From: Gemmatimonadaceae bacterium
Lineage (GTDB): Bacteria > Gemmatimonadota > Gemmatimonadetes > Gemmatimonadales > Gemmatimonadaceae
Direction: 5' to 3'
Length of the DNA: 64,000 nucleotides
NCBI GenBank assembly: GCA_016742275.1
Contig: JACVCD010000016.1
Location: forward strand, 1 to 64,000
The position numbers and the translations under genes are program-made. Under the pieces are notes generated by a model. It had not been told where the DNA came from. It saw nothing but the letters and a program-made list of their open reading frames with translations, and searched no databases. Positions 1-64,000 of this stretch are shown here, in pieces; the first letter of the stretch is position 1; every line of letters begins with the position of its first letter.

Positions 1-20
1 ATCTGAAAGTGGTATGGGGC

Positions 21-380
21 TTACTTTTGGCGTTGAGAGGCGAGGCGGTGCAGTTTGATCAGGGCGGGGCGGAGATTGGTGACGCGATCCAGTAAGTCAG
101 TCACCTGATCGGCGGGAAGGGCTGCCGTGTCGCGCAGGAGGAGCAGGTGGTTGTGCGACTCGGTGGTGGATCCGATCGCGATGGACAGAAAACGCGCGAA
201 TTGGTCCTGGCTGGGCTGGCTGCAGCCTTCGGCGATGTTGGCGCTGATGGAAGCCGATGAGCGACGGAGTTGGGCAATGGTCGCGCGGTGGCCGTTGCCG
301 CTTTTCGATGTCGCGGACACGATGGCCACACTCAACTCATGCGCCATTCGCCACACGCGGAGTTTGGTGAAGTCTTGCAT
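21..380 (-). CDS. four helix bundle protein (S23/bAvd-like)
   Basis: Encodes about 119 residues of the small four-helix-bundle family first known from 23S rRNA intervening sequences and related to the accessory protein of diversity-generating retroelements. Seen: N-terminal FTKLRVWRMAHELS segment, then QLRRSSASISANIAEG, which is the family hallmark, followed by helical stretches to residue 115. I start at the ATG at 380 because the conserved FxxLxVW motif begins right there; an in-frame start at 437 would add 19 residues with no family similarity. The family assembles into pentameric barrels and may bind nucleic acid, but the cellular role is unknown. No reverse transcriptase or rRNA is nearby, so a retroelement role is not supported here. 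Confidence 0.85.
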   Translation of the reverse strand: MQDFTKLRVWRMAHELSVAIVSATSKSGNGHRATIAQLRRSSASISANIAEGCSQPSQDQFARFLSIAIGSTTESHNHLLLLRDTAALPADQVTDLLDRVTNLRPALIKLHRLASQRQK

Positions 381-544
381 TGGCCCAGCATTGGTTCTCG
401 CGCGAAAAACTGTCTCACCATTTCCGCACCCTATCAATCATCGCAACGCAATACCAATCACCGCCACGCCGCTCCGCCCGCACAACCCCGGCTCACAGCC
501 CACGGCCCAAAGCCCACAGCAAGTCGCGAGCCCCCTCTCACCTC
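381..544. other. intergenic region with short degenerate repeats
   Basis: This 164-base gap has no credible gene. The plus strand is unusually C-rich and G-poor. Around 494-520 the unit AGCCCAC recurs in degenerate form (CACAGCCCAC, then AAAGCCCACAGC). No terminator hairpin is obvious. Confidence 0.4.
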
Positions 545-1435
545 TCAAACGGTGCAGAGTTTTACCGCCTCCCCCAACGTCTCAAACCCCGCCTTCTGCG
601 GCATGAATTCGTGTGCCAATACTCCGCTGTATCCACGATCGGCAATCGACTTCGCAATGGCGGGATAGTATAGCTCCTGCGTATCACCGATTTCGTGTCT
701 TCCCGGCACTCCAGCGGTGTGAAAATGCCCGATCCATTTCCATGCCTTGCCGATGGTGGCGATCACGTCGCCTTCCATGACCTGCATGTGGTAGATGTCG
801 TAGAGCAAACGGAAGCTCGGGCTATTCAATCCCTCGGCCACTGCGACTGCCCAATCGGTGTGATCCGCATGGTAATCCTTGTGATCGACCTTGCTGTTCA
901 ACATCTCCATGCACAGCACGACACCATGCTTCTCTGCGGTGGACATGAGTCGCTTGAGTCCCGTGATGCAATTGGCGATGCCTTCACGATCAGCGAGTCC
1001 GGCACGATTGCCGCTGAACACCACGATCTTCTTCACTCCCGCGGCTGCGGCACGCGGGATGTAAGCTTCGCCGTCGGTGACGAGCTTGTCGTGATGTTCG
1101 AGGCGATTGAATCCGATGGGAATCGTGCCCCAGCTGTTGCCCATGGTGCATTCGAGTCCGTACTGGGCTGGCACACTCCACTCTTCGGGGCCGAGCAGAT
1201 CGATGCCGACCAGGCCAATCGCCTTGGCTTCCTTGCACAGATCATGAATTGGCGTGCGGCTGAAGCACCAACGGGCCACAGACTGCCTGAGTCGTCCAGC
1301 GGTCGCATTTGCTGGAGGCGCTGCAGCGCCTGACTGTGCCTCAAGCAATTGCGGCAACGCTCCTACCAAGGTGGCCGCGCCGATGCCGGATACGAGATGA
1401 CGACGAGTCATGGGGACGTCACCTGAATTCGACAT
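545..1435 (-). CDS. Tat-exported hydroxypyruvate isomerase-like TIM-barrel protein
   Basis: A 296-residue member of the sugar phosphate isomerase/epimerase (AP endonuclease 2-type TIM barrel) superfamily. The segments CMEMLNSKVDHKDY, LLYDIYHMQVMEGD and LAHEFMP resemble hydroxypyruvate isomerase (Hyi), including its acidic metal ligands. The N-terminus has a twin-arginine signal (TRRHLVSG, then a hydrophobic run to about residue 35), so the folded, probably metal-loaded enzyme is likely exported. ATG 1435 is favoured because AGGAG lies 7 bases upstream; ATG 1411 is an alternative. The substrate cannot be told from sequence; Hyi proper is cytoplasmic, so the true reaction may differ. Confidence 0.85.
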   Translation of the reverse strand: MSNSGDVPMTRRHLVSGIGAATLVGALPQLLEAQSGAAAPPANATAGRLRQSVARWCFSRTPIHDLCKEAKAIGLVGIDLLGPEEWSVPAQYGLECTMGNSWGTIPIGFNRLEHHDKLVTDGEAYIPRAAAAGVKKIVVFSGNRAGLADREGIANCITGLKRLMSTAEKHGVVLCMEMLNSKVDHKDYHADHTDWAVAVAEGLNSPSFRLLYDIYHMQVMEGDVIATIGKAWKWIGHFHTAGVPGRHEIGDTQELYYPAIAKSIADRGYSGVLAHEFMPQKAGFETLGEAVKLCTV

Positions 1436-1486
1436 GGCGCAGCTCCTGGTCTCAGTTCACGAATTCCGCAGCCATTGCGGCTGCAA

Positions 1487-2545
1487 TTACTGGAGCTGGA
1501 TGTACAGCGGTACCGGCCAGAGGCGCAAGATGGCTTCGCGTGATGTCGCCGGATTGTCGTTCTTGGTCTTCGTGAACTGCTTCCATCCGGTGAACTGAAC
1601 GGGTTCCTTCTTGATGTCGCGCCAGTAGGTATCGCGCTTGAGCCACGGCGCACCGAAGCCGTCCATGTGCATCACGACCTGCACACGCGGATCGAGCTTG
1701 ATGTCCTTGGCATTCGTGACGCCCTTGGGCGTGAATCGGTGCACGACGAGCACCTTGGGCGGCAGGTTGTGCTTCTCGACGAGATTGGCGAGGAAACGAA
1801 TGGCGTAGTTGATATCCGCCGCATCGTAGGTGCCAATGCGCTTGCCCGGAATACCGCCGTTCTTCATCGAGAATTCAGGATCGATACCGAGGTGCACATC
1901 GGGGCGCACGAGGAACTTCTCGATCCACGGCAGCTCTTCGCGTAGCGTACTCTGGCCAACCTGCAGGTCGACGAACATCACGGCATTCTTGCTCTTCGAC
2001 CACCCGTACACGCGCTCAATGAGTGAGCTGTCCATACGAGTGCGGTACTTGCCACTCGGTCCCGGATGGGGATTGGCGACCATCGCGATGAGGTGCAGCG
2101 CTGGCTGTACCGGATGCGCCGGGTCGGCCTTGTTCCACGCGGCCACTTCGGCATCGAGCTTGCGCAGCATCTCCGGTGTTTCGAATTCACCAAGAATGCC
2201 CATGCGCTTGCTGAGCGGATTGCCGTAGAACGCGATGATGCGCTTGGCCGGCAGGATGGAGCCGGGCAATGCGGCAGGCATCTTGGGCGGCCACAGCGAA
2301 TCGGCATCGCTGCCGGCGTCGCGAAACGCCATATGCCGATCGCCAGCCTGCGGGCCAAGCGATCCACGCACTTTCTTACGTGTCGTGTCCGTGCTGGGCT
2401 TGGCAGCGGCCGCCTGCGATGAGGTGCTCTTGCCTGCCGTATTGGATTGTGCAGCGAGCGGCAGGGCAGTAAGTGCGAGTGCCGTGGCGATGGCGCAGGC
2501 CATCGGACGAAGAGTCGAGCCACGAAGTGAACGAGTATGCATCAT
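1487..2545 (-). CDS. secreted protein of unknown function
   Basis: About 352 residues. An N-terminal signal peptide (MHTRSLRG, hydrophobic ACAIATALALTALPLAA) is followed by a low-complexity Ser/Thr/Lys/Ala stretch and then a single domain from about residue 80. Conserved-looking blocks include IIAFYGNPLSKRMGILGE, VHLGIDPEFSMKNGGIPG, PPKVLVVHRFTPKG and VVMHMDGFG. Alternating strand and helix segments with D-P-E and H-M-D near strand ends suggest a TIM-barrel, possibly glycosidase-like, fold; that is inference. I do not recognise a named family. The start is at 2545 or 2542 (two consecutive ATGs); the upstream extension to 2614 lacks signal-peptide character. Confidence 0.75.
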   Translation of the reverse strand: MMHTRSLRGSTLRPMACAIATALALTALPLAAQSNTAGKSTSSQAAAAKPSTDTTRKKVRGSLGPQAGDRHMAFRDAGSDADSLWPPKMPAALPGSILPAKRIIAFYGNPLSKRMGILGEFETPEMLRKLDAEVAAWNKADPAHPVQPALHLIAMVANPHPGPSGKYRTRMDSSLIERVYGWSKSKNAVMFVDLQVGQSTLREELPWIEKFLVRPDVHLGIDPEFSMKNGGIPGKRIGTYDAADINYAIRFLANLVEKHNLPPKVLVVHRFTPKGVTNAKDIKLDPRVQVVMHMDGFGAPWLKRDTYWRDIKKEPVQFTGWKQFTKTKNDNPATSREAILRLWPVPLYIQLQ

Positions 2546-2728
2546 GACGATCAAGCTGACGGTGATCCCGGGAGAATGGGCCGGGAAGAGTCGAAGTCCG
2601 GTGATTCGGCGCACACCATCGGGCGCGAATGCGCGCCGCAGATGGAGGAGTACTGCTGGTACTACGGAGTGTCGTACGGAGTGTAGGAGAAACTACCCGG
2701 CGATGCCAGCGGCGTTCTCTCTACTGGC

Positions 2729-3487
2729 TCACGGACGTTGTGCTGTCTGGCGACTGCGTGTGCGAGTGGCTGACCGCGCCGGCTCTTCGCGCGGCGCCGG
2801 ATAGCTCATGCGTTGCAGAATCACCGCGGCGCGTCGAGTGGCGATACTGCCGTTCGGTGACCATCGCCGCGGTGACGGAAGGATGGCCGCCATACGTGCC
2901 GCTTCATCACGGCTGAGTGCCGACGCACTCTTGCCGAAATGCCGCCGCGCACCGGCCTCGGCACCAAACTCGTTCGGTCCCCACTCGGCGAGATTGATGT
3001 AGAGATCGAGAATGCGTTCCTTGCTCAGCAGCAGCTCCAGCCAGAGTGTCAGGTAGACCTCGAGGCCTTTTCGGATGTAGGAGCGGCCGTTCCACAGGAA
3101 AATGTTCTTGGCCACCTGCTGCGTGAGCGTGCTTGCACCGCGCAGACGTCCCCCCTGACGTCGACGATCGAGTGCCTTGCGTAGCTCGAGCGTATCGATA
3201 CCCCAGTGCAGGTAAAATCGATCGTCTTCCGATGCAAGAACGGCACGGCGAAGTCGTGGTCCCTGCTGCTCGCGTGAGATTGGCGTGTGGGCCGGGAAGA
3301 ATGGGCGATCGCCATTCACGACGCGCGAACCCACGCGTGCCAGCATCACCGCGGTAATGGGTGGATTGACCACCGAGAACAGCAGGATGAAGGGAATGGG
3401 CGCCAACGCGAGAAAAACACCAATCAACACGACTCGCCGAATCCAGAAACGCCAACCGCGCGCACTTTTTCGCCGGGAGGTTGCCAT
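2729..3487 (-). CDS. mtgA: monofunctional biosynthetic peptidoglycan transglycosylase
   Basis: A 252-residue GT51 glycosyltransferase that polymerises lipid II into glycan strands at the periplasmic face of the inner membrane. Seen: one N-terminal membrane anchor (about residues 14-38), the catalytic block SEDDRFYLHWG with the general-base Glu, the GASTLTQQVAKNIFL motif, and KERILDLYINLAEWG. No transpeptidase domain follows, and the length matches MtgA. ATG 3487 places a basic stretch just before the membrane segment and lies 8 bases after the stop of the upstream acyltransferase, so the two envelope genes probably share a transcript. The C-terminal 25 residues are Arg-rich and not conserved. 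Confidence 0.93.
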   Translation of the reverse strand: MATSRRKSARGWRFWIRRVVLIGVFLALAPIPFILLFSVVNPPITAVMLARVGSRVVNGDRPFFPAHTPISREQQGPRLRRAVLASEDDRFYLHWGIDTLELRKALDRRRQGGRLRGASTLTQQVAKNIFLWNGRSYIRKGLEVYLTLWLELLLSKERILDLYINLAEWGPNEFGAEAGARRHFGKSASALSRDEAARMAAILPSPRRWSPNGSIATRRAAVILQRMSYPAPREEPARSATRTRSRQTAQRP

Positions 3488-3495
3488 TGTTGCGA

Positions 3496-4434
3496 TCAGG
3501 GCTCGCGCAGATGTGGTGGGGTGTCCGGTGGCTGTCTTCGCCAACGACGGTGTTGCCAAAAGTACTGGTCGGGGTACTGCCGTACTTTGGCTTCCAGGAT
3601 TGCGGTGAAGCGTGCGACGATGGCGTCACTATCGGCTTCGCGATCTCCGGTGCGCTCGACCAGTACGGGCTCGCATTCGAAGGCGTACCGTCCGCTTGGC
3701 AGACGTACGAATGCGATGAAGATGACCGGTGCGTCAAAACGCAGGGCAAATACGGCGGGTCCGCGAGGCGTCTTGGCCGGCCGGCCAAAAAACGGAACAA
3801 ATGTGCTCGCGAGTCCGAGCGCATCGTGGTCACTCAGAAAGGCCACGAGGTGGTTGTCCCGGAGCGCGCGCGGTGTACGACGCACCGCGTCCTTGTCGTG
3901 AATGACTTCCATGCCGATTTCGTGGCGCGTGCGATTCACGTACGCTTCGAAGATCGGATTGGCCATCCCGCGCGCTACTGCGTCAACTGGTACGCCCCTG
4001 GCGGCCACGTACGCACCCGCCAACTCCCAATTCCCGAGATGGCCGGTCACACAGATGATGCCCTTGCCCTGGGCGCGTGCTTCTTCCACATACTCCCATC
4101 CATCGACCCGTTCGACACGGGCGAGAATATCGTCGCGCGATGTGCCGGGAAGCACCGCAGCCTCGATGGATGTACGCCCGAGACTCTCGTAGGACTTTGC
4201 GGACAATTCCACGACCTCACGATGACTGAGTTCGGGAAATGCGGCCGCGATCTGACGCTCCACTACGCCTCGTCGAATACCCAGGGGGCGATAGGCGAAT
4301 CGGGCAAGGCGTCCGCCAATCCAACTGGCGCCGCGCCATCCCAGCAGGCGCAGGGCACCGACAATTGTTCGCGTAGCGAGATACTCGAGGCGATGCGACA
4401 GTGTGGGGCGGCGTGGTGACTTGGTATCGGCCAT
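3496..4434 (-). CDS. lysophospholipid/lipid A acyltransferase (LpxL/HtrB family)
   Basis: A 312-residue LABLAT-family acyltransferase that adds secondary acyl chains to lipid A or a related lipid on the inner membrane. The catalytic HX4E motif is GHLGNWE (H132, E137), followed by a family-typical arginine region (RGMANP...) and a C-terminal PDQYFWQHRRWRR block characteristic of HtrB/LpxL. It is the first gene of the minus-strand group running to mtgA, which also acts on the envelope. Its presence supports an LPS-bearing outer membrane. Whether it transfers laurate, myristate or another acyl group is not visible. Confidence 0.9.
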   Translation of the reverse strand: MADTKSPRRPTLSHRLEYLATRTIVGALRLLGWRGASWIGGRLARFAYRPLGIRRGVVERQIAAAFPELSHREVVELSAKSYESLGRTSIEAAVLPGTSRDDILARVERVDGWEYVEEARAQGKGIICVTGHLGNWELAGAYVAARGVPVDAVARGMANPIFEAYVNRTRHEIGMEVIHDKDAVRRTPRALRDNHLVAFLSDHDALGLASTFVPFFGRPAKTPRGPAVFALRFDAPVIFIAFVRLPSGRYAFECEPVLVERTGDREADSDAIVARFTAILEAKVRQYPDQYFWQHRRWRRQPPDTPPHLREP

Positions 4435-4541
4435 TGCCCGGAAATGTAACCCAGTCCGTGTACGGTACGAGGCGGTCGGATGTGGGAATGGTCATGATGC
4501 CACGGCTTCACCGTACATGACCGCGCGGCATATTTGATCCA
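4435..4541. promoter_or_regulatory. divergent intergenic region
   Basis: A 107-base gap between the acyltransferase (minus) and the cation transporter (plus). It must hold promoters for both directions, but I see no confident -35/-10 pair. Confidence 0.35.
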
Positions 4542-5507
4542 ATGGCCCGATCCACGCCCCCAACCGAGTCACCGGACTCGCCCACACCTCTGTGGTCGCC
4601 TGCTGCACATCGTGCCGCGCATCGTTCGGCGCAGCGGCTGGTGCAGATCGGTGTTCTGATCAATGCCGTGCTGGCGGTCATCAAGCTGGTCGCCGGTTTG
4701 CTGGGCAATGCATACGCCCTGGTGGCCGACGCGATCGAAAGCGCCACCGACATGATTGGATCGCTGGTGGTATGGGGTGGCTTGCGTATCGCCAGTCGCG
4801 ATCCGGACGAACGCTATCCGTTTGGCTATGGGCGGGCCGAGGCACTGGCGGGAGCCGTGGTTTCGGCGCTCATGCTGGGGGCCGCCGCGGGCATCACGGT
4901 TGAATCCGTGAGCGAGATTCTTACCCCACATCATGCACCCGAGCCATGGACGCTGGTGGTGCTGGTGCTGGTGATCGTGGTGAAAGAGGCGTTGGCCAAG
5001 AAGGTCGCCTCTGCTGGTGATGCCTCGGGCAGTGTGGCAGTTGAGGCAGACGCCTGGCATCATCGCGCGGATGCCATCAGTTCAGCCGCGGCGTTCATCG
5101 GAATCAGCGCGGCATTGATTGGCGGGGAAGGATGGGAAGTTGCCGATGATTGGGCAGCCCTGGTGGCGGCGGCGCTCATCGCCTTCAACGGCTTGACGAT
5201 TCTGCGTCGCGCGCTCGGTGAATTGATGGACCGCGCGCCGGAGCCGGCCGTTCATGACACCATCCGACGCGCGGCGTTGGCAACGAGCGGTGTACTGGAT
5301 GTGGAGAAGCTCAAGGTGCGAAAGTCTGGTACCGCGTACTACGTGGACATTCACGTGCAGGCCGATCCCGCCATGACACTGCACCAGGCGCATATTCTTT
5401 CGGGACGTGTCAAAGGGGCCATTCGGGCGCAGCTGCCGGCAGCTGCCGGCGTGCTCATTCACATGGAACCCTTTGAACCTCCCACCGACGCAGTGGAGGT
5501 GTCGTGA
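4542..5507 (+). CDS. cation diffusion facilitator family transporter
   Basis: A 321-residue CDF antiporter, expected to export Zn2+, Mn2+, Fe2+ or another divalent cation in exchange for protons. Seen: six hydrophobic segments from residue 33 to 225, a TM2 motif ADAIESATD (E66, D70) and a TM5 motif WHHRAD (H173, D177), which together form the transport metal site. A C-terminal cytoplasmic ferredoxin-like domain (about residues 225-315) has the YYVDIHV strand. E66 replaces the His/Asp found in classical Zn transporters, so metal specificity should not be assumed. The stop overlaps the start of the polyphosphate kinase gene (TGATG), implying coupled translation. Confidence 0.93.
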   Translation: MARSTPPTESPDSPTPLWSPAAHRAAHRSAQRLVQIGVLINAVLAVIKLVAGLLGNAYALVADAIESATDMIGSLVVWGGLRIASRDPDERYPFGYGRAEALAGAVVSALMLGAAAGITVESVSEILTPHHAPEPWTLVVLVLVIVVKEALAKKVASAGDASGSVAVEADAWHHRADAISSAAAFIGISAALIGGEGWEVADDWAALVAAALIAFNGLTILRRALGELMDRAPEPAVHDTIRRAALATSGVLDVEKLKVRKSGTAYYVDIHVQADPAMTLHQAHILSGRVKGAIRAQLPAAAGVLIHMEPFEPPTDAVEVS

Positions 5508-6376
5508 TGTCATCGCATGATCGCAAGACCTCTCGTGAGGATGCACGGGTTGACGTCGAGGAGTTGGGACTCGACCGCCTGGTGCCGGTGAATCCTGCCG
5601 CACCGCTCGATCTGGGCGACGAGGCCGCGCGGGTTCGTGGTGCGGCTGGGAAGAAGGATCTCGAGCATGCCACGCGACGCCTGCTCGATCGCCTGGAAGA
5701 ACTCCAGGATGCGTTCTATGCCGATGGTCGCCATGCCTTGCTTCTGGTGCTGCAGGGGCGCGATGCGTCCGGTAAGGATGGTGTGATCAAGACGGTGTAT
5801 GGGGCATTCAATCCGACGGGTGTTCGTGTCGCAGCTTTTGGACCGCCATCGTCGTTGGAGCTGAAGCATGACTTCCTCTGGCGCGTGCATCAGGTGGTGC
5901 CGCCACGTGGCATGGTTGGCGTGTTCAATCGTTCCCACTATGAAGACGTGCTGGCCGTGCGGGTCCGCGAGCTCGCATCGGAAGACGTGTGGCGTCCGCG
6001 TTATGCGCAGATCAACGCGTTCGAGGAGATGCTGCATGCAAATGGCGTGATCATTCGCAAATGCTTTCTGCATGTTTCGCGCGATGAGCAGCGTGAGCGC
6101 TTGCAGGAACGATTCGATGATCCACGAAAGAACTGGAAGTTCCGGCTTGAGGATCTCGAGGACCGGGCACGCTGGGATGAGTACACGGCGGCCTATACCG
6201 AAGCGCTCACCCGGTGCAGCACACCATGGGCGCCGTGGTATGTCGTACCGGCCGATGACAAGGCGGTGCGCAATTATCTGATCGCCGACATGCTGCTGCG
6301 CACGCTCGAATCTCTGCGGTCGACATATCCGGTCATCCAGCCGGATGTGCGTCATGCGGCAAAGCATATCGATTGA
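5507..6376 (+). CDS. ppk2: polyphosphate kinase 2 family protein
   Basis: A 289-residue PPK2-family enzyme that moves phosphate between polyphosphate and nucleotides. Seen: Walker A GRDASGKDG (residues 84-92), the lid region VVPPRGMVGVFNRSHYEDVL, and KNWKFRLEDLEDRARWDEY, all typical of one-domain PPK2. The ATG at 5507 overlaps the upstream TGA (TGATG) and has GGAGG at 5495-5499, 7 bases away, so it is preferred to the GTG at 5504. Direction (ADP or AMP phosphorylation versus polyP synthesis) and subclass cannot be fixed by eye. Position between a cation exporter and a sensor kinase suggests a link to polyphosphate and counter-ion balance (inference). Confidence 0.93.
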   Translation: MSSHDRKTSREDARVDVEELGLDRLVPVNPAAPLDLGDEAARVRGAAGKKDLEHATRRLLDRLEELQDAFYADGRHALLLVLQGRDASGKDGVIKTVYGAFNPTGVRVAAFGPPSSLELKHDFLWRVHQVVPPRGMVGVFNRSHYEDVLAVRVRELASEDVWRPRYAQINAFEEMLHANGVIIRKCFLHVSRDEQRERLQERFDDPRKNWKFRLEDLEDRARWDEYTAAYTEALTRCSTPWAPWYVVPADDKAVRNYLIADMLLRTLESLRSTYPVIQPDVRHAAKHID

Positions 6377-6383
6377 TCTGCTG

Positions 6384-9300
6384 ATGAGCCGTGTGGTGCG
6401 TCGTTCAGGTCTGCTGTGGGCGCTCGTGGCACTGAGTCTTTCCAGTGCCATGGCGTCGGCCCAGCGAGCGACTTCCTCGTTTGCGGCGGCCGCACCAGCG
6501 CAGCACACGCTACGCACTATTGCTGAACGACGCTTTGATGCGGCGTCCGGATTGCGTGCGTCGACGGCATTTGCGATGACGATGGACGCCAACGGTGTGC
6601 CGTGGTTGGCCACTGATGATGGTGTGTATTCGTATGCGGGTGCGCAGTGGCGGCGCGAGCCCATGCCGGAAGACTTCGAGAATCAGCAGGTTCGGTCGCT
6701 GCTGTTTTCCGAAGATGGCAGTCGTTGGACGGGAACGCGCACCGCCTTGATTCGCCGGACACCCGATGGGCGGTTCGTGGTGTTCAACGAAGGCGACGCC
6801 CTGAGTGGCACGGTGGTGTTCAGTCTTGTCGAGTCGGATGCGATCGACGGACGACAGCGTGTGGTGGCCGGCACTTCGCGCGGCGTCGCATGGTTCAATG
6901 GCACCACGTTCGAGTCACTGGCGCTCCCGGAGGGATTCAATCCGCTGGGAATCATGCTTGCGGCAACCCGTGCCCCGGACGGTGCGTCCGAGCTCTGGGT
7001 GGCGAGTTCACTCGGCGGAGTCGCGCGTCTTCATCGCAATACGTGGACGGTGTTCGGGCAGGATCGCGGACTGGATTCTCCGGATGTGCAGTATCTGGTG
7101 GCCGCCGTCGGAGATACCGTCTCCCGTGTTTATGCGGCCGGCGACGGCGGTGTGTTTCGTTTGCAAACCGGACCGAAGGGAGATCGTTTTGAGCTTCTCG
7201 CAGGCTCACCGCAGCACGCTTACCGTGTCGATGCGGTTCCCGATGGCAGCGGCTCGTCGAGTCTATGGGTGGGCACGCTCAACGGACGTATCTGGCATGC
7301 TGAACGTGGCACGTGGCAGGAGGTTCCGTCGACCCTGGCCAATACGCACTCCACCATCACCCTGCTACGACATCTCGTAGGTCATGGCGGCAATGTGGCC
7401 GTCTATGCCTCGTCGCGAAGCGGCTATCTCGTGCGTCTGTCGCAAGGTGTTGCGGCGACGCTCTCGATGTTTCCGGATGGTGCGGCAACGGCGGTGAATG
7501 TTGTCTACGCAGAACGCGGTGCGGGTGGGCGTGATGATGTGTGGGCGGCCACGCAGGAAATGGGGCTGTTGTTGTATCCGGCCAGTGGCGGTATGCGGCG
7601 CTTTGGTTTTACGAGTGAGAGCGCACGTGGCCTGGTGACGGATATCCGGCGCGTCTCGTTGGCTCCTCCCCTCAGGTCCGGCGCTCGCTCGGCGGATTCC
7701 GTCAGCAGTATTGTTGTTGTCGCCAATGGCCTTCCATGGCGACTCAAGGGGGAAGATTTCGTTCGCATTGACGACGGACTTGGTGCTGCACGCGTGAATC
7801 AGGTGCAGCGGCTGATTGATACGACCGGCGAGCATGTGCTTCTCGCGGGTACGTCACAGGGCATCTACGCCTGGAACGGCGCGCGGTGGGTGCGTCGCGG
7901 TATGGTCGCTACGCAGCCGGTGACGGCGCTGGGGGCGGGGATCGAACGCGGACGTCGCGCATTGTATCTCGGAAGTGGGCATACGGTCACCACGCTGACC
8001 GCGGGCACTACACGCGTCGACACGATGCTCGCGATCACGCGGCCCCTGGGACTTGGGACTGTGCGTCGGATTTGCACGACGGGTAGCAGTACTTCCGGGT
8101 TCGTTTTTGCGTTGGACTACGAGCGCGGCATCTACTGGCGTCGACTGGATGACAGTACGGCGTGGCGTCCGCTGCCGCTTCGTCTGCGTCGCGTACTGTC
8201 AAATCTTGGTACCGCCGATCTGGATTGTCTTGGGGACGGTCGTTTGGCCGTGGGGACGTTCGCCGGACTCGCGCTGTTCGATGTATCTGCTGCGTCGACT
8301 GATGCGTGGCGAATTCTTTCGCAGGTCTCCGATGCAGACGGTTTACCAGCGAATTCGGTGACGTCTGTTGCGATGGATAGTGCCAGCGGCATTCTATGGG
8401 CCGGCACCGGATTTGGTATTGGCCTGGTGGATGTGGCACGGGCAGCGCAGTTGCCTCCGGCGCGTTTGACGGTACGCGTGACATCCGAATCACAGAAGCG
8501 CATCGTGGTCGATGGCGCAAAGCTGACGCCTCTCGAAAATGATCTGCACGTTGAACCATTGCTGCTCACGTTCCACCGTGAAGAGCTGACACGATTCCGT
8601 GTACAACTCACTGATCGGCAGCGGAGCGCCGCTGCCGCCGCCGCGGACTCTGTTGGCGGTGAGTGGCTGGAAGTGCCCAATCGCTACTATCACGACATTC
8701 GTCCAGGCGACTATACCCTTACCGTGTGGGCGTATGATTGGGCTGGGCGTGAGTATGGTCCGGTGCAGCGCCGGTTTTCTATGGCGACGTCGGCGTGGGA
8801 ATCACCGCTAGCCCTCGTTGCTTATGGCCTCGTGCTCGCGCTCGCTCTGACGGGCGCGTATCAGTGGCGTATGGCCGCGGTCCGGCGTAGCACACAACAA
8901 CTGCTCGAACGTGAACGACAGGCCGACGCCGAACGCGCCTGGTTCCAGGAGCAGGTGCGCGAAGCGCAGAAGCTCGAGGCTTTGGGGACTCTCGCCGGTG
9001 GTGTGGCGCACGACTTCAACAATCTGCTCGGCGTCATTCGTGGCAACGCCGAGCTGGCGCGTACGGCGCTTCGCAAAGGTCGGAGCAATGGTGACAATCT
9101 GGGCGCCATTCTTGACGCCAGTGATCGTGCGCGCGATATCGTCCGGCAGATTCTCACCTTCAGTCGTCGATCCACACCGACGCGGGAGTACGTGAATCTT
9201 TCCCGGCTCGTGCTCGATCTGCAGCCGCTACTTCGCCGCATGGTGCCGCGTACGGTGAAGCTCATGACGGTGGGCGCCGAAACGCAGTACCTCGTGCAGG

Positions 9301-10145
9301 GGGACCCGACACAGCTGCAGCAGCTGCTGCTGAATCTGGTGTCCAACGCAGAGTATGCGCTGCGGAACAAGGTCACGGGGGCAATCAACATCGTGCTGTC
9401 CGAGCGAACCGTTGCCGATGATCAACCGGCTCCATTGGGACAGGTGATCGTGCTGCAGGTGCATGATACCGGCGATGGCATGGATGAAGAAACGCGGCAG
9501 CGCATCTTCGAGCCGTTCTTCACCACCAAGCCAACGGGTGAAGGCACTGGCCTCGGCATGGCCGTCGTGCACGGCATCGTGATGTCACATGGTGGGCGGG
9601 CCGACGTGATCAGTGCGCCGGATTCCGGCACGACGTTCGAGATTCTGTTTCCGAAGGCCGTGATTGAAGGACTGTGGGATGAAGGACTCGAGGAACTCGA
9701 GGGAGAAGAACTCGATGCCTTGTCTCCAACCATCGTTGAGGATGAAGCGCCGGAGACCAGCCCATTTGCGGGCACTACCGTCGTCGTGGTGGATGACGAA
9801 CCGGGTGTGGCACAGGTGGTGGAGCGTGCATTGCAGCATGCTGGTCACGTCGTGCACACCTTTACTGTGCCGGAACAGGCGCTGGCATTTGTTCGTGATC
9901 AGCCGTCGGCCGTGGATCTACTGATCACCGATCAGACCATGCCGGGAATGACGGGTGATCTGCTGGCGGAATCGGTGCACGCTCTGCGCGCGGATCTTCC
10001 CGTATTGATTCTCACCGGCTTCAGTCATCGTCTCACACCGGAGCGCATTGCGGCTGCGCGCGCGCAGGCCGTGCTGAACAAACCGGTGGAGTTGTCGGTG
10101 CTGCGTCAGGCGGTCAACGCGGCGCTGGCGGGATCTTCCGAATAA
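6384..10145 (+). CDS. hybrid sensor histidine kinase/response regulator with periplasmic propeller
   Basis: A 1253-residue hybrid kinase. Residues 1-27 are a signal peptide ending in ASAQ. About 30-700 is a string of two-component regulator propeller repeats; about 725-802 is the Y_Y_Y immunoglobulin-like domain (PGDYTLTVWAYDWAG). A transmembrane helix is at 807-828. HisKA follows with phospho-acceptor H876 in LAGGVAHDFNN. The HATPase domain has N box NLVSNAEYAL, G1 DTGDGM, F box FEPFFTTK and G2 GEGTGLGM. The C-terminal receiver has D1183 in ITDQTMPG. Domain order resembles HTCS sensors, but no DNA-binding domain is fused, so output needs a separate partner. ATG 6384 lies 7 bases after ppk2 stops; earlier starts would overlap ppk2 and weaken the signal peptide. 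Confidence 0.92.
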   Translation: MSRVVRRSGLLWALVALSLSSAMASAQRATSSFAAAAPAQHTLRTIAERRFDAASGLRASTAFAMTMDANGVPWLATDDGVYSYAGAQWRREPMPEDFENQQVRSLLFSEDGSRWTGTRTALIRRTPDGRFVVFNEGDALSGTVVFSLVESDAIDGRQRVVAGTSRGVAWFNGTTFESLALPEGFNPLGIMLAATRAPDGASELWVASSLGGVARLHRNTWTVFGQDRGLDSPDVQYLVAAVGDTVSRVYAAGDGGVFRLQTGPKGDRFELLAGSPQHAYRVDAVPDGSGSSSLWVGTLNGRIWHAERGTWQEVPSTLANTHSTITLLRHLVGHGGNVAVYASSRSGYLVRLSQGVAATLSMFPDGAATAVNVVYAERGAGGRDDVWAATQEMGLLLYPASGGMRRFGFTSESARGLVTDIRRVSLAPPLRSGARSADSVSSIVVVANGLPWRLKGEDFVRIDDGLGAARVNQVQRLIDTTGEHVLLAGTSQGIYAWNGARWVRRGMVATQPVTALGAGIERGRRALYLGSGHTVTTLTAGTTRVDTMLAITRPLGLGTVRRICTTGSSTSGFVFALDYERGIYWRRLDDSTAWRPLPLRLRRVLSNLGTADLDCLGDGRLAVGTFAGLALFDVSAASTDAWRILSQVSDADGLPANSVTSVAMDSASGILWAGTGFGIGLVDVARAAQLPPARLTVRVTSESQKRIVVDGAKLTPLENDLHVEPLLLTFHREELTRFRVQLTDRQRSAAAAAADSVGGEWLEVPNRYYHDIRPGDYTLTVWAYDWAGREYGPVQRRFSMATSAWESPLALVAYGLVLALALTGAYQWRMAAVRRSTQQLLERERQADAERAWFQEQVREAQKLEALGTLAGGVAHDFNNLLGVIRGNAELARTALRKGRSNGDNLGAILDASDRARDIVRQILTFSRRSTPTREYVNLSRLVLDLQPLLRRMVPRTVKLMTVGAETQYLVQGDPTQLQQLLLNLVSNAEYALRNKVTGAINIVLSERTVADDQPAPLGQVIVLQVHDTGDGMDEETRQRIFEPFFTTKPTGEGTGLGMAVVHGIVMSHGGRADVISAPDSGTTFEILFPKAVIEGLWDEGLEELEGEELDALSPTIVEDEAPETSPFAGTTVVVVDDEPGVAQVVERALQHAGHVVHTFTVPEQALAFVRDQPSAVDLLITDQTMPGMTGDLLAESVHALRADLPVLILTGFSHRLTPERIAAARAQAVLNKPVELSVLRQAVNAALAGSSE

Positions 10146-10893
10146 GCTTGTCGACGCCGTTGTTGATGAGCGTCTTGGCCTTCTGTTCGCTGTTTCGCGA
10201 CGCGCGACGTTTGATCTCGTCGGCGGTGAGTTTGACGAAGGTGCTGTTGGGATACTTGGCCACGACCGGCGCGATCTTGAGTGTGGCCGAACCATAGTCA
10301 CCACGATCGGCGAGATTCATGGCGTTCGACAGTCGCACCATGGCGTCGAGCTCGTCCACGCGCGAGCGCTGCTGTTGGGCATCAAGTTTGGTTTCGCCCT
10401 CTGGCGTCAGCGCGATATCAAGATCCTTGATGAGCTGGCGCGCCAATCGCTTCTGCAGGTCGAAAAATTCTTCCTGCTTGCCGGTGACCTTGGCGCTTTT
10501 CACGATGGCGCCGGTTTCCACGCGCACGATGCGGGTGTCGATACGCAGTTGCGGATCGACGGCGGCCAGTGAGCCGATCACGATGTACTGCGCACCCGTC
10601 AAACGTCCGACTTTGACGGCGGTGGTTGAATCGAAATAGCGACTGCGCTGGGCGTCGATTTCCTTGGTGACATCGGCAAGCCGCTGACGTTCGAGCAACT
10701 GGATGTCGTCCACCGCCGAGAGATCGGTGGTCATCATGGCCGCCATGCCCTGGCCGAGGTGATCGTAATCGCCCTTGCCCGTGTTGTTGTCGAAGTTCAG
10801 CACGGCCACGGTCTTCTTGGGTGCCGTGGGGGCAAGGGAGGCGGCCGGCGTGAGACTCAGGGCCGCAAGCAGGATCAGGAGGTAGGCAGGCAT
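10114..10893 (-). CDS. secreted CsgG/LpoB-like protein
   Basis: About 259 residues with a cleavable signal peptide (MPAYLLILLAALSLTPAASLA). Residues 25-170 show the CsgG/LpoB pattern: KKTVAVLNFDNNTG, LGQGMAAMMTTDL, LLERQRLADVTKE, AQYIVIGSLAAVDPQLRIDTRIVRVETG. The C-terminal third is helical and TPR-like (NAMNLADRGDYGSATLKIAPVVAKYPN). No lipobox cysteine is present, so it is probably periplasmic, not lipid-anchored. The start at 10893 has AAAGGG upstream; the extension to 10950 is not signal-like. It converges on the hybrid kinase gene, overlapping its 3' end by 32 bases. The precise role (envelope assembly, PBP activation, or secretion) is open. Confidence 0.8.
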   Translation of the reverse strand: MPAYLLILLAALSLTPAASLAPTAPKKTVAVLNFDNNTGKGDYDHLGQGMAAMMTTDLSAVDDIQLLERQRLADVTKEIDAQRSRYFDSTTAVKVGRLTGAQYIVIGSLAAVDPQLRIDTRIVRVETGAIVKSAKVTGKQEEFFDLQKRLARQLIKDLDIALTPEGETKLDAQQQRSRVDELDAMVRLSNAMNLADRGDYGSATLKIAPVVAKYPNSTFVKLTADEIKRRASRNSEQKAKTLINNGVDKLIRKIPPAPR

Positions 10894-11075
10894 GGCCCTT
10901 TGACGATCAGGGTGTGGGACGGGGAAGTCAAATGGCAGATCACCTGGCAAGCGCGGCAGGAGACCGAGTCGTTTCGTGGACCGGTTTGATGCTCAGCCGC
11001 TTGCGGTAGGGGCTGGTTTGGGGGCTGTCATGGGTTTACGTTCCTCAGTCTGTTCACCGGCTGGTCTGGCGGTGA
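10894..11075. other. intergenic region before the tRNA
   Basis: A 182-base gap holding the promoter side of both the CsgG-like gene (minus) and tRNA-Pro (plus). No confident promoter boxes or small gene seen. Confidence 0.3.
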
Positions 11076-11149
11076 CGGGACGTAGCGCAGCCCGGTAGCG
11101 CACTTGAATGGGGTTCAAGGGGTCGCGGGTTCGAATCCCGCCGTCCCGA
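11076..11149 (+). tRNA. tRNA-Pro (anticodon GGG)
   Basis: The 74-base cloverleaf folds fully: acceptor CGGGACG/CGTCCCG, D stem GCGC/GCGC with loop AGCCCGGTA, anticodon stem CTTGA/TCAAG with loop ATGGGGT (anticodon GGG at 11110-11112), variable loop GGGTC, T stem GCGGG/CCCGC with loop TTCGAAT, discriminator A at 11149. It reads proline codons CCC and CCU. CCA is not encoded and must be added enzymatically. The body closely resembles the E. coli tRNA-Pro(GGG) pattern as I remember it. Confidence 0.97.
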
Positions 11150-11160
11150 TACACAAATAC

Positions 11161-11207
11161 GGTCACCACTCGCACTGCTCGTGCCGATGTGGTGGCCGTT
11201 TGTGTTT
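11161..11207 (+). terminator. intrinsic terminator after tRNA-Pro
   Basis: Nine-pair stem GGTCACCAC (11161-11169) with GTGGTGGCC (11189-11197, one G-U pair), a 19-base loop, then a T-rich tail GTTTGTGTTTT. It sits 12 bases after the tRNA. The long loop makes it weaker than the other terminators here. Confidence 0.6.
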
Positions 11208-11441
11208 TGAGGTGCGTTGATTTGAACTGTCGAAAAAATGAACACGCCTGTTGCGGGTGTGGGGCAGAACGTGGCGATTTGTGTTCAGTCGCATGGACTG
11301 AGGCCCGATCCGCGCACGCGTGAATTGCACCTGAATTCTCCTCAGTAGCAGTGAAAACGCAGTGGAGTTTGTTAACGCCGAAATCTGAAAAGTTTTTCAA
11401 CTCGGGTCGTCTGTGAGGTAACTCACTTTCGCCGACGAATC
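11208..11441. other. intergenic region upstream of the HEAT-repeat gene
   Basis: This 234-base gap is AT-richer than its surroundings, particularly 11340-11410. It probably carries the promoter of the HEAT-repeat gene, but I see no confident boxes and no convincing small ORF. Confidence 0.35.
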
Positions 11442-12593
11442 ATGAGTATTGCCACGCCTGCCACAGCCATCGAGTCCACACCTGCCGCGAGCCTTGCCGT
11501 GGTGGCGTGTGAGGGTATTGCCCGTTTGCTCGATGGGCTCAATCACCATGCGACTGGCGATGATATCGCGGTGCTGTTGTCACGCACGGCCACCCTGCTG
11601 CAAAGCGAAGGCGTGGACATCCAGCGTGATGCCGATGGCATCTCGGTGAATGGGCAGCATCTCGAAACCGGCATGCTGGCGTCGCTCTATCGCGCGATGT
11701 CGGAGCATGACTTGTCGCGCGTGCGTGTGGCCGCAGAAACACCGCCGCGTGCGTTGCTGCAATTCGTGGCCCTGCTCGCGGGTCCGCAGGGAGAGCAGGG
11801 TGTGTCGTTCGATCAGCTCTGGAACGAACACGGTGTCTGGCATGTGCGTGTGGAGTTCGGCGCGGCGTCCAAGGGTGCGGCAGGTACCGATGGCGATCCT
11901 ACGGAGCTGTTTACGCAGCTCTGTCTGGCCACTTCCGGTGTCGAGCGTCGGCGCTATTTCGATGCTCTCGTGGCCCTCAATGCCGGTGCGCCGTATCTGA
12001 TCAACGCGCTGCTCCATCCGACCTGGTATGTGGTGCGAAATGCCGCCGCGTTGCTTGGTGCGATGCGTGTGGAAGCGGCCGAGCACGCGCTCCTGCGCAC
12101 CATCACGCATACGGATACTCGCGTCCGCGTGGCGGCGACGCGTGCGCTTGGTGCGTTGGGTACGAGCGTCGCGCTCGATGGGCTGCGCTCGGCGATCAAC
12201 GATCGCGCTCCCGATGTGCGCCGGGCAGCCTGGCGTGCCATGCGCCGTCTCGAACGAGATATCAACGAGCCGTGCCCCTATCTGGCGGATGCCCTGTTGC
12301 AGGAGCGGGATATCGCTGTGCTTCGCGAGCTGGTGCTCATTGTGCGGACGTCGCCCGATTGTGCCTCGGCCCAGTCCATCCATCGCGCGGCCGCACGGCT
12401 CACCGATCGCGGTGATGTACCGGCTCTTGCCTGCGATGTGGCGGAAGTGCTGGCGCTTCGCGCGCCGCGTTTGGCCGCGCCAATCCTGCGTCGTCTGGCC
12501 GAAAGCAGTGATATGGACATTCGACACCGCGTGCGTGCCATCGAAGAGCGTCTGCACGAGGCACCGACTCCGCCGCACGTAGCCGCGATCTAA
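11442..12593 (+). CDS. HEAT repeat domain-containing protein
   Basis: A 383-residue soluble protein with no signal peptide or membrane helix. Residues 1-150 form a helical N-terminal region with no family I recognise. From about 160 the sequence breaks into roughly 31-residue alpha-helical HEAT repeats, clearest in YVVRNAAALLGAMRVEAAEH, RVRVAATRALGALGTSVALD and DVRRAAWRAMRRLE. Such solenoids are binding scaffolds, so a role in protein-protein interaction is the only supported statement. It follows tRNA-Pro by about 290 bases and faces the FAD dehydrogenase gene with a 25-base gap, so it appears monocistronic. Confidence 0.8.
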   Translation: MSIATPATAIESTPAASLAVVACEGIARLLDGLNHHATGDDIAVLLSRTATLLQSEGVDIQRDADGISVNGQHLETGMLASLYRAMSEHDLSRVRVAAETPPRALLQFVALLAGPQGEQGVSFDQLWNEHGVWHVRVEFGAASKGAAGTDGDPTELFTQLCLATSGVERRRYFDALVALNAGAPYLINALLHPTWYVVRNAAALLGAMRVEAAEHALLRTITHTDTRVRVAATRALGALGTSVALDGLRSAINDRAPDVRRAAWRAMRRLERDINEPCPYLADALLQERDIAVLRELVLIVRTSPDCASAQSIHRAAARLTDRGDVPALACDVAEVLALRAPRLAAPILRRLAESSDMDIRHRVRAIEERLHEAPTPPHVAAI

Positions 12594-12618
12594 CGAATGC
12601 GGAGAAACTGCCGCGGTG

Positions 12619-14328
12619 TCAGATGACTGCGGCAGCGGCGGCCCGTCCGGCCACACGCCCGCTGAAAATGCATCCGCCGAGGAACGTGCCCTCGAGTGCC
12701 CGATATCCGTGCACACCGCCGCCGCCAAATCCTGCCACTTCGCCGGCCGCGTAGAGGCCGGGCATGGGGGAATTGTTTGCACCGAGCACACGCGCTTCGA
12801 GATCGGTGGCAAGACCTCCCAATGACTTGCGGGTGAGCACACTCAGGCGCACCGCAATGAGCGGTCCGTTGGCGGGATCGAGGATGGGTGCAGGCGAAGC
12901 CACACGCACGATGCGCTCACTGAAATAGCGACGAGCGTTGTTGATGAGCGCGAGCTGCGGATCCTTGCCGCCCTGAAACTGCAACTGCGCATCGCGGTCA
13001 CGTACTTCGCGTTCCACGACAGCGAGATCGAGTTGCTCATTGCCGATCAGCGCATTCATCGCCTGCACCAGCTCCGGAAGTGTATTGCGCACTACGAAGT
13101 CCGACCCCTTGTCGAGAAATGCCTGCACGGGGGCCTGTACACGTTTGCCGAGTCGCTTGAGCGTGAGTCCGATATCCTTGCCGGTGAGATCCGGATTCTG
13201 TTCACTCCCGGAGAGGGCAAACTCACGCTTCACGATGTTGCGATTGAGCAGAAACCAGGTGTAGGGATAGCCGTTGGTGGTGATGTGCTGCAGCGTGCCG
13301 AGGCTGTCAGCGCCGGGCACATTGGGGAAGGGTAGGCGTCGCCCGGTTGGGTCGAGCCAGAGACTGCTGGGGCCTGGAATGATGCGGATGGCATGATTGG
13401 GCCAAATGGGATTCCAGTTGTGCAGCCCTTCGGTGTAGTGCCACATGCGATCGGGATTGATGATCTGCGCTCCCGCTGCCTGTGTGGCCTGTTGCATTGC
13501 TCCGTCGACGTATGCGGGCACACCGCAAATCATGTGGGCCGGGGCCGCACCCAGTCGATCGACGGGCCAATGCTGCCGCACAAGATCATGATTGCCGCCG
13601 ATGCCACCACTGGTCACGATCACGGCCTGCGCGCGCAAAGAGAAACCTTGCACCACCTCATGCGTGGTCGCTTCACCACGCAGCGATGTGGTTGGAGCCA
13701 ATACATCACCATGCACTCCCGTGACATGTCCATCGGTTATATCGAGACCGCGCACACGATGGCGGAAACGGCACACGATACGGCCGGATGCCATGTGCGC
13801 ACGCACTCGTCGCTCGAATGGGGCGACGACGCCAGGACCGGTGCCCCACGTGAGGTGAAAACGCGGCACACTGTTGCCGGGCGCTGACGCGCCTCCACCA
13901 CCGCGCTCGGCCCAGCCAACGATCGGGAACCATCGCATACCCTGTGCGTGCAACCACGAACGTTTTTCGCCAGCAGCAAAGTGCACGTAGGCCTCGGCCC
14001 ATTGGCGTGGCCAGTGATCTTCTGGGCGATCAAAACCTGCGGTGGTCATCCAGTCACGCAGCGCTAGATCGATCGTGTCGCGAATACCGAGTCGGCGCTG
14101 CTCGGGCGAGTTCACGAAGAACAAACCACCGAGTGACCAGAAAGCCTGTCCGCCAAAATCCTGCTCGCCTTGCTGATCGAGCAGCAGGATGCGTTTGCCA
14201 CGATCCGCGGCTTCCGCAGCGGCCACCAGACCGGCAAGACCGGCACCTACGATGATGATGTCGGCGTCGAGCGATGCAGATGTTGCAGCAAGCGCTATCG
14301 GTGCGGTCTGAGCAGATGTGACGGTCAT
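12619..14328 (-). CDS. FAD-binding dehydrogenase (fumarate reductase/KstD-like flavoprotein)
   Basis: A 569-residue flavoprotein of the COG3573 type, related to 3-ketosteroid dehydrogenase and fumarate reductase. Seen: dinucleotide-binding IIIVGAGLAGLVAA (Gly28, 30, 33), the acidic end of the second strand at LLLDQQGEQ, the QAFWSLGGLFFVNSPEQRR segment, AVIVTSGGIGGN, and a C-terminal LYAAGEVAGFGGGGVHG block that closes over FAD. No signal peptide is evident. The start at 14328 (MTVTSAQ) is chosen because the Rossmann strand begins at residue 22; a longer in-frame ORF starts at 14373. The natural electron acceptor and substrate are unknown. It is transcribed divergently from the small gene at 14374. 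Confidence 0.88.
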   Translation of the reverse strand: MTVTSAQTAPIALAATSASLDADIIIVGAGLAGLVAAAEAADRGKRILLLDQQGEQDFGGQAFWSLGGLFFVNSPEQRRLGIRDTIDLALRDWMTTAGFDRPEDHWPRQWAEAYVHFAAGEKRSWLHAQGMRWFPIVGWAERGGGGASAPGNSVPRFHLTWGTGPGVVAPFERRVRAHMASGRIVCRFRHRVRGLDITDGHVTGVHGDVLAPTTSLRGEATTHEVVQGFSLRAQAVIVTSGGIGGNHDLVRQHWPVDRLGAAPAHMICGVPAYVDGAMQQATQAAGAQIINPDRMWHYTEGLHNWNPIWPNHAIRIIPGPSSLWLDPTGRRLPFPNVPGADSLGTLQHITTNGYPYTWFLLNRNIVKREFALSGSEQNPDLTGKDIGLTLKRLGKRVQAPVQAFLDKGSDFVVRNTLPELVQAMNALIGNEQLDLAVVEREVRDRDAQLQFQGGKDPQLALINNARRYFSERIVRVASPAPILDPANGPLIAVRLSVLTRKSLGGLATDLEARVLGANNSPMPGLYAAGEVAGFGGGGVHGYRALEGTFLGGCIFSGRVAGRAAAAAVI

Positions 14329-14373
14329 GACACATTGTGCGCCCCAAGTGGGGAATTCCGCTAGTTTGGCCAC

Positions 14374-14694
14374 ATGATTCGCTACCAGGACCTGCGGGAC
14401 CGCTTTACTGAGGATACGGCCTTTGGCGGCGGTGGCGCGTCGCCGTCACTGACGGCGGCGTTGGATGCCATTGGGTGGCGTGCGGTGCAGGAGCCAACCC
14501 CGGAAGAACTGGCGGAGTTTCTGGCGGATCTGGTGCAGCAGTGTGTGCATTTGCACCGCGATGTATCGGTGCTGTCATTCGAAATTGCCCGGGCATTGCG
14601 AGACACCGGACCATTGTTGGATGGTGGTCTGCCGCCGGTGGAAGCCTATCTCCCGGCGGCAGACGAGATCCTGCGTCGCTATTGCAACCGGTAG
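14374..14694 (+). CDS. small hypothetical protein
   Basis: A 106-residue acidic, helix-rich protein with no signal peptide or membrane segment and no family I recognise. Blocks such as PTPEELAEFLADLVQQCVHLHRDV and PVEAYLPAADEILRRYCNR look like amphipathic helices. It starts 46 bases from the divergent FAD dehydrogenase start, and its 3' end overlaps the convergent DUF5916 gene by 16 bases. Codon use (GC-rich third positions) matches neighbours, which supports a real gene. Confidence 0.65.
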   Translation: MIRYQDLRDRFTEDTAFGGGGASPSLTAALDAIGWRAVQEPTPEELAEFLADLVQQCVHLHRDVSVLSFEIARALRDTGPLLDGGLPPVEAYLPAADEILRRYCNR

Positions 14695-17141
14695 AGGTAG
14701 CTCAGCTTCGCGAAGAACACATCGTTGCTGCGACGCAGATGACGTGAACCACCCGGTGTATCCGCACGCAATGCGTCGCCGTAGCCGAGGTAGACGACGG
14801 TGCCCGGTGTTGGGAGATACGAGAAGAGCACGTCGAGACGCGCACGGGTGCGATCAAACGCTGTCGCCCGAACCAGCGTGCCATTGCTTTGCGCGAGATA
14901 TACGGGGCGTTCGGTGCGCGAATCATCGCGCAGGGAATCCTGCTTCACCTTGGAGTGCTCGCCGATCACGCGAATGAAGATCTGTCGTGTGAGCTGATAC
15001 TCGGCGCGAATGCGTGGTGTGTTGCGCAGCAGCACCGTGGTGCCATCGGTCTTGCGATCGAACTGCTCATACGCCCAGGTACCGGCAATACGCAGTTGCT
15101 CGGTTGGCCGCAGCGCGAGGGTCTGGTTGATCACGAGGATGTTGGCTGAACTCCACTCCTGGAAGTTCTCATCCTGACCCCACACGAACACGCTTGAGAG
15201 ACTGAAGCGACGGAATTCGGGTGTTCCCACACTCACGACCCAGTCGTAGTTGGGAAGTCGTGGTGTCCCGCGGTACGCCACGGTGTCGATACCACCGCCA
15301 GCTCTCGGTTCGAGCAGACGGTAGTTGGCATAGAGTCCACGATCGTAGCCAAACTCCTCACGAAGGAACTGCGCACCCACCTGCCAACCACCCTTGAGTC
15401 GGGTGTTGGTGCGCAGATGCAATTGCACGTCCTGCGCAGGCCGTCGATTCACGAAGTCGACGTAGCGATACCGTCCAAAGGTGAAAACTTCCGGGCTGAA
15501 TACTTCGACAAGTGCACCGGGCTTGCCGAAGAAATTCCAGCGGTGTGTGGCTGATAGGTTGGACACTCCGGCACGCGCGATGAATCCGCTTTGTGCGTCG
15601 AATCCTTCCGAGATGCCGTTCAGGATGTAACGCGCATAGAAGGCGCGGCCATTGCGAACGGCGGAGAAATCCCACAGCGGTGCAGCCGCACTGGTCTCGT
15701 TGTTGCCAGTGAAGCTGCGGGCCACCTGACCCTGCACGCTGTACACACCACGTACGAGACGCCCATCGAGTCCCACGACGCGATTGTACGCATCGCCTTC
15801 GTTGCGGTCGGTGTACACGACGCCGAGGCGACTCTGTTTCCCGACGTCGCGCTGCAGGCGGAGAATGTTGTACATCGGTGATGTCTTGCCGTCGAACGAC
15901 ACATCACGACTGTCTACCGCTGACAACACACCGATGTCGAAGCCCTGATGCTTGCCGGTAAGCTTGGTGGCAAATGCGGGCTGCGAAATGCGCCGCGTAT
16001 AGATCAGGCGATTGGGTGTGGTGAACTGCTCCTGACTCTCGAGGAAGAATGGGCGGCGTTCGGGGAAGTACACGGCGACGCGTGGATCGACCGAGAACTG
16101 CGTGGCGTCGGCCTCGACCTGCGAGAAGTCGGGATTGGCCGTGCCCGACAATGTGAGATTGCTGGTGATGCCCCACCGCGCGCTGCCACCGATGTCAGGG
16201 CGACTAGTGTCGTAGCGCCATGAGTCCGGTGTTGCACCCGGTCCACCGACGGAGCTCGATGTGATGGTCGGAATGAGATCGAGTGTGAGACCGCGCTGCA
16301 GTTCGCGCAGCCCACTCAGATGTCCGCTCTGCGCGAGGAAGCTGGCACTGGCGCGGCGCGTCTGCGTCCACGTTTGCTCATGCCCTGTGGCCTGAACGGT
16401 GCGCACCACATTGAGCTGCCACGTTTGCACATCGCCGGCGCGATAGCGGAGACTTTTGAACGGAATGGCGATTTCGATTTCGTAGCCGGTTTCGGTCAAC
16501 CGACCACGCGAACGCCACACGTAGTCCGGCGCGAGATCGGCGTTCTCACGTGCACGTGCGGTGCTCGAGGCGAAGCCACCGCTTGTTGATGCACCGGTTT
16601 CTGTCAGCACGCCGTCGCTTTGAATGCCGAACGGGTTCACCGCGAACACCATCGCCTGTCGGCTGTCGTTGTACGTGCCGAGGAAGAACTGGATGTTGTC
16701 GTCCTGTGTGATGCGATCCCGATCGGCGAGTGTGGCACGGACGGTGCCCGCCGCTGCATATGCCCGCACACCAATGTGGAGTGCTGTGCCGCTGTACCAC
16801 ACCATCACTTCGGTGCTGTCCTGCGCGGCGACGCCGTCATTGGGGAAGAACTGCGAAAAACCCGTGAGGAGCGCTGCGGTCTGCCAGACCGGCTCATTCA
16901 ATTGTCCGTCGATCGTGATTTCGGCATTCGACCGAGGCGGTTCGACCTTGACCTGACCGCGGCGCCCGTCATAGATGGGCCCGGTTGGAGTCTCGGCAGT
17001 TCTCCCGACGGGGACCGCTGAGGCCGGCGGCGTGTACCAGATTCCGAAATTCGTTTGTTCGGCGGTGGCGGGTGGGAGGGGAGAAGGAGGGGTAGGCGCC
17101 GCTGCCTGCAGGAAGGCAGCGAGGAGCAGGGTGGTCACCAC
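14679..17141 (-). CDS. DUF5916 domain-containing outer-membrane protein
   Basis: An 820-residue exported protein. After a signal peptide (residues 1-15, LLLAAFLQAAA) and a Pro-rich linker, residues 55-240 form a CBM9-like domain (EITIDGQLNEPVWQ, LHIGVRAYA, DDNIQFFLGTYND). The rest is the DUF5916 region: alternating amphipathic beta strands ending in FAKLSYLYRLQ, the aromatic-terminated last strand of an outer-membrane barrel. The family is abundant in Gemmatimonadota and Bacteroidota but its function is not established; carbohydrate recognition is suggested only by the N-terminal domain. The start codon is GTG at 17141, with a second in-frame GTG directly after it. Confidence 0.85.
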   Translation of the reverse strand: MVTTLLLAAFLQAAAPTPPSPLPPATAEQTNFGIWYTPPASAVPVGRTAETPTGPIYDGRRGQVKVEPPRSNAEITIDGQLNEPVWQTAALLTGFSQFFPNDGVAAQDSTEVMVWYSGTALHIGVRAYAAAGTVRATLADRDRITQDDNIQFFLGTYNDSRQAMVFAVNPFGIQSDGVLTETGASTSGGFASSTARARENADLAPDYVWRSRGRLTETGYEIEIAIPFKSLRYRAGDVQTWQLNVVRTVQATGHEQTWTQTRRASASFLAQSGHLSGLRELQRGLTLDLIPTITSSSVGGPGATPDSWRYDTSRPDIGGSARWGITSNLTLSGTANPDFSQVEADATQFSVDPRVAVYFPERRPFFLESQEQFTTPNRLIYTRRISQPAFATKLTGKHQGFDIGVLSAVDSRDVSFDGKTSPMYNILRLQRDVGKQSRLGVVYTDRNEGDAYNRVVGLDGRLVRGVYSVQGQVARSFTGNNETSAAAPLWDFSAVRNGRAFYARYILNGISEGFDAQSGFIARAGVSNLSATHRWNFFGKPGALVEVFSPEVFTFGRYRYVDFVNRRPAQDVQLHLRTNTRLKGGWQVGAQFLREEFGYDRGLYANYRLLEPRAGGGIDTVAYRGTPRLPNYDWVVSVGTPEFRRFSLSSVFVWGQDENFQEWSSANILVINQTLALRPTEQLRIAGTWAYEQFDRKTDGTTVLLRNTPRIRAEYQLTRQIFIRVIGEHSKVKQDSLRDDSRTERPVYLAQSNGTLVRATAFDRTRARLDVLFSYLPTPGTVVYLGYGDALRADTPGGSRHLRRSNDVFFAKLSYLYRLQ

Positions 17142-17315
17142 AGGGGCGGGGGTTGGGGAAAGGAAACTTCTGTGCCACAGACCTCACCGTTTGCTCGCAG
17201 TCACGTAGCGCAAACGGCCTCACCACATCACGTTACCGCAAGGCCCGCCAGCCCGTCACTATTACGCGGGTTCCTTTTTCACGATCGACGCCTCGTTTCC
17301 GGCCGCTTTTCCAGC
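17142..17315. promoter_or_regulatory. divergent intergenic region
   Basis: A 174-base region between the DUF5916 gene (minus) and the zinc-ribbon/SH3 gene (plus). It must carry both promoters. An open frame runs through it into the SH3 gene, but its translation is Gly/Arg-rich and shadow-like. No boxes called. Confidence 0.35.
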
Positions 17316-18053
17316 ATGGCCTACCTTCGTTGCACCGCATGTGGATCCAAAGCGCTCATCGCGGCATCAAAATGCCCGCGATGTGCGCAGCCGTTCAATT
17401 TGCTGGATGCACGCGGTGATCGCGTAAAGTTGGTGCGTTGCCGTGGATGCGGAATCATGCATCGCCACGACGCGAGTTGCCATTGGTGTGGCGAGCGCGG
17501 CAAGGGATTCACCGTTTCATCGACGGTATGGCGTACCGCCGCAACGCTCCTGCTTGCTGCTGGCACTGGCACTGCGGTCTGGTCCTATGCGCCGGCCATT
17601 CGCGATTTCGGTGATGCGATTGCGCGCGATGTGCAGCGCGATGTGCAGCGGGACCTTGCGGCTGATGATGCCAGCCGCGCGCGGAATGTCGCCGCGTCCA
17701 TGAATGCGGCTGCTACGGCGCAGCCGGTTGCGACGGTCGCGAGTGCGGCAACCCTCGCTGGTAGTGCGCTGATCGACAGCAGCACGACGACGGCATCGGC
17801 CGATGGACAGATCGTGTCGCCCTATGCATCGAACGACAGCATCACGTGGACGCCAGCTGTTGCGCGCACGTGGGTGAATGTGCGTTCAGACGCCAGCCGC
17901 GGCGGAGAAGTTGTTGGTGTCATCAAGCCCGCGTCGCGCGCGATGCTCGGCACTGATCGCGCGGGATGGCGTCAGGTGCGCTCGACGGATGTCAGTGGCT
18001 GGGTGGATCCGCGGCTCTTTGAAGCCGACAGTCTCCGCACGCGTGGTGATTGA
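17316..18053 (+). CDS. zinc-ribbon membrane protein with C-terminal SH3 domain
   Basis: A 245-residue protein with an unusual order. Residues 1-55 contain four CxxC-type pairs (CTAC, CPRC, CRGC, CHWC), enough for two zinc ribbons. A single transmembrane helix (about 65-86) and an Ala/Thr-rich linker with the short repeat ARDVQRDVQRD follow. Residues 175-240 form a bacterial SH3 domain (ARTWVNVRSDASRGGEVVG, WRQVRSTDVSGWV). The likely topology is zinc ribbons in the cytoplasm and SH3 in the periplasm, possibly touching peptidoglycan. ATG 17316 is chosen because the first zinc knuckle begins at residue 6. The stop overlaps the start region of the gspG-like gene. Confidence 0.75.
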   Translation: MAYLRCTACGSKALIAASKCPRCAQPFNLLDARGDRVKLVRCRGCGIMHRHDASCHWCGERGKGFTVSSTVWRTAATLLLAAGTGTAVWSYAPAIRDFGDAIARDVQRDVQRDLAADDASRARNVAASMNAAATAQPVATVASAATLAGSALIDSSTTTASADGQIVSPYASNDSITWTPAVARTWVNVRSDASRGGEVVGVIKPASRAMLGTDRAGWRQVRSTDVSGWVDPRLFEADSLRTRGD

Positions 18054-18055
18054 GC

Positions 18056-18484
18056 GTGAGTGAACGGACACGGCGGGGCTTCACCCTGCTCGAAGTCCTG
18101 GTGGTGATCGTCGTGATTGCGGTGCTCGCCACGTTTGTGGCGCCGAGTCTGTTCCGTAACGTCGACGACGCCAAGGTGGCGACGGCCCGCGCGCAGATCG
18201 AGAGTCTCATGACGGCGCTCGATACATACCGACTTGATCAGGGACGCTATCCGACCTCTTCGCAGGGACTGGGGGCGCTGTGGGAGAAGCCCACCATTGA
18301 TCCGCCGGCCAACTGGCGTGAGCCATATTTGCGGAAGGCCGTTCCCAATGATCCGTGGGGCCGCGCCTATGTCTATGTGTCTCCCGGACGGGAGAATCCC
18401 AGCAGCTTTGATCTGCTGTCCTATGGCGCTGATGGTCGTCCGGGGGGCACGGGTCCGGACGCCGACATCCTGAGCTGGAAGTAA
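18056..18484 (+). CDS. gspG: type II secretion major pseudopilin GspG-like
   Basis: About 142 residues. The class III signal RRGFTLLEVLVVIVVIAVL has the prepilin peptidase site (G before FTLLE, with the conserved Glu at mature position +5). The C-terminal domain has the GspG pattern LDTYRLDQGRYPTSSQGLGAL, DPWGRAYVY and SYGADGRPGGTGPDADI, which includes the calcium-binding loop. GTG at 18056 and TTG at 18050 (overlapping the upstream TGA) are both possible starts; the difference is two residues. No other gsp genes are in the window, so it is either an orphan that works with a distant T2SS or is separated from its cluster. Confidence 0.88.
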   Translation: MSERTRRGFTLLEVLVVIVVIAVLATFVAPSLFRNVDDAKVATARAQIESLMTALDTYRLDQGRYPTSSQGLGALWEKPTIDPPANWREPYLRKAVPNDPWGRAYVYVSPGRENPSSFDLLSYGADGRPGGTGPDADILSWK

Positions 18485-18506
18485 GTAGCGCCGATGTAGT
18501 GGATTC

Positions 18507-18524
18507 CCTGACACAATTGTCAGG
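18507..18524. promoter_or_regulatory. perfect inverted repeat, candidate operator
   Basis: CCTGACA (18507-18513) and TGTCAGG (18518-18524) form a 7-bp perfect inverted repeat with a CAAT spacer. It lies 117 bases upstream of the Rrf2 regulator start. There is no T tract after it, so it is not a good terminator. The right arm contains TTGTCA, close to a -35 hexamer. An autoregulatory operator for the Rrf2 protein is plausible but unproven. Confidence 0.4.
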
Positions 18525-18640
18525 TAAGTGTCGGAAAAGTTGCACGCTTCCCCGACTTTGCGATGCCCGGTTTTCGACGAATCTCAGTTCACGATGTGGT
18601 ATGTGTCGTGTGACGTGTCGAACCAACTCCGGGATCCGCA

Positions 18641-19108
18641 ATGCTTTCCGCCACTGCCGAACACGCCGTTCGTGCTGTTCTTCTGCTCGCCCGCTACATG
18701 GGAAACAAGGCCTTGTCTGCCGATACGATCGCGGCGGAACTGGGCGCGCCGCGCAACTATCTCGCGAAGACCCTGAATGCCCTGGCCAAGGACGGCATCG
18801 TGCATAGCGCCCGAGGGGCAGCCGGTGGATTCACGTTGGCCATTGCGCCGGCCGAGCTGACGCTCGCACGGGTGATCCGCCCGTTCGACGAGCACACGCG
18901 TACTCCGGCTTGTCTGCTACGCAATCAGGGGTGTGATCCTGCCAATCCCTGCGCAATCCATGACACTTGGCAGTCGGTTGTCGGTCATGCGGCCGCTTGG
19001 TTCGAGCAGACCACGGTGGCGCAGTTGCTGGCCAGTGCAGGCGACGTTAGCTATGTGCCGCCTGCGGTGGTTGCGTCATCCGACCGAGAGTTGGCGCACG
19101 CCAATTGA
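18641..19108 (+). CDS. Rrf2 family transcriptional regulator with three conserved cysteines
   Basis: A 155-residue dimeric winged-helix repressor. The N-terminal HTH includes LSADTIAAELGAPRNYLAKTLNAL and the wing HSARGAAGGFTLA. Residues C91, C98 and C104 (CX6CX5C) match the iron-sulphur-cluster site of IscR, NsrR and RirA-type regulators, so it probably senses iron, redox state or nitric oxide through a [2Fe-2S] or [4Fe-4S] cluster. No isc or suf genes adjoin it, so the regulon is not shown. A perfect palindrome lies at 18507-18524 upstream. The downstream gluQ gene begins 30 bases after its stop and could be co-transcribed, although a strong hairpin lies between. Confidence 0.9.
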   Translation: MLSATAEHAVRAVLLLARYMGNKALSADTIAAELGAPRNYLAKTLNALAKDGIVHSARGAAGGFTLAIAPAELTLARVIRPFDEHTRTPACLLRNQGCDPANPCAIHDTWQSVVGHAAAWFEQTTVAQLLASAGDVSYVPPAVVASSDRELAHAN

Positions 19109-19116
19109 AGGAGTGG

Positions 19117-19138
19117 GTCCCACGCGCTAGCGTGGGAC
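19117..19138 (+). other. strong RNA hairpin abutting the gluQ start
   Basis: GTCCCACG (19117-19124) pairs perfectly with CGTGGGAC (19131-19138) around the loop CGCTAG. The base after the stem is the A of the ATG at 19139. There is no T tract, so this is not a normal intrinsic terminator. It would hide any ribosome site for that ATG. Two further inverted repeats follow at 19180-19192 (TTGGC/GCCAA) and 19201-19220 (CCAGTTG/CAACTGG). Confidence 0.5.
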
Positions 19139-20128
19139 ATGACCTCGGGAGCTTCTGTGCGACCCACCGTTGTCCCCAATTGGCGTGGCCAACTTGCCAG
19201 CCAGTTGGGGGCTCAACTGGGAAGAACCGCGCCGTGGCGTACACGGTTTGCACCGGCTCCCACGGGGTTCCTGCATCTCGGGCATTTGGTCAATGCACTG
19301 CATGTGTGGGGGATTGCCCGCGCACACGGTGGCTCGGTGCTGCTGCGCATTGAAGACCATGACCGCACGCGCTGTCGGCCGGAGTATGAAACCGCGCTCC
19401 TCGATGATCTCGACTGGTTAGGGTTCGAGCCGGACGAATTCGCCACCGCGGGTTTTCGGCAAGACATGCACACGCATCCGGCGAGGCAATCCAATCAGTC
19501 CGCGCGTTACGCGGCAGCGCTGAGTCGTCTGGATGCGCGGGGACTGGTGTACGCGTGCGAGTGCACACGACGCGACATCGCGCAGCTTGTGCCGCGACGC
19601 CCCGGTGAGGAAACGCGCTACCCTGGCACGTGCCGCACGCGTGTGGTGGACGGACGTCAGCACTTTGCACGGCGTGTGCAACTTGATGACATGCCGATCG
19701 TGTTCCGTGATCTTCGGCTCGGACACCTGGTTCAGACACCCGCCGCACAGTGCGGGGATGTGCTGGTGCGCGATCGACACGCGCAGTGGACGTATCAATT
19801 CGCGGTCGTCGTGGACGATCTCGCGCACGACGTCGACGTGATCATTCGCGGGGAAGACCTGCTGGACTCCACGGCGCGTCAGTGGATGCTGGCCGGATTG
19901 CTTGAGCGCGAACGCATGCCACTCACATTGCATCACGCGCTGATTGTGCACGCTGACGGCAGCAAATTGAGCAAGGCCAATCATGACACCGCACTTCATG
20001 AGTTGCGCGCGGCTGGGTACTCACGGGAACGATTGCTTGGCGAAGCCGCCTATCGTTCCGGACTCATTCCCGCGGCGCGCGACCTTCCGGTGCACGCCGC
20101 GGGAGAGTTGTTCCTCAGCGCTGGGTAA
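19139..20128 (+). CDS. gluQ: glutamyl-Q tRNA(Asp) synthetase
   Basis: Paralogue of glutamyl-tRNA synthetase lacking the anticodon-binding domain; it attaches glutamate to queuosine in tRNA-Asp. Seen: RFAPAPTGFLHLGHL with the HIGH-type motif HLGH (residues 46-49), LRIEDHDRTR, a zinc-site region YACECTRRDI...YPGTCR, the IIRGEDLLDST block and the KMSKS-type motif GSKLSKAN. Length is 329 residues, about 30 more than usual, because of an N-terminal extension with a GQLASQLGAQLG near-repeat. No Shine-Dalgarno precedes ATG 19139, and a hairpin touches it; GTG 19157 or TTG 19205 are alternative starts. The 3' end overlaps the convergent M20 peptidase gene by 14 bases. Confidence 0.9.
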   Translation: MTSGASVRPTVVPNWRGQLASQLGAQLGRTAPWRTRFAPAPTGFLHLGHLVNALHVWGIARAHGGSVLLRIEDHDRTRCRPEYETALLDDLDWLGFEPDEFATAGFRQDMHTHPARQSNQSARYAAALSRLDARGLVYACECTRRDIAQLVPRRPGEETRYPGTCRTRVVDGRQHFARRVQLDDMPIVFRDLRLGHLVQTPAAQCGDVLVRDRHAQWTYQFAVVVDDLAHDVDVIIRGEDLLDSTARQWMLAGLLERERMPLTLHHALIVHADGSKLSKANHDTALHELRAAGYSRERLLGEAAYRSGLIPAARDLPVHAAGELFLSAG

Positions 20129-21443
20129 GCAGCGACAGGGTCACCAGCAGGACCCATTGCGGTCCCTTGTAGCCATCCGTGCGATCGTCGTAGCTCTCAT
20201 CGAGTGAGTGGGCGCCGCGACCCACACCGCCGCCGTCGAGCGTGACAGCCGGAATGCCAAGATTCATCGGCACGTTGGAGTCGGTGCTCGAGATGGTGAG
20301 CGGCGCATAGAGATTCATGGTGCGAGCCGCCGCAAGCGAGGCACGCACGATGAACGTGCTGTCGTGCGTCGTGCCGGCAGGGCGAATACCGATGGTGTCG
20401 ATCACCAGCGACAGCGCGGCCTTGCTGCTCGGCCAGCGCGCCTTCTCTTCGCTCACGGCGTCACGCAGAGCCTTCTGCAAGCGCCCGTCGATTTCTGCGA
20501 GCGCCGACGCCGACTCACTACGCAGGTCGATGTCCATGGCCGCTTCGAACGGAATGGAATTGACCGACGTGCCGCCGGTCACGATACCGACGTTGAAAGT
20601 GACCTTGGGCTTCGATGACGCTTCGAGATCGGCGATCTTGGCGATGGCGCGACCCATGGCGTGAATGGGATTCGGCATGCCGAATGCGCCGTAGCTGTGT
20701 CCACCCAGGCCCTTGTAGTGCACGCGGTACCGATTGCTGCCCACGCCGCCGTTGGTGATACCGATGCCGGTGCCATCGACCGAAATGAACATGTCGATGG
20801 AATCCTTGAGCGTCTTGTTGAACAGCGCGCGTACGCCGCGAAGATTGCCGGGGCCTTCTTCGCCAACATTGCCGACGATCAGCAGACGGCCGTTGAACGG
20901 GACTTTCTGCGCCACGATCTGACGCGCGACCGCGAGGACCACGGCAAGGCCACGGCAGTCGTCGCCGATACCGGGGCCGGTCAGCTTGGTACCGTCACGC
21001 TTGACCGTGACATCCGTGCCTTCGGGAAACACCGTGTCGAGGTGACCGGCAAGCAGCAATGTGGGGCCGGGCTTCGTGCCACGGATTTCACCGATCACAT
21101 TGCCTTCGCCGTCGGTCCGAACCTGCTGCACGCCGATCGAGCGCATGCGTTCGGCGTACGAGGCCGCGCGCTTTTCTTCCTTGAACGGCGGCGCGGGGAT
21201 CTGACAAATCGACGCCTGCTGATCGAGTGTCCACGCGTTATCGCGCTGAATGGCCGCAATGGCACTGGCGACGGTTGGCGTGGCCGCGAGCTTGTCCACG
21301 CCACTTTCAAGGGCGGTGGGCTTGGCCTTGGCTGGCGTCTTGGCGGCTTGTGCGGCCTGCGCGTTGGCCACGACGGATGCCGAGACCATGAGCGCGGAAG
21401 TGAGCGCGGCGCGAGCGGCCACGGTGAGTCGAATCGATCGCAT
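20115..21443 (-). CDS. exported M20/M28-type metallopeptidase (PepT-like)
   Basis: A 442-residue M20-family zinc peptidase. A signal peptide (about residues 1-28, ending VVANAQA) directs export. Two-zinc site residues are visible: H134 and D136 in AGHLDTV, D161/D162 in GIGDDCRG, the catalytic E195 and E196 in VGEEGPGN, D in SVDGTG, and a late His in RGAHSLDE. The lid domain lies between (GLGGHSYGAFGMPNP). The overall pattern is close to tripeptide aminopeptidase-like proteins annotated M20/M25/M40. ATG 21443 is chosen because it gives a normal signal peptide; the ORF upstream overlaps the Rieske gene. The substrate is probably small peptides or acylated amino acids. Confidence 0.88.
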   Translation of the reverse strand: MRSIRLTVAARAALTSALMVSASVVANAQAAQAAKTPAKAKPTALESGVDKLAATPTVASAIAAIQRDNAWTLDQQASICQIPAPPFKEEKRAASYAERMRSIGVQQVRTDGEGNVIGEIRGTKPGPTLLLAGHLDTVFPEGTDVTVKRDGTKLTGPGIGDDCRGLAVVLAVARQIVAQKVPFNGRLLIVGNVGEEGPGNLRGVRALFNKTLKDSIDMFISVDGTGIGITNGGVGSNRYRVHYKGLGGHSYGAFGMPNPIHAMGRAIAKIADLEASSKPKVTFNVGIVTGGTSVNSIPFEAAMDIDLRSESASALAEIDGRLQKALRDAVSEEKARWPSSKAALSLVIDTIGIRPAGTTHDSTFIVRASLAAARTMNLYAPLTISSTDSNVPMNLGIPAVTLDGGGVGRGAHSLDESYDDRTDGYKGPQWVLLVTLSLLTQR

Positions 21444-21468
21444 CAGGGACTTGCGGGTTTGGGGGCGG

Positions 21469-22011
21469 TCAGACGCGCACGAGCGCCGCCGCCCACTTGG
21501 CAGGATCTGTGTCGCTGTGGAACAGGACGGCGGGGTCAACCACCACCACCGCTCCCTCCAACGTAATCTGCAACCGATCCATGTTCCGCGTGGCCTTTCC
21601 GCTGACAAAAGTCCCGTTCATCGTGTACTTGGACTTGTGGCGCGGGCACTGGAATCCGCCGTTTTTCGGCAGGGAACGCAGGGCCGTGTTCTGGTGCGGG
21701 CAGGAGAGGGCGAAGGCCATCACCTCGGCGCCGCTCCGGCACAGAATGACTTCATTGTTCTTGTCGATTGAGATCCCGTCTGCCGCTGGCACGGGATATC
21801 GCACAGCCTTGCTCCGGGAATCGGCCGTGCCCAGTGCACTATCTGAAGGCGCCGGGAGAGCTGCCAGCGTCTGCCAGGGAATCGTGCTGGAAAGGCCGAC
21901 GGCCGCCGCAGCGGCAGCCGCGGCTGATGTGAGGTCTCGCAAAAAGTCGCGGCGCGATTCAGTGGCGTGCGAAGCGACAGAACGCGCTGCGCAGGAATTG
22001 CAGTCGTGCAT
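21469..22011 (-). CDS. Tat-exported Rieske [2Fe-2S] protein
   Basis: A 180-residue Rieske protein. The cluster ligands are in SCPHQ (C104, H106) and FQCPRHKSKY (C122, H125). The N-terminus has a twin-arginine signal SRRDFLRDL and an unbroken run of alanines leading to LSSTIPW, so it is probably exported folded, either anchored by this helix or released. A ten-residue Cys/His-containing leader (MHDCNSCAAR) precedes the signal. It is the last gene of a three-gene minus-strand set with two small membrane proteins, which suggests a periplasmic electron-transfer role. No cytochrome bc1 or b6f gene is in the window, so it is not the Rieske subunit of a normal complex III by context. Confidence 0.88.
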   Translation of the reverse strand: MHDCNSCAARSVASHATESRRDFLRDLTSAAAAAAAAVGLSSTIPWQTLAALPAPSDSALGTADSRSKAVRYPVPAADGISIDKNNEVILCRSGAEVMAFALSCPHQNTALRSLPKNGGFQCPRHKSKYTMNGTFVSGKATRNMDRLQITLEGAVVVVDPAVLFHSDTDPAKWAAALVRV

Positions 22012-22055
22012 GATGTCGAGCGAAGAGTCAGGACGACGTGTTGTCAGAACGACGA

Positions 22056-22580
22056 CTACTGGTTGGATACCAGTACACCCAGAATGACGATTCCGAGCCA
22101 GCAAACGAGACTTCGCCAGGCGGCAGATCGCAGATGGCGCCAGGGGCCGGTGACTGTGGGACCGGCAATGGGTTCCTCACGTGTCTGCCGCGCCGCGCCG
22201 AGTAGTTGGGTCTCCGTGCGACGCATGAGCGCTCCATTCAGGAGCAGCAGCACGATGAGTCCCATCTTGGCCCAGAACAGACGAAGCGTCGCATAGCTCG
22301 CGACATCGGCCGCAGCCATGGCCAGACCACTGAGGATCGTGATCGACAGCATCGAGACGACCAGCCGATGTGTGCCCTGCAGATCTTCTGCAATGGCAAT
22401 GAAGCTCTCGCTCGATCCCGGCTCAGCGCGCAGCAGGCGACGATCGGTGGCTACTGCTACACCACCACCCACGAATACCGACACGACGTGTGCCGTGAGC
22501 ACCACCAAGGGCAGTACCGCACTGGCCGCATAGTAATCGGCCCACGGTTGCAACGATGTGGCGAGCGATTCGAACACCAT
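22056..22580 (-). CDS. four-helix membrane protein, putative redox partner
   Basis: A 174-residue integral membrane protein with four predicted helices (about 20-45, 70-97, 100-122 and 150-172). Histidines sit at helix ends or inside helices 1 and 2 (LVVLTAHVVSVF and QGTHRLVVSML), positions that could bind a heme or quinone. I do not recognise a named family with certainty. It starts 6 bases after the stop of the upstream gene and ends 44 bases before the Rieske gene, so the three are very likely co-transcribed. A redox role is inferred from that context only. Confidence 0.75.
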   Translation of the reverse strand: MVFESLATSLQPWADYYAASAVLPLVVLTAHVVSVFVGGGVAVATDRRLLRAEPGSSESFIAIAEDLQGTHRLVVSMLSITILSGLAMAAADVASYATLRLFWAKMGLIVLLLLNGALMRRTETQLLGAARQTREEPIAGPTVTGPWRHLRSAAWRSLVCWLGIVILGVLVSNQ

Positions 22581-22586
22581 GCGTGA

Positions 22587-23252
22587 TCAGTTGCCGATTT
22601 TCATGAGTAGCCAACTGGCGGTGGATAGTCCCATGGAACTCAGGGCCACCGTGCGATGTTGACGTCGTTTTTCTGCGGATTCCTCGGCCTGTTCCGCCAG
22701 GACGGAGCCGGCATAGGTAAAGCCGCCGCTTGCCGCGAGGAACATTGCGCTATGGAGTAGACGGCGCTTACGGCCATTTTCATCCTTGCGACCTTCCCAC
22801 AGGTTCCACACACCAGTCACGGTGTTGGCACCAAACAGCACGGCGGCGCCGGTGGCCGCCACAGGGTGCACGTTGCGCGCCCACTGTGGCGCGTCGTCCC
22901 CCTTGGACAACAGCTGGTCGCCCGACACATAGGATGCGGCAAACAGCGGGAGCATGGCCCAGCTCAAGGCACGGTGCACCGCCAGGCGCTTGTAATACGC
23001 ATCACTGTATTCGACGGCGCGCGCGCGTTGCCGGATGGTGTCCTGGGGAACCCACGAGTGTGTGGTGGTGTCGAGCGAATAGGAACCAGATGTGAGGGCT
23101 GCTGGTTGCCATACAGGCCCTCCCTGACGCACGGAATCCTGCCCGGCTTCCTGTCGGACGGCCCGCAGGGAGTCCGAGGGCTCGGCTGCCGGAGCAACGC
23201 TGCTCTGCCATCCGAGCATGAGAACCACGGTCACAGTCGATAACGACGGCAT
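22587..23252 (-). CDS. exported membrane protein with four histidine-bearing helices
   Basis: About 221 residues. A signal peptide is followed by a polar region (residues 28-90) and four hydrophobic helices. Each helix begins with or contains a histidine: VHRALSWAMLPLF, NVHPVAATGAAVLF, LLHSAMFLAASGGF and QHRTVALSSMGLS. This spacing is reminiscent of four-helix b-type cytochromes (cytochrome b561-like) but no named family is certain. The start at 23252 gives a normal signal peptide; an ORF extension to 23336 overlaps the divergent Omp85 gene. It is the first gene of the set that ends with the Rieske protein. Confidence 0.75.
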   Translation of the reverse strand: MPSLSTVTVVLMLGWQSSVAPAAEPSDSLRAVRQEAGQDSVRQGGPVWQPAALTSGSYSLDTTTHSWVPQDTIRQRARAVEYSDAYYKRLAVHRALSWAMLPLFAASYVSGDQLLSKGDDAPQWARNVHPVAATGAAVLFGANTVTGVWNLWEGRKDENGRKRRLLHSAMFLAASGGFTYAGSVLAEQAEESAEKRRQHRTVALSSMGLSTASWLLMKIGN

Positions 23253-23350
23253 GCACAACCCCGATACGAGTAGGGCAACGTGAGAACGGCTGCCGCAATC
23301 TATGTCCAGCGCATGAACGGCGGATGATGGCCGCAATTACATTGCGGGCA
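23253..23350. promoter_or_regulatory. divergent intergenic region
   Basis: A 98-base region between the Rieske-unit operon (minus) and the Omp85-tamB operon (plus). It must contain both promoters; no confident boxes are seen. Confidence 0.35.
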
Positions 23351-25588
23351 ATGTCTCGGACACGTATCGCCCGGATTCCCCTACTGGTGTGGTCGGCCCT
23401 GCTGCTGCATTTGGCATGGGCCGCTCCGGTGTTGGCTCAGCGAACCCAGCGTTGCGATGATGATGAGCGCGTCGAACGCGTGCGCTTCAGTGGCAGCCCC
23501 GTGTTCGATGATCTCACGATGGCGATGAACCTGGTCACGCACGAGCCGGGGTATTTCGCGCGCACCTTTGGTCTTGGGTCGCGTCCCTGCATGGATTCGC
23601 TGGAAGTCCGGCGTGACGCACTGCGACTGGCAGTGCTCCATCGTCAGGCCGGTTGGTACCGCGCCGATGTGTCGCCGGTGTTCGACAAGCGGAAGGACGG
23701 TGTACGCATCACGTTTGCCATTCTGCCGGGCCCCGAAGCGATCATTGACTCGGTGACGGTGACCGGTCTACCGGACTCGCCCAATATCCGACGACCCTTT
23801 CCCGCGCCGCTGGAAGCGCTGAAGGACAAGCGATTCGATCGCAGCATGGTGGACACGGTGGTCGCGTCGGTGGTGAATCGCTTGCGCGATGCGGGCTTTG
23901 CGCGTGCCACGTTCCCGCAGAACACGGTCACCATTGACAGTGCTACGTCGAAGGTGACCCTCGCGATGAATTTCGTGACGGGGCCTCGCACTGTTATCGG
24001 CGAGGTGAAGGTCACCGTACGACCATTGCGTGAGGGCGACGCACGAGTGGACTCGGCTGACGTGGCGCGTCTGGTGGCGATCAATCCAGGCGATCGCTAT
24101 CGGTCGAGTGCCATTCTGGAGGCGCAGCGCGCGCTGTATCGCTCCGAGGCGTTCCGGTTGGTGCTCCTGGACACCCTGCCAGCTGACAGCGCACGTCCGG
24201 ATAGTGTGCTGGATCTGCGTGTGACGGTTGCCGAGGCGCGTACGCGTTCGGCACGTGCGGGGCTTGGGTGGGCAACACTCGAGTGTGGTCGTGCGCAGGG
24301 GCGCGTAACGGATCGAGGATTTCTCGGCGTTGGACGTCGAGTCGAGTTGTCGGCGAGGGCTTCCAAGATCTTCATCGCCGACCCACTAGGGTTTGCGCCG
24401 GCGCTGTGCTCTGATGCGCTGCGAGAAGATCCGTTCAGCGCCGACACGATTCCGCTCAACTACTATGTCGGGACGACGCTTTCCAACACGCGCCTGTTTG
24501 GTTTGCCGGTCGTTCCTATGGTGTCGTTGTACAGCGAGCGGCGTGCAGAGCCTTTTGCATACCTCCGTGAAACCACTGTGGGTGCGTTGGCTGAACTGTC
24601 ACGTCAGTTCACACCGCGCCTGTCCGGTACGGCGGGTTACCAGTACGAAAATGGACGAACGATCATTGATCCGGTGGTGTCGTGCACGCGTCTTGGACAG
24701 TGCCGGCCGGAGGAATTGGCGGTGTCGTTCTTTGGTCGTGGTATCAGCATTCTGAGCACGTCGGCCAGCTACGATCGTACCAATGATCCGGCCAATCCAT
24801 CCCGAGGGTTTCGCACGCGCGGTGAACTGCGTGCTGGCCGAACGGTTTCCGAGATTGTGTCGACGGTACAGTTCTATCGCACATCGGCCGAGGGCTCGGT
24901 GTTTCAACGTGCGCTCGGAGGTGTGTTCGGCGTGCGAGTTCAAGCCGCGGCGGCGTTTGCTCCCGGAGCCGAGTTGATTGGTGGCACTCCGCTGCTACCA
25001 CAGCAGGAACGCATGTTCGTGGGAGGACAGAATTCGGTGCGCGGCTATCAGCAAAATCTGCTGGGACCAGTCACGTATGTTGTCGACTCCGTTGTGCAGT
25101 TCACGAACGAAGCGGGTGATATTGAAGTCGAAGTTGCCCCTGGCAGTACAGCGCGCGCCGTGCCCCGTGGTGGTACCGCGATGCTGGTTGGCAACTTCGA
25201 ATATCGCCGCAATTTCCGGTTTATCGCCGAACAGTTCCAGTTGGCCGCATTCGTCGATGCGGGCGCGCTGTGGGAAACGAGTAGCGCGTCATTCAAGTGG
25301 AGTGACATGCGCGCTACGCCCGGTATCGGACTACGCGTGATCACACCGCTGGGGCCATTCCGCGTCGATATTGGTTACCGGCCTTATGGACTTCGCTCCG
25401 GATCGGCACTGTATTTCTCGTCGAACCAGGAACTTGCTCCGATCATGTGTGCCAGTCCGCGAGTCGAAGGGCGCTCGCTTGAGGACTATCAGAACGTGAT
25501 TGATTGTCCGGCGACGTTCGCTCCACCCAAGGCGCGCGGCGTGCTATCACGTCTGGTGTTCCACTTCGGGCTCGGCCAGGCTTTCTGA
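23351..25588 (+). CDS. Omp85 family outer-membrane assembly protein (TamA/BamA-like)
   Basis: A 745-residue Omp85 protein. A signal peptide ends near residue 30 (APVLAQ). POTRA-type domains (about 45-300) contain repeats such as VRFSGSPVFDD and IIDSVTVTGLPDSPNIR. A 16-strand barrel spans about 325-745, with the diagnostic loop-6 motif SVRGYQ and the terminal strand LVFHFGLGQAF ending in Phe. The next gene is TamB and its start overlaps this stop, so the pair is best read as the TamA-TamB translocation and assembly module. A second BamA is expected elsewhere in the genome. ATG 23351 is preferred to 23324 because it gives a compact signal peptide. Confidence 0.92.
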   Translation: MSRTRIARIPLLVWSALLLHLAWAAPVLAQRTQRCDDDERVERVRFSGSPVFDDLTMAMNLVTHEPGYFARTFGLGSRPCMDSLEVRRDALRLAVLHRQAGWYRADVSPVFDKRKDGVRITFAILPGPEAIIDSVTVTGLPDSPNIRRPFPAPLEALKDKRFDRSMVDTVVASVVNRLRDAGFARATFPQNTVTIDSATSKVTLAMNFVTGPRTVIGEVKVTVRPLREGDARVDSADVARLVAINPGDRYRSSAILEAQRALYRSEAFRLVLLDTLPADSARPDSVLDLRVTVAEARTRSARAGLGWATLECGRAQGRVTDRGFLGVGRRVELSARASKIFIADPLGFAPALCSDALREDPFSADTIPLNYYVGTTLSNTRLFGLPVVPMVSLYSERRAEPFAYLRETTVGALAELSRQFTPRLSGTAGYQYENGRTIIDPVVSCTRLGQCRPEELAVSFFGRGISILSTSASYDRTNDPANPSRGFRTRGELRAGRTVSEIVSTVQFYRTSAEGSVFQRALGGVFGVRVQAAAAFAPGAELIGGTPLLPQQERMFVGGQNSVRGYQQNLLGPVTYVVDSVVQFTNEAGDIEVEVAPGSTARAVPRGGTAMLVGNFEYRRNFRFIAEQFQLAAFVDAGALWETSSASFKWSDMRATPGIGLRVITPLGPFRVDIGYRPYGLRSGSALYFSSNQELAPIMCASPRVEGRSLEDYQNVIDCPATFAPPKARGVLSRLVFHFGLGQAF

Positions 25589-28500
25589 TGATGACCATGA
25601 CCTCCCGTCAACGGCGCTTCTGGTGGGCGGCAGCGATTTTGCTGGCGCTTGGCGTCGGCTTGGCTGGAACCGCGTCGTGGTTCGTGAATTCGGCGGCGGG
25701 TCGTAAATGGTTGGCGCGCACGATGGCCGAGCAGGGTAGCGCGATCTTCAAGGGGCGCGGGTCTCTGCACATCGGTCGACTGGTGCGAGTCGGTCGGAGT
25801 GGTGTCGTGGCGGACACGGTGATGCTGCTCGACACGGCGGGTGTTCCGGTCATGACCGCGTCGCGCGTGGAGGCCTCGATCCGTTGGATGGGGCTCCTGG
25901 ATAGTCGCATTCATATCCCGACACTACGTGTCAGTGGTATGCGACTGTCGTTGCGTCAGGACAAGGCGGGCACGCCGTGGAATATTGCGTATATCATCGC
26001 TGGTGATACCACGCCTCCAGAGCCCAAGCTCACCCCGGGTTTTGGCGATGATGTGCGCATCGATGACATCGCCTTGAGTGATGGTGAGGTCACGACCGTC
26101 GCGCCGTGGGAACCACATCCCATATTCACCGGCGCCGCGCGCGACAGCGTGATCGCCGTGCGTGACAGTCTGCAGGACATGACCCGTGCTGCGGACGGCA
26201 CCTGGTTTGAACGCCGCGTGATCACGTTGCCGCGTGTACGCGCGCACGACGCCATCATCGTTGATCCGCAAAAACGTCCGTCGTCGATAGCACTCGACAC
26301 CGTGGTGGGTGTGATCTCCAGTCCGCCGATTCCGTTGCGTCATGCTTCGGGGCGTGTGGTATGGACTGGCGATTCACTGACATTCGATCTCGATCAGGTG
26401 CGGTTGCCAGCGTCATCAGCGCGCGCCAAGGGACTGGTGGCGTGGAATCAACCGGGGCCGGTGCGCTACTCCGCCACCGTGCATGCCGACGCTGGCTTAT
26501 CGGATCTCACGTGGATCTGGGATGCACTGCCGTCGGAAGGCCGCGGACAGGCCGTCGTGCATATGCGCACGTTGGCCGACGCCAATGACGCCGAGTATCT
26601 GCTCGATTCTTTGCGTGTCGAGAGCAAGGGCTCTCGCGTCGGTGGCCGGATTGGTGTGACTGTTCGTCCCGCGGATCTCCTGCTGCACAGCGCGGACCTG
26701 ACGTTCTCTCCACTCCGCGACGATCTGTTGCGTCGTCTTTCGTACGATGGGCTGCCTCCCGAGGTCCGCGGCACGTTTGAAGGACGACTGGTCGCGGAGC
26801 GCGGCGGTCCGCTTCGCGCATTGCCAATCGATCTGCTGCGCATGCGATTCACGGATGCCAACGCATCGGGCGCGGTGTCCGAGGTAACATTACGAGGCGA
26901 GGTCGGTATTGGTGCCGCGCCGCGCGCGCGCAATCTCGTGGCGGACGCGTTCACGATCGATCTGCGCAGTGTGCGGCAATTTGCACCTGATGCGCCTGCC
27001 GCCGATGGTCGGATTACCGGCAACGTGCGACTGCGTGAAGCGGATCTGTCGCGCGCTGATGTATCATCTATCGCGCTGCAATGGACGGATGCTGCAGGCA
27101 ATGTGTCCAACGTGCGCGGTGAAGATATTCGCGCGCGCTATGACCGGGAGCCGTTTGCGGTGCGCGGCAATTTCGTGCTCGAGCCGCTCTCCATGCTGGC
27201 GCTTGCGCGCATCGACACCACGCTGATTGCCCGTGCGCCGATCAGTGGTCGTATTGCGGTGGATGGCTCGCTGGACGCGTTGCGCTGGAATGGCTTGCTG
27301 GTGGCATCAGCCACCTTGCCGGCCTCCTGGCCTACCACATGGCCCTCGTTGGCTTCTGCGGACAGCACGCTCACACCGGATTCGCTATCCAGCATGCGTC
27401 CTCCCGAGAGTGAGAACGTGCCGGGCAGCATTGCCGTGGCGGGCACTGCGAGCGTGCGTGACAGCAGTTGGCGTGCCTCGGGCAACGGTCGCATTCTGGG
27501 CTTTGACGTGCAGCGTTGGCTTGGGCAGGGTGACATGCCAGCAACAGCCGTGAATGGCACCATCGCATTCAATGCGCAGGGCACACTGCCAGCGGACAGC
27601 ACGATTGCGCCTCTGATCACCGGTCGTGTGCTCGCGAACGTGGAACAGCAACCATCGGAGTCGAGGCCAGCGCTTACACTCGTCACATCCGTGAGCGCGG
27701 ACTCGTTGCATATCAATGTTGATTCCGCCGTGGCAACACTGGGGCAGGTGTTGTTCGACGCGCGCGGTGCACTGGGACGTGATAGCAGTGTCACGGATAC
27801 GCTCCAGTTCAGCCTGCGCGCAGATTCGCTGGAAACTGTGCGGACAGAGTTCGAGCGGCTTGCCGCGATGTTGCAGCCGATGGATAGTGCGCTCGCCGCC
27901 ACCATACGGAGTACCGCCGCCGACACTCTGCGAGGCGACGCGTCATTGTCCGGCTATCTCATGGGCAATGTGAAGGTGGCGGAAGCGACGGCCGCACTGG
28001 GTGGACGTGCATTGCAGGTTGGCACCATTCAGATGGGGCGTCTGTTCGGCTCGCTGCGAGCCACGGACGTTTTCAATCGTCCGGCGTTCGAAGGGGCGGC
28101 TTCTGCGGATGACGTCACCGGACTTGGCGCGGCACGTGTGCAATCGGCCAATTTCCGCGTAGCCGCCGCTACGCCAGACAGCGGACAACTGGTGCTCGAC
28201 GTGAGTACCGTGGACAATGCACACCTGGTTGTGCGCGGCGGATACGCGGTGGTGGATACGCGCACATCGGTCACCCTGGATTCGATCCGCCTCACGTACG
28301 ATGATGTGACTTGGCGGGAGGCAAAGCCGAGCACGATCGTGATCGATTCGGCGAGTCTGTCGTTGACTCCACTCGAGCTGCGTTCCAACGGCAAGGGTGT
28401 ATTTGCCGTTGAAGCGCAGATTCCCGAACAGGGCGCCATCAAAGGCAGCATTCGTCTCGAAGATTTTCCTGCCGGTGAGGTGAGTGCGCTGCTGGCCGGA

Positions 28501-30252
28501 ACGCCGCCCGCCAATGGCACAATCACTGGACAGGCCGCTCTCGCTGGTACTCGTCTGGCACCCACGATCACGTGGGATGTGGTTGGAAATGGACTCGGTG
28601 TCGAAGGTGTCGCACTGCCGGTGGTGTCATCGAATGGTACCTATGCCGATCAGCGCCTTCGTGCATCGGCATTCATTCGCGATTCCGTTGGTGGTGTGCT
28701 GCGCGTGGAGGGCACATTCCCAGTCGATCTGCGAATCACCGAAGTCGAGAAACGTCTGCTGAGTGATGTGGTCGATGGACGTGTCATGGCTGATTCACTG
28801 CAACTGGGGGCTCTCGCATTTGCCGTGGACGGCGTGCGGCGGGTGCGCGGTGCGTTGTCTGGGGAGCTCACGCTTGGTGGAACTTTTGACAACCCCAATG
28901 CGCGTGGGCAGATGCAGCTCGTGGGGGCGGGTGCTGATCTGGTAGATCTTGGCATCTCGCCCGGAGAGGGTACGGCGGTACTGCGCGCGGCGGGCGATTC
29001 GCTCATCATTGAATCGTTGCGCGTACGCAGTGGCGGTACGCGCGACACGCTTGGCGTGGTCGGCTCACTGCGCTTCCCGTCGGGTGATTCTGCGCAGGTG
29101 AATCTGCGTGTTACCGCCAACAACTTCGAAGCCTCACGTCAGCGGGACGGCACCGATCTCGATATCGGTGGTGACTTGAGTGTGCAGGGCAAGTTGCTGC
29201 ATCCCACGGTGAGTGGTCGTATCTACGTGCCGCGCGCCAATCTGGTGATCGATCCGCTTGGTGCGCGTACGGCGCTCGACCTTACCAGTGAAACTGCGCA
29301 GGCCCTGTTGGGCGCAGACGAAGTGCCGGTGGCGCAGACGGCTGCACAGTCTATTGCGGCCATGGGCGAGATGATCACTGTGACCAACGGGCGTCTCGAG
29401 CTCGGCAACGAGGTGTGGGTGCAGACGCCAGAAGCCCGCGTCAAACTCACAGGTGGTTTGGACGTAGCGATGAGCGGACAACAGCTCGCGCTCGATGGTG
29501 AAATCCTTGTGAATCGCGGGCAGTATCGTCTGGACCTCGGTGTCGTGAATCGCAGCTTCACCGTGGACTCAGGGCGCGTGCGATTCTTTGCCAACGGGAA
29601 TATCCCTCCCACACTCGATATTTCTGCTACCAATATCGTGCGTGTAGCGGGTGCGTCCGGGAGCAGCAGCACCGATATTCCGGTACGTGTGCACATCGGG
29701 GGCAATCTCGATAAGCCTGAATTGCGCATGAGCAGTTCCGATCCGTTGTACGCGAGCGCGCCGGATTCGGAAATCATTTCGTTGCTTATTTTTGGTGCGC
29801 CGACCTTTGCACTCGACGGACAAGGGCAGAGCACCGTTGGTGCTGTCACGAGTCGAGTCTTGCTCCCCACGTTTGGTGGTGTCGTCGAGAATCAGCTGCA
29901 GCGTATTCTGCCGGGCGGATTCAATACCATCGAGGTGACCACATCCGGCGGGGAAGGAAGTCTCAGTGCCGCCGGCCTGCTGGACAATCTCAGCATCTCC
30001 GCCGGTAAGCAGCTGGGTGACAAGACCTTCCTGCGCATCAATACCGGATTGTGCCGCGGCACTGCGCAGGCAGCTTCAGGCAATTCTTCACCGTGGATCG
30101 GACTCGCTGCCGAGTATCGAATCTCGCGCAATCTGATGGGGCAGGTCGGTGTCGACCCCGGTGCCGCTCGTTGCTCGCAACTGGGTTTCGGGAGCAACGC
30201 GCGTCCTCCCATGCAGTTCGGCTTCGACCTGTTCCGCGAGTGGATCTGGTAG
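25588..30252 (+). CDS. tamB: translocation and assembly module protein TamB
   Basis: A 1554-residue AsmA-like envelope protein. A signal anchor lies at about residues 9-29 (FWWAAAILLALGVGLAG); the body is a long series of beta repeats forming a hydrophobic groove across the periplasm; the C-terminal 350 residues form the DUF490/TamB domain (RGALSGELTLGGTFDNP, SLLIFGAP, LSISAGKQLGDKTFL) ending in the aromatic strand FGFDLFREWIW. TamB works with the Omp85 partner in outer-membrane protein assembly, and AsmA-like proteins are also implicated in phospholipid transport. ATG 25588 overlaps the upstream TGA (TGATGATG). The last 165 bases overlap the convergent UbiB/AarF-like gene. Confidence 0.93.
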   Translation: MMTMTSRQRRFWWAAAILLALGVGLAGTASWFVNSAAGRKWLARTMAEQGSAIFKGRGSLHIGRLVRVGRSGVVADTVMLLDTAGVPVMTASRVEASIRWMGLLDSRIHIPTLRVSGMRLSLRQDKAGTPWNIAYIIAGDTTPPEPKLTPGFGDDVRIDDIALSDGEVTTVAPWEPHPIFTGAARDSVIAVRDSLQDMTRAADGTWFERRVITLPRVRAHDAIIVDPQKRPSSIALDTVVGVISSPPIPLRHASGRVVWTGDSLTFDLDQVRLPASSARAKGLVAWNQPGPVRYSATVHADAGLSDLTWIWDALPSEGRGQAVVHMRTLADANDAEYLLDSLRVESKGSRVGGRIGVTVRPADLLLHSADLTFSPLRDDLLRRLSYDGLPPEVRGTFEGRLVAERGGPLRALPIDLLRMRFTDANASGAVSEVTLRGEVGIGAAPRARNLVADAFTIDLRSVRQFAPDAPAADGRITGNVRLREADLSRADVSSIALQWTDAAGNVSNVRGEDIRARYDREPFAVRGNFVLEPLSMLALARIDTTLIARAPISGRIAVDGSLDALRWNGLLVASATLPASWPTTWPSLASADSTLTPDSLSSMRPPESENVPGSIAVAGTASVRDSSWRASGNGRILGFDVQRWLGQGDMPATAVNGTIAFNAQGTLPADSTIAPLITGRVLANVEQQPSESRPALTLVTSVSADSLHINVDSAVATLGQVLFDARGALGRDSSVTDTLQFSLRADSLETVRTEFERLAAMLQPMDSALAATIRSTAADTLRGDASLSGYLMGNVKVAEATAALGGRALQVGTIQMGRLFGSLRATDVFNRPAFEGAASADDVTGLGAARVQSANFRVAAATPDSGQLVLDVSTVDNAHLVVRGGYAVVDTRTSVTLDSIRLTYDDVTWREAKPSTIVIDSASLSLTPLELRSNGKGVFAVEAQIPEQGAIKGSIRLEDFPAGEVSALLAGTPPANGTITGQAALAGTRLAPTITWDVVGNGLGVEGVALPVVSSNGTYADQRLRASAFIRDSVGGVLRVEGTFPVDLRITEVEKRLLSDVVDGRVMADSLQLGALAFAVDGVRRVRGALSGELTLGGTFDNPNARGQMQLVGAGADLVDLGISPGEGTAVLRAAGDSLIIESLRVRSGGTRDTLGVVGSLRFPSGDSAQVNLRVTANNFEASRQRDGTDLDIGGDLSVQGKLLHPTVSGRIYVPRANLVIDPLGARTALDLTSETAQALLGADEVPVAQTAAQSIAAMGEMITVTNGRLELGNEVWVQTPEARVKLTGGLDVAMSGQQLALDGEILVNRGQYRLDLGVVNRSFTVDSGRVRFFANGNIPPTLDISATNIVRVAGASGSSSTDIPVRVHIGGNLDKPELRMSSSDPLYASAPDSEIISLLIFGAPTFALDGQGQSTVGAVTSRVLLPTFGGVVENQLQRILPGGFNTIEVTTSGGEGSLSAAGLLDNLSISAGKQLGDKTFLRINTGLCRGTAQAASGNSSPWIGLAAEYRISRNLMGQVGVDPGAARCSQLGFGSNARPPMQFGFDLFREWIW

Positions 30253-31773
30253 CGACAGCTCGGATACGATGCTGCGGAACGAGTCGACCCACGACGTCGG
30301 GATCCACTGATCGGGTCGGAACTGCGTCGGAATCAGATCACCAGCATTGGCGTCACCGCGTGCGAATCGCTTGATCGCACCGAGGGCTGTTCCTGCCATG
30401 GCGCCAAGTGTGGCGGCCCATGTTACCACGGGCTCGCGTTTTCCATTGTCGCCGAGCAGAGCTGCGAGCAGTTCGCCCCGGAGACGCAGTACCACCGGCG
30501 ACGCGACGCGAATGCTGTTGAAGTGGCGATCATAGCTGGCACCCACACCCTCGATGAGCGCCGCCGTACGCGCGAAGTAGACCAGTTCACCGGGCAACAC
30601 GATCGGCCAATTGAACAGTTCGCGCATGACCCGATCCGCCAACACGCGGGCGCGGTCAACTGTTGCCGTCTCGCTATAGGCGATGTCGAGCAGTGTCTCG
30701 ACCAGGCCCCGCAGACTGTCAGACGGCGTACCGGGTGCCACCATGCCGAGTCGAAAAAACCCATCCGCCGTGCCGACCGGGTCTCGTTTGACAGCGGCAA
30801 CGATTGTGTCGAACAATGCCTTGCGGGTCTCCACCGACACGGTGATGACCATGCCGAAGTCGAGCAGAATCAATCGGCCGCGTGCATCGACCAGCAGATT
30901 GCCCGGATGCGGGTCGGCGTGAAACACACCGTCGCGCAGCATCATGCGGGCGTAGGTTTCGATCAACAGTTCGGTCAGCGCTTCCGGATCGACCGGACGA
31001 TGCGTAGCGCGACGATCAAGCCGATCGATGCGTGTGCCTTCGAGATACTCGAGCACCACCACTTCACGCCTGGTAAGCGCTGATTCTACGCGCGGAATAC
31101 GAAGGCGCGGTTCGTCGGCAAATCGTTCACCCATGCGCTGGCAGTGCATGGCCTCGCGTTCGAAGTCCATTTCTTCGCCGACATGCCGCCCGAACTCATC
31201 AAGCACCACGCGAAATCCGAGTACGTGGTGGTGTGGGAATCGCGCGTACACACGGTCGGCAATGAACTGGGACACGCGTACATCACGCCGCACCACAGCT
31301 TCCACGCCGGGGCGCAGCACTTTCACAACGACATCGCGGCCCTGGTAGGTCGCGCGATGCACCTGACCCAGTGAGCCCGCTGCGAGCGGGGCGGGGTCGA
31401 GATTCTGCAGGATGCTTTCCGGCGGAGCGCCCCACGCGCGGGTCATGGCTGCGTGTATCTCTGGCCATGGTACCGATGGCACTCGGTCGGTGAGGGTACC
31501 CAGCGCTGTGATGTAGGGCTCGGGAATGAGATCGGCACGACTGGCAAAGACCTGCGCCAGCTTCACGAATGCTGGTCCGAGCGCGGCGGTGTTGTGCACG
31601 ATGCGCTGCGCTCGCACCTCGTGAAATGCGGCTGTGCGTACAACCGGCGTACCCCACCAGAGGAAACGTCGATGGTCGCGCACGAACGACAGCACGATCG
31701 GCACCACGCGACCCAGGATGACCAGGAGGCGCGGCAGATCGCGCCACGGCACTTCAACGCGTGGTGGGAGCAT
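30088..31773 (-). CDS. ABC1/UbiB/AarF family atypical kinase
   Basis: A 561-residue UbiB-family protein kinase-like ATPase. Seen: the N-terminal family motif LGPAFVKLAQVFASRADLIP (the KxGQ-type extension, here with Ala for Gly), the Ala-rich nucleotide loop AAGSLGQVHRA, the lysine in VVVKVLRPGV, catalytic HADPHPGNLL and metal-binding LLDFGMV. Members support ubiquinone biosynthesis or lipid and quinone handling. C-terminal membrane helices typical of UbiB are not obvious. ATG 31773 overlaps the SDR stop by 20 bases and is preferred to a TTG at 31806. The C-terminal 55 residues are coded opposite the conserved end of tamB. Confidence 0.9.
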   Translation of the reverse strand: MLPPRVEVPWRDLPRLLVILGRVVPIVLSFVRDHRRFLWWGTPVVRTAAFHEVRAQRIVHNTAALGPAFVKLAQVFASRADLIPEPYITALGTLTDRVPSVPWPEIHAAMTRAWGAPPESILQNLDPAPLAAGSLGQVHRATYQGRDVVVKVLRPGVEAVVRRDVRVSQFIADRVYARFPHHHVLGFRVVLDEFGRHVGEEMDFEREAMHCQRMGERFADEPRLRIPRVESALTRREVVVLEYLEGTRIDRLDRRATHRPVDPEALTELLIETYARMMLRDGVFHADPHPGNLLVDARGRLILLDFGMVITVSVETRKALFDTIVAAVKRDPVGTADGFFRLGMVAPGTPSDSLRGLVETLLDIAYSETATVDRARVLADRVMRELFNWPIVLPGELVYFARTAALIEGVGASYDRHFNSIRVASPVVLRLRGELLAALLGDNGKREPVVTWAATLGAMAGTALGAIKRFARGDANAGDLIPTQFRPDQWIPTSWVDSFRSIVSELSLPDPLAEQVEAELHGRTRVAPETQLRATSGTGVDTDLPHQIARDSILGSESDPR

Positions 31774-32656
31774 GCTCGGTCCACGCACGAAGCGTGTCGG
31801 TATCAAGCCCTGTGAGCGGCAACGAATCCGTCATCAACTGCTCGGCGAGATCATCGCGGCGAGCCAGTCGTGACGGCTCGGTCAAACGTCGCTCAACCCA
31901 ATAGTCGCCCGAACTGCGCAGCGCGTCCGGAGCATGCGAAAGCCAGACCAATGTGTCAGCGCCCTCTTCTGGAGTCACCGACACGAGATTCATGATGCGG
32001 CGCTGCAGTCGTCCCATCGGCCCATTGTTGGTGGCAAATCGAGTACGCACGACACCGGGGTGCATGCAGTGTACGACTACTTCTCGCGGATCGAGGCGTG
32101 CGGCAAGACGTCGTGTGAACCAGATGTTGTACAGCTTGGAGTTGGCATAGGCGCGCCACCCGCGAAAGCCGTGCACGACCTGCCAGTCATTGTCCGAGAT
32201 ACGCGCTCTTCGGTGTGCGCGACTCGCCACATTCACGATGCGCGCCGGTGTGCCTTCCCGTGCAGCGGCGCGAAGCGACGGTAGCAGAGCCAACGTGAGT
32301 GTGACATACGCCAGATGATTGAGGGCAAAGGTGCGCTCAATTCCATCGGGCGTATCCTCGCGATCGAGAAACAGCGCGCCGGCATTGTTCGCGAGCACGT
32401 CGATCACGGGATACTGCGCACGAAGCCGGGCGGCCAGCTCGAGCACCGGTTCGCGTCGCGATAGCTCGGCAATGAACCAGGTCACGGTTGCATGCGGGAA
32501 TTCGCTCATGATGGAGCGCGCCGCTGCTGCCGTCTTGGCCTCGTTACGGCCGATCATGACGACACGGGCGCCGTCCTTGGCCCACACGCGGGCTGCGGCT
32601 TTGCCGATTCCGTCGCTCGCACCCGTGATAACGATGGTCTTGCCGGCGAAGTCCAT
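31754..32656 (-). CDS. short-chain dehydrogenase/reductase (retinol-dehydrogenase-like)
   Basis: A 300-residue classical SDR oxidoreductase. Cofactor motif TGASDGIG (residues 11-18), NNAG motif in VLANNAGALF, catalytic Ser in VNVASRAHRR and the YxxxK pair in RAYANSKLYN are all present. The arginine in IGRNEAK after the second strand favours NADPH. The sequence pattern (RARISDNDWQ, HPGVVRTRFATNNG) is like retinol dehydrogenase/WW-domain oxidoreductase-type SDRs. It overlaps the downstream UbiB-like kinase by 20 bases, so both are probably on one transcript, perhaps for quinone or lipid metabolism (inference). The substrate is unknown. Confidence 0.92.
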   Translation of the reverse strand: MDFAGKTIVITGASDGIGKAAARVWAKDGARVVMIGRNEAKTAAAARSIMSEFPHATVTWFIAELSRREPVLELAARLRAQYPVIDVLANNAGALFLDREDTPDGIERTFALNHLAYVTLTLALLPSLRAAAREGTPARIVNVASRAHRRARISDNDWQVVHGFRGWRAYANSKLYNIWFTRRLAARLDPREVVVHCMHPGVVRTRFATNNGPMGRLQRRIMNLVSVTPEEGADTLVWLSHAPDALRSSGDYWVERRLTEPSRLARRDDLAEQLMTDSLPLTGLDTDTLRAWTEHAPTTR

Positions 32657-32688
32657 GTCGAACAGTTAGCCGAGTGAGCAAATAAACC

Positions 32689-32724
32689 AAAGGGGCGACG
32701 AGACCCGTGTCCCGTCGCCCCTTT
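32689..32724 (-). terminator. intrinsic terminator of the Ig-like lipoprotein gene
   Basis: Perfect 12-bp stem AAAGGGGCGACG/CGTCGCCCCTTT around a 12-base loop. On the minus strand it is followed by GGTTTATTTG and lies 39 bases after the lipoprotein stop and before the SDR gene, so it separates the two minus-strand units. Confidence 0.85.
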
Positions 32725-32763
32725 GATGGATTGTCCCGTTCCCGCGATGCGGGAGCGGTGCCC

Positions 32764-33453
32764 TTAGTTGGCCGTGGCCGCGATCGTGATGGGGCCCACC
32801 GAACCGGCCGACGCCGTAGCCGTCTGCAAACCCGCCTGCGGACCCAGGGTCCACCGCACGGTGACTTCACCCAGCGCGTTGGTCACAGCCGATGCGGGCG
32901 ACAGGCTGCCGCCGCCCGAGCTGATGGCCATAGCCACCGTCTGGTTGGGGATCGGCACATTGTTTGGGCCAGTCACGCGCAATATCAGCGACACGGGCAG
33001 CGCCGTGCTCGGCTTGGCGGACTGATTGTTGCCCTGGGCAATGATGAGATCTGACGCGAGCACACCGAACGCCGCGATGCTGACTGGCTCGACACCAGGC
33101 GCCGTACCGGCCAGCGTCTGGACCTGCGAGCCGGGGCCGAGCGTCCACTTGGCCTTCACCTCGCCGTTGGCATCGCTGATGGCTGTGGCCGGATCCACCG
33201 CACCGCCACCCGCCAGCACATTGAAGCTGATCGGCACCTTGGGCATCGGCGCACCATCGGTGCCGATGACACGCAGAATCACCGGCAGCGGGAGGGCCGC
33301 GCCGGCGGCGGCCTGCTGCAACTGCCCCTGAACGATGGTCAGGCGCGACGCCGTGGCCGGAGCCGTGGCTTCCTTGCAGCTCGTGAGAATGAGCAGCGCC
33401 GGAATGGCGGTGAGCAGGGCAGCCAGAAGTTGTGTTGGACGTGCGGAACGCAT
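32764..33453 (-). CDS. lipoprotein with two Ig-like (Big-1-type) repeats
   Basis: A 229-residue lipoprotein. The signal peptide ends in the lipobox ILTSC, with the lipidated Cys near residue 26. Two tandem repeats of about 95 residues follow. Each has the pattern LPVxLRVxG...PxPxxxVxF, a GGG turn, then GEVxxxWTLGP and a closing strand (KAKWTLGPGSQVQTLAG versus TVRWTLGPQAGLQTATA). This matches bacterial Ig-like Big-1/invasin-type domains, common as surface lipoproteins in Gemmatimonadota. No catalytic residues are seen; adhesion or a structural role is a guess. The ORF extends far upstream, but that part lies opposite deoC and lacks signal-peptide features. Confidence 0.82.
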   Translation of the reverse strand: MRSARPTQLLAALLTAIPALLILTSCKEATAPATASRLTIVQGQLQQAAAGAALPLPVILRVIGTDGAPMPKVPISFNVLAGGGAVDPATAISDANGEVKAKWTLGPGSQVQTLAGTAPGVEPVSIAAFGVLASDLIIAQGNNQSAKPSTALPVSLILRVTGPNNVPIPNQTVAMAISSGGGSLSPASAVTNALGEVTVRWTLGPQAGLQTATASAGSVGPITIAATAN

Positions 33454-33660
33454 GGTGATATCGGTCAGGGTACTCCTCTCCATCTGACCAGTATCGGCGG
33501 CCCCGGCGGCAAGTTGAGTGTACTTGATCCGGTGTCTACAAATGAACATTCCACTGGACGTTCGAATCGGCGCGCGTTCCGGGTCGTCCCTCCTCGTACA
33601 GGTGGCGCTGGTACCTGCAGCCCAGCGCCACGGCGTGTCCCCCTCTAGATTCCGACGGAC
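33454..33660. promoter_or_regulatory. divergent intergenic region with candidate deoC promoter and leader hairpin
   Basis: 207 bases between the lipoprotein (minus) and deoC (plus). TTGAGT (33514-33519), a 17-base spacer and TACAAA (33537-33542) make a plausible sigma70-type promoter for deoC, giving a leader of roughly 110 bases. The leader holds a perfect 10-bp hairpin, GTGGCGCTGG (33602-33611) with CCAGCGCCAC (33622-33631), 30 bases before the deoC start. Confidence 0.45.
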
Positions 33661-34704
33661 ATGACTGTCACGCCTCTTCACGCCCCCAGGCCGTCCCGTC
33701 CCGCTGAGGACCGAACGGCCCCTCGCTGGCCGTCCGGACTGGCCCCGGACGTGCATCCTGTCCGCAATCCAGGCACGGCGCTGGATCTCGCCCTGGTCCG
33801 TGGCACCCGTATCAACCGGAGTGCTGTCGAGCGACGGGTCGCGACCCTGCCGGCGCGTCGGACCGTGAAGAAGGAGTGGCAGGCCGCCTGGTTGCTGCGC
33901 GCGATCAGTTGCATGGATCTCACCACGCTGTCGGGTGACGACACGACCAGCAATGTGCGCCGTCTGTGCGCCAAGGCCCGTCAGCCACTGCGGCGCGACA
34001 TCGTGGACGCGCTCGGCATTGGGGATCTCGATCTCACGGTCGGTGCGGTATGTGTGTATCACCAGTACGTGGCGACGGCGGTGAACGCGCTCGAAGGATC
34101 GGATATTCCCGTTGCCGCCGTAAGTACCGGTTTTCCTGCAGGGCTTTCGCCGTTCGAGCAGCGCTTGGCAGAGATTCATGCGAGCGTCGCGGCTGGCGCA
34201 ACAGAAATCGATATCGTGATCACGCGCGCCCATGTGCTGACCGGCAACTGGACGGCGCTTTACGATGAGGTGCGTGCGTTCCGCGAGGCATGCGGTGAAG
34301 CGCACCTCAAGACGATTCTTGGCGTCGGTGAACTGGCCACACTCACCAACGTGGCGCGAGCCAGCTTGGTCTCCATGATGGCCGGCTCGGACTTCATCAA
34401 GACGAGCACGGGCAAGGAAACGTCGAATGCCACGTTACCGGTGGGATTGGTGATGGCGCGCATGATCCGCGATTTCGGCGAACGCACCGGATACGAAGTG
34501 GGCTTCAAGCCTGCCGGTGGTATCCGCACCGCCAAGCAGGCGCTCGACTGGCTCATTCTCATGAAGGAAGAACTCGGCGAACGGTGGCTGCGGCCGCATC
34601 TCTTCCGCTTTGGTGCCAGTGGCTTGCTGACCGACGTGGAGCGTCAACTCGAACATTTCGTGACGGGTCGCTATGCCGCGGCCTATCGCCAACCGATGGT
34701 CTGA
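33661..34704 (+). CDS. deoC: deoxyribose-phosphate aldolase
   Basis: A 347-residue class I aldolase that cleaves 2-deoxyribose 5-phosphate to glyceraldehyde 3-phosphate and acetaldehyde. Seen: CMDLTTLSGDDT at the first barrel strand, VCVYHQYV, STGFPAGLS, EIDIVITR, the Schiff-base lysine K247 in DFIKTSTGKE and the second active-site lysine K283 in GFKPAGGIRT. The first 70 residues are an extension beyond the usual bacterial enzyme (about 220-260 residues), resembling the longer eukaryote/actinobacterial DERA type. It sits 7 bases before an aldehyde dehydrogenase gene, which can oxidise the acetaldehyde product, so the pair probably forms a deoxynucleoside catabolic unit. Confidence 0.95.
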   Translation: MTVTPLHAPRPSRPAEDRTAPRWPSGLAPDVHPVRNPGTALDLALVRGTRINRSAVERRVATLPARRTVKKEWQAAWLLRAISCMDLTTLSGDDTTSNVRRLCAKARQPLRRDIVDALGIGDLDLTVGAVCVYHQYVATAVNALEGSDIPVAAVSTGFPAGLSPFEQRLAEIHASVAAGATEIDIVITRAHVLTGNWTALYDEVRAFREACGEAHLKTILGVGELATLTNVARASLVSMMAGSDFIKTSTGKETSNATLPVGLVMARMIRDFGERTGYEVGFKPAGGIRTAKQALDWLILMKEELGERWLRPHLFRFGASGLLTDVERQLEHFVTGRYAAAYRQPMV

Positions 34705-34711
34705 GGAACAC

Positions 34712-37141
34712 ATGGCGACCACGTCGAAGCCGACCGGAGGGTCGGTCCGCGAATTGTTCGATAGCATGAGCTATGGACCTGCACCGGAAGGTGATGCCCC
34801 CGTTCGCGCCTGGATTGCGCAGCATGGTGGCACGTTCGGGCACTTCATCAACGGGCAGTGGGTGAAGGGCGGCAGCACGTTCGCCGTGCATGATCCGTCG
34901 AGTGGCGCGGAACTCGCGCAGGTGGCGCAGGGCACATCGAGTGATGTGGATGCGGCTGTTGCTGCGGCACGCGCGGCGTTGCCGGCGTGGCAGGCACTCG
35001 ATGATCACGCACGGGCGCGTTGGCTGTATGCGTTGGCCCGCGGCATTCAGAAGCACGCGCGACATTTCGCGGTGCTCGAGTCCATGGACAACGGCAAGCC
35101 CATTCGCGAAACGCGTGATATCGATGTGCCACTCGTTGCTCGGCACTTCTATCATCACGCCGGCTGGGCGCAGCTACTCGGCACTGAGTTCGGCGGCTAC
35201 CACGCCTATGGTGTCGTTGGGCAGGTGATTCCGTGGAACTTCCCGTTGCTCATGCTGGCGTGGAAGGTGGCGCCGGCGCTCGCCGCAGGAAACACGGTGG
35301 TGCTCAAGCCGGCGGAGTTTACGCCGCTCACCGCCATTCGTTTTGCCGAGCTGTGTCAGGACATTGGTCTGCCCGCTGGTGTGTTCAATCTGGTGACCGG
35401 TGACGGCGCCACGGGTGCGGCCATCGTCGATCATCAGGACGTCGACAAGATTGCTTTCACAGGCAGCACCGAAGTCGGTCGCGCCATTCGTGTGGCCACT
35501 GCCGGCAGCGGCAAGGGTTTGTCGCTCGAGCTCGGCGGCAAGAGCCCATTCCTCGTGTTCGAGGACGCGGATCTCGACAGCGTGGTTGAAGGTGTCGTTG
35601 ACGCGATCTGGTTCAATCAGGGGCAAGTGTGTTGCGCTGGTTCACGCCTCCTCGTGCAGGAAGGCGTGGCTGATCGTCTGCTTAGCAAGCTGCGCGAGCG
35701 TATGGAGCGATTGCGTGTTGGGTCGCCACTCGACAAGGGTGTCGACATGGGCGCCATCGTGGCGCCGGTACAGCTCGATCGCATTCGTGCGCTCTGTCAG
35801 CAGGGCATCGACGAAGGCGCCACATGCTGGCAGCCATCATGGGCCGAATCACTCGCGGGCAACGCAGGTTCGTTTCATCCGCCCACGTTGTTTACGGACG
35901 TCACGCCATCAGCCACGATCGCCCAGGTCGAAATCTTCGGCCCCGTGCTGGTGACGCTCACCTTCCGCACGCCGGAAGAAGCGGTGGCGTTGGCCAACAA
36001 CACACCCTTCGGACTCGCGGCGAGTGTGTGGAGCGAGAATATCAATCTCGCCCTCGACATTGCGCCGAAGCTCAAGAGCGGTGTGGTGTGGGTGAACAGC
36101 ACGAACCTGTTTGATGCATCGGCGGGCTTCGGTGGCTATCGCGAGTCGGGTTTTGGACGCGAAGGTGGCCGTGAAGGTATGTGGGAGTATCTCAAGCCCA
36201 CGCGGGTACATGACGCCGCGCCGCTTCCCGTCATTGCCGACAATGTTGCGCCGAGCGATGACGCAGAAGATGTCGACAGCAATTCGGATGGCTTGCCCGG
36301 CATCGACCGCACGCCGAAGCTGTTCATTGGTGGCAAGCAGGCACGCCCCGATTCAGGATACAGCCGTGTGGTGCGTTCGCTGAGTGGCAGCGCTGTTGGT
36401 GAGGTTGGCGATGGCAATCGCAAGGACGTGCGCAACGCCGTTGAAGCCGCGCATGGCGCTGGTGGTTGGGCGAAGCTCAGCGGACATCAGCGGGCGCAGA
36501 TTCTGTATTACATCGCCGAGAATCTTTCGGCGCGTGCGACGGAGTTCGCGCGTCGCATTGTCTCCATGACCGGCGATAACGAGTCCGCTGGCTATGCTGA
36601 AGTCGAAGCGGCTATTTCGCGACTCTTCACGTATGCTGCCTGGGCCGACAAGCACGACGGTGCCGTGCACGATGTGCCACTGCGCGGTGTGGCGCTGGCG
36701 ATGCATGAACCGATCGGGGTGGTTGGAGCGGTATGCCCCGATCCCTATCCGTTGCTTGGCCTGGTGTCGCTCATTGCGCCGTTGATGGCAACGGGCAATC
36801 GCGTGGTGGCGGTGCCGTCCGAGCGTTTCCCGCTTGCGGCAACGGACTTCTACAGCGTGCTCGAAACGAGCGATGTGCCGGCAGGTGTCGTGAATCTGGT
36901 AACGGGTCCGCGTGATGCACTCGCCCGGACACTGGCGGATCACGACGATGTGGATGCGCTCTGGTACTTCGGCAGTCACGCCGGCGCCACGCAGATGGAA
37001 AGGGCGTCAGCGGCCAATCTCAAGCGGACCTGGACGGAATGGGTCGGCCGTGAGTGGCTGGATCCGCGGGTTGGCGAGGGACGCGAGTTCCTGCGTCGGG
37101 CCGTGCAGGTGAAAAACATCTGGATCCCGTATGGCGAATGA
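34712..37141 (+). CDS. two-domain aldehyde dehydrogenase (ALDH16-type)
   Basis: An 809-residue NAD(P)-dependent aldehyde dehydrogenase. The first domain (about 40-510) is complete: PWNFPLLMLAWK with N176, ELGGKSPF with general base E273, and FNQGQVCCAGSR with catalytic C307. The second domain (about 535-809) repeats the ALDH fold (PLRGVALAMHEPIGVVGAVCP, VPAGVVNLVTGPRDALA) but lacks the Glu/Cys catalytic motifs and is truncated. This arrangement is that of ALDH16 enzymes. The start at 34712 has GAGGAA just upstream and follows deoC by 7 bases. It probably oxidises acetaldehyde from the aldolase reaction (inference). Confidence 0.92.
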   Translation: MATTSKPTGGSVRELFDSMSYGPAPEGDAPVRAWIAQHGGTFGHFINGQWVKGGSTFAVHDPSSGAELAQVAQGTSSDVDAAVAAARAALPAWQALDDHARARWLYALARGIQKHARHFAVLESMDNGKPIRETRDIDVPLVARHFYHHAGWAQLLGTEFGGYHAYGVVGQVIPWNFPLLMLAWKVAPALAAGNTVVLKPAEFTPLTAIRFAELCQDIGLPAGVFNLVTGDGATGAAIVDHQDVDKIAFTGSTEVGRAIRVATAGSGKGLSLELGGKSPFLVFEDADLDSVVEGVVDAIWFNQGQVCCAGSRLLVQEGVADRLLSKLRERMERLRVGSPLDKGVDMGAIVAPVQLDRIRALCQQGIDEGATCWQPSWAESLAGNAGSFHPPTLFTDVTPSATIAQVEIFGPVLVTLTFRTPEEAVALANNTPFGLAASVWSENINLALDIAPKLKSGVVWVNSTNLFDASAGFGGYRESGFGREGGREGMWEYLKPTRVHDAAPLPVIADNVAPSDDAEDVDSNSDGLPGIDRTPKLFIGGKQARPDSGYSRVVRSLSGSAVGEVGDGNRKDVRNAVEAAHGAGGWAKLSGHQRAQILYYIAENLSARATEFARRIVSMTGDNESAGYAEVEAAISRLFTYAAWADKHDGAVHDVPLRGVALAMHEPIGVVGAVCPDPYPLLGLVSLIAPLMATGNRVVAVPSERFPLAATDFYSVLETSDVPAGVVNLVTGPRDALARTLADHDDVDALWYFGSHAGATQMERASAANLKRTWTEWVGREWLDPRVGEGREFLRRAVQVKNIWIPYGE

Positions 37142-37195
37142 CGGTTGATCCCAGTGAAATGACGCGCAGGCGACGCGTTTGACGACGCTTGTGGC

Positions 37196-38953
37196 ATGAA
37201 CGAACCCTCCTTTCTTCCGATGATCGAGCTCCCGGCCTCCCCCGAGGCATTTCGCGACGCCGCGTGGGATGACGTGGTGCCGTACTACGATCAGTTGGCT
37301 GCCGTGCCACTTGATGGGTCGAACGCGACCATCGAGCCATGGCTGGCTACCTGGTCGCGTTTGGACACGCTGGTGAGTGAAGCCGGCACGTTGGCCATGA
37401 TTGCTTACACGGGCAACACGGCGGACGAGGCGGCGGAGCAGGCGTATCTGCGATTCTCGATGGAAATTTTTCCGCGACTCGAGGAGCAGCAGGTGCGGTT
37501 GGCGCGACGATTGCTCGACATCGGATGGACGCGTGACGATCTCGAAACCACGCTGCGTCGTTTCCGCACGGATATCGAAATCTTCCGCGAAGCCAACGTG
37601 GCGCGCTTTTCGCAAATCGAAGAGCTGTCGGCCGGCTATCAGAAGATCACGGGCGGCATGAGCGTCGAGTGGGATGGGGAGGCCAAGACCATTCCGCAGC
37701 TGCAGCCGTATCTCAAGGATCGTGATCGCGCCACGCGTGAACGCGCATTCCGCGTTGGGGCCAAGGCATATCTCGATCAGCGTAACGATCTCGCCGACTT
37801 GTTCGACCGCATGTACGAATTGCGTACAACAGTGTCGAGCGAAGCGGGATTTGCAGACTTCCAGCAATACTGTTTTACCGCCAAGCATCGTTTCGACTAC
37901 ACACCAGCCGATACGGCGCGCTTTCATGACGCGGTCAAGCGCACGGTCACGCCGGCGGTGGCGCGTCTCATGGAGCACCGTCGCCAGAAGCTGGGTGTCG
38001 ATGTGCTGCGCCCCTGGGATGTTGGTGTCGATCTCGATGCGGCCACGCCGCTGCGTCCATTCGCCGATATCGACACGTTTGTGGGTCGTGCCCGTTCCAT
38101 TTTCTCGCGAGTCGACCGCGATCTGGGTGCGCAGTTCTCGCTCATGGCTGAGGAGAAGCTGCTCGATCTCGAAAGCCGTCCGGGCAAGGCACCTGGTGGT
38201 TACTGCACGGATCTCTCGTTCCGCGGACGACCCTTCATCTTCATGAATGCCGTTGGCGTGCCTGACGATGTGAACACGCTGGTGCACGAAGCCGGGCACT
38301 GCTTCCATGACTTTGCCACGCACGGTCTGCCATACACCTGGCAGCGGCGTACGGGACATGAAGCGGCCGAGTTGGCGAGCATGAGCATGGAACTGCTGGC
38401 CATGCCGTATCTCGTGCAGCCCGAGGGGTACTACACGCCGGAAGACGCCCGCGTCGCGTGGCTTGAGCATCTCGAGGATGTGCTGGGGGCACTCGTGCAC
38501 ATCGCCAGTGTAGATGCGTTCCAGGCATGGATCTATACCGATCCGGCTGGCGCCGATCGTGATGCGCGTGATGCGAAGTGGTTGTCGCTGCGTAACGAGT
38601 TTGAATCCGGTGTGGATTGGACCGGACTCGAGCGCGAACGTGTGTCGCGTTGGTATCGTCAGCTGCACATCTTCGAGTTGCCGTTCTACTACATCGAGTA
38701 CGGTCTCGCGCAGTTGGGCGCGCTTCAGGTGTTCCGCAATGCGGTACAGGATGCGGGCAGTGCCGTAGCGGCTTACAAGCGATTCCTTGCTTTGGGTGGC
38801 ACGCGTACGCTCCCGGAGTTGTATGCGGCGGCAGGCGCCAAGCTCGTATTCGATGCGGATACGATGGCCGAACTGGTGGCTTTCACCGAAGAGCGCATCG
38901 AAGCGCTTCGGGCTGGTGAAGACGCACCATTCGGTACCGTCGTACCCGCGTGA
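37196..38953 (+). CDS. pepF: M3 family oligoendopeptidase (PepF-like)
   Basis: A 585-residue cytoplasmic zinc metallopeptidase that cuts oligopeptides. The zinc motif is VHEAGHCFHDF (HEAGH 364-368), and the third ligand Glu lies in ELASMSMELLAMP. The PGGYCTDL and IYTDPAG segments and the C-terminal FYYIEYGLAQLGALQVF helix fit M3B oligoendopeptidase F. No signal peptide is present. The start is the ATG at 37196, 54 bases after the aldehyde dehydrogenase; no obvious Shine-Dalgarno is present. Confidence 0.93.
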   Translation: MNEPSFLPMIELPASPEAFRDAAWDDVVPYYDQLAAVPLDGSNATIEPWLATWSRLDTLVSEAGTLAMIAYTGNTADEAAEQAYLRFSMEIFPRLEEQQVRLARRLLDIGWTRDDLETTLRRFRTDIEIFREANVARFSQIEELSAGYQKITGGMSVEWDGEAKTIPQLQPYLKDRDRATRERAFRVGAKAYLDQRNDLADLFDRMYELRTTVSSEAGFADFQQYCFTAKHRFDYTPADTARFHDAVKRTVTPAVARLMEHRRQKLGVDVLRPWDVGVDLDAATPLRPFADIDTFVGRARSIFSRVDRDLGAQFSLMAEEKLLDLESRPGKAPGGYCTDLSFRGRPFIFMNAVGVPDDVNTLVHEAGHCFHDFATHGLPYTWQRRTGHEAAELASMSMELLAMPYLVQPEGYYTPEDARVAWLEHLEDVLGALVHIASVDAFQAWIYTDPAGADRDARDAKWLSLRNEFESGVDWTGLERERVSRWYRQLHIFELPFYYIEYGLAQLGALQVFRNAVQDAGSAVAAYKRFLALGGTRTLPELYAAAGAKLVFDADTMAELVAFTEERIEALRAGEDAPFGTVVPA

Positions 38954-39019
38954 TGTTTGTAGAGGAAACTCGGCTCAACGCCGTGTCGTAAAGAACAGCA
39001 TCCCTTACCTGGAGTTTGC

Positions 39020-39745
39020 ATGACGTTCCTCAAGGTGCCGTCGCTGCGCACCGCGCTGCTTGCTGCTGCCTTCCTGGCGCCGATGGCGCGCGCCGAAGCG
39101 CAGTTGCCGTCGGTCAAGGAAGTGTATGACAAGTACGCCACGGCCGTGGGTGGTCGTGAGGCGTGGACCAAGGTGGCGGGTCGTACCGAGAAGGGAACGA
39201 CCGATATCACCTTCGCCGGTCTGTCAGGTTTTTATGAGAGGCATTCTGCGCTGCCCAACAAGCTGCGTATGATCATCGATCTGGGAGTTGTGAAGCTCGA
39301 CCAGGGATTCGATGGTGAAAAGGGATGGGCCGATCAGGGTCAGGGCCTGCAGCGCATGCCCGCCGAGGAAGAGAAGCGATTGCAGGAAACCTCGGCTACC
39401 GATGGTGCGGCTTTCCTCGATCCTGCGCGCTATGCCAAGTCTTCGGTGGACGCCAAGGAACAGTACGATGGCATCGATGCCTACAAGGTTTCCGTTACCA
39501 CCAAGGGTGGTACTGAATCGGTCGAGTATTTTGACGTCAATACCGGACTTCGGCTCGGCACCATATCAAAGACGGCGGCCGGTGAACAGCGCGTGATCTA
39601 TCGCGACTACAAGGAATTCGAAGGCAAGAAAGTGCCGACCAAGGTCGTGCAGGTAATGCCGCAGGGCGATGTCGTGATCACCATCCAGATGGTCACGTTT
39701 GGTGTTCCTGACGCCGCATTCTTCAAGTCGCCGCTCGACAAGTAA
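39020..39745 (+). CDS. secreted LolA-like protein of unknown function
   Basis: A 241-residue periplasmic protein. The signal peptide (1-28, ending ARAEAQ) is followed by LPSVKEVYDKYATAVGGREAW, an opening typical of exported proteins in Gemmatimonadota and Bacteroidota. The body is beta-rich with repeating strand patterns (GFDGEKGWADQGQG, VEYFDVNTGLRLGTI, VIYRDYKEFEGKKVPTKVV) like the unclosed barrel of LolA/outer-membrane lipoprotein-sorting proteins. A lipid- or ligand-binding role is inferred from the fold only. It is a single gene with an intrinsic terminator 33 bases downstream. Confidence 0.8.
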   Translation: MTFLKVPSLRTALLAAAFLAPMARAEAQLPSVKEVYDKYATAVGGREAWTKVAGRTEKGTTDITFAGLSGFYERHSALPNKLRMIIDLGVVKLDQGFDGEKGWADQGQGLQRMPAEEEKRLQETSATDGAAFLDPARYAKSSVDAKEQYDGIDAYKVSVTTKGGTESVEYFDVNTGLRLGTISKTAAGEQRVIYRDYKEFEGKKVPTKVVQVMPQGDVVITIQMVTFGVPDAAFFKSPLDK

Positions 39746-39777
39746 GCGTTCTCTGGTTTGAGCTTGTGGTAAACAAG

Positions 39778-39813
39778 AAGGGGTGCCCTGATCGGGCACC
39801 CCTTTTCGTTTGC
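39778..39813 (+). terminator. intrinsic terminator
   Basis: Stem AAGGGGTGCCC/GGGCACCCCTT (11 bp, 5-base loop) followed by TTCGTTT. It closes the plus-strand gene at 39020-39745 and lies before the convergent cytochrome gene. Confidence 0.9.
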
Positions 39814-39832
39814 AATTCATTCGCCTTTGGTA

Positions 39833-40732
39833 TCAGCGCAGTCCAAACTCGCGTGGAGCGACCTGACGGAGATACTTGAGCGTGGCGCGCATTTCGAGGT
39901 CGGTCATGAGTGCTGTGTATCGCCACGGCATGATGTCCTTGACCTTCGAACCATCGGGGCGCGTACCCTGACGCAGCATCGTTTCGATTTCCGCGTCGCT
40001 GTACTTGCCGAGTCCCGTGGGCGTGATGTTCGCAGCCGGCGGCGAGTCGGGTGGCATGCCGGGAATCGGACCACCGCTCAGGCCGGGACCATGGCATCCC
40101 GTGCAACCGCCGGCATTTGACAGATACTCACCGTACGCGACCGATGTATCGGGTACCACGCGTGTCGGCGGAACATACGAGTGATTGGCTTTTTCCGCCG
40201 CATACAGCGGAAGCATGTTGGTGACCACCAGCGTCCGCCCGACGGGGCGCAGCATGGTGTTGCCCAACTCACGCGTCACCGGTGGCGCGCTGCGCAGATA
40301 GGCGATGATTGCACCGACATCCTCATCGGAAACAAACTGATAGTCTTCGCTCGGCATGATGATGGCACTGCGTCCATCGCGCTTCACACCGTGGCGAATA
40401 ACTCGGGCAATTTCCGCATCGCTGTAAGCGGCGATTCGGCCACCCATGGTGATATTTGGGGCGATCGCCAAACCTAGCGCCGGGTCGTCGATCATGATCT
40501 TTCCACCCAGGTCGTCGCTATGACAGTCGACGCACTTGGTGATGGCGGTTGCGAAGTGCTTGCCACGCGCAATCGTTGCCGAATCGGATACCACCGCGAT
40601 TGGCCTTGCCGCAACGTCGTATTGCTTCTCGGCCTTGGCATTGCTGGCCGCATACACGTATCCCGCTCCAGCGGCTACGAGCAGCACAACGGTGCCGACC
40701 ACGTAGCCGATCCAACGCGCCCAACGGGGCAT
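39833..40732 (-). CDS. membrane-anchored diheme cytochrome c
   Basis: A 299-residue protein with an uncleaved N-terminal helix (about 8-28) and two c-type heme sites, CVDCH (67-71) and CTGCH (210-214). Each heme domain carries a distal Met candidate (IIMPSEDY; DIMPWRYT). The architecture is like the cytochrome subunits of membrane-bound alcohol and aldehyde dehydrogenases or gluconate dehydrogenase, though those usually hold three hemes. It would carry electrons in the periplasm. It is the last gene of a minus-strand set with an amidohydrolase 31 bases upstream; no partner dehydrogenase is in the window. Confidence 0.9.
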   Translation of the reverse strand: MPRWARWIGYVVGTVVLLVAAGAGYVYAASNAKAEKQYDVAARPIAVVSDSATIARGKHFATAITKCVDCHSDDLGGKIMIDDPALGLAIAPNITMGGRIAAYSDAEIARVIRHGVKRDGRSAIIMPSEDYQFVSDEDVGAIIAYLRSAPPVTRELGNTMLRPVGRTLVVTNMLPLYAAEKANHSYVPPTRVVPDTSVAYGEYLSNAGGCTGCHGPGLSGGPIPGMPPDSPPAANITPTGLGKYSDAEIETMLRQGTRPDGSKVKDIMPWRYTALMTDLEMRATLKYLRQVAPREFGLR

Positions 40733-40763
40733 GAAGTCCTCCGGAATTTTCCAGTTGCTTCGA

Positions 40764-42092
40764 TTAGCGACGAACGACCTGTCCGCCTTTCATGACGAAG
40801 CGTACGGCGCGGAGGGCGCCAATGTTTTGCGTCGGGTCACCCTGAACGGCTACCAGATCGGCCAGCAATCCCGGTGCCACACGGCCAAAATCCTGTTCGG
40901 CGTGCATGAGACGCGCATTGACGCTGGTGGCGGCCTTGAGGGCAGCGGTGGCCGTCATGCCGTACTCGACCATGAGCTCAAGCTCCAATGCATTGGTTCC
41001 GTGACTGAACACGCCCACGTCGGAGCCATTGCACAGGGTCACGCCAGAGGCGAGCGCGGCGCGAAACATGGCCTTCTTGTTGGTGACGGCAGCGGGATCG
41101 GGGTCGATACCTTTCTTCCAGCCACGATAGCGTGACGTGCTTTCGGTGGCGCTCAGTGTAGGGCAGAAGGCCACGCCGCGCTGCTTCATGAGCGCAAACA
41201 CTTCGGGAGTCGCGCCATCACCATGTTCGATGGTTTCCACTCCCGCGAGAATGGCGCGCTGCATGCCTTCGGCCGTACTCGCGTGAGCAACCACCGGACG
41301 GCCGCTCGATGACGCGGTCTGCACAATCGCCTTCCACTCGTCCGTGGTGAAGGTGGGACGTGCTTCACCGCGTGGGCCCCAGCGATAGTCCGCGTAGATC
41401 TTGATCCAGTCGGCGCCGTGTCCGATCTGATCGCGCACCACGCGCGTTACGCCTTCCACTCCATCGGCTTCTTCTGCCCCCTGGGGCACGCCGATTTCCG
41501 CGCCAAATCCCTTGGGACCGTATGAGCCAGTGGCGACGAGCGCCTTGGTCGTCACGAACAGACGCGGTCCGGGAATGATGCCCTGATCGACCGCTTGCTT
41601 GAGTCCCACGTCGGCGTAGTCGGCGCCTTCGGTGCCGAGATCACGCAGCACGGTGAATCCAGCATCGAGCGTGGCCTTGAGGTGATTCACCGCGCGTGCA
41701 GTGCGCAGCGCCAGTGACTCGCGCAGCACCTGATCATTCCACGGTGTTTCGTCGTACGGATGCAGCAGCACATGACTGTGCAGATCGCTGAGCCCCGGCA
41801 ATAGCGTCGTGCCTGGCAGAGTGATGCGCTCGATGTCATTGCCACTCGGCAATGAACTGAGTGGCCCCGCAGCCTCGATGCGATCACCGCGCACGAGCAC
41901 CGCCCATCCACGGTGCAACTGATCGTTCACACCATCGAACACCGCGTCGGGAACCAGCAGACGGCGCGGCGCGGGACGCGGCGGCGTCGCGCTCTGCGCG
42001 TTGGCCGTCGGAGCAACAGCAACCGTCGACAGGGCGAGCAGACTGCCCAATAGCGCCGCGCGCGGTGAAGCCGACTTGGTGAGCAACCGCAT
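40764..42092 (-). CDS. exported amidohydrolase (imidazolonepropionase-like)
   Basis: A 442-residue member of the metal-dependent amidohydrolase superfamily. The signal peptide (1-33, ending PTANAQ) implies a periplasmic or outer enzyme. Metal ligands: HSH in [10 protein letters not shown], a lysine candidate in WIKIYADY, His in VVAHAS and ETIEHGD, and Asp in CNGSDVG. The layout is that of the Xaa-Pro dipeptidase/imidazolonepropionase-like group. The substrate is unknown; members include carboxypeptidases and aryldialkylphosphatase-like enzymes. It lies 15 bases downstream of the DUF502 gene and 31 upstream of the cytochrome. Confidence 0.9.
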
Positions 42093-42107
42093 GATCAGGA
42101 TCCCGTC

Positions 42108-42710
42108 TCAGTGGGGAAGGGTGGGACGGCCAATGGACGCGTATTCGCCGGTGGACTGTGCGGTTGGCACCAATCCCGACACGCCGCCGGAGACCACGAA
42201 TGCCATGGCGTCGGCACTGGCCACATCGATCGGGCGAACGTGGGAGGCAGGCACCACGTACAACTGTCCCGAGAAATTGTAGGAGTGCGGGCAGTAGACC
42301 GCGACTTGTCCCCCAAGTCCGAGATGGTCCAGCGATTCCTGAGTCAGGAAGCCCATGAGCTGGACCGAGCCATCGGGGGTGATGGACACGATGACTGGTT
42401 TGTCGAAGCGCCGCTTTTCACCTACGAAGGCATTGAGCAGGTCCTTGGTCGATCCATAGAGCAGACGCACGAATGGCAGCCGGTTCATCACGGCTTCGAG
42501 TAGGCCGACCGCGGACCGCGTAAGGAGATTGGAGCCCAGGAACCCGAATAGCGTGATCAGGACGATGGTCGCGACAAATCCTGCCCCAGGAATGGGGAGC
42601 CCCAGCCAGCCGTCCACGTTCTTGAAGACCAGCCAGCACACCCAGACGGTGACTGCCAGTGGCGCCAGCAGCACCAATCCGCGCGCGAAATACCCAAGGA
42701 GCCGTCTCAT
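42108..42710 (-). CDS. DUF502 domain membrane protein
   Basis: A 200-residue protein with two transmembrane helices near the N-terminus (about 8-30 and 45-67) and a soluble C-terminal domain (GEKRRFDKPVIVSITPDG, VAVYCPHSYNFSGQLYVVP). This is the DUF502 pattern, found across bacteria and in plant LIKE-COV proteins; molecular function is not known. ATG 42710 has GAGG 8 bases upstream and is preferred to GTG 42722. It is the first gene of the set with the amidohydrolase and cytochrome. Confidence 0.9.
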   Translation of the reverse strand: MRRLLGYFARGLVLLAPLAVTVWVCWLVFKNVDGWLGLPIPGAGFVATIVLITLFGFLGSNLLTRSAVGLLEAVMNRLPFVRLLYGSTKDLLNAFVGEKRRFDKPVIVSITPDGSVQLMGFLTQESLDHLGLGGQVAVYCPHSYNFSGQLYVVPASHVRPIDVASADAMAFVVSGGVSGLVPTAQSTGEYASIGRPTLPH

Positions 42711-42830
42711 CCAAGTCCTCACGCAGCCTGAGCTGCGCCGTTAACCTTCGTTGTGGTCACACCCAATCCCAAGTTGGGGCCGCACCCCTCCTGCGACCAG
42801 TCCATCTCCACGCCTCGCACATCTCCGCCG
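42711..42830. promoter_or_regulatory. divergent intergenic region
   Basis: A 120-base region between the DUF502 gene (minus) and the S9 peptidase (plus). It must hold both promoters; no confident boxes. Confidence 0.3.
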
Positions 42831-45782
42831 ATGCGATCGCCCGCCGCTCCCCACACGCGATATCTGCTGGCTGCAGTTGTCGCCGGTCTTCCGAGTGTTG
42901 TCACGCCGCTGACTGCACAGGAAGCCAAGCCTGTCAATCCATTCACAAATGTGTCGCGGTGGACACCGCCGGCACTGCCGAGTGGCAAGAAGGCCATCAC
43001 GCAGGACGTGTACGACCAGTGGCGTACGATCAACGGCTCGTCGTTGTCGAATGACGGCAAGTGGGCCGCATATACAGTGAGCCCGGTTGTTGGTGAGGGC
43101 GAACTGATCGTGCGTTCGACATCGGGCAGCTCCGAACACAAGGCGCCGCGAGGCTTCACCGGACGCCCGCAGTTGCAGGCGTCTGCGGACAGCGCGGCGC
43201 AGTTCAGTGCACAGCCCGCGCAGTTCAGTGCGGACTCACGGTTTGTGGTGTTCACGATTTATCCGTCGCGCGCTGAAGTCGAGCGTGCGCGCGGCCGCAG
43301 CGGTGCCACGCCACCGCGGAATGCCATGGGCATTCTGAATGTGGCAGATGGTGCGGTGACTCGTGTGAGTGCCGTGCGTTCGTACCGTCTGGCGCGGAAC
43401 GGCGGAAAGTATCTCGCTTTTCTCGTTGAAGACACGACGGCGCGCCCGGCTGGTGCAGCGGGTGGTGCTCCTGGAGCAGCACCTGCTGCTGGCCCCGCCG
43501 CAGGCCCACGTCGTGAGTATGGCACGACGCTGGTGCTGCGTGATCTCGTCGCCGGTACCGAAACCCGCATCGAAGGCGTAACGAACTTCGCATTTGACGA
43601 AAACGAGAAGTGGTTGGGTTACACGGTTACCACGCGTGATGGCGCCAACAACGGCGCGTTCGTGCGCGCACTTGCCACGGGCACAGTGACGCCGCTTATC
43701 ACGGGCCAGGCCACGTATCGCGGCTTCAACTTCGATCGGGCCGGTAGTCAGGTTGCGTTCGTGTCCGATGTGAACGACAGCACGGCGCGTCCGCGCTTTG
43801 CTGTGTACCACGCATCGCTGGTGCCGGCCAAGGGGAAGACCACCATTGCTGCACGCAAGCTGGTGGCCGCAACCGAAGCACCGGCCGGTCTGATTGTCGC
43901 CGAGCGCGGACAGGTTGGTTTCACGCGTGATGGTAGCGGCGTGATTTTCTCGTTCGGTAACGTGCCAATGGATTCGATTCCGGCGGACTCGTTGGTCGAC
44001 AAGGCCGTGTACGATCTGTGGCACTGGAAGGATGCGCAGACGCAGCCGGCGCAGAAGCTGTCAGCCAATCGTGACCGCAATCGCACGTACACCGCGCTCT
44101 ATACGCTCGCGCGTGGCAGCTGGACGCGTCTCGCCAATGACTCGCTGCGCGCCATCATCAGCAACGACGGCAAGCGTGTGCTCGGCCTCAACAGCTTGGA
44201 GTACGCCATTCCGCAGTTCTGGGGCGAAGGGCTGACCGACGCGTACTTGATCGATCCGATCACTGGCGCGCGCACGCTCGTGGCCAAGGGCCTCGATGGT
44301 AATCCGACGCTGTCGCCGGGCGCCAACTACGCGATCTGGTTCGAGAGTGGTCAGTGGGTGTCCTACTCCACCGCCACCGGCAAGAAGACGGTGCTCACCG
44401 ACAAGTTGCCGGTGAAGTTTCTGAACGAGGAGTTCGACTCGCCTGATGTGCCGCCGCCGTACGGCATCGCTGGCTGGACTGCTGGCGACAAGCGCGTGCT
44501 CATCTACGATCGCTTCGATATTTGGGAAGTTGATCCGAGTGGTGTTGCGGCTGCGCGCAACGTGACCGAAGGGCAGGGCCGCCGCGATGGTCTTACGTTC
44601 CGCGTTGTTGATCTCGAGCGCGATGAGCCGTTCATCGATCCGGCGAAGCCCGTGTTGCTGCGCGCGGTCGATACGCTGACCAAGGCCAGCGGCTTCTGGC
44701 GCGACAAGCTCGGCGTCGATGCGGCTGCCGAAAAGATCATGATGGCCGATCGCAATTTTGGCGGTCTGCAGAAGGCGCGTGATGCCGAGCAGTACATGCT
44801 CACGCAGAGCACCTATCGTGAGTTCCCGGACCTGTGGACGGGCACGTCGATCGCGTCGACCAGCAAGATCTCCAACGCCAATCCGCAGGACAGTCAGTAT
44901 CCGCGTGGTACGGTGGAGTTGGTGTCGTGGTACAACGGCGATGGCATCCCGCTGCGTGGCATGCTGTACAAGCCGGAAGGATTCGATCCGTCGCAGAAGT
45001 ATCCGATGATCGTGTACTACTATGAGAAGCTCACTGACGGTCTGCACGGCTATCAGGCGCCGAGCGGTCGCAACACGATCAATCCGCTGGTCTACAACTC
45101 GTTGGGCTACCTCGTGTTCATGCCCGACATCGTGTACACCGACGGACAGCCGGGACCGAGTGCGGCCAAGTCCATCATCCCGGGTGTGCAGTCGCTCATT
45201 CAGAAGGGCTTTGTCGACTCCAAGCGTGTCGGCATCACCGGTCAGTCGTGGGGCGGTTATCAGACCAACTACCTGATCACGGTGACCAACATGTTTGCGG
45301 CGGCCGTGCCCAACGCCACGGTCGTGAACATGACCAGCGCCTACGGTGGCATTCGCTGGGCGTCTGGTCTGGCGCGTGCCTTCCAGTACGAGCACACGCA
45401 GAGCCGCATCGGTGGCTCGCTCTGGCAGTACCCAGAGCGCTTCATCGAGAACTCGCCGCTGTTCCGCCTCGATCGTGTCACCACGCCGGTGCTGTTCATG
45501 GCGAACGACAACGACGGCGCCGTACCCTGGTATCAGGGCATCGAGTTCTATGTCGCGATGCGTCGTCTCCAGAAGGAAGCGTATATGGTCGTGTACAACG
45601 GCGACGAGCACAATCCGACCAAGCGTGCCAACCAGAAGGACATCGACCAGAAGATGCAGGAGTTCTTCGCCGTGAAACTTCAGGGGGCCGAAGCACCGTC
45701 ATGGATGGTGCGCGGTATCCCCTTCCTCGAGAAGGGCCGCGATCAAGTGAAATCAGCGACCACTCCACAGGGGAACAATTGA
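42831..45782 (+). CDS. exported S9 family prolyl oligopeptidase-type peptidase
   Basis: A 983-residue serine peptidase. The signal peptide ends near residue 30 (VVTPLTAQ). A beta-propeller region covers about 60-690 and the alpha/beta-hydrolase domain the C-terminal 280 residues. The nucleophile is S806 in GITGQSWGGYQ; the Asp lies in ANDNDGAVPW and the His in NGDEHNPT. It is longer than typical DPP-IV or prolyl oligopeptidases. An Ala/Gly/Pro-rich insert (about residues 206-225) interrupts the propeller. ATG 42831 is chosen because it starts the signal peptide; the ORF extends to 42753. The stop overlaps the AIM24 start (TGATG). Confidence 0.92.
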   Translation: MRSPAAPHTRYLLAAVVAGLPSVVTPLTAQEAKPVNPFTNVSRWTPPALPSGKKAITQDVYDQWRTINGSSLSNDGKWAAYTVSPVVGEGELIVRSTSGSSEHKAPRGFTGRPQLQASADSAAQFSAQPAQFSADSRFVVFTIYPSRAEVERARGRSGATPPRNAMGILNVADGAVTRVSAVRSYRLARNGGKYLAFLVEDTTARPAGAAGGAPGAAPAAGPAAGPRREYGTTLVLRDLVAGTETRIEGVTNFAFDENEKWLGYTVTTRDGANNGAFVRALATGTVTPLITGQATYRGFNFDRAGSQVAFVSDVNDSTARPRFAVYHASLVPAKGKTTIAARKLVAATEAPAGLIVAERGQVGFTRDGSGVIFSFGNVPMDSIPADSLVDKAVYDLWHWKDAQTQPAQKLSANRDRNRTYTALYTLARGSWTRLANDSLRAIISNDGKRVLGLNSLEYAIPQFWGEGLTDAYLIDPITGARTLVAKGLDGNPTLSPGANYAIWFESGQWVSYSTATGKKTVLTDKLPVKFLNEEFDSPDVPPPYGIAGWTAGDKRVLIYDRFDIWEVDPSGVAAARNVTEGQGRRDGLTFRVVDLERDEPFIDPAKPVLLRAVDTLTKASGFWRDKLGVDAAAEKIMMADRNFGGLQKARDAEQYMLTQSTYREFPDLWTGTSIASTSKISNANPQDSQYPRGTVELVSWYNGDGIPLRGMLYKPEGFDPSQKYPMIVYYYEKLTDGLHGYQAPSGRNTINPLVYNSLGYLVFMPDIVYTDGQPGPSAAKSIIPGVQSLIQKGFVDSKRVGITGQSWGGYQTNYLITVTNMFAAAVPNATVVNMTSAYGGIRWASGLARAFQYEHTQSRIGGSLWQYPERFIENSPLFRLDRVTTPVLFMANDNDGAVPWYQGIEFYVAMRRLQKEAYMVVYNGDEHNPTKRANQKDIDQKMQEFFAVKLQGAEAPSWMVRGIPFLEKGRDQVKSATTPQGNN

Positions 45783-46573
45783 TGGCAGCGGACGAGATCG
45801 ACTATCAGATCATCGGTGATGACCTGCAGGCGGTGATTGTGACCCTCGACCCCGGCGAAGCGGTATTCGCCGAGGCCGGCGCGATGATGTTCATGCGCGA
45901 GGGGATCACGATGGCCACCACACTCGATCCCAATGCACGGGCCGGCGGGCTGTTCGACAAGCTCGTCGGTGCCGGCAAGCGTGTGCTGGCTGGCGATTCG
46001 TTTTTCGTGACACTGTTTGGCAACGAAGGCACGCGCCGCGCCGATGTGGCGTTTGGCGCGCCGTATCCGGGCAAGATCGCGCCGCTCAATCTCCGGGATT
46101 GGGGCGGCACCGTGATGGCGCAGAAGGACAGCTTCCTGGCCGCTGCGCGCGGTATCGATATCTCGGTGGCGTTCACGCGCCGTATTGGTGCCGGATTCTT
46201 CGGTGGTGAAGGCTTCATCCTGCAGAAACTGCAGGGCGACGGTCTGGCGTTCCTGCACGCTTCCGGCACGCTGCACGCCATCGATCTGGCGCCAGGTGAA
46301 AAGCTCCGGGTGGACACGGGCTGTCTGGTGGCCTTCCAGCCGTCGGTGGACTATGACATCCAGCGCGTGCCGGGAATCAAAACGGCTTTGTTCGGTGGCG
46401 AAGGATTGTTTTTCGTACAGATGACCGGTCCTGGCCGCGTCATTCTCCAAACCCTGCCGTTCTCCAGACTTGCCGACCGAATCATCGCCGCCGCTCCCAG
46501 TGTTGGAGGCAAGCGGCGGGGCGAAGGCTCGGTACTCGGTGGACTTGGCGGGTTGCTCGACGGCGACAACTGA
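45782..46573 (+). CDS. TIGR00266/AIM24 family protein
   Basis: A 263-residue protein of the TIGR00266 family, related to mitochondrial AIM24. It is a beta-rich trimerising fold with repeating Gly-rich turns, for example PGEAVFAEAGAMMFM, GKIAPLNLRDWGG, RRIGAGFFGGEGFILQKLQG and VQMTGPGRVILQTL. The role in bacteria is not established. The C-terminus is Gly-rich (GGLGGLLDGDN). ATG 45782 overlaps the S9 stop and has AGGGGA upstream; the long in-frame extension back to 45248 is a shadow of the peptidase. Confidence 0.9.
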   Translation: MAADEIDYQIIGDDLQAVIVTLDPGEAVFAEAGAMMFMREGITMATTLDPNARAGGLFDKLVGAGKRVLAGDSFFVTLFGNEGTRRADVAFGAPYPGKIAPLNLRDWGGTVMAQKDSFLAAARGIDISVAFTRRIGAGFFGGEGFILQKLQGDGLAFLHASGTLHAIDLAPGEKLRVDTGCLVAFQPSVDYDIQRVPGIKTALFGGEGLFFVQMTGPGRVILQTLPFSRLADRIIAAAPSVGGKRRGEGSVLGGLGGLLDGDN

Positions 46574-46608
46574 TCGCCGTTCAGACCCGTTCACCCTGTC
46601 ACAATTCT

Positions 46609-46657
46609 GACGGTTCGCGCCGGCGGCTCCCTCCGCAGGCGCGAACCGTCTAGTTTT
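46609..46657 (+). terminator. terminator-like hairpin just upstream of speA
   Basis: A perfect 13-bp stem, GACGGTTCGCGCC (46609-46621) with GGCGCGAACCGTC (46638-46650), is followed by TAGTTTTG. It ends only 8 bases before the speA ATG at 46666. It can end the S9-AIM24 transcript, but its position means that most speA transcripts starting upstream would pass through it, so it may act as an attenuator. Confidence 0.75.
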
Positions 46658-46665
46658 GCTCCCCT

Positions 46666-48624
46666 ATGGCAACTCGCATCCAGCCCATCGCCGAGCCGGC
46701 TCCCGCTGAGCCGTGGTCCCTCGAATCCGCGCGCGCCCTCTACAATGTGGAGGGCTGGGGCGCCGGCTATTTCGACATCAACGACCGTGGACACGTCGTG
46801 GTGCGCCCGGATCCACAGCGTCCGCATCTCACACTCGATCTGCGGGATCTGGCGTCGGACCTGGAAGGACAGGGCGTGCAACTGCCTGTGCTCCTGCGCT
46901 TCTCGGACATCCTGCGTTCACGCATCGAGACGTTGAGTGAACGTTTTGACAGTGCGATGAAGGAGTTCGAGTACACGGGCGACTACACCACCGTGTATCC
47001 GATCAAGGTCAATCAGCAACGTCATGTGGTCGAAGAGATCGTGCGCTTCGGCAAGACGCATGGTGTTGGTCTCGAGTGCGGCTCCAAGCCGGAACTGCAG
47101 GCGGTGCTTGGTTTGTCCGAGTCCACCGAGCATCTCATCGTGTGCAACGGCTACAAGGACCATGAGTTCATGCGTCTGGCGCTCATGGGCCAGAAACTTG
47201 GACACAAGGTGTTCATCGTGCTCGAGCAGGTGAGCGAACTCGATGTGCTGATCGAAGTTGCCGACGAACTTGGCATCACGCCCACCTGCGGCGTGCGCAT
47301 CAAGCTGGCCAGTGAAGGAGCGGGCCGCTGGGCGCAGAGCGGTGGTGAGAAGAGCAAGTTCGGTCTCAGCTCGGCGGAGCTCATCAAGTTGATCGACAAG
47401 CTGCAGAGCGCAGGGCGTCTCGACATCCTTAAGCTCATTCACTTCCATCTCGGCAGTCAGATCACCGACATCCGATTCATCAAGTCGGGACTGCAGGAAG
47501 TGGCGCGCTTCTATCTGGAACTGCGCGCGCTTGGTGTGGACATCACCCACGTGGATGTGGGCGGTGGTCTTGGCATCGACTACGACGGCACCAACTCCAC
47601 CAACAATGCCAGCGTGAATTACACGCTGCAGGAGTACGCCAATGACGTGATCTACACGATCGCCGAGGCGTGCCGTGAAGCCGAGTTGACGATGCCACAC
47701 ATCATCAGCGAATCGGGTCGTGCGCTGACAGCGCACCATGCACTGCTGCTGCTCAAGGTCATCGATGTGGAGTCACAGGCGGCCCAGCCGGTTCCTGAAC
47801 TCGACGACGATGATCATTCGTTGTTGCACGAGATGTACGAAGATTGGCGCACGCTGACCGAGCGTGGGGCACGTCCGCGTAAGGTGCTCGAAGTCTTCCA
47901 CGATGCGTCGTTCGATAAGGATCGTGCGCGTCAGTACTTCAACTCTGGCGTGCTCAATCTGCGCGGGTTGGCGAAGGCCGAGGTGCTGTGGTTGGCGTCA
48001 ATGAACGCCATCTATCGCATCGCCAAGGCGGATGCTTCGACGTATGGCGATATCCTGCCCGAGCTCGAGTCGGCGCTGGTCGATCGGTACTTCTGCAATT
48101 TCTCGCTGTTTCAGTCCTTGCCTGACAGCTGGGCCATCGATCAGCTGTTCCCGATCATGCCCATTCACCGGTTGCTTGAGGAGCCGGCGCGTCGTGGCAC
48201 CCTGCAGGATGTGACCTGCGATTCGGACGGAAAGATCGATCGTTTCGTGGGCGGGAAAGCCGGCCGTCCGTCGCTCGAACTCCATGAGTTCCGCGATGGC
48301 GACGACTACATACTCGGCATTTTCCTGACGGGCGCGTATCAGGAAATCCTCGGCGATTTGCACAATTTGTTCGGCGATACAAATGCCGTACATGTGCGAA
48401 TTAACGAGCAGGGGGCGTACGAGATCACGGATCTTGTGGAAGGGGATACAGTGACCGAAGTTCTCAACTACGTGCAGTTCGGCGCTTCGCAACTTCTGGC
48501 CACGTTCCGCCGTAAGGTGAACCAGGCAACAGGCCTGGCACGGGACGAGGCAAATGCATTCATCGCCGACTACGTGGCAGGACTGGAGGGATACACCTAC
48601 CTCGAAGGAGAAGCCGCACGATGA
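46666..48624 (+). CDS. speA: biosynthetic arginine decarboxylase
   Basis: A 652-residue PLP enzyme converting arginine to agmatine, the first step of the agmatine route to putrescine and spermidine. The alanine-racemase-fold barrel has the PLP lysine K114 in TTVYPIKVNQQRHVVEEI, HFHLGSQITDIR, and DVGGGLGIDYDG. The C-terminal beta domain carries PLP/substrate residues (NFSLFQSLPDSWAIDQLFPIMP, FLTGAYQEILGDLHNLFGD). Length matches bacterial SpeA. No Shine-Dalgarno precedes ATG 46666; a terminator-like hairpin occupies the leader. It overlaps the Yip1 gene by ATGA. No speB (agmatinase) is in the window. Confidence 0.96.
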   Translation: MATRIQPIAEPAPAEPWSLESARALYNVEGWGAGYFDINDRGHVVVRPDPQRPHLTLDLRDLASDLEGQGVQLPVLLRFSDILRSRIETLSERFDSAMKEFEYTGDYTTVYPIKVNQQRHVVEEIVRFGKTHGVGLECGSKPELQAVLGLSESTEHLIVCNGYKDHEFMRLALMGQKLGHKVFIVLEQVSELDVLIEVADELGITPTCGVRIKLASEGAGRWAQSGGEKSKFGLSSAELIKLIDKLQSAGRLDILKLIHFHLGSQITDIRFIKSGLQEVARFYLELRALGVDITHVDVGGGLGIDYDGTNSTNNASVNYTLQEYANDVIYTIAEACREAELTMPHIISESGRALTAHHALLLLKVIDVESQAAQPVPELDDDDHSLLHEMYEDWRTLTERGARPRKVLEVFHDASFDKDRARQYFNSGVLNLRGLAKAEVLWLASMNAIYRIAKADASTYGDILPELESALVDRYFCNFSLFQSLPDSWAIDQLFPIMPIHRLLEEPARRGTLQDVTCDSDGKIDRFVGGKAGRPSLELHEFRDGDDYILGIFLTGAYQEILGDLHNLFGDTNAVHVRINEQGAYEITDLVEGDTVTEVLNYVQFGASQLLATFRRKVNQATGLARDEANAFIADYVAGLEGYTYLEGEAAR

Positions 48625-49343
48625 GTGAAGTGACCACGGCGAGTACGAAGAAGAGCGGAGTGTTCGAGGACATCCTCGAAGTGCTTTGGGCTCCGGCAGC
48701 GGTTTTTGATCGCGCACGCAGCAACGGCATTGGGAAGTACATCCTCGTGCTCACGATCATCCTGGTGGCCTTGTTGCTGGCGACCAAGGGACTGATGCAG
48801 CCCTACATCGACGCCAACTTCGATCTGTCCATGCAGCAGGCTGCTGCCAAGGGTAAGGCTCCGCCGCCAGAGGCCATGGCGACGGCGCGCAACTTCGCGT
48901 CGTATGGCTTCCTCGGCTTTACGGCTCTGTATGTGCCGTTTACGGCTGTGCTCTTTGGTCTCGTGTTGTTTCTCGCCGGCAAGTTCCTCAGTGCACCCAT
49001 GCAGTTCGGTCAGGCGGCGCTCGTTGCGACGCTCAGTACTGTGCCGCGTGTGCTGAGTTTCCTTGCGATGGCCATTCAGGGTGCCATCACGGATACCAGC
49101 AATGTGAAGTCCATCTTTGATGCGTCCATCGGACCGGCGCGATTCATGGATGCGACCACGACATCGCCGGTGATTCTGGGCCTGGTCGCGCAGCTCGATC
49201 TGTTCAACATCTGGCAGTTCGTGATCTGTGCAGTTGGCATCTCGGTCATTGCCCGAGTGGAACGCAGCACGGGCTATGTGGCGGCCATTGTAGCCTTCGC
49301 CATCACGGCTGCGCTGTCCATCCTGCCGCAGGCTCTGGCCTGA
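48621..49343 (+). CDS. Yip1 domain membrane protein
   Basis: A 240-residue membrane protein of the Yip1 family, with five hydrophobic helices (about 40-60, 95-120, 130-152, 185-208 and 218-238) and a cytoplasmic N-terminus (MSEVTTASTKKSGVFEDILEV, then WAPAAVFDRAR, a common opening for bacterial Yip1 proteins). Function in bacteria is not known. The ATG overlaps the speA stop (ATGA), so the two are translationally coupled. An intrinsic terminator follows at 49377. Confidence 0.85.
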   Translation: MSEVTTASTKKSGVFEDILEVLWAPAAVFDRARSNGIGKYILVLTIILVALLLATKGLMQPYIDANFDLSMQQAAAKGKAPPPEAMATARNFASYGFLGFTALYVPFTAVLFGLVLFLAGKFLSAPMQFGQAALVATLSTVPRVLSFLAMAIQGAITDTSNVKSIFDASIGPARFMDATTTSPVILGLVAQLDLFNIWQFVICAVGISVIARVERSTGYVAAIVAFAITAALSILPQALA

Positions 49344-49376
49344 CAGTCGGCCCCTCGGGGCCGCCCAATCACGAAA

Positions 49377-49411
49377 CGCCCGGTATCCCAGCTCGGATAC
49401 CGGGCGTTTTT
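49377..49411 (+). terminator. intrinsic terminator after speA-Yip1
   Basis: Perfect 12-bp stem CGCCCGGTATCC/GGATACCGGGCG with loop CAGCTC, followed by five T residues. It ends the speA-Yip1 transcript. Confidence 0.95.
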
Positions 49412-49496
49412 CATGATCGCAGGATAGGTTGTAACACCACGGTGCCGGACCCATCCGGACCGCCCGCCTGTGTCCTCCTCCCACCCCGCGCACGCA

Positions 49497-50381
49497 ATGC
49501 CCTTCGACGCCAAGCTTCTGCTCCTCATCGGCCTCGGCATCGTGGCTGTGTACCACCTGATCTCGCTCGTGCGAGGTCTGCCCAAGCTTGGCTCGATCAA
49601 ACCAACGCCCGGGTTCATTCTCATCGGCGTCGTAACGGACTTCTTCGACACGTTGGGTATTGGGTCGTTTGCTACAACGACCACGATCTATCGTGCGACG
49701 AAGTGGGTGAAAGACGCGCTGATTCCCGGTACGCTGAATGCAGGGCACACCTTCGCAACACTCGCGCAGGCGTTCATCTACACCCAGGTGGTGGAAGTCG
49801 ACGCTGTGACGCTGATCGGCATGATCATCGCCGCCGTTGTTGGTTCATGGGTTGGCGCCGGTCTCGTGTCCAACTGGCCCACACGCTACATCCAGCTCGG
49901 CATGGGTCTGTGCCTTGGTGCGGCGGCGCTGTTGACGGTGGCGCAGGCGGCGGGCGCCCTGCCGGGTGGTGGTGAGGCGATTGGCGTCACGGGTGTGAAG
50001 CTGGGTATCGCGCTCTTCGGCAACTTCGTACTCGGTGTGCTCATGACCATCGGCATCGGTCTCTACGGTCCGTGCCTCCTGCTGGTCAGCATGCTCGGCA
50101 TGAATCCAGCTGCCGGCTTCCCGATCATGATGGGCTCCTGCGCGTTTCTCATGCCGTTTGCGAGTGATCGATTCATTCGCCTCGGCAAGGTCGATCCGCG
50201 CGCCGTGGTGGGCAACATCATTGGTGGCGTTCCGGCAGTGCTGATCGCCGCGTACATCGTGAAGTCGCTGCCGCTTACCGCGCTGCGTTGGTTGGTGGCG
50301 GTCGTTGTGGCGTACACCGCCATTACGCTGCTGTTGGCTTCGCGCCGCAAGACGGAAGAAACAGCCGCTGCGTCGCTGTAA
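49497..50381 (+). CDS. TauE/SafE family sulfite exporter-like permease
   Basis: A 294-residue membrane protein with eight predicted helices, a duplicated TauE/SafE architecture (FILIGVVTDFFDTLGIGSFATTTT in the first half; GIGLYGPCLLLVSMLGMNP in the second). Family members export sulfite, sulfoacetate or other organosulfonates; the exact substrate cannot be told. ATG 49497 is preferred to the GTG at 49470 because the membrane helix begins 7 residues later. It stands alone between two terminators. Confidence 0.9.
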   Translation: MPFDAKLLLLIGLGIVAVYHLISLVRGLPKLGSIKPTPGFILIGVVTDFFDTLGIGSFATTTTIYRATKWVKDALIPGTLNAGHTFATLAQAFIYTQVVEVDAVTLIGMIIAAVVGSWVGAGLVSNWPTRYIQLGMGLCLGAAALLTVAQAAGALPGGGEAIGVTGVKLGIALFGNFVLGVLMTIGIGLYGPCLLLVSMLGMNPAAGFPIMMGSCAFLMPFASDRFIRLGKVDPRAVVGNIIGGVPAVLIAAYIVKSLPLTALRWLVAVVVAYTAITLLLASRRKTEETAAASL

Positions 50382-50407
50382 GGACTGCGCAAGGACCGAC
50401 TGAAAAT

Positions 50408-50447
50408 ACAAAACCCGAACTCACGACTGTGTGGGTTCGGGTTTTGT
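50408..50447. terminator. bidirectional intrinsic terminator
   Basis: Stem ACAAAACCCGAAC/GTTCGGGTTTTGT (13 bp) with A and T tracts on its two sides, so it can work in both directions. It lies between the TauE/SafE gene (plus) and sod (minus). Three copies of GTGTATT follow at 50446-50466. Confidence 0.85.
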
Positions 50448-50481
50448 GTATTGTGTATTGTGTATTGTGCTGCGATCGAAC

Positions 50482-51084
50482 TCAGCCCTGGTAGCGCTTC
50501 GCGACCTCGGCCCAGTTCACAACGTTCCAGAATGCGCCGAGATAGTCTGCGCGGCGGTTCTGATAGTTGAGATAGTAGGCGTGCTCCCACACGTCGACGC
50601 CGAGGATGGCGTGCTTGCCTTCCATGAGCGGGTTGTCCTGGTTGGGCGTGCTCACAATGGACAGCGCGCCATTGTTCGACACCAGCCATGCCCAGCCCGA
50701 CCCAAAGCGGCCCATGCCGGCGGCCTGGAACTGCTCCTTGAATGTCGCAAAGGAACCGAACGCCGAGTTGATCGCGTCGGCCAGCGCGCCCGTGGGTTCG
50801 CCACCGGCATTCGGCGCCATCAACTGCCAGAACAACGAGTGATTCCAGTGTCCGCCACCGTTGTTGCGCACGGCAGTGCGCACGGCTTCCGGCACTTCGT
50901 TGATGCGGCTGCACAGGTCATCGAGTGACCACGACGCCAGCTCCGGCGCCTTCTCGATCGCCGCGTTGAGGTTGGTCACGTACGCCTGATGATGCTTGCC
51001 ATGATGGATGTTCATGGTCTGCGCGTCGATATGCGGCTCGAGCGCTTCAGGGGCGTAGGGGAGTGGCGGCAACGTATGAGCCAT
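50482..51084 (-). CDS. sodA: superoxide dismutase (Mn/Fe type)
   Basis: A 200-residue superoxide dismutase that converts superoxide to hydrogen peroxide and oxygen. Metal ligands are H27 (IHHGKHH), H82 (HWNHSLFW), D164 and H168 ([11 protein letters not shown]). The [11 protein letters not shown] block and FGSGWAWL favour manganese, or cambialistic use, over pure iron; metal use cannot be proved by eye. No signal peptide, so it is cytoplasmic. It lies 74 bases downstream of the dedA-like gene. Confidence 0.95.
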
Positions 51085-51158
51085 CAGTCAGTCTCCGGGA
51101 TGTTGAAGGAAGGACAACAACAGTGATGAAACGTTTGCAGCGATCGTTCGGGCTTCGC

Positions 51159-51797
51159 TTATGCGGAAGCCGACTTGTTCTTGCGCTCACGCAGCCAGGC
51201 AATGATGCCGGGCAGGATGGACAGGAAAATGACAACGAGAATGATCTTCTCCACGTGCTCGGCCACACCAGGCACCGTGCGCGCGAGAATCCAGCCCGTC
51301 ATGAGCATGCTCCAGATCCAGAGCACACCGCCAATGATGTTGTACATCAGGAAGGCCTTGTACTCCATGCGCGCGACACCTGCGACCACGGGCGCAAAGG
51401 TCCGCACAATGGGCATGAAACGCGCGATGATGATGGTCTTGCCACCGTGCTTCTCGTAAAACGCGTGCGCCTTGAGCAGATGGTCCTTGTGGAAGAACAG
51501 CGAGTCTTCGCGCGTGAAGATGCGCGGGCCGGTGGCTTTGCCCACGTTGTAGCCCACGCTGTCGCCGACGATGGCGGCAACCGTGAGAATACCACCAAGG
51601 ATCCAGACGTTCAGGCCAAATGCGGGATCAGCAGCCAGTAGTCCCGCCGTGACAAGCAACGAATCACCGGGGAGAAAGAATCCGATCAGCAGCCCGGTTT
51701 CGGCAAAAATGATCGCCGTGAGTCCAACGTATCCCGCCCACTGCACCAGTGCGGGAAGATCGCGAAGCTTGTCGAACAGCTGAGACAGGAATTCCAA
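51159..51797 (-). CDS. DedA family membrane protein
   Basis: A 212-residue VTT/DedA-domain protein. Seen: N-terminal re-entrant segment with FLPGDSLLVTAGLLA, the VGDSVGYNVGKATGPR block, and the conserved arginine and proline of GGKTIIIARFMPIVRTFAPVVAG. The family supports membrane homeostasis and undecaprenyl phosphate or phosphatidylethanolamine flipping. Four to five membrane helices are predicted. It is divergent from the GH38 gene across 130 bases. Confidence 0.93.
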   Translation of the reverse strand: MEFLSQLFDKLRDLPALVQWAGYVGLTAIIFAETGLLIGFFLPGDSLLVTAGLLAADPAFGLNVWILGGILTVAAIVGDSVGYNVGKATGPRIFTREDSLFFHKDHLLKAHAFYEKHGGKTIIIARFMPIVRTFAPVVAGVARMEYKAFLMYNIIGGVLWIWSMLMTGWILARTVPGVAEHVEKIILVVIFLSILPGIIAWLRERKNKSASA

Positions 51798-51927
51798 GTG
51801 GCACTCGGGCGATACGGGAATGCGGGCCGCGCGCGACCTCGGATATGCTCCGGCATCAGCGCGCAGGGGATCGAAGAAAGCTCGACGGGGTTGCTCTTGC
51901 GGTCAACCGCACGCGAGTTTCTGTCTC
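51798..51927. promoter_or_regulatory. divergent intergenic region
   Basis: A 130-base region between the dedA-like gene (minus) and the GH38 gene (plus), expected to contain both promoters. No confident boxes; the ORF upstream of the GH38 GTG has shadow-like, Arg-rich translation. Confidence 0.3.
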
Positions 51928-54681
51928 GTGACTCTTCCGTCCGATAGCCCGATTTTGCCGCAGCCAGAGCGCACGGTTCATGTGGTGTCGCATACCCACT
52001 GGGACCGTGAGTGGTATCACACGGCCGCCCGGTTCCGCCTGCGCCTGATTGCGCTGGTCGATGCGGTGCTGACAGGGGCGGGGCGGCCGTTCCTGCTCGA
52101 TGGTCAAGCCATCGTGCTTCGTGACTACCTGGAGTGGCGACCGGAACAGCGGAACAGGGTCGTGAGCGCGCTGGCAGACGGAAGTCTCGAGGCCGGTCCA
52201 TGGTTCGTGCTGGCGGACAACCTCATCGTCAGCGGCGAGGCCATCGTGCGCAATCTCGAGGCCGGGCGCCGCGAACTGGCGCGCCTTGGTGCCTCAGCTC
52301 CGCCTGTGGCGTACTGTCCTGACTCATTCGGGCACCCCGCGGCCATGCCGATGATCGCGGCAGGCTTTGGGCTCGGCGCGGGGATAGTGTGGCGCGGCTT
52401 GGGCGGCACCGCGCATCCTGACGGTGACAGTATGCGGTGGCAGGCACCGGATGGCTCAGAACTTCCTATCTGGCATCTCCCGCCCGACGGCTACGAGTAT
52501 GGCAGTGCGCTGCCGGCCGATTACGACACCGCTTTGCGCCGCTGGCATCGTCTCAGAGCCCTGTACGCTGAGCGTGCGCGCACTCCTGTCGTTCTGCTCC
52601 CCAATGGAGCGGATCACCATGCGTTGCAGCCGGATATTGCCGATGCAGTTTCCGCGTTGGCCGCTGCGGCAGCGACCGACAATGTCCGCGTCAAGCAGTC
52701 AACGCTTTCGCAGTGGGCGGTTGATTTCTTGCGACACGCCTCGCTGACGGGACTGCCGATCGTGGAAGGAGAGCTCCGCGATTCGTACGGTTACACCTGG
52801 ACGCTGTCCGGTACGTTGGGCACCCGAGCGCACCAGAAGCGACGGAATGCGCGTCTCGAGCGCGGGCTGCTCCGCGATGTGGAACCATGGATGGCGCTTG
52901 TCCGTCTGTACGGGCGCCAGAGTCTACGCATGGCAGAGGGCGGCGATGCGCAGTTAACGCCCGCGCATTTGCCAATGCTGCTGCAGCGTGCCTGGGAGAC
53001 GCTGCTTGGCACACATCCTCACGACACGCTGTGTGGATGCTCGATTGACGAAGTCGCTTGCCGGATGGAGTCGGCGCAGGACGATGTCGCGTCCATCGGG
53101 CAGGAGCTTCGCGAGCGCGCGTTGCAACTCGTGGTCGGACATGATCCGGTGGAGGCGCGACGCTCCATGCACTTTGACTGGCGTCGTATTGTGATTCGCA
53201 ATCGGGCGCCACGTATGCGCGGTGGACTGGCTCGTGTTCGACTGGTGCACACCCTGGCGGATGCGCCGGTTGGTCCGGGGAGCGCCTCACCACCGTTGCC
53301 GATCTCCGCCACGAGCGCACCGGAGCTCGACACCGGCCATTGGATGACGCAGGTGCTCTCCCGAACCGTGCGCTATGTGCGCCGTGAGTCGCCGCAGCAC
53401 TATCCCGACAATGATCTGGCCCTGGTGCAGGATACGCTGATCTGGATACCTCCGGTGCCCGCATCAGGAGTCGCGCTGCACACGGCGCAGTCGCTGGGGC
53501 ATTCGGTGTCGGCGCCTGCGAGCACGGTCACGACAACACACACGCCCGATTCCTTCGTTGCGGCAAACGATCGGGTGCAGCTCACGGCGCATCGTGGACT
53601 GGATGGCGAATGGCGCGTCTCGTGGCGCTGCGATGACCGTGAGATTGCCGATGTCCTGTCACTCGAAACACAACAGGACGTTGGCGACACATACACACCC
53701 TCGCTGCGTGGCAGTGCAGAGACACTGCGGTGCAGGGAGGTGCGTCTGATTTCAGCCGGGCCACTACGGGCGACGATGCGAGTCACGTGGACCACGCGGA
53801 AACGGTCTGACATTCGCGTTACCACGGATTTGTCGGTCAGCGCCGAGTCGCTAGTGCTGTTGTGCAATGTGCGGGGACACGTGGCGCGGCGAGATCAAAG
53901 ACTGCAGCTGGTGTGGCGCAATGGCATTCCCGACGGCGCGGTGTGGGCCGATGCGGCATTTGGCCCTGTTCGTCGAGTGCGGCCGGAGGCGCCGACGCAT
54001 TCTCGGGAGGCAGTGCCAGCGGGGATGCCCATGCATCGCTGGGCGACCAGTGCCAATCCGCTGGCCGGCGCTACGCTGATTTCGGATGGATTGGCCGAAA
54101 TCGACGTGGGAGACGGTCACATGGCGCTGACGCTGGTGCGCAGTATTGGAGAACTCTCGAAGGCTGATCTACCCGAGCGCCCAGGGCATGCTGGATGGCC
54201 TGAGCACACACCCGAGGCACAGTGTCAGGGTGAGTTTCGCGCCAATATGGGCATGTTATGGCACGGTCCCATGAACGATGACACGCGGGCCCGCATTCGC
54301 GATGCGAGCGACGACGTGCTGTTGCCGTTGATTGGCGAGAGTTGGCGCGATCTCACCAATGACACAATAGAGCCGTCGTGTCAGTGGTCCGGGCCGCAAT
54401 TGAGCGGCGAGGCATTCGAGCAGAGTGCGTTCACGGTGTCGCAGTTCGATTCCGAGGCGGTGATTCTGCGCGCGGTGAATCTCACCGATCGTGAAGCCTT
54501 TGGCGCGTGGCATATGCCCGATGCAGGCCCGTGGCAGGTCACGCCGTGTCGACTGGATGAAACGGCGACGGGCGAGACCTGGACCAGCACGGGACACATT
54601 CCGCTGCAGGCGTCTGCCCGCGCGACACTTACCGTGCGCGTGCGTCGCGCCGATCAGCCCACGCCTCACCCAACATCGTAG
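51928..54681 (+). CDS. glycoside hydrolase family 38 alpha-mannosidase-like enzyme
   Basis: A 917-residue GH38 protein, a retaining zinc alpha-mannosidase or mannosylglycerate-hydrolase-like enzyme. The zinc motif is SHTHWDREWY (H22, H24, with D26), and the nucleophile region is YCPDSFGHPAAMP (D132). Residues 240-350 form the helical middle domain, including HPHDTLCGCSIDEV; the C-terminal 500 residues are beta-sandwich domains. No signal peptide, so the substrate must enter the cell. The start is GTG 51928: the conserved motif begins 21 residues later, and no ATG in the extension is near. The 3' end overlaps the convergent ABC permease by 53 bases. Confidence 0.9.
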   Translation: MTLPSDSPILPQPERTVHVVSHTHWDREWYHTAARFRLRLIALVDAVLTGAGRPFLLDGQAIVLRDYLEWRPEQRNRVVSALADGSLEAGPWFVLADNLIVSGEAIVRNLEAGRRELARLGASAPPVAYCPDSFGHPAAMPMIAAGFGLGAGIVWRGLGGTAHPDGDSMRWQAPDGSELPIWHLPPDGYEYGSALPADYDTALRRWHRLRALYAERARTPVVLLPNGADHHALQPDIADAVSALAAAAATDNVRVKQSTLSQWAVDFLRHASLTGLPIVEGELRDSYGYTWTLSGTLGTRAHQKRRNARLERGLLRDVEPWMALVRLYGRQSLRMAEGGDAQLTPAHLPMLLQRAWETLLGTHPHDTLCGCSIDEVACRMESAQDDVASIGQELRERALQLVVGHDPVEARRSMHFDWRRIVIRNRAPRMRGGLARVRLVHTLADAPVGPGSASPPLPISATSAPELDTGHWMTQVLSRTVRYVRRESPQHYPDNDLALVQDTLIWIPPVPASGVALHTAQSLGHSVSAPASTVTTTHTPDSFVAANDRVQLTAHRGLDGEWRVSWRCDDREIADVLSLETQQDVGDTYTPSLRGSAETLRCREVRLISAGPLRATMRVTWTTRKRSDIRVTTDLSVSAESLVLLCNVRGHVARRDQRLQLVWRNGIPDGAVWADAAFGPVRRVRPEAPTHSREAVPAGMPMHRWATSANPLAGATLISDGLAEIDVGDGHMALTLVRSIGELSKADLPERPGHAGWPEHTPEAQCQGEFRANMGMLWHGPMNDDTRARIRDASDDVLLPLIGESWRDLTNDTIEPSCQWSGPQLSGEAFEQSAFTVSQFDSEAVILRAVNLTDREAFGAWHMPDAGPWQVTPCRLDETATGETWTSTGHIPLQASARATLTVRVRRADQPTPHPTS

Positions 54682-55522
54682 CGGCAACCACCGATACGAT
54701 GAGCAGCAGACCGGGCGCGAGCGCAATCCACGGTGCCACCAGCAGCCACTCGCGTCCGCCGGCAATCATGTTGCCCCAACTGGCAGCCGGCGGCTGAACG
54801 CCAAGCCCAAGAAAAGACAAGCCACTTTCGAGTAACATCGCGTTGCCGATGCCCAGCGTGATGGCCACGCCGGCGCTGCCCACGGCGTTGGGCAATACAT
54901 GTCGGAACAGCACACGACGTGACGGCACACCAAGCGCCGCGGCGCCTTCTACGTACGGCATCACACGAACCTGCTGCACATCGGCGCGCACCAGCCGCAT
55001 GACAGCCATCCAGCCAGTGAGCGCCAATACGGTGATCACTACACCGACGCCGGGCCCCCACAGCGAAGCAATCACCAGCAGCAGTACCAAGCGTGGTACG
55101 GCAAGCAATGTGTCGCCGAGTGCGGTCACAGCACGATCCATCCAACCGCCTCGCCAGCCGGCCAGTGCACCAAGCAGAATGCCGAGCGCGCCGGACAACA
55201 CACTGCCAGCAACTCCCACACCAAGTGAAATGCGTGCGCCTTCCCACAAGCGGACCATCAAGTCACGACCAAAGGCGTCGGTGCCGAGTGCGTGCCAGCT
55301 CCCCGCCTGATCGTGCGAAAGCGGAGGGGTGAGTCGGGTGGAGAGAATGTCACCAATGGACTGTGTGGTGCCCGGTGCAGTGCTTGGCGCGACAATCGGG
55401 ACCAGCACGGCGCATACGACCAGCGCGAGCAGTACGCTCCCAGCGATCTGCATGCGGCGACGTACTGAGCGCGCAGAGTTTGGTGCTCCACTCACGTGCG
55501 ACGCCTCGGGTCGAGTCGCCAC
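54629..55522 (-). CDS. ABC transporter permease, DppC/OppC type
   Basis: A 297-residue inner-membrane permease. An N-terminal helix (about 25-48) is followed by a periplasmic loop with HALGTDAFGRDLMVRLWEGAR, the signature start of DppC-type permeases, then five helices. The ATPase-contacting EAA loop is VEGAAALGVPSRRVLFRHVLPNA. It overlaps the 3' end of the DppB-like gene by 31 bases and the end of the GH38 gene by 53. Family members import peptides, nickel or oligosaccharides; linkage to glycan enzymes here favours oligosaccharides (inference). Confidence 0.92.
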   Translation of the reverse strand: MATRPEASHVSGAPNSARSVRRRMQIAGSVLLALVVCAVLVPIVAPSTAPGTTQSIGDILSTRLTPPLSHDQAGSWHALGTDAFGRDLMVRLWEGARISLGVGVAGSVLSGALGILLGALAGWRGGWMDRAVTALGDTLLAVPRLVLLLVIASLWGPGVGVVITVLALTGWMAVMRLVRADVQQVRVMPYVEGAAALGVPSRRVLFRHVLPNAVGSAGVAITLGIGNAMLLESGLSFLGLGVQPPAASWGNMIAGGREWLLVAPWIALAPGLLLIVSVVAATMLGEAWADRRDARAR

Positions 55523-56469
55523 AACAGCACATCGGCCAGCAGATTCGCGAGAATTACCGCTGTGGCGTACACCAGTGTGAGCCCCAACACGACCGGATAG
55601 TCTCGCGCGGCAATCGCGTCGAGCATCGTACGACCAAGTCCTGGCCAGGCAAACACCTGTTCTACGAATACGGAACCGGCAATTACGCCTGGCAGTGTAA
55701 GACCGAACAGCACCACCAGCGGTGTGAGTGCGTTCCGCAGCACGTGTCCCACGGAAACGCGCGACGTCGACAGGCCACGCGCATATGCGGATGCAACGTG
55801 CTGCTGCTGTGCCGCTTCACGAACGCTTTGGCGTGCAAATCGCACCACACCCGCCGCACCCGGCACACTCAACACTACGAGTGGCAACACCGCGTGACGC
55901 ATACGATCGATCCAGTGCACGGTGCTCGGATCGAGTGCAGGGGCTTGCACGCCAAACGCTGGAAGGCGTAGCCAAAGAGGGAAGTCGAACCATACCGCGC
56001 CGGTTGTGAACAGGGTCACAAGGGCCAGCGCGAGCCAGAAGCTGGGCATGGCATAGATGACGGCGCTTGCAAGCGTGAGCACCGTGTCGGTGGTGCGGGA
56101 GGCTCTCAGCGCCTGCCACAATCCGATGGCCGTACCAAAGAAAAAGCTGAGCAGCAGGGACGTACCGCCCAGAAACAGCGAAATCGGCAACGCCTCACCG
56201 ATGATGTCGCGTACGGGACGCGATCGCGTGAGACTAGTGCCCAGATCACCAGTAAGCGCACGCCCCACCCATTCTGCATATTGCACCGGCCACGGCGCAT
56301 CGAGGCCAAGTGAGCGGCGCATCTGCGCGGCTTCCTCGGCGGTCGCCGTGGGCGCTACGAGCAACGTCGCCGGATCCCCTGGCGCCAGATGAACCAGCAC
56401 AAAGGTGAGGGTGGTGACGAGCCAGAGCAGCACGAGTGCGTCGAGCAGACGCCGGGAAAGATGGGGCAC
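55492..56469 (-). CDS. ABC transporter permease, DppB/OppB type
   Basis: A 325-residue inner-membrane permease with six helices. It has the DppB N-terminal pattern (LVTTLTFVLVHLAPGDPATLL), the periplasmic GDLGTSLTRSRPV motif, and the EAA-type loop ARGLSTSRVSVGHVLRNALTPLV. It is the first gene of the permease pair, starting from GTG 56469, and it is divergent from the solute-binding protein gene 69 bases away. No ABC ATPase gene is present in the window. Confidence 0.92.
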   Translation of the reverse strand: MPHLSRRLLDALVLLWLVTTLTFVLVHLAPGDPATLLVAPTATAEEAAQMRRSLGLDAPWPVQYAEWVGRALTGDLGTSLTRSRPVRDIIGEALPISLFLGGTSLLLSFFFGTAIGLWQALRASRTTDTVLTLASAVIYAMPSFWLALALVTLFTTGAVWFDFPLWLRLPAFGVQAPALDPSTVHWIDRMRHAVLPLVVLSVPGAAGVVRFARQSVREAAQQQHVASAYARGLSTSRVSVGHVLRNALTPLVVLFGLTLPGVIAGSVFVEQVFAWPGLGRTMLDAIAARDYPVVLGLTLVYATAVILANLLADVLLWRLDPRRRT

Positions 56470-56538
56470 CTGCGGATGATGCGCGCGGAGCGTTCCGCGT
56501 CAACCCGCTGGCGGGCGATCTGCTGGGCGGAAGCCGGC
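56470..56538. promoter_or_regulatory. short divergent region between permease and binding-protein genes
   Basis: Only 69 bases separate the GTG of dppB-like (minus) from the GTG of the binding-protein gene (plus). The two promoters, or a shared operator, must lie here or extend into the coding starts. GCGGAAG just before 56539 is a good ribosome site for the binding-protein gene. Confidence 0.45.
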
Positions 56539-58164
56539 GTGAGTTGCCTTCGGTCCCTCTGGTGCGTGGGCGTCTGGTTCGTGTTGTCCGCTTGCGCTGA
56601 CAAGGGAAAACCGCCCGCAGACCACCCTGGTACTGAACTGCCTCGGGACTCCCTGCTCGTAATGGCGTCGGGGACCGATCTGGAGTCGGGCAATCCGTTG
56701 GTCACCATTCATCCGCTATCGCGGCAGATGCAACGCCACGCCCTGTTCGTGACGCTGCTCAAACTGGATACGCTGTTGCAGCCGCTGCCTTATCTGGCGC
56801 GGAGCTGGCAGTGGTCTCCCGATCGCACACAGCTTGAGCTCGCGCTTGACTCGACGTTGCAGTGGCATGATGGTGCGCCAACAACCGCTGAGGACGTGCG
56901 GTTCACGTACGATGCCGTGAAAGATTCGACGGTGGGGTCGCCGCGTCGTGGCGATGTGGCATCCATCGTGAGTGTCGACGCCGCCGCACCATACGTTGTG
57001 CGTGTGCGTTTTGACGCGCCGCAGCCTCGTCTTCCATCAATTCTCGCCGAGCTGCCTATCGTACCAAGGCACTTGCTGGATTCGGTGCCTCGCAGCAACT
57101 GGCGGCGCAGCACGTTCGCCACGGCACCGGTTGGCAATGGTCCCTTTGTGTTCACGCAGCGTGTTGCGGGCAGGCAGTGGCGCTTTGAACGCAATTCACG
57201 GTTCCCCGTATCGCTGGGCGGTCCGCCGAGCATGCCCGGACTGGTGATAACGGTCGTCGACGAGGCTTCCACCAAGTTTGCGGGATTGGTGAGTGGAGAA
57301 CTCGATATCGCCGGCGTGTCGCCCGCTATGGCGCACCTCGTCGTGCGGGATTCTGCGCTACGCTTGCTTACACCACCAGCACTGTTCTCGACCATGCTGG
57401 CGTTCAATACTACACGTGCGCCATTCAACGATGCCCGCGTGCGCCGCGCGATTTCACTTGCTCTTGATCGTGAGCAGGTCGTGATGGCTGCGGTTGCTGG
57501 CTACGCCACTCCTGCGTTGAGTGCCATTCCACCAGGACTACCCGTGTCACCGAATGCCGATTCGGTGAAGGCGCGCATCGGTACCATGCCGGAGCGACGC
57601 AATGCGGCTGAGCGGCTGCTGGATGACGCGGGTTGGCGACGCAACGGCCAGGGAACAGTGCGGAGTAAGGACGGGAAACGGCTCGCTGTCACGTTGTTGA
57701 CGGTAGGCAGCGGCGACATGGCCGTGGAGCAGCTCGTGCAAGCCGATCTTCGCGCCATCGGCGTGGATGTGTCGCTGCGTGTGATGGAGTTGGCCACCTT
57801 TCTCTCCACCGTACGCGCCGCCGACAAGACGTTCGACATGGTGTTGACCGGAATTCCGGGTGACATCGGGTTGGGCCACATTGTGGCCATGTTCGACGAT
57901 GGGCAGAGGGGCGGGGCATTGGACTACACCGGATTCCATTCCGTACCACTCACGGCGGCGATTCGTCAGGCGCGCATCACGGATGGCGTGTCGCAGCAAC
58001 GGGCGTGGGGACTTGCCGACTCAATTCTGCAAGCCGAGCAGCCGGCGGCGTGGCTCTATCATGCGCGAGGTGTACAGGGCATCGCGCGATCGCTTGACGG
58101 TGTGCGCATGGATTTACGTGGAGAACTGGCGACGGTCACGCAGTGGATACGTCGACGTCCATGA
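56539..58164 (+). CDS. ABC transporter solute-binding lipoprotein (family 5)
   Basis: A 541-residue SBP_bac_5 protein, the periplasmic substrate receptor of Dpp/Opp-type transporters. The chosen GTG at 56539 gives a short lipoprotein signal ending LSAC, with lipidated C19. The domain shows LVMASGTDLESGNPL, LARSWQWSPDRTQLEL, WHDGAPTTAEDVRFTYDAV, VRRAISLALDREQVV and a C-terminal lobe. Peptide-, nickel- and sugar-binding members share this fold. The ORF extends upstream to 56389, but that part lacks a signal sequence before the Cys and overlaps dppB. The downstream lyase gene overlaps its stop (ATGA). Confidence 0.92.
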   Translation: MSCLRSLWCVGVWFVLSACADKGKPPADHPGTELPRDSLLVMASGTDLESGNPLVTIHPLSRQMQRHALFVTLLKLDTLLQPLPYLARSWQWSPDRTQLELALDSTLQWHDGAPTTAEDVRFTYDAVKDSTVGSPRRGDVASIVSVDAAAPYVVRVRFDAPQPRLPSILAELPIVPRHLLDSVPRSNWRRSTFATAPVGNGPFVFTQRVAGRQWRFERNSRFPVSLGGPPSMPGLVITVVDEASTKFAGLVSGELDIAGVSPAMAHLVVRDSALRLLTPPALFSTMLAFNTTRAPFNDARVRRAISLALDREQVVMAAVAGYATPALSAIPPGLPVSPNADSVKARIGTMPERRNAAERLLDDAGWRRNGQGTVRSKDGKRLAVTLLTVGSGDMAVEQLVQADLRAIGVDVSLRVMELATFLSTVRAADKTFDMVLTGIPGDIGLGHIVAMFDDGQRGGALDYTGFHSVPLTAAIRQARITDGVSQQRAWGLADSILQAEQPAAWLYHARGVQGIARSLDGVRMDLRGELATVTQWIRRRP

Positions 58165-61091
58165 GATTGCGTCTACTACCAGTCGATATCGCGACCCGCC
58201 GCTCGGCAACTTTACCTGGCACATCGTTGGGCGCGCTTGCCGACGCATTGGTTGCGGAACTTGCGCCACTCAGACAGTTCGTGGAGAACGGCACCGCACT
58301 TCCGATCCCTCCGCGAAAGGCGAAGCTCACTCGTATTGGAGGGCGGTGCCCGCAGTGTGCACGGTTGCTCGTCTTCGATCCGTGGGCACCGCATACGCAC
58401 GTCTGTCCTGTAGGCCATGGCACGTTTGCTGGCCCCGAGCACGACGACTGGTGGATGATGAATGGCCATCTCTGGATGGCCGAACGCGCCGTGCACGCGG
58501 CCGCTCTCGCGGCGTTACGCGGAGACTCGACTCTTCGCGTGCTCGCGGAGCAGATCCTGAGTGAGTACGCGGGTCGCTATGCCACATGGCCTGATCGCGA
58601 CAACGTGCTCGGACCATCGCGGTTGTTCTTCAGTACGTATCTCGAATCGATCTGGCTGCTGAATCTTTGCCACGCGCTGGACCTGCTGGAGTCTACCGGG
58701 CCAACAACCGTTGGCGACGCGGTGAGGCGGCAACTGCTCACACCGTCGAGTGCGCGTATCGCGTCATACCCGGAAGGACGTTCCAATCGGCAGGTGTGGA
58801 ACGAGGTGGCCATCCTGAGCGCGTGGACGCTGCTCGGTCATGCAGCCGAAGTGAAGGCACGCATCGCGTCTCCAGCCGGACTGCTGTCGCTATTTCGCGA
58901 GGGAATTCTCCCCGACGGCACCTGGTATGAGGGCGAGAATTACCATCAGTTCGCGCACCGGGGGCTGTGGTACGGTGTGCAACTGCTGAAGGCGCGCGGT
59001 GACACGCTGCCTCAGGAACTTGAGGCGCGGTGGCACGAAGGATTCGTCACGCCATTCGCGGCGCTGTTGCCGGATGACACTTTCCCGAGTCGTCGCGATT
59101 CGCAGTACGCGGTATCGGCCAGACAATGGCGATTCGCTGAGTGGTGTGAGCTGGGATATGCGCACCGCACTGACTGGCGATTGGCCGGATTGCTCACTCG
59201 TCTCTACGATGGCAGCGTCGCGCGCGTGAGTGATGCGCGTGCCCGTTCATCGGCGGACGCTGAGCGAAATGAGCCGGCCATGGCGCTCAATCGTGCATCG
59301 TGTTCGTGGCGCGCGCTGTTGTGCGCCAATGCCGATCCGGTGCCTGCTGCCGTGTGGAGCGCTGGCAGTGTGTTACAGCCCGCGCAAGGCGTCGCGGCCA
59401 TTCGTCGTGAGAGCGGCCGGGTGTATGCGTCGCTCGACGGTGGCATGTCGGCTGGCGGTCACGGCCATCCGGATCGATTGGCGCTTTCACTGCAGACCGA
59501 TCAGGATCGCTGGCTGAACGATCCGGGTACCGGCTCGTACGTGGAGCGTACGTTGCACTGGTATCGCAGTACGCTGGCACATCATGCGCCATTGGTAAAT
59601 GGGGCGTCGCAATTGCCCGGTGTTACCGTGCTGCTGGCCTACGAGGATCGCGGTGGTGCCGGATGGGTGCGCAAATCAGCTCCCCATATCGCTACCGGTG
59701 TGTCGGCCACGCGTACGCTGGTTGTGTGCGATGGATATCTGGTAGACGTGCTCGAGTGGAAGTCGGACAACCCGGACGATACCAAGGGCGGCGAATTGCC
59801 GATGACATTGACGCTGCCTCTTGGTCGGCATGCACGCATGTCTGTCGACACTTGGTTCCCTGCTACGCGAACAGGTGCCGGTGGACTCGAAGATGGCTAC
59901 GAATTCCTGCAGAGTGTTATGGCATGCGAGGCAATCGAACCCGGTGCGCACATAGTATTCGACGCTTCTTCGGAGCATGCCGAGCTGGATAGCGGGGGTG
60001 CTGCGCGGCTTGTGCGTGCATGGTATGCATCAACAGCACCAGTGACGCCTTGGAAGGCCGACGCACCAGGAGCGCCAGGACATGTCATGGCCGAACGATT
60101 CTTCGTTGATTGCTCGGCAACCACCGGGCGACTAGTCGGCGTGTGGAGCTGGTCGGCAGATATCAATCATGCGCCGATGGCGGAACGGATCACGCTCTCG
60201 CCATCTGGCATCAGTGACGCGGCCGGAAACATCACGTTTGCGGAGGTCGCAATCCGGGATGGTACAATCGCATCGCACGGTCCCGCTCCACATGGTTGGC
60301 ACATCGCGCTGACCGCCGGTGGTGCGCGTAGTAGCATCGATCTTGAGGGGCTCGTATCGCTCACGTCAGACGCCTCGGTACGCACAGCGCAGCCGCACGC
60401 GCCTGATTCGATGCCTCGTATCAGTGTACCGATCCCGCTGGTCGATACTCTGCGCTCCTCGATCGACCAACGGATCCCCAATGCGCTTACCTGGACATTG
60501 GGCGCTACGCACTATCGACAGACAGAAGAGACCTGGGGATCGGATAACGCACCGACTGCGATCATCGAAGCAGTGTGTACAGATGCCGAGCTTGTACTGC
60601 GCATTCAAGCACTCACCGGGCATCCGGTTGTCGTCGATGGAACGGACCCGCTGCAGATGCCATACAACTCCCTCGACAATGAGCGGAGTGACATCAATGC
60701 GGACGGTGTGCAGTGCTACATCGGTGCCCCGGCGTCGCGTGGCCGCGCCGAAACCTGGCAGAGCGCGGTTCTTGCCGTGCCACTCGCAAGCCCCGCGGAC
60801 GCACAGGTTCGCGTGACCTCGCTCGTGTCCGGTGGCCCTGTTCCCCAAGCGCGGGCCGTCTGTACCGACACCGGTTGGCACATGCAGCTATCGTGGCCGC
60901 GCCAGGCACTACCGCCGGGCCCCACGCTGAATCTGGACGTCGTCATCAACGAACGACCAGCTGATCGCGAACGGCGACGTGGACAGTTGATCCTGAGCGG
61001 CGGCGGTGGCTTTTCCTATCTCGCCGGTGACCGGCACGATCCCGCTCGCGGTATTCTGGTACGCCTGCCAGACCCGGACCCGCTATCTTGA
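58161..61091 (+). CDS. heparinase II/III-family polysaccharide lyase
   Basis: A 976-residue protein with no evident signal peptide. Residues 60-90 form a zinc-knuckle-like stretch (CPQC at 63-66, CPVGH at 82-86). About 100-370 is the alpha/alpha-toroid lyase domain (YEGENYHQFAHRGLWYG). The heparinase II/III beta-sandwich follows with YASLDGGMSAGGHGHPD. The last 200 residues resemble a CBM9/DOMON-like domain (SDINADGVQCYIG). The family cleaves uronic-acid polysaccharides such as heparin, heparan sulphate or alginate, but substrate cannot be assigned. ATG 58161 overlaps the binding-protein stop (ATGA). It probably acts on imported oligosaccharide. Confidence 0.9.
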   Translation: MRLRLLPVDIATRRSATLPGTSLGALADALVAELAPLRQFVENGTALPIPPRKAKLTRIGGRCPQCARLLVFDPWAPHTHVCPVGHGTFAGPEHDDWWMMNGHLWMAERAVHAAALAALRGDSTLRVLAEQILSEYAGRYATWPDRDNVLGPSRLFFSTYLESIWLLNLCHALDLLESTGPTTVGDAVRRQLLTPSSARIASYPEGRSNRQVWNEVAILSAWTLLGHAAEVKARIASPAGLLSLFREGILPDGTWYEGENYHQFAHRGLWYGVQLLKARGDTLPQELEARWHEGFVTPFAALLPDDTFPSRRDSQYAVSARQWRFAEWCELGYAHRTDWRLAGLLTRLYDGSVARVSDARARSSADAERNEPAMALNRASCSWRALLCANADPVPAAVWSAGSVLQPAQGVAAIRRESGRVYASLDGGMSAGGHGHPDRLALSLQTDQDRWLNDPGTGSYVERTLHWYRSTLAHHAPLVNGASQLPGVTVLLAYEDRGGAGWVRKSAPHIATGVSATRTLVVCDGYLVDVLEWKSDNPDDTKGGELPMTLTLPLGRHARMSVDTWFPATRTGAGGLEDGYEFLQSVMACEAIEPGAHIVFDASSEHAELDSGGAARLVRAWYASTAPVTPWKADAPGAPGHVMAERFFVDCSATTGRLVGVWSWSADINHAPMAERITLSPSGISDAAGNITFAEVAIRDGTIASHGPAPHGWHIALTAGGARSSIDLEGLVSLTSDASVRTAQPHAPDSMPRISVPIPLVDTLRSSIDQRIPNALTWTLGATHYRQTEETWGSDNAPTAIIEAVCTDAELVLRIQALTGHPVVVDGTDPLQMPYNSLDNERSDINADGVQCYIGAPASRGRAETWQSAVLAVPLASPADAQVRVTSLVSGGPVPQARAVCTDTGWHMQLSWPRQALPPGPTLNLDVVINERPADRERRRGQLILSGGGGFSYLAGDRHDPARGILVRLPDPDPLS

Positions 61092-61094
61092 GTC

Positions 61095-61898
61095 ATGGCT
61101 GAATCGATTCTCGACGCGGTGACGGTGGTCCTCTACGAATCACAGGATCCGATCAATATTGGCGCGGTGGTTCGCGCCATGAAAAACATGGGCGTGCATG
61201 ACCTCCGGCTCATTCGCCCCTGCCACTACGATCCCAATCGGATCGAACAGATCGCGCACGACACCCGCGATCTGGTGGAGCGTATCCGGCACTTCGGCAC
61301 AATCGATGAGGCGCTGGCGGACTGCGTGTACGTGGTCGGCTTTTCCGGTCGTCGGCAGGCGGCGCGGTGGTCCAGACACACACCGCGATCGGCCGCTGTC
61401 GATCTGCTGGAGCACGCGCAGTCTGGCCGCGTTGCCATCATGTTCGGCCGCGAAGATCATGGATTGCCCAACGAGGCGCTCGACCGATCACACGCCATCT
61501 GCACGATTCCCACGACCGAGCATTTCTCGCTCAACGTGGCACAGGCTTGCCTCTTGGCGCTGTATGAATTGCATGTGCTGGCCGGTGATTCCACCAAGCG
61601 TATTCCGGCGCCGCGTCACGCGGCCGGAGCGCCCACCAAGGAAGCGATGGAGCAGACATTCGCCGATATGCGAAATGCGCTCGAAGCCATCGCGTACTTC
61701 AAGACGCGCAACGAAGAGCTCATCATGCGCGCCATGCGATCGGTCGTGTTCAGGGCCAATCCGGATTCGCGTGAACTGCTGATGCTGCGCACCGCCAGCA
61801 TCGAAGTGCTGCGCACCATTGAACGGGAAAGCCGCCTCGCAGTGCAGAAGGCGCTGGCCGACAAAGAACAGACTGACGGAGCATTGTCAGATGCCTGA
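61095..61898 (+). CDS. SpoU/TrmH-superfamily RNA methyltransferase (TrmJ-like)
   Basis: A 267-residue knotted SPOUT methyltransferase. Motif 1 is LYESQDPINIGAVVRAMKNMG; motif 2 is VAIMFGREDHGLPNEALD, and motif 3 is CTIPTTEHFSLNVAQACLL, all typical of SpoU/TrmJ. It would transfer a methyl group from S-adenosylmethionine to a ribose 2'-OH in tRNA or rRNA. The C-terminal 100 residues are helical. It begins 3 bases after the lyase stop and overlaps the aminotransferase by 8 bases, so it is probably read with the catabolic genes although its function looks unrelated. Confidence 0.9.
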   Translation: MAESILDAVTVVLYESQDPINIGAVVRAMKNMGVHDLRLIRPCHYDPNRIEQIAHDTRDLVERIRHFGTIDEALADCVYVVGFSGRRQAARWSRHTPRSAAVDLLEHAQSGRVAIMFGREDHGLPNEALDRSHAICTIPTTEHFSLNVAQACLLALYELHVLAGDSTKRIPAPRHAAGAPTKEAMEQTFADMRNALEAIAYFKTRNEELIMRAMRSVVFRANPDSRELLMLRTASIEVLRTIERESRLAVQKALADKEQTDGALSDA

Positions 61899-63114
61899 CT
61901 GGCGAGCGCGGGCGACGGATGTGATTCCCGGTGGCAGTTCCACTGGGAGCAAACGTCCTGACGCGCTCTTTGGTCGGGCCGCGCACGATGTGGGGCTACC
62001 TACCCATTTTGTGCGCGCCAACGGATGTCGTGTTTGGGATACAGAGGATCGCGAGTATATCGACTGCGGCATGGCACTTGGCGCAGTCGGTTTGGGTTAT
62101 GCCGACCCTGCAGTCACAGCGGCCGTGATTCGGGCAGCCGAGGACGGTAATGTGTCCTCATTGACCCATGCACTCGAAGTGGAGGTCGCTGAATCGCTCG
62201 TGGAACTGGTGCCGTGCGCAGAGCAGGTGCGGTTTCTCCGAACGGGCGCCGAGGCTGGTGCAGCTGCGGTCCGACTGGCGCGTACGTACACCAATCGCGA
62301 ACGCATCATCGCCTGCGGCTATTTCGGCTGGCTGGATTGGAATAGCGATGCACGCGGCGTTCCGGAGGCTACGAAGCACGCCGTCACCTGGACTCCGTTC
62401 AACGACATTCCGGCACTCGAAGCCGCGATGGAGCAGGGAGAAGCTCCCGCGGCCATTGTCATCGAGCCACTGGTGCACGACATCGCTGATGCTGAATGGC
62501 TGGCGGCGGCGCGTCGGCTTGCCACTGCAGCGGGCGCTGTGCTCATTTTCGATGAAGTCAAGACGGCGTTTCGTGTGCGCACTGGTGGCGTGCAGGCACT
62601 CCACGACATCACGCCCGATCTCACCACGCTCGGCAAGGCCATGGCAAATGGCTATCCGCTCTCGGCTGTTGTGGGACGCGCAGCTGTGATGGACGCTGCG
62701 CGTCATACCTGGATTTCCTCGACGGCCGCGAGCGAAACAACCGGGCTTGCGGCAGCCCAGGTCGTGTTAACGCAGCATGCCACACACGACGTGTGCGCTG
62801 ACATGGCGCGTGCGGGCCTGACAATGCGCGATATCGTTGGTCGTGCATTGCAAGAGGTGGCGCCTGCAATGCAGGTACTCGGCCCCGATGTGATGTGGCG
62901 TCTCGAAAGTCCGTCGCCCGATCTCCTCGACGTGTGTGTCGCTGCCGCGGCATACGGTGGCGTACTGCTCAAACGCGGTGCCTATCAATTCGGCGCGCGA
63001 GCGCACACCGAAGAAGCTCTTTACCAGCTCGAACAACGCTTGGCGCGACTCGGTGAACTCTGGAAACGCGCCGCATCTGCTGTAGCCGAAGCCCCGGTAA
63101 CCGGAGGTCGATGA
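61891..63114 (+). CDS. class III aminotransferase (glutamate-1-semialdehyde aminomutase-like)
   Basis: A 407-residue PLP enzyme. The PLP lysine is K249 in TTLGKAMANGYPLSAVVG; the acidic residue for the pyridine N lies in LIFDEVKTAFR. The N-terminus (VIPGGSSTGSKRPD, GAVGLGYADPAV) is like glutamate-1-semialdehyde 2,1-aminomutase (HemL) and related aminotransferases. HemL itself usually sits in heme operons; here context favours a transaminase acting on a sugar or uronate-derived substrate. ATG 61891 is inside the end of the RNA methyltransferase gene. Its stop overlaps the amidohydrolase start (ATGATG). Confidence 0.88.
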   Translation: MPDWRARATDVIPGGSSTGSKRPDALFGRAAHDVGLPTHFVRANGCRVWDTEDREYIDCGMALGAVGLGYADPAVTAAVIRAAEDGNVSSLTHALEVEVAESLVELVPCAEQVRFLRTGAEAGAAAVRLARTYTNRERIIACGYFGWLDWNSDARGVPEATKHAVTWTPFNDIPALEAAMEQGEAPAAIVIEPLVHDIADAEWLAAARRLATAAGAVLIFDEVKTAFRVRTGGVQALHDITPDLTTLGKAMANGYPLSAVVGRAAVMDAARHTWISSTAASETTGLAAAQVVLTQHATHDVCADMARAGLTMRDIVGRALQEVAPAMQVLGPDVMWRLESPSPDLLDVCVAAAAYGGVLLKRGAYQFGARAHTEEALYQLEQRLARLGELWKRAASAVAEAPVTGGR

Positions 63115-64000
63115 TGACCATGGCCGTTGATGCGCAACACGCACAGAAACACGCACAGCAGCACGCGCCGCAACACGCATCTACTGCTGTCCCACTCGGC
63201 GGGAGTGAACCGCTGATCGATCCTCACGCGCATTTCCATACGCCGTGGACGAATCGTGGCGATTGGCAGCGCTACAACCAGTCGCGCCTCATCTCGGGGC
63301 ATCGCATGGGCGTGCGGTGTCATGTGGCGTCGGTGCTCGGCTCATGGGGACACACATCGCCCACCTATTTCGCGTCGCCGAGTGATCAGACGCATGCGAA
63401 TCAGGCGATGCTGGCGTTAGCAGCGCATCACGCGCCATTCGTGAAGGCGTTTGTTGCCGTCAATCCCAACTTTCGCGATCACGCGTTGCGCGAGATCGAA
63501 TACGGGATGTCGCAAGGTGCGGTGGGCATCAAGCTCGCGGCTGGTCGTCGTACGACGGATTTCGCGGTACTCGATGCCATGGCGGAAGCGGCGGCGGCAT
63601 ATGGTGTGCCGGTCTTGCAGCACGTGTGGCAGCATCGGCGCCGTGATTGGCCCAATCAGGATGCGTCTGATGGTGCTGAACTCGCGGCTCTCGCTGCGCG
63701 CCATCCGACCGTGACGTTCCTGCTCGCGCACATTGGTGGCGGTGGCGATTGGGCGCATACAAGTCCTGCGGTGTTCGACGTGCCCAATATCGTGATGGAT
63801 CTATCCGGCAGTGGAATCGATCGCGGCATGATGGACGATGCCCTCCGGTGGATTGGCGCCAGGCGTTTGTTGTGGGCCGCCGATCTCACGTTGTGTACTG
63901 GGCTCACCAAGCTGCGCGGCTTGCAATACACGGGCGTGTCGGCCGATGATATCGCGGACATTCGGTGGCGAAATGCGGTGCGGATATTTCCGACCGGCAC
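63111..64000 (+). CDS. metal-dependent amidohydrolase (partial, runs off window)
   Basis: The frame stays open from ATG 63111 to the window end (about 296 residues, C-terminus missing). After a His/Gln/Ala-rich leader (H10, H14, H18, H22 in HAQKHAQQHAPQHA), the amidohydrolase-2 TIM barrel begins: IDPHAHFHTPW with HxH at H39 and H41, then VGIKLAAGRR, VLQHVWQHR and FLLAHIGGGGDW. A late Asp (WAADLT) completes a plausible metal site. Such enzymes hydrolyse amides or lactones or decarboxylate; the exact reaction is unknown. It is coupled to the aminotransferase. Starts at 63114 or 63120 are also possible. Confidence 0.85.
   Translation, partial: MMTMAVDAQHAQKHAQQHAPQHASTAVPLGGSEPLIDPHAHFHTPWTNRGDWQRYNQSRLISGHRMGVRCHVASVLGSWGHTSPTYFASPSDQTHANQAMLALAAHHAPFVKAFVAVNPNFRDHALREIEYGMSQGAVGIKLAAGRRTTDFAVLDAMAEAAAAYGVPVLQHVWQHRRRDWPNQDASDGAELAALAARHPTVTFLLAHIGGGGDWAHTSPAVFDVPNIVMDLSGSGIDRGMMDDALRWIGARRLLWAADLTLCTGLTKLRGLQYTGVSADDIADIRWRNAVRIFPTG

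Follow-up and report, generated by a model that had tools for sequence, protein, structure and literature searches.

Outside the oxygenases, Rieske proteins are known mainly from cytochrome bc and b6f complexes and from arsenite oxidase. The helices of cytochrome b carry paired histidines; the cytochrome b561 family has a core of four helices, each with one histidine, and its two hemes lie on opposite sides. A designed protein, 4D2, is described in a passage of PMC10400981 as a diheme four-helix protein that was modelled on cytochrome b and consists of four copies of one helix, with four histidines ligating two hemes across opposite helices.

We analyzed a stretch of 64,000 nucleotides from a Gemmatimonadaceae bacterium (contig JACVCD010000016.1 of assembly GCA_016742275.1), referred to below as the window. 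An original prediction, made from the letters of this DNA, had placed three tightly spaced genes at 21469–23252. The open reading frames were found there, separated by gaps of 6 and 44 bases, and the locus is arranged as follows.

22587–23252, minus strand: P0001, four-helix membrane protein (221-aa ORF)
22056–22580, minus strand: P0002, four-helix membrane protein (174-aa ORF, 6 bases downstream of P0001)
21469–22011, minus strand: R1, Tat-type Rieske protein (180 aa from ATG, 44 bases downstream of P0002)
Upstream of P0001, divergent: Omp85-type gene (assigned with Pfam)
Downstream of R1: M20 peptidase gene (assigned with Pfam)

These genes share several features with the Rieske/cytochrome b complexes (bc1, b6f and the anammox variants), namely a Tat-type Rieske protein with CxH and CxxH ligands and, in R1, a Ser/Tyr pair, as well as a helical membrane partner, for which stacked hemes are predicted here. 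However, the membrane proteins match no cytochrome b family, and P0001 has one histidine per helix instead of the paired histidines of cytochrome b helices. The locus further differs from bc1 and b6f in that no c-type cytochrome gene recurrently adjoins it and two different Rieske genes are often present. Since neither membrane protein matched the cytochrome b profile PF00033 and R1 lies below the cut-offs for bc1 and b6f Rieske proteins, we do not regard the genes as members of the Rieske/cytochrome b family; they may still work like such a unit.

A recurrent gene cassette in Gemmatimonadota

The three genes form a repeatedly found cassette, often accompanied by a fourth gene, R2, which encodes a second Rieske protein. 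Searches of 61 genomes (the window's own and 60 relatives) revealed all three genes in 38, none in 22 and P0002 alone in one, with R1 counted at E ≤ 1e-10, a threshold that leaves out weak matches in two genomes without the other genes. The phylogenetic profile, which had been proposed as a check, thus finds the trio together or absent in 60 of 61 genomes. In a wider sample of Gemmatimonadota, P0001-type genes are present in 72 of 249 genomes (89 matches). The only P0001 and P0002 matches of the window genome are the copies in the window.

Gene order was read in 60 stretches picked for P0001- or P0002-type genes; two without a P0001-type gene were dropped and the window was added, giving 59 loci from 30 genera. 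These loci hold 63 P0001-type genes, comprising 61 of the 89 matches and two from other relatives. P0002 and R1 stand beside 45 of the 63, of which 32 also have R2 and 13 do not, and 56 have at least one of these partners. The remaining genes are accompanied by R2 only (seven), by R1 and R2 (two), by P0002 and R2 (one) or by P0002 only (one), and seven stand alone, some of them near contig ends. With seven genes alone and seven beside R2 only, the full gene set is not obligatory. Counted by genus, P0002 and R1 adjoin P0001 in 27/30 and all four genes occur together in 19/30. The three types lie on one strand in 43 of the 59 loci and in a common order in most of these: P0001-P0002-R1 in 35, with R2 directly after in 22. 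Another order, for example P0001-R2-P0002-R1, is found in the other eight.

The genes around the cassette vary. Its 115 immediate flanking genes fall into 77 clusters, the ten commonest of which each occur in at most four genera, and the Omp85-type and M20 peptidase flanks are found next to the cassette in the window's genus only, among the loci read. This recurrence of one gene set in changing surroundings indicates a self-contained unit. Among the 322 ORFs predicted in the flanks up to 3 kb away, only 4 have a CxxCH motif, two of the four in one cluster, and there is thus no recurring c-type cytochrome partner. No partner enzyme recurs in these flanks, from which 16 ORFs of relatives were run through Pfam. 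A search of 72,556 plasmid records with P0001 and R1 gave no match, and a genome contig scan run with one protein matched the query's own organism only. At the window locus itself, Rfam had no match in 20000–26000 and a promoter scan found none; a terminator scan gave 4 candidates against 1.3 expected, none of them 3' of the three-gene run on its strand. The window also encodes, at 19139–20128, a GluQRS-like tRNA glutamyl-Q synthetase, whose gene has an Rrf2 regulator on one side and the M20 peptidase on the other and which scores just under the NCBIfam cut-offs (235 versus 250 and 276.7 bits).

Six loci (L094, L100, L171, L139, L145 and L102) from four genera have, close to the cassette and in no constant orientation, a gene for a TonB-receptor-like protein that contains a carboxypeptidase-regulatory domain. 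Five members of this receptor cluster were scanned with Pfam; four exceed the Plug cut-off and one fails. An ECF sigma factor is present in four of the six loci and an anti-sigma-like gene in three of the six; these three loci belong to one genus, and there the anti-sigma-like protein, which has no Pfam match, is encoded just upstream of the cassette. The receptor and sigma factor genes, together with a weak similarity of P0002 to CopD and DUF2214, speak for the chief rival to a Rieske/b-heme complex, in which the cassette would be an extracytoplasmic ferric or cupric reductase whose hemes carry electrons outward and whose Rieske proteins pass them to metal chelates, for uptake or defence. Two-heme four-helix ferric reductases are known from the cytochrome b561 family. 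The receptor association is nevertheless limited to 6 of 59 loci, and "anti-sigma" is a reading of a protein without a Pfam match; moreover, a high-potential Rieske protein would be an odd donor to ferric iron. We therefore consider a metal reductase unlikely.

Two types of Rieske protein

R1 had been described as a Tat-exported Rieske protein, and this assignment is borne out by profile scores above the cut-offs for the Pfam Rieske family (PF00355; 30.0 versus 20.3 bits) and for the NCBIfam Tat signal (25.3 versus 16.7 bits). Its predicted cluster ligands, C104-x-H106 and C122-x-x-H125, are conserved in 67, 67, 67 and 66 of 67 related sequences. By profile and ligands, R1 is a Rieske protein and a predicted [2Fe-2S] binder. 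It remains far under the NCBIfam cut-offs for bc1 and b6f Rieske proteins (24.8 versus 97.4 bits for TIGR01416, 26.2 versus 250 for Cytb6fFeSPetC and 26.7 versus 154 for PRK13474.1), and it lacks the disulfide cysteine pair, as do 64 of the 66 R1-type sequences with a complete motif. Among PDB sequences, R1 matches 9rk4 best (E 5.4e-8), and this entry code is mentioned in an anammox Rieske paper (PMC12954380).

R2 is a Tat lipoprotein, with twin arginines followed by a lipobox-like cysteine in 80 of 80 sequences. The two types differ at the positions that tune the cluster potential. R1 has S127 and Y129 there, and among sequences with a complete motif 63 of 66 R1 share this Ser/Tyr pair, while 68 of 77 R2 have Ala/Phe instead. 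According to passages of PMC12954380, hydrogen bonds from Ser and Tyr at these positions raise the potential of respiratory Rieske clusters, with mutant shifts of 130 mV for Ser and 65 mV for Tyr, and in one case the rule fails. Given these shifts and the Ala/Phe pair, R2 should have a lower potential than R1.

Ahead of the twin arginines R20R21, R1 contains a further cysteine pair, C4xxC7. A CxxC in this place is conserved in both Rieske types (65 and 64 of 67 sequences in R1, 70 and 79 of 80 in R2). One genus has a longer R2 of 286–307 aa (L147:5647–6570, L148:7871–8737 and L174:2401–3261); with its two Rieske stretches, the L147 protein looks like a fused tandem.

No R2 is linked to the cassette in the window genome. 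Away from the cassette, on contig C25 (L190:4542–6032), this genome encodes a 496-aa protein with a CxxC, twin arginines, a lipobox-like cysteine and two R2-like Rieske domains (41% and 53% identity), which lie ~220 residues apart. This two-domain Rieske lipoprotein might stand in for R2.

Two histidine-bearing membrane proteins

P0001 consists of an N-terminal hydrophobic stretch, a linker of ~70 residues and four hydrophobic segments, each with one histidine near its start (H93, H129, H167 and H199). P0002 carries H31 in its first helix and H71 close to where its second helix starts, in agreement with the prediction of a four-helix protein with two intramembrane histidines. The original prediction had staked its reading on whether these histidines are conserved in homologues, and they are. 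All four of P0001 are invariant in three sets of related sequences: 37/37 (one 84-aa fragment left out), 24/24, and 81/81 in a set of sequences that cover >60% of the profile, with identical C-termini removed, among which near-identical copies may remain. Both histidines of P0002 are invariant in 39/39 and 69/69 related sequences. The other histidines listed are each present in only 1/37 relatives of P0001 and 1/39 relatives of P0002, which argues that the placement of the invariant ones is more than chance. Further invariant residues of P0002, in sets of 29 and 69 sequences, are G40, A42, D46, G85, K105, N115, G116, S157 and W161.

In P0001, the histidines sit 8–12 residues ahead of each hydrophobic helix centre. 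Since successive helices alternate up and down, H93 and H167 should lie at one membrane face and H129 and H199 at the other. This is the layout that two stacked bis-His hemes would have, making P0001 a candidate diheme protein; P0002 is a candidate heme b protein. That P0001 has a histidine in each of four helices agrees with the original prediction, which had also called the protein exported. On this second point its topology, including any signal-peptide cleavage, is ambiguous: no positive charge precedes the first hydrophobic stretch, and the loop between helices 2 and 3, which would be outside if the N-terminus were exported, is the most positive of the three short loops, so that loop charges do not favour an outside N-terminus.

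Neither protein reached a Pfam or NCBIfam cut-off. In Pfam, P0001 scored 20.7 bits against DUF4079 (cut-off 31.4) and 17.6 against DUF420, the CtaM family (30.5), and P0002 scored 20.7 against DUF2214 (34.1), 19.6 against DUF6644 (27.0) and 19.3 against CopD (32.1). All of these are families of small membrane proteins, and the similarity is weak and covers part of the helices (17.6–20.7 bits for the window proteins versus cut-offs of 27.0–34.1). Among Pfam matches at E ≤ 1, PF00033 is absent for both proteins and cytochrome b561 is absent for P0001; nor is cytochrome b561 among the seven Pfam families listed at E ≤ 0.1 for the 24 members of the P0001 set. P0001 thus resembles cytochrome b561 in having one invariant histidine per core helix at two levels and differs from it in lacking a match to the family profile. 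In the P0002 set, DUF6644 matches 18 of 29 sequences at E ≤ 0.1 (best E 2.4e-6).

In a search of PDB sequences with the P0001 profile, nothing matched at E ≤ 1 except the two forms of 4D2 (E 0.095 and 0.33, both non-significant), with no single stretch significant alone (i-Evalues of at least 190). The ligation pattern of 4D2 equals the one inferred for P0001, but 4D2 is man-made and water-soluble, and the similarity at E 0.095 is not significant. An AF2 model of P0001 built from two sequences is weak (mean pLDDT 60.7). 4D2 aligns to it with Z 11.8 and rmsd 2.1 over 103 residues, and cytochrome b6 with Z 12.0; on this weak model unrelated designed bundles of other purpose reach Z 15.8, and a Z near 12 is not above background for a helical bundle. 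The P0002 profile matched a single PDB sequence at E ≤ 1, that of the formate dehydrogenase-N heme b subunit (E 0.32, non-significant), and a fold search with the weak AF2 model of P0002 (mean pLDDT 59.0) gave no lead (best E 2.2, best Z 7.9). Two evolutionary relations were also considered and rejected, namely an internal 2+2 repeat in P0001 (probability 1.5%, with a weak alignment that pairs the second histidine of each half) and shared ancestry of P0001 and P0002 (hhalign probability 0.6%).

The weak family similarities could also be read as a sign that P0001 and P0002 are maturation or assembly factors, which would handle heme or copper for a terminal oxidase while the Rieske protein only supplies electrons for maturation. 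DUF420 is matched weakly in Pfam by 8 of the 24 members of the P0001 set (best E 0.004), and CopD and UPF0093 by 4/29 and 5/29 members of the P0002 set. CtaM, which has a DUF420 domain, is required for the assembly of active cytochrome oxidase, according to passages of PMC8239418 (see also PMC4958251). However, the family matches of both window proteins are below the cut-offs, and the 16 flanking ORFs from relatives that were run through Pfam gave no match to an oxidase domain. Nor is CtaM known to act together with Rieske proteins, and we judge this reading improbable. A passage of PMC8239418 suggests DUF420 as the root of the heme A synthases and another paper disputes this, so that the origin of DUF420 gives no firm lead. 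Passages from the literature on DUF420/CtaM-type proteins make no link to Rieske proteins.

A proposed Rieske/b-heme complex and its relation to complex III

The cassette had been described as a minimal membrane electron-transfer device. With the histidines conserved, this remains the best-supported reading, to which must be added the second Rieske lipoprotein, R2, overlooked in the original prediction and present in 32 of the 45 trio cases. The gene products probably belong to a small electron-transfer complex of the Rieske/b-heme type in the membrane, for which we infer heme binding, histidine pairing and complex formation. The nature of the parts indicates that electrons pass between hemes in the membrane and Rieske clusters outside the cytoplasm. 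The four helices of P0001 would form a bundle around two bis-His hemes, stacked from one side of the membrane to the other; H93 (helix 1) and H167 (helix 3) would ligate one heme, and H129 (helix 2) and H199 (helix 4) the second. P0002 would be a second four-helix heme b protein, with one heme held by H31 and H71, and would probably meet the quinone pool. Electrons would move between the quinone pool and the side of the membrane that faces away from the cytoplasm, where the Rieske clusters take them up; both the direction and the quinone link are guesses. They may pass through the lipoprotein R2, where present, with its lower predicted potential, and then through R1, with its higher predicted potential, to a soluble acceptor such as cytochrome c, itself a guess. 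We suggest only tentatively that quinol feeds the complex and that its electrons go outward to a soluble acceptor.

The absence of bc1 genes noted in the original prediction is correct for the neighbourhood of the cassette; elsewhere the genome has a pair of Rieske-like and cytochrome b genes. On contig C20 (L191:3959–6324), the first gene encodes a 188-aa twin-arginine protein whose Rieske match is weak (36% identity to R2, E 1.9e-4). The second encodes a cytochrome b of 599 aa, which contains two CxxCH motifs and is the single PF00033 match of the genome. This pair is likely the bc-type complex of the window genome. The contig of the window itself, C27, carries an NrfD-family gene 5.2 kb beyond the end of the window. 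NrfD-family proteins are expected of alternative complex III. We rejected the idea that the cassette replaces complex III, given the bc-type gene pair and the NrfD-family gene in the genome and a presence that is independent of PF00033. Among 249 genomes, 40 have both P0001 and PF00033, 32 only P0001, 96 only PF00033 and 81 neither (odds ratio 1.05, Fisher p 0.89).

The same counts bear on a more far-reaching reading, in which the cassette is an independent bc-type complex. Its two stacked b hemes and high-potential Rieske protein would oxidize quinol with bifurcation and run a Q cycle, and its membrane protein would have an origin other than cytochrome b. The core redox parts are there, since the membrane bundle is predicted to bind two hemes and the Rieske protein has Ser/Tyr at the tuning positions, and 32 of the 72 genomes with P0001-type genes lack a PF00033 match. 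Against this, no quinone site was identified, the presence of the cassette is unrelated to PF00033, and NrfD-family proteins occur in 43 of 43 good-quality genomes among the 61 searched, which leaves no gap for a bc-type cassette to fill. We consider this reading very unlikely. There is a rather slim chance that Gemmatimonadota possess an independently evolved miniature bc-type complex for quinol-linked, perhaps bifurcating, transfer alongside the ordinary complexes, in which a four-helix protein without relation to cytochrome b houses the two stacked b hemes and is joined by another heme protein and by one or two Rieske proteins with graded potentials.

For the Rieske/b-heme electron-transfer complex that we favour, the claim that it matches no named complex agrees with our searches, which gave no name in Pfam, in NCBIfam or in the open-licence PMC literature as far as its titles, abstract openings and passages go. 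Judged by titles and abstract openings, and by passages of PMC8239418, PMC12954380, PMC12808453, PMC5449189 and PMC10400981, this literature does not describe such a cassette.

Rieske proteins combined with unrelated small membrane proteins, recurrently across a phylum, may represent a separate solution to membrane electron transfer. The only conserved histidines of both membrane proteins are placed as heme ligands would be, and this offers a first hint at what uncharacterized membrane domains resembling DUF4079, DUF2214 and DUF6644 may do. The cassette is small enough to be expressed whole. If it handles quinol, it would bear on whether bc-type chemistry has a single origin.
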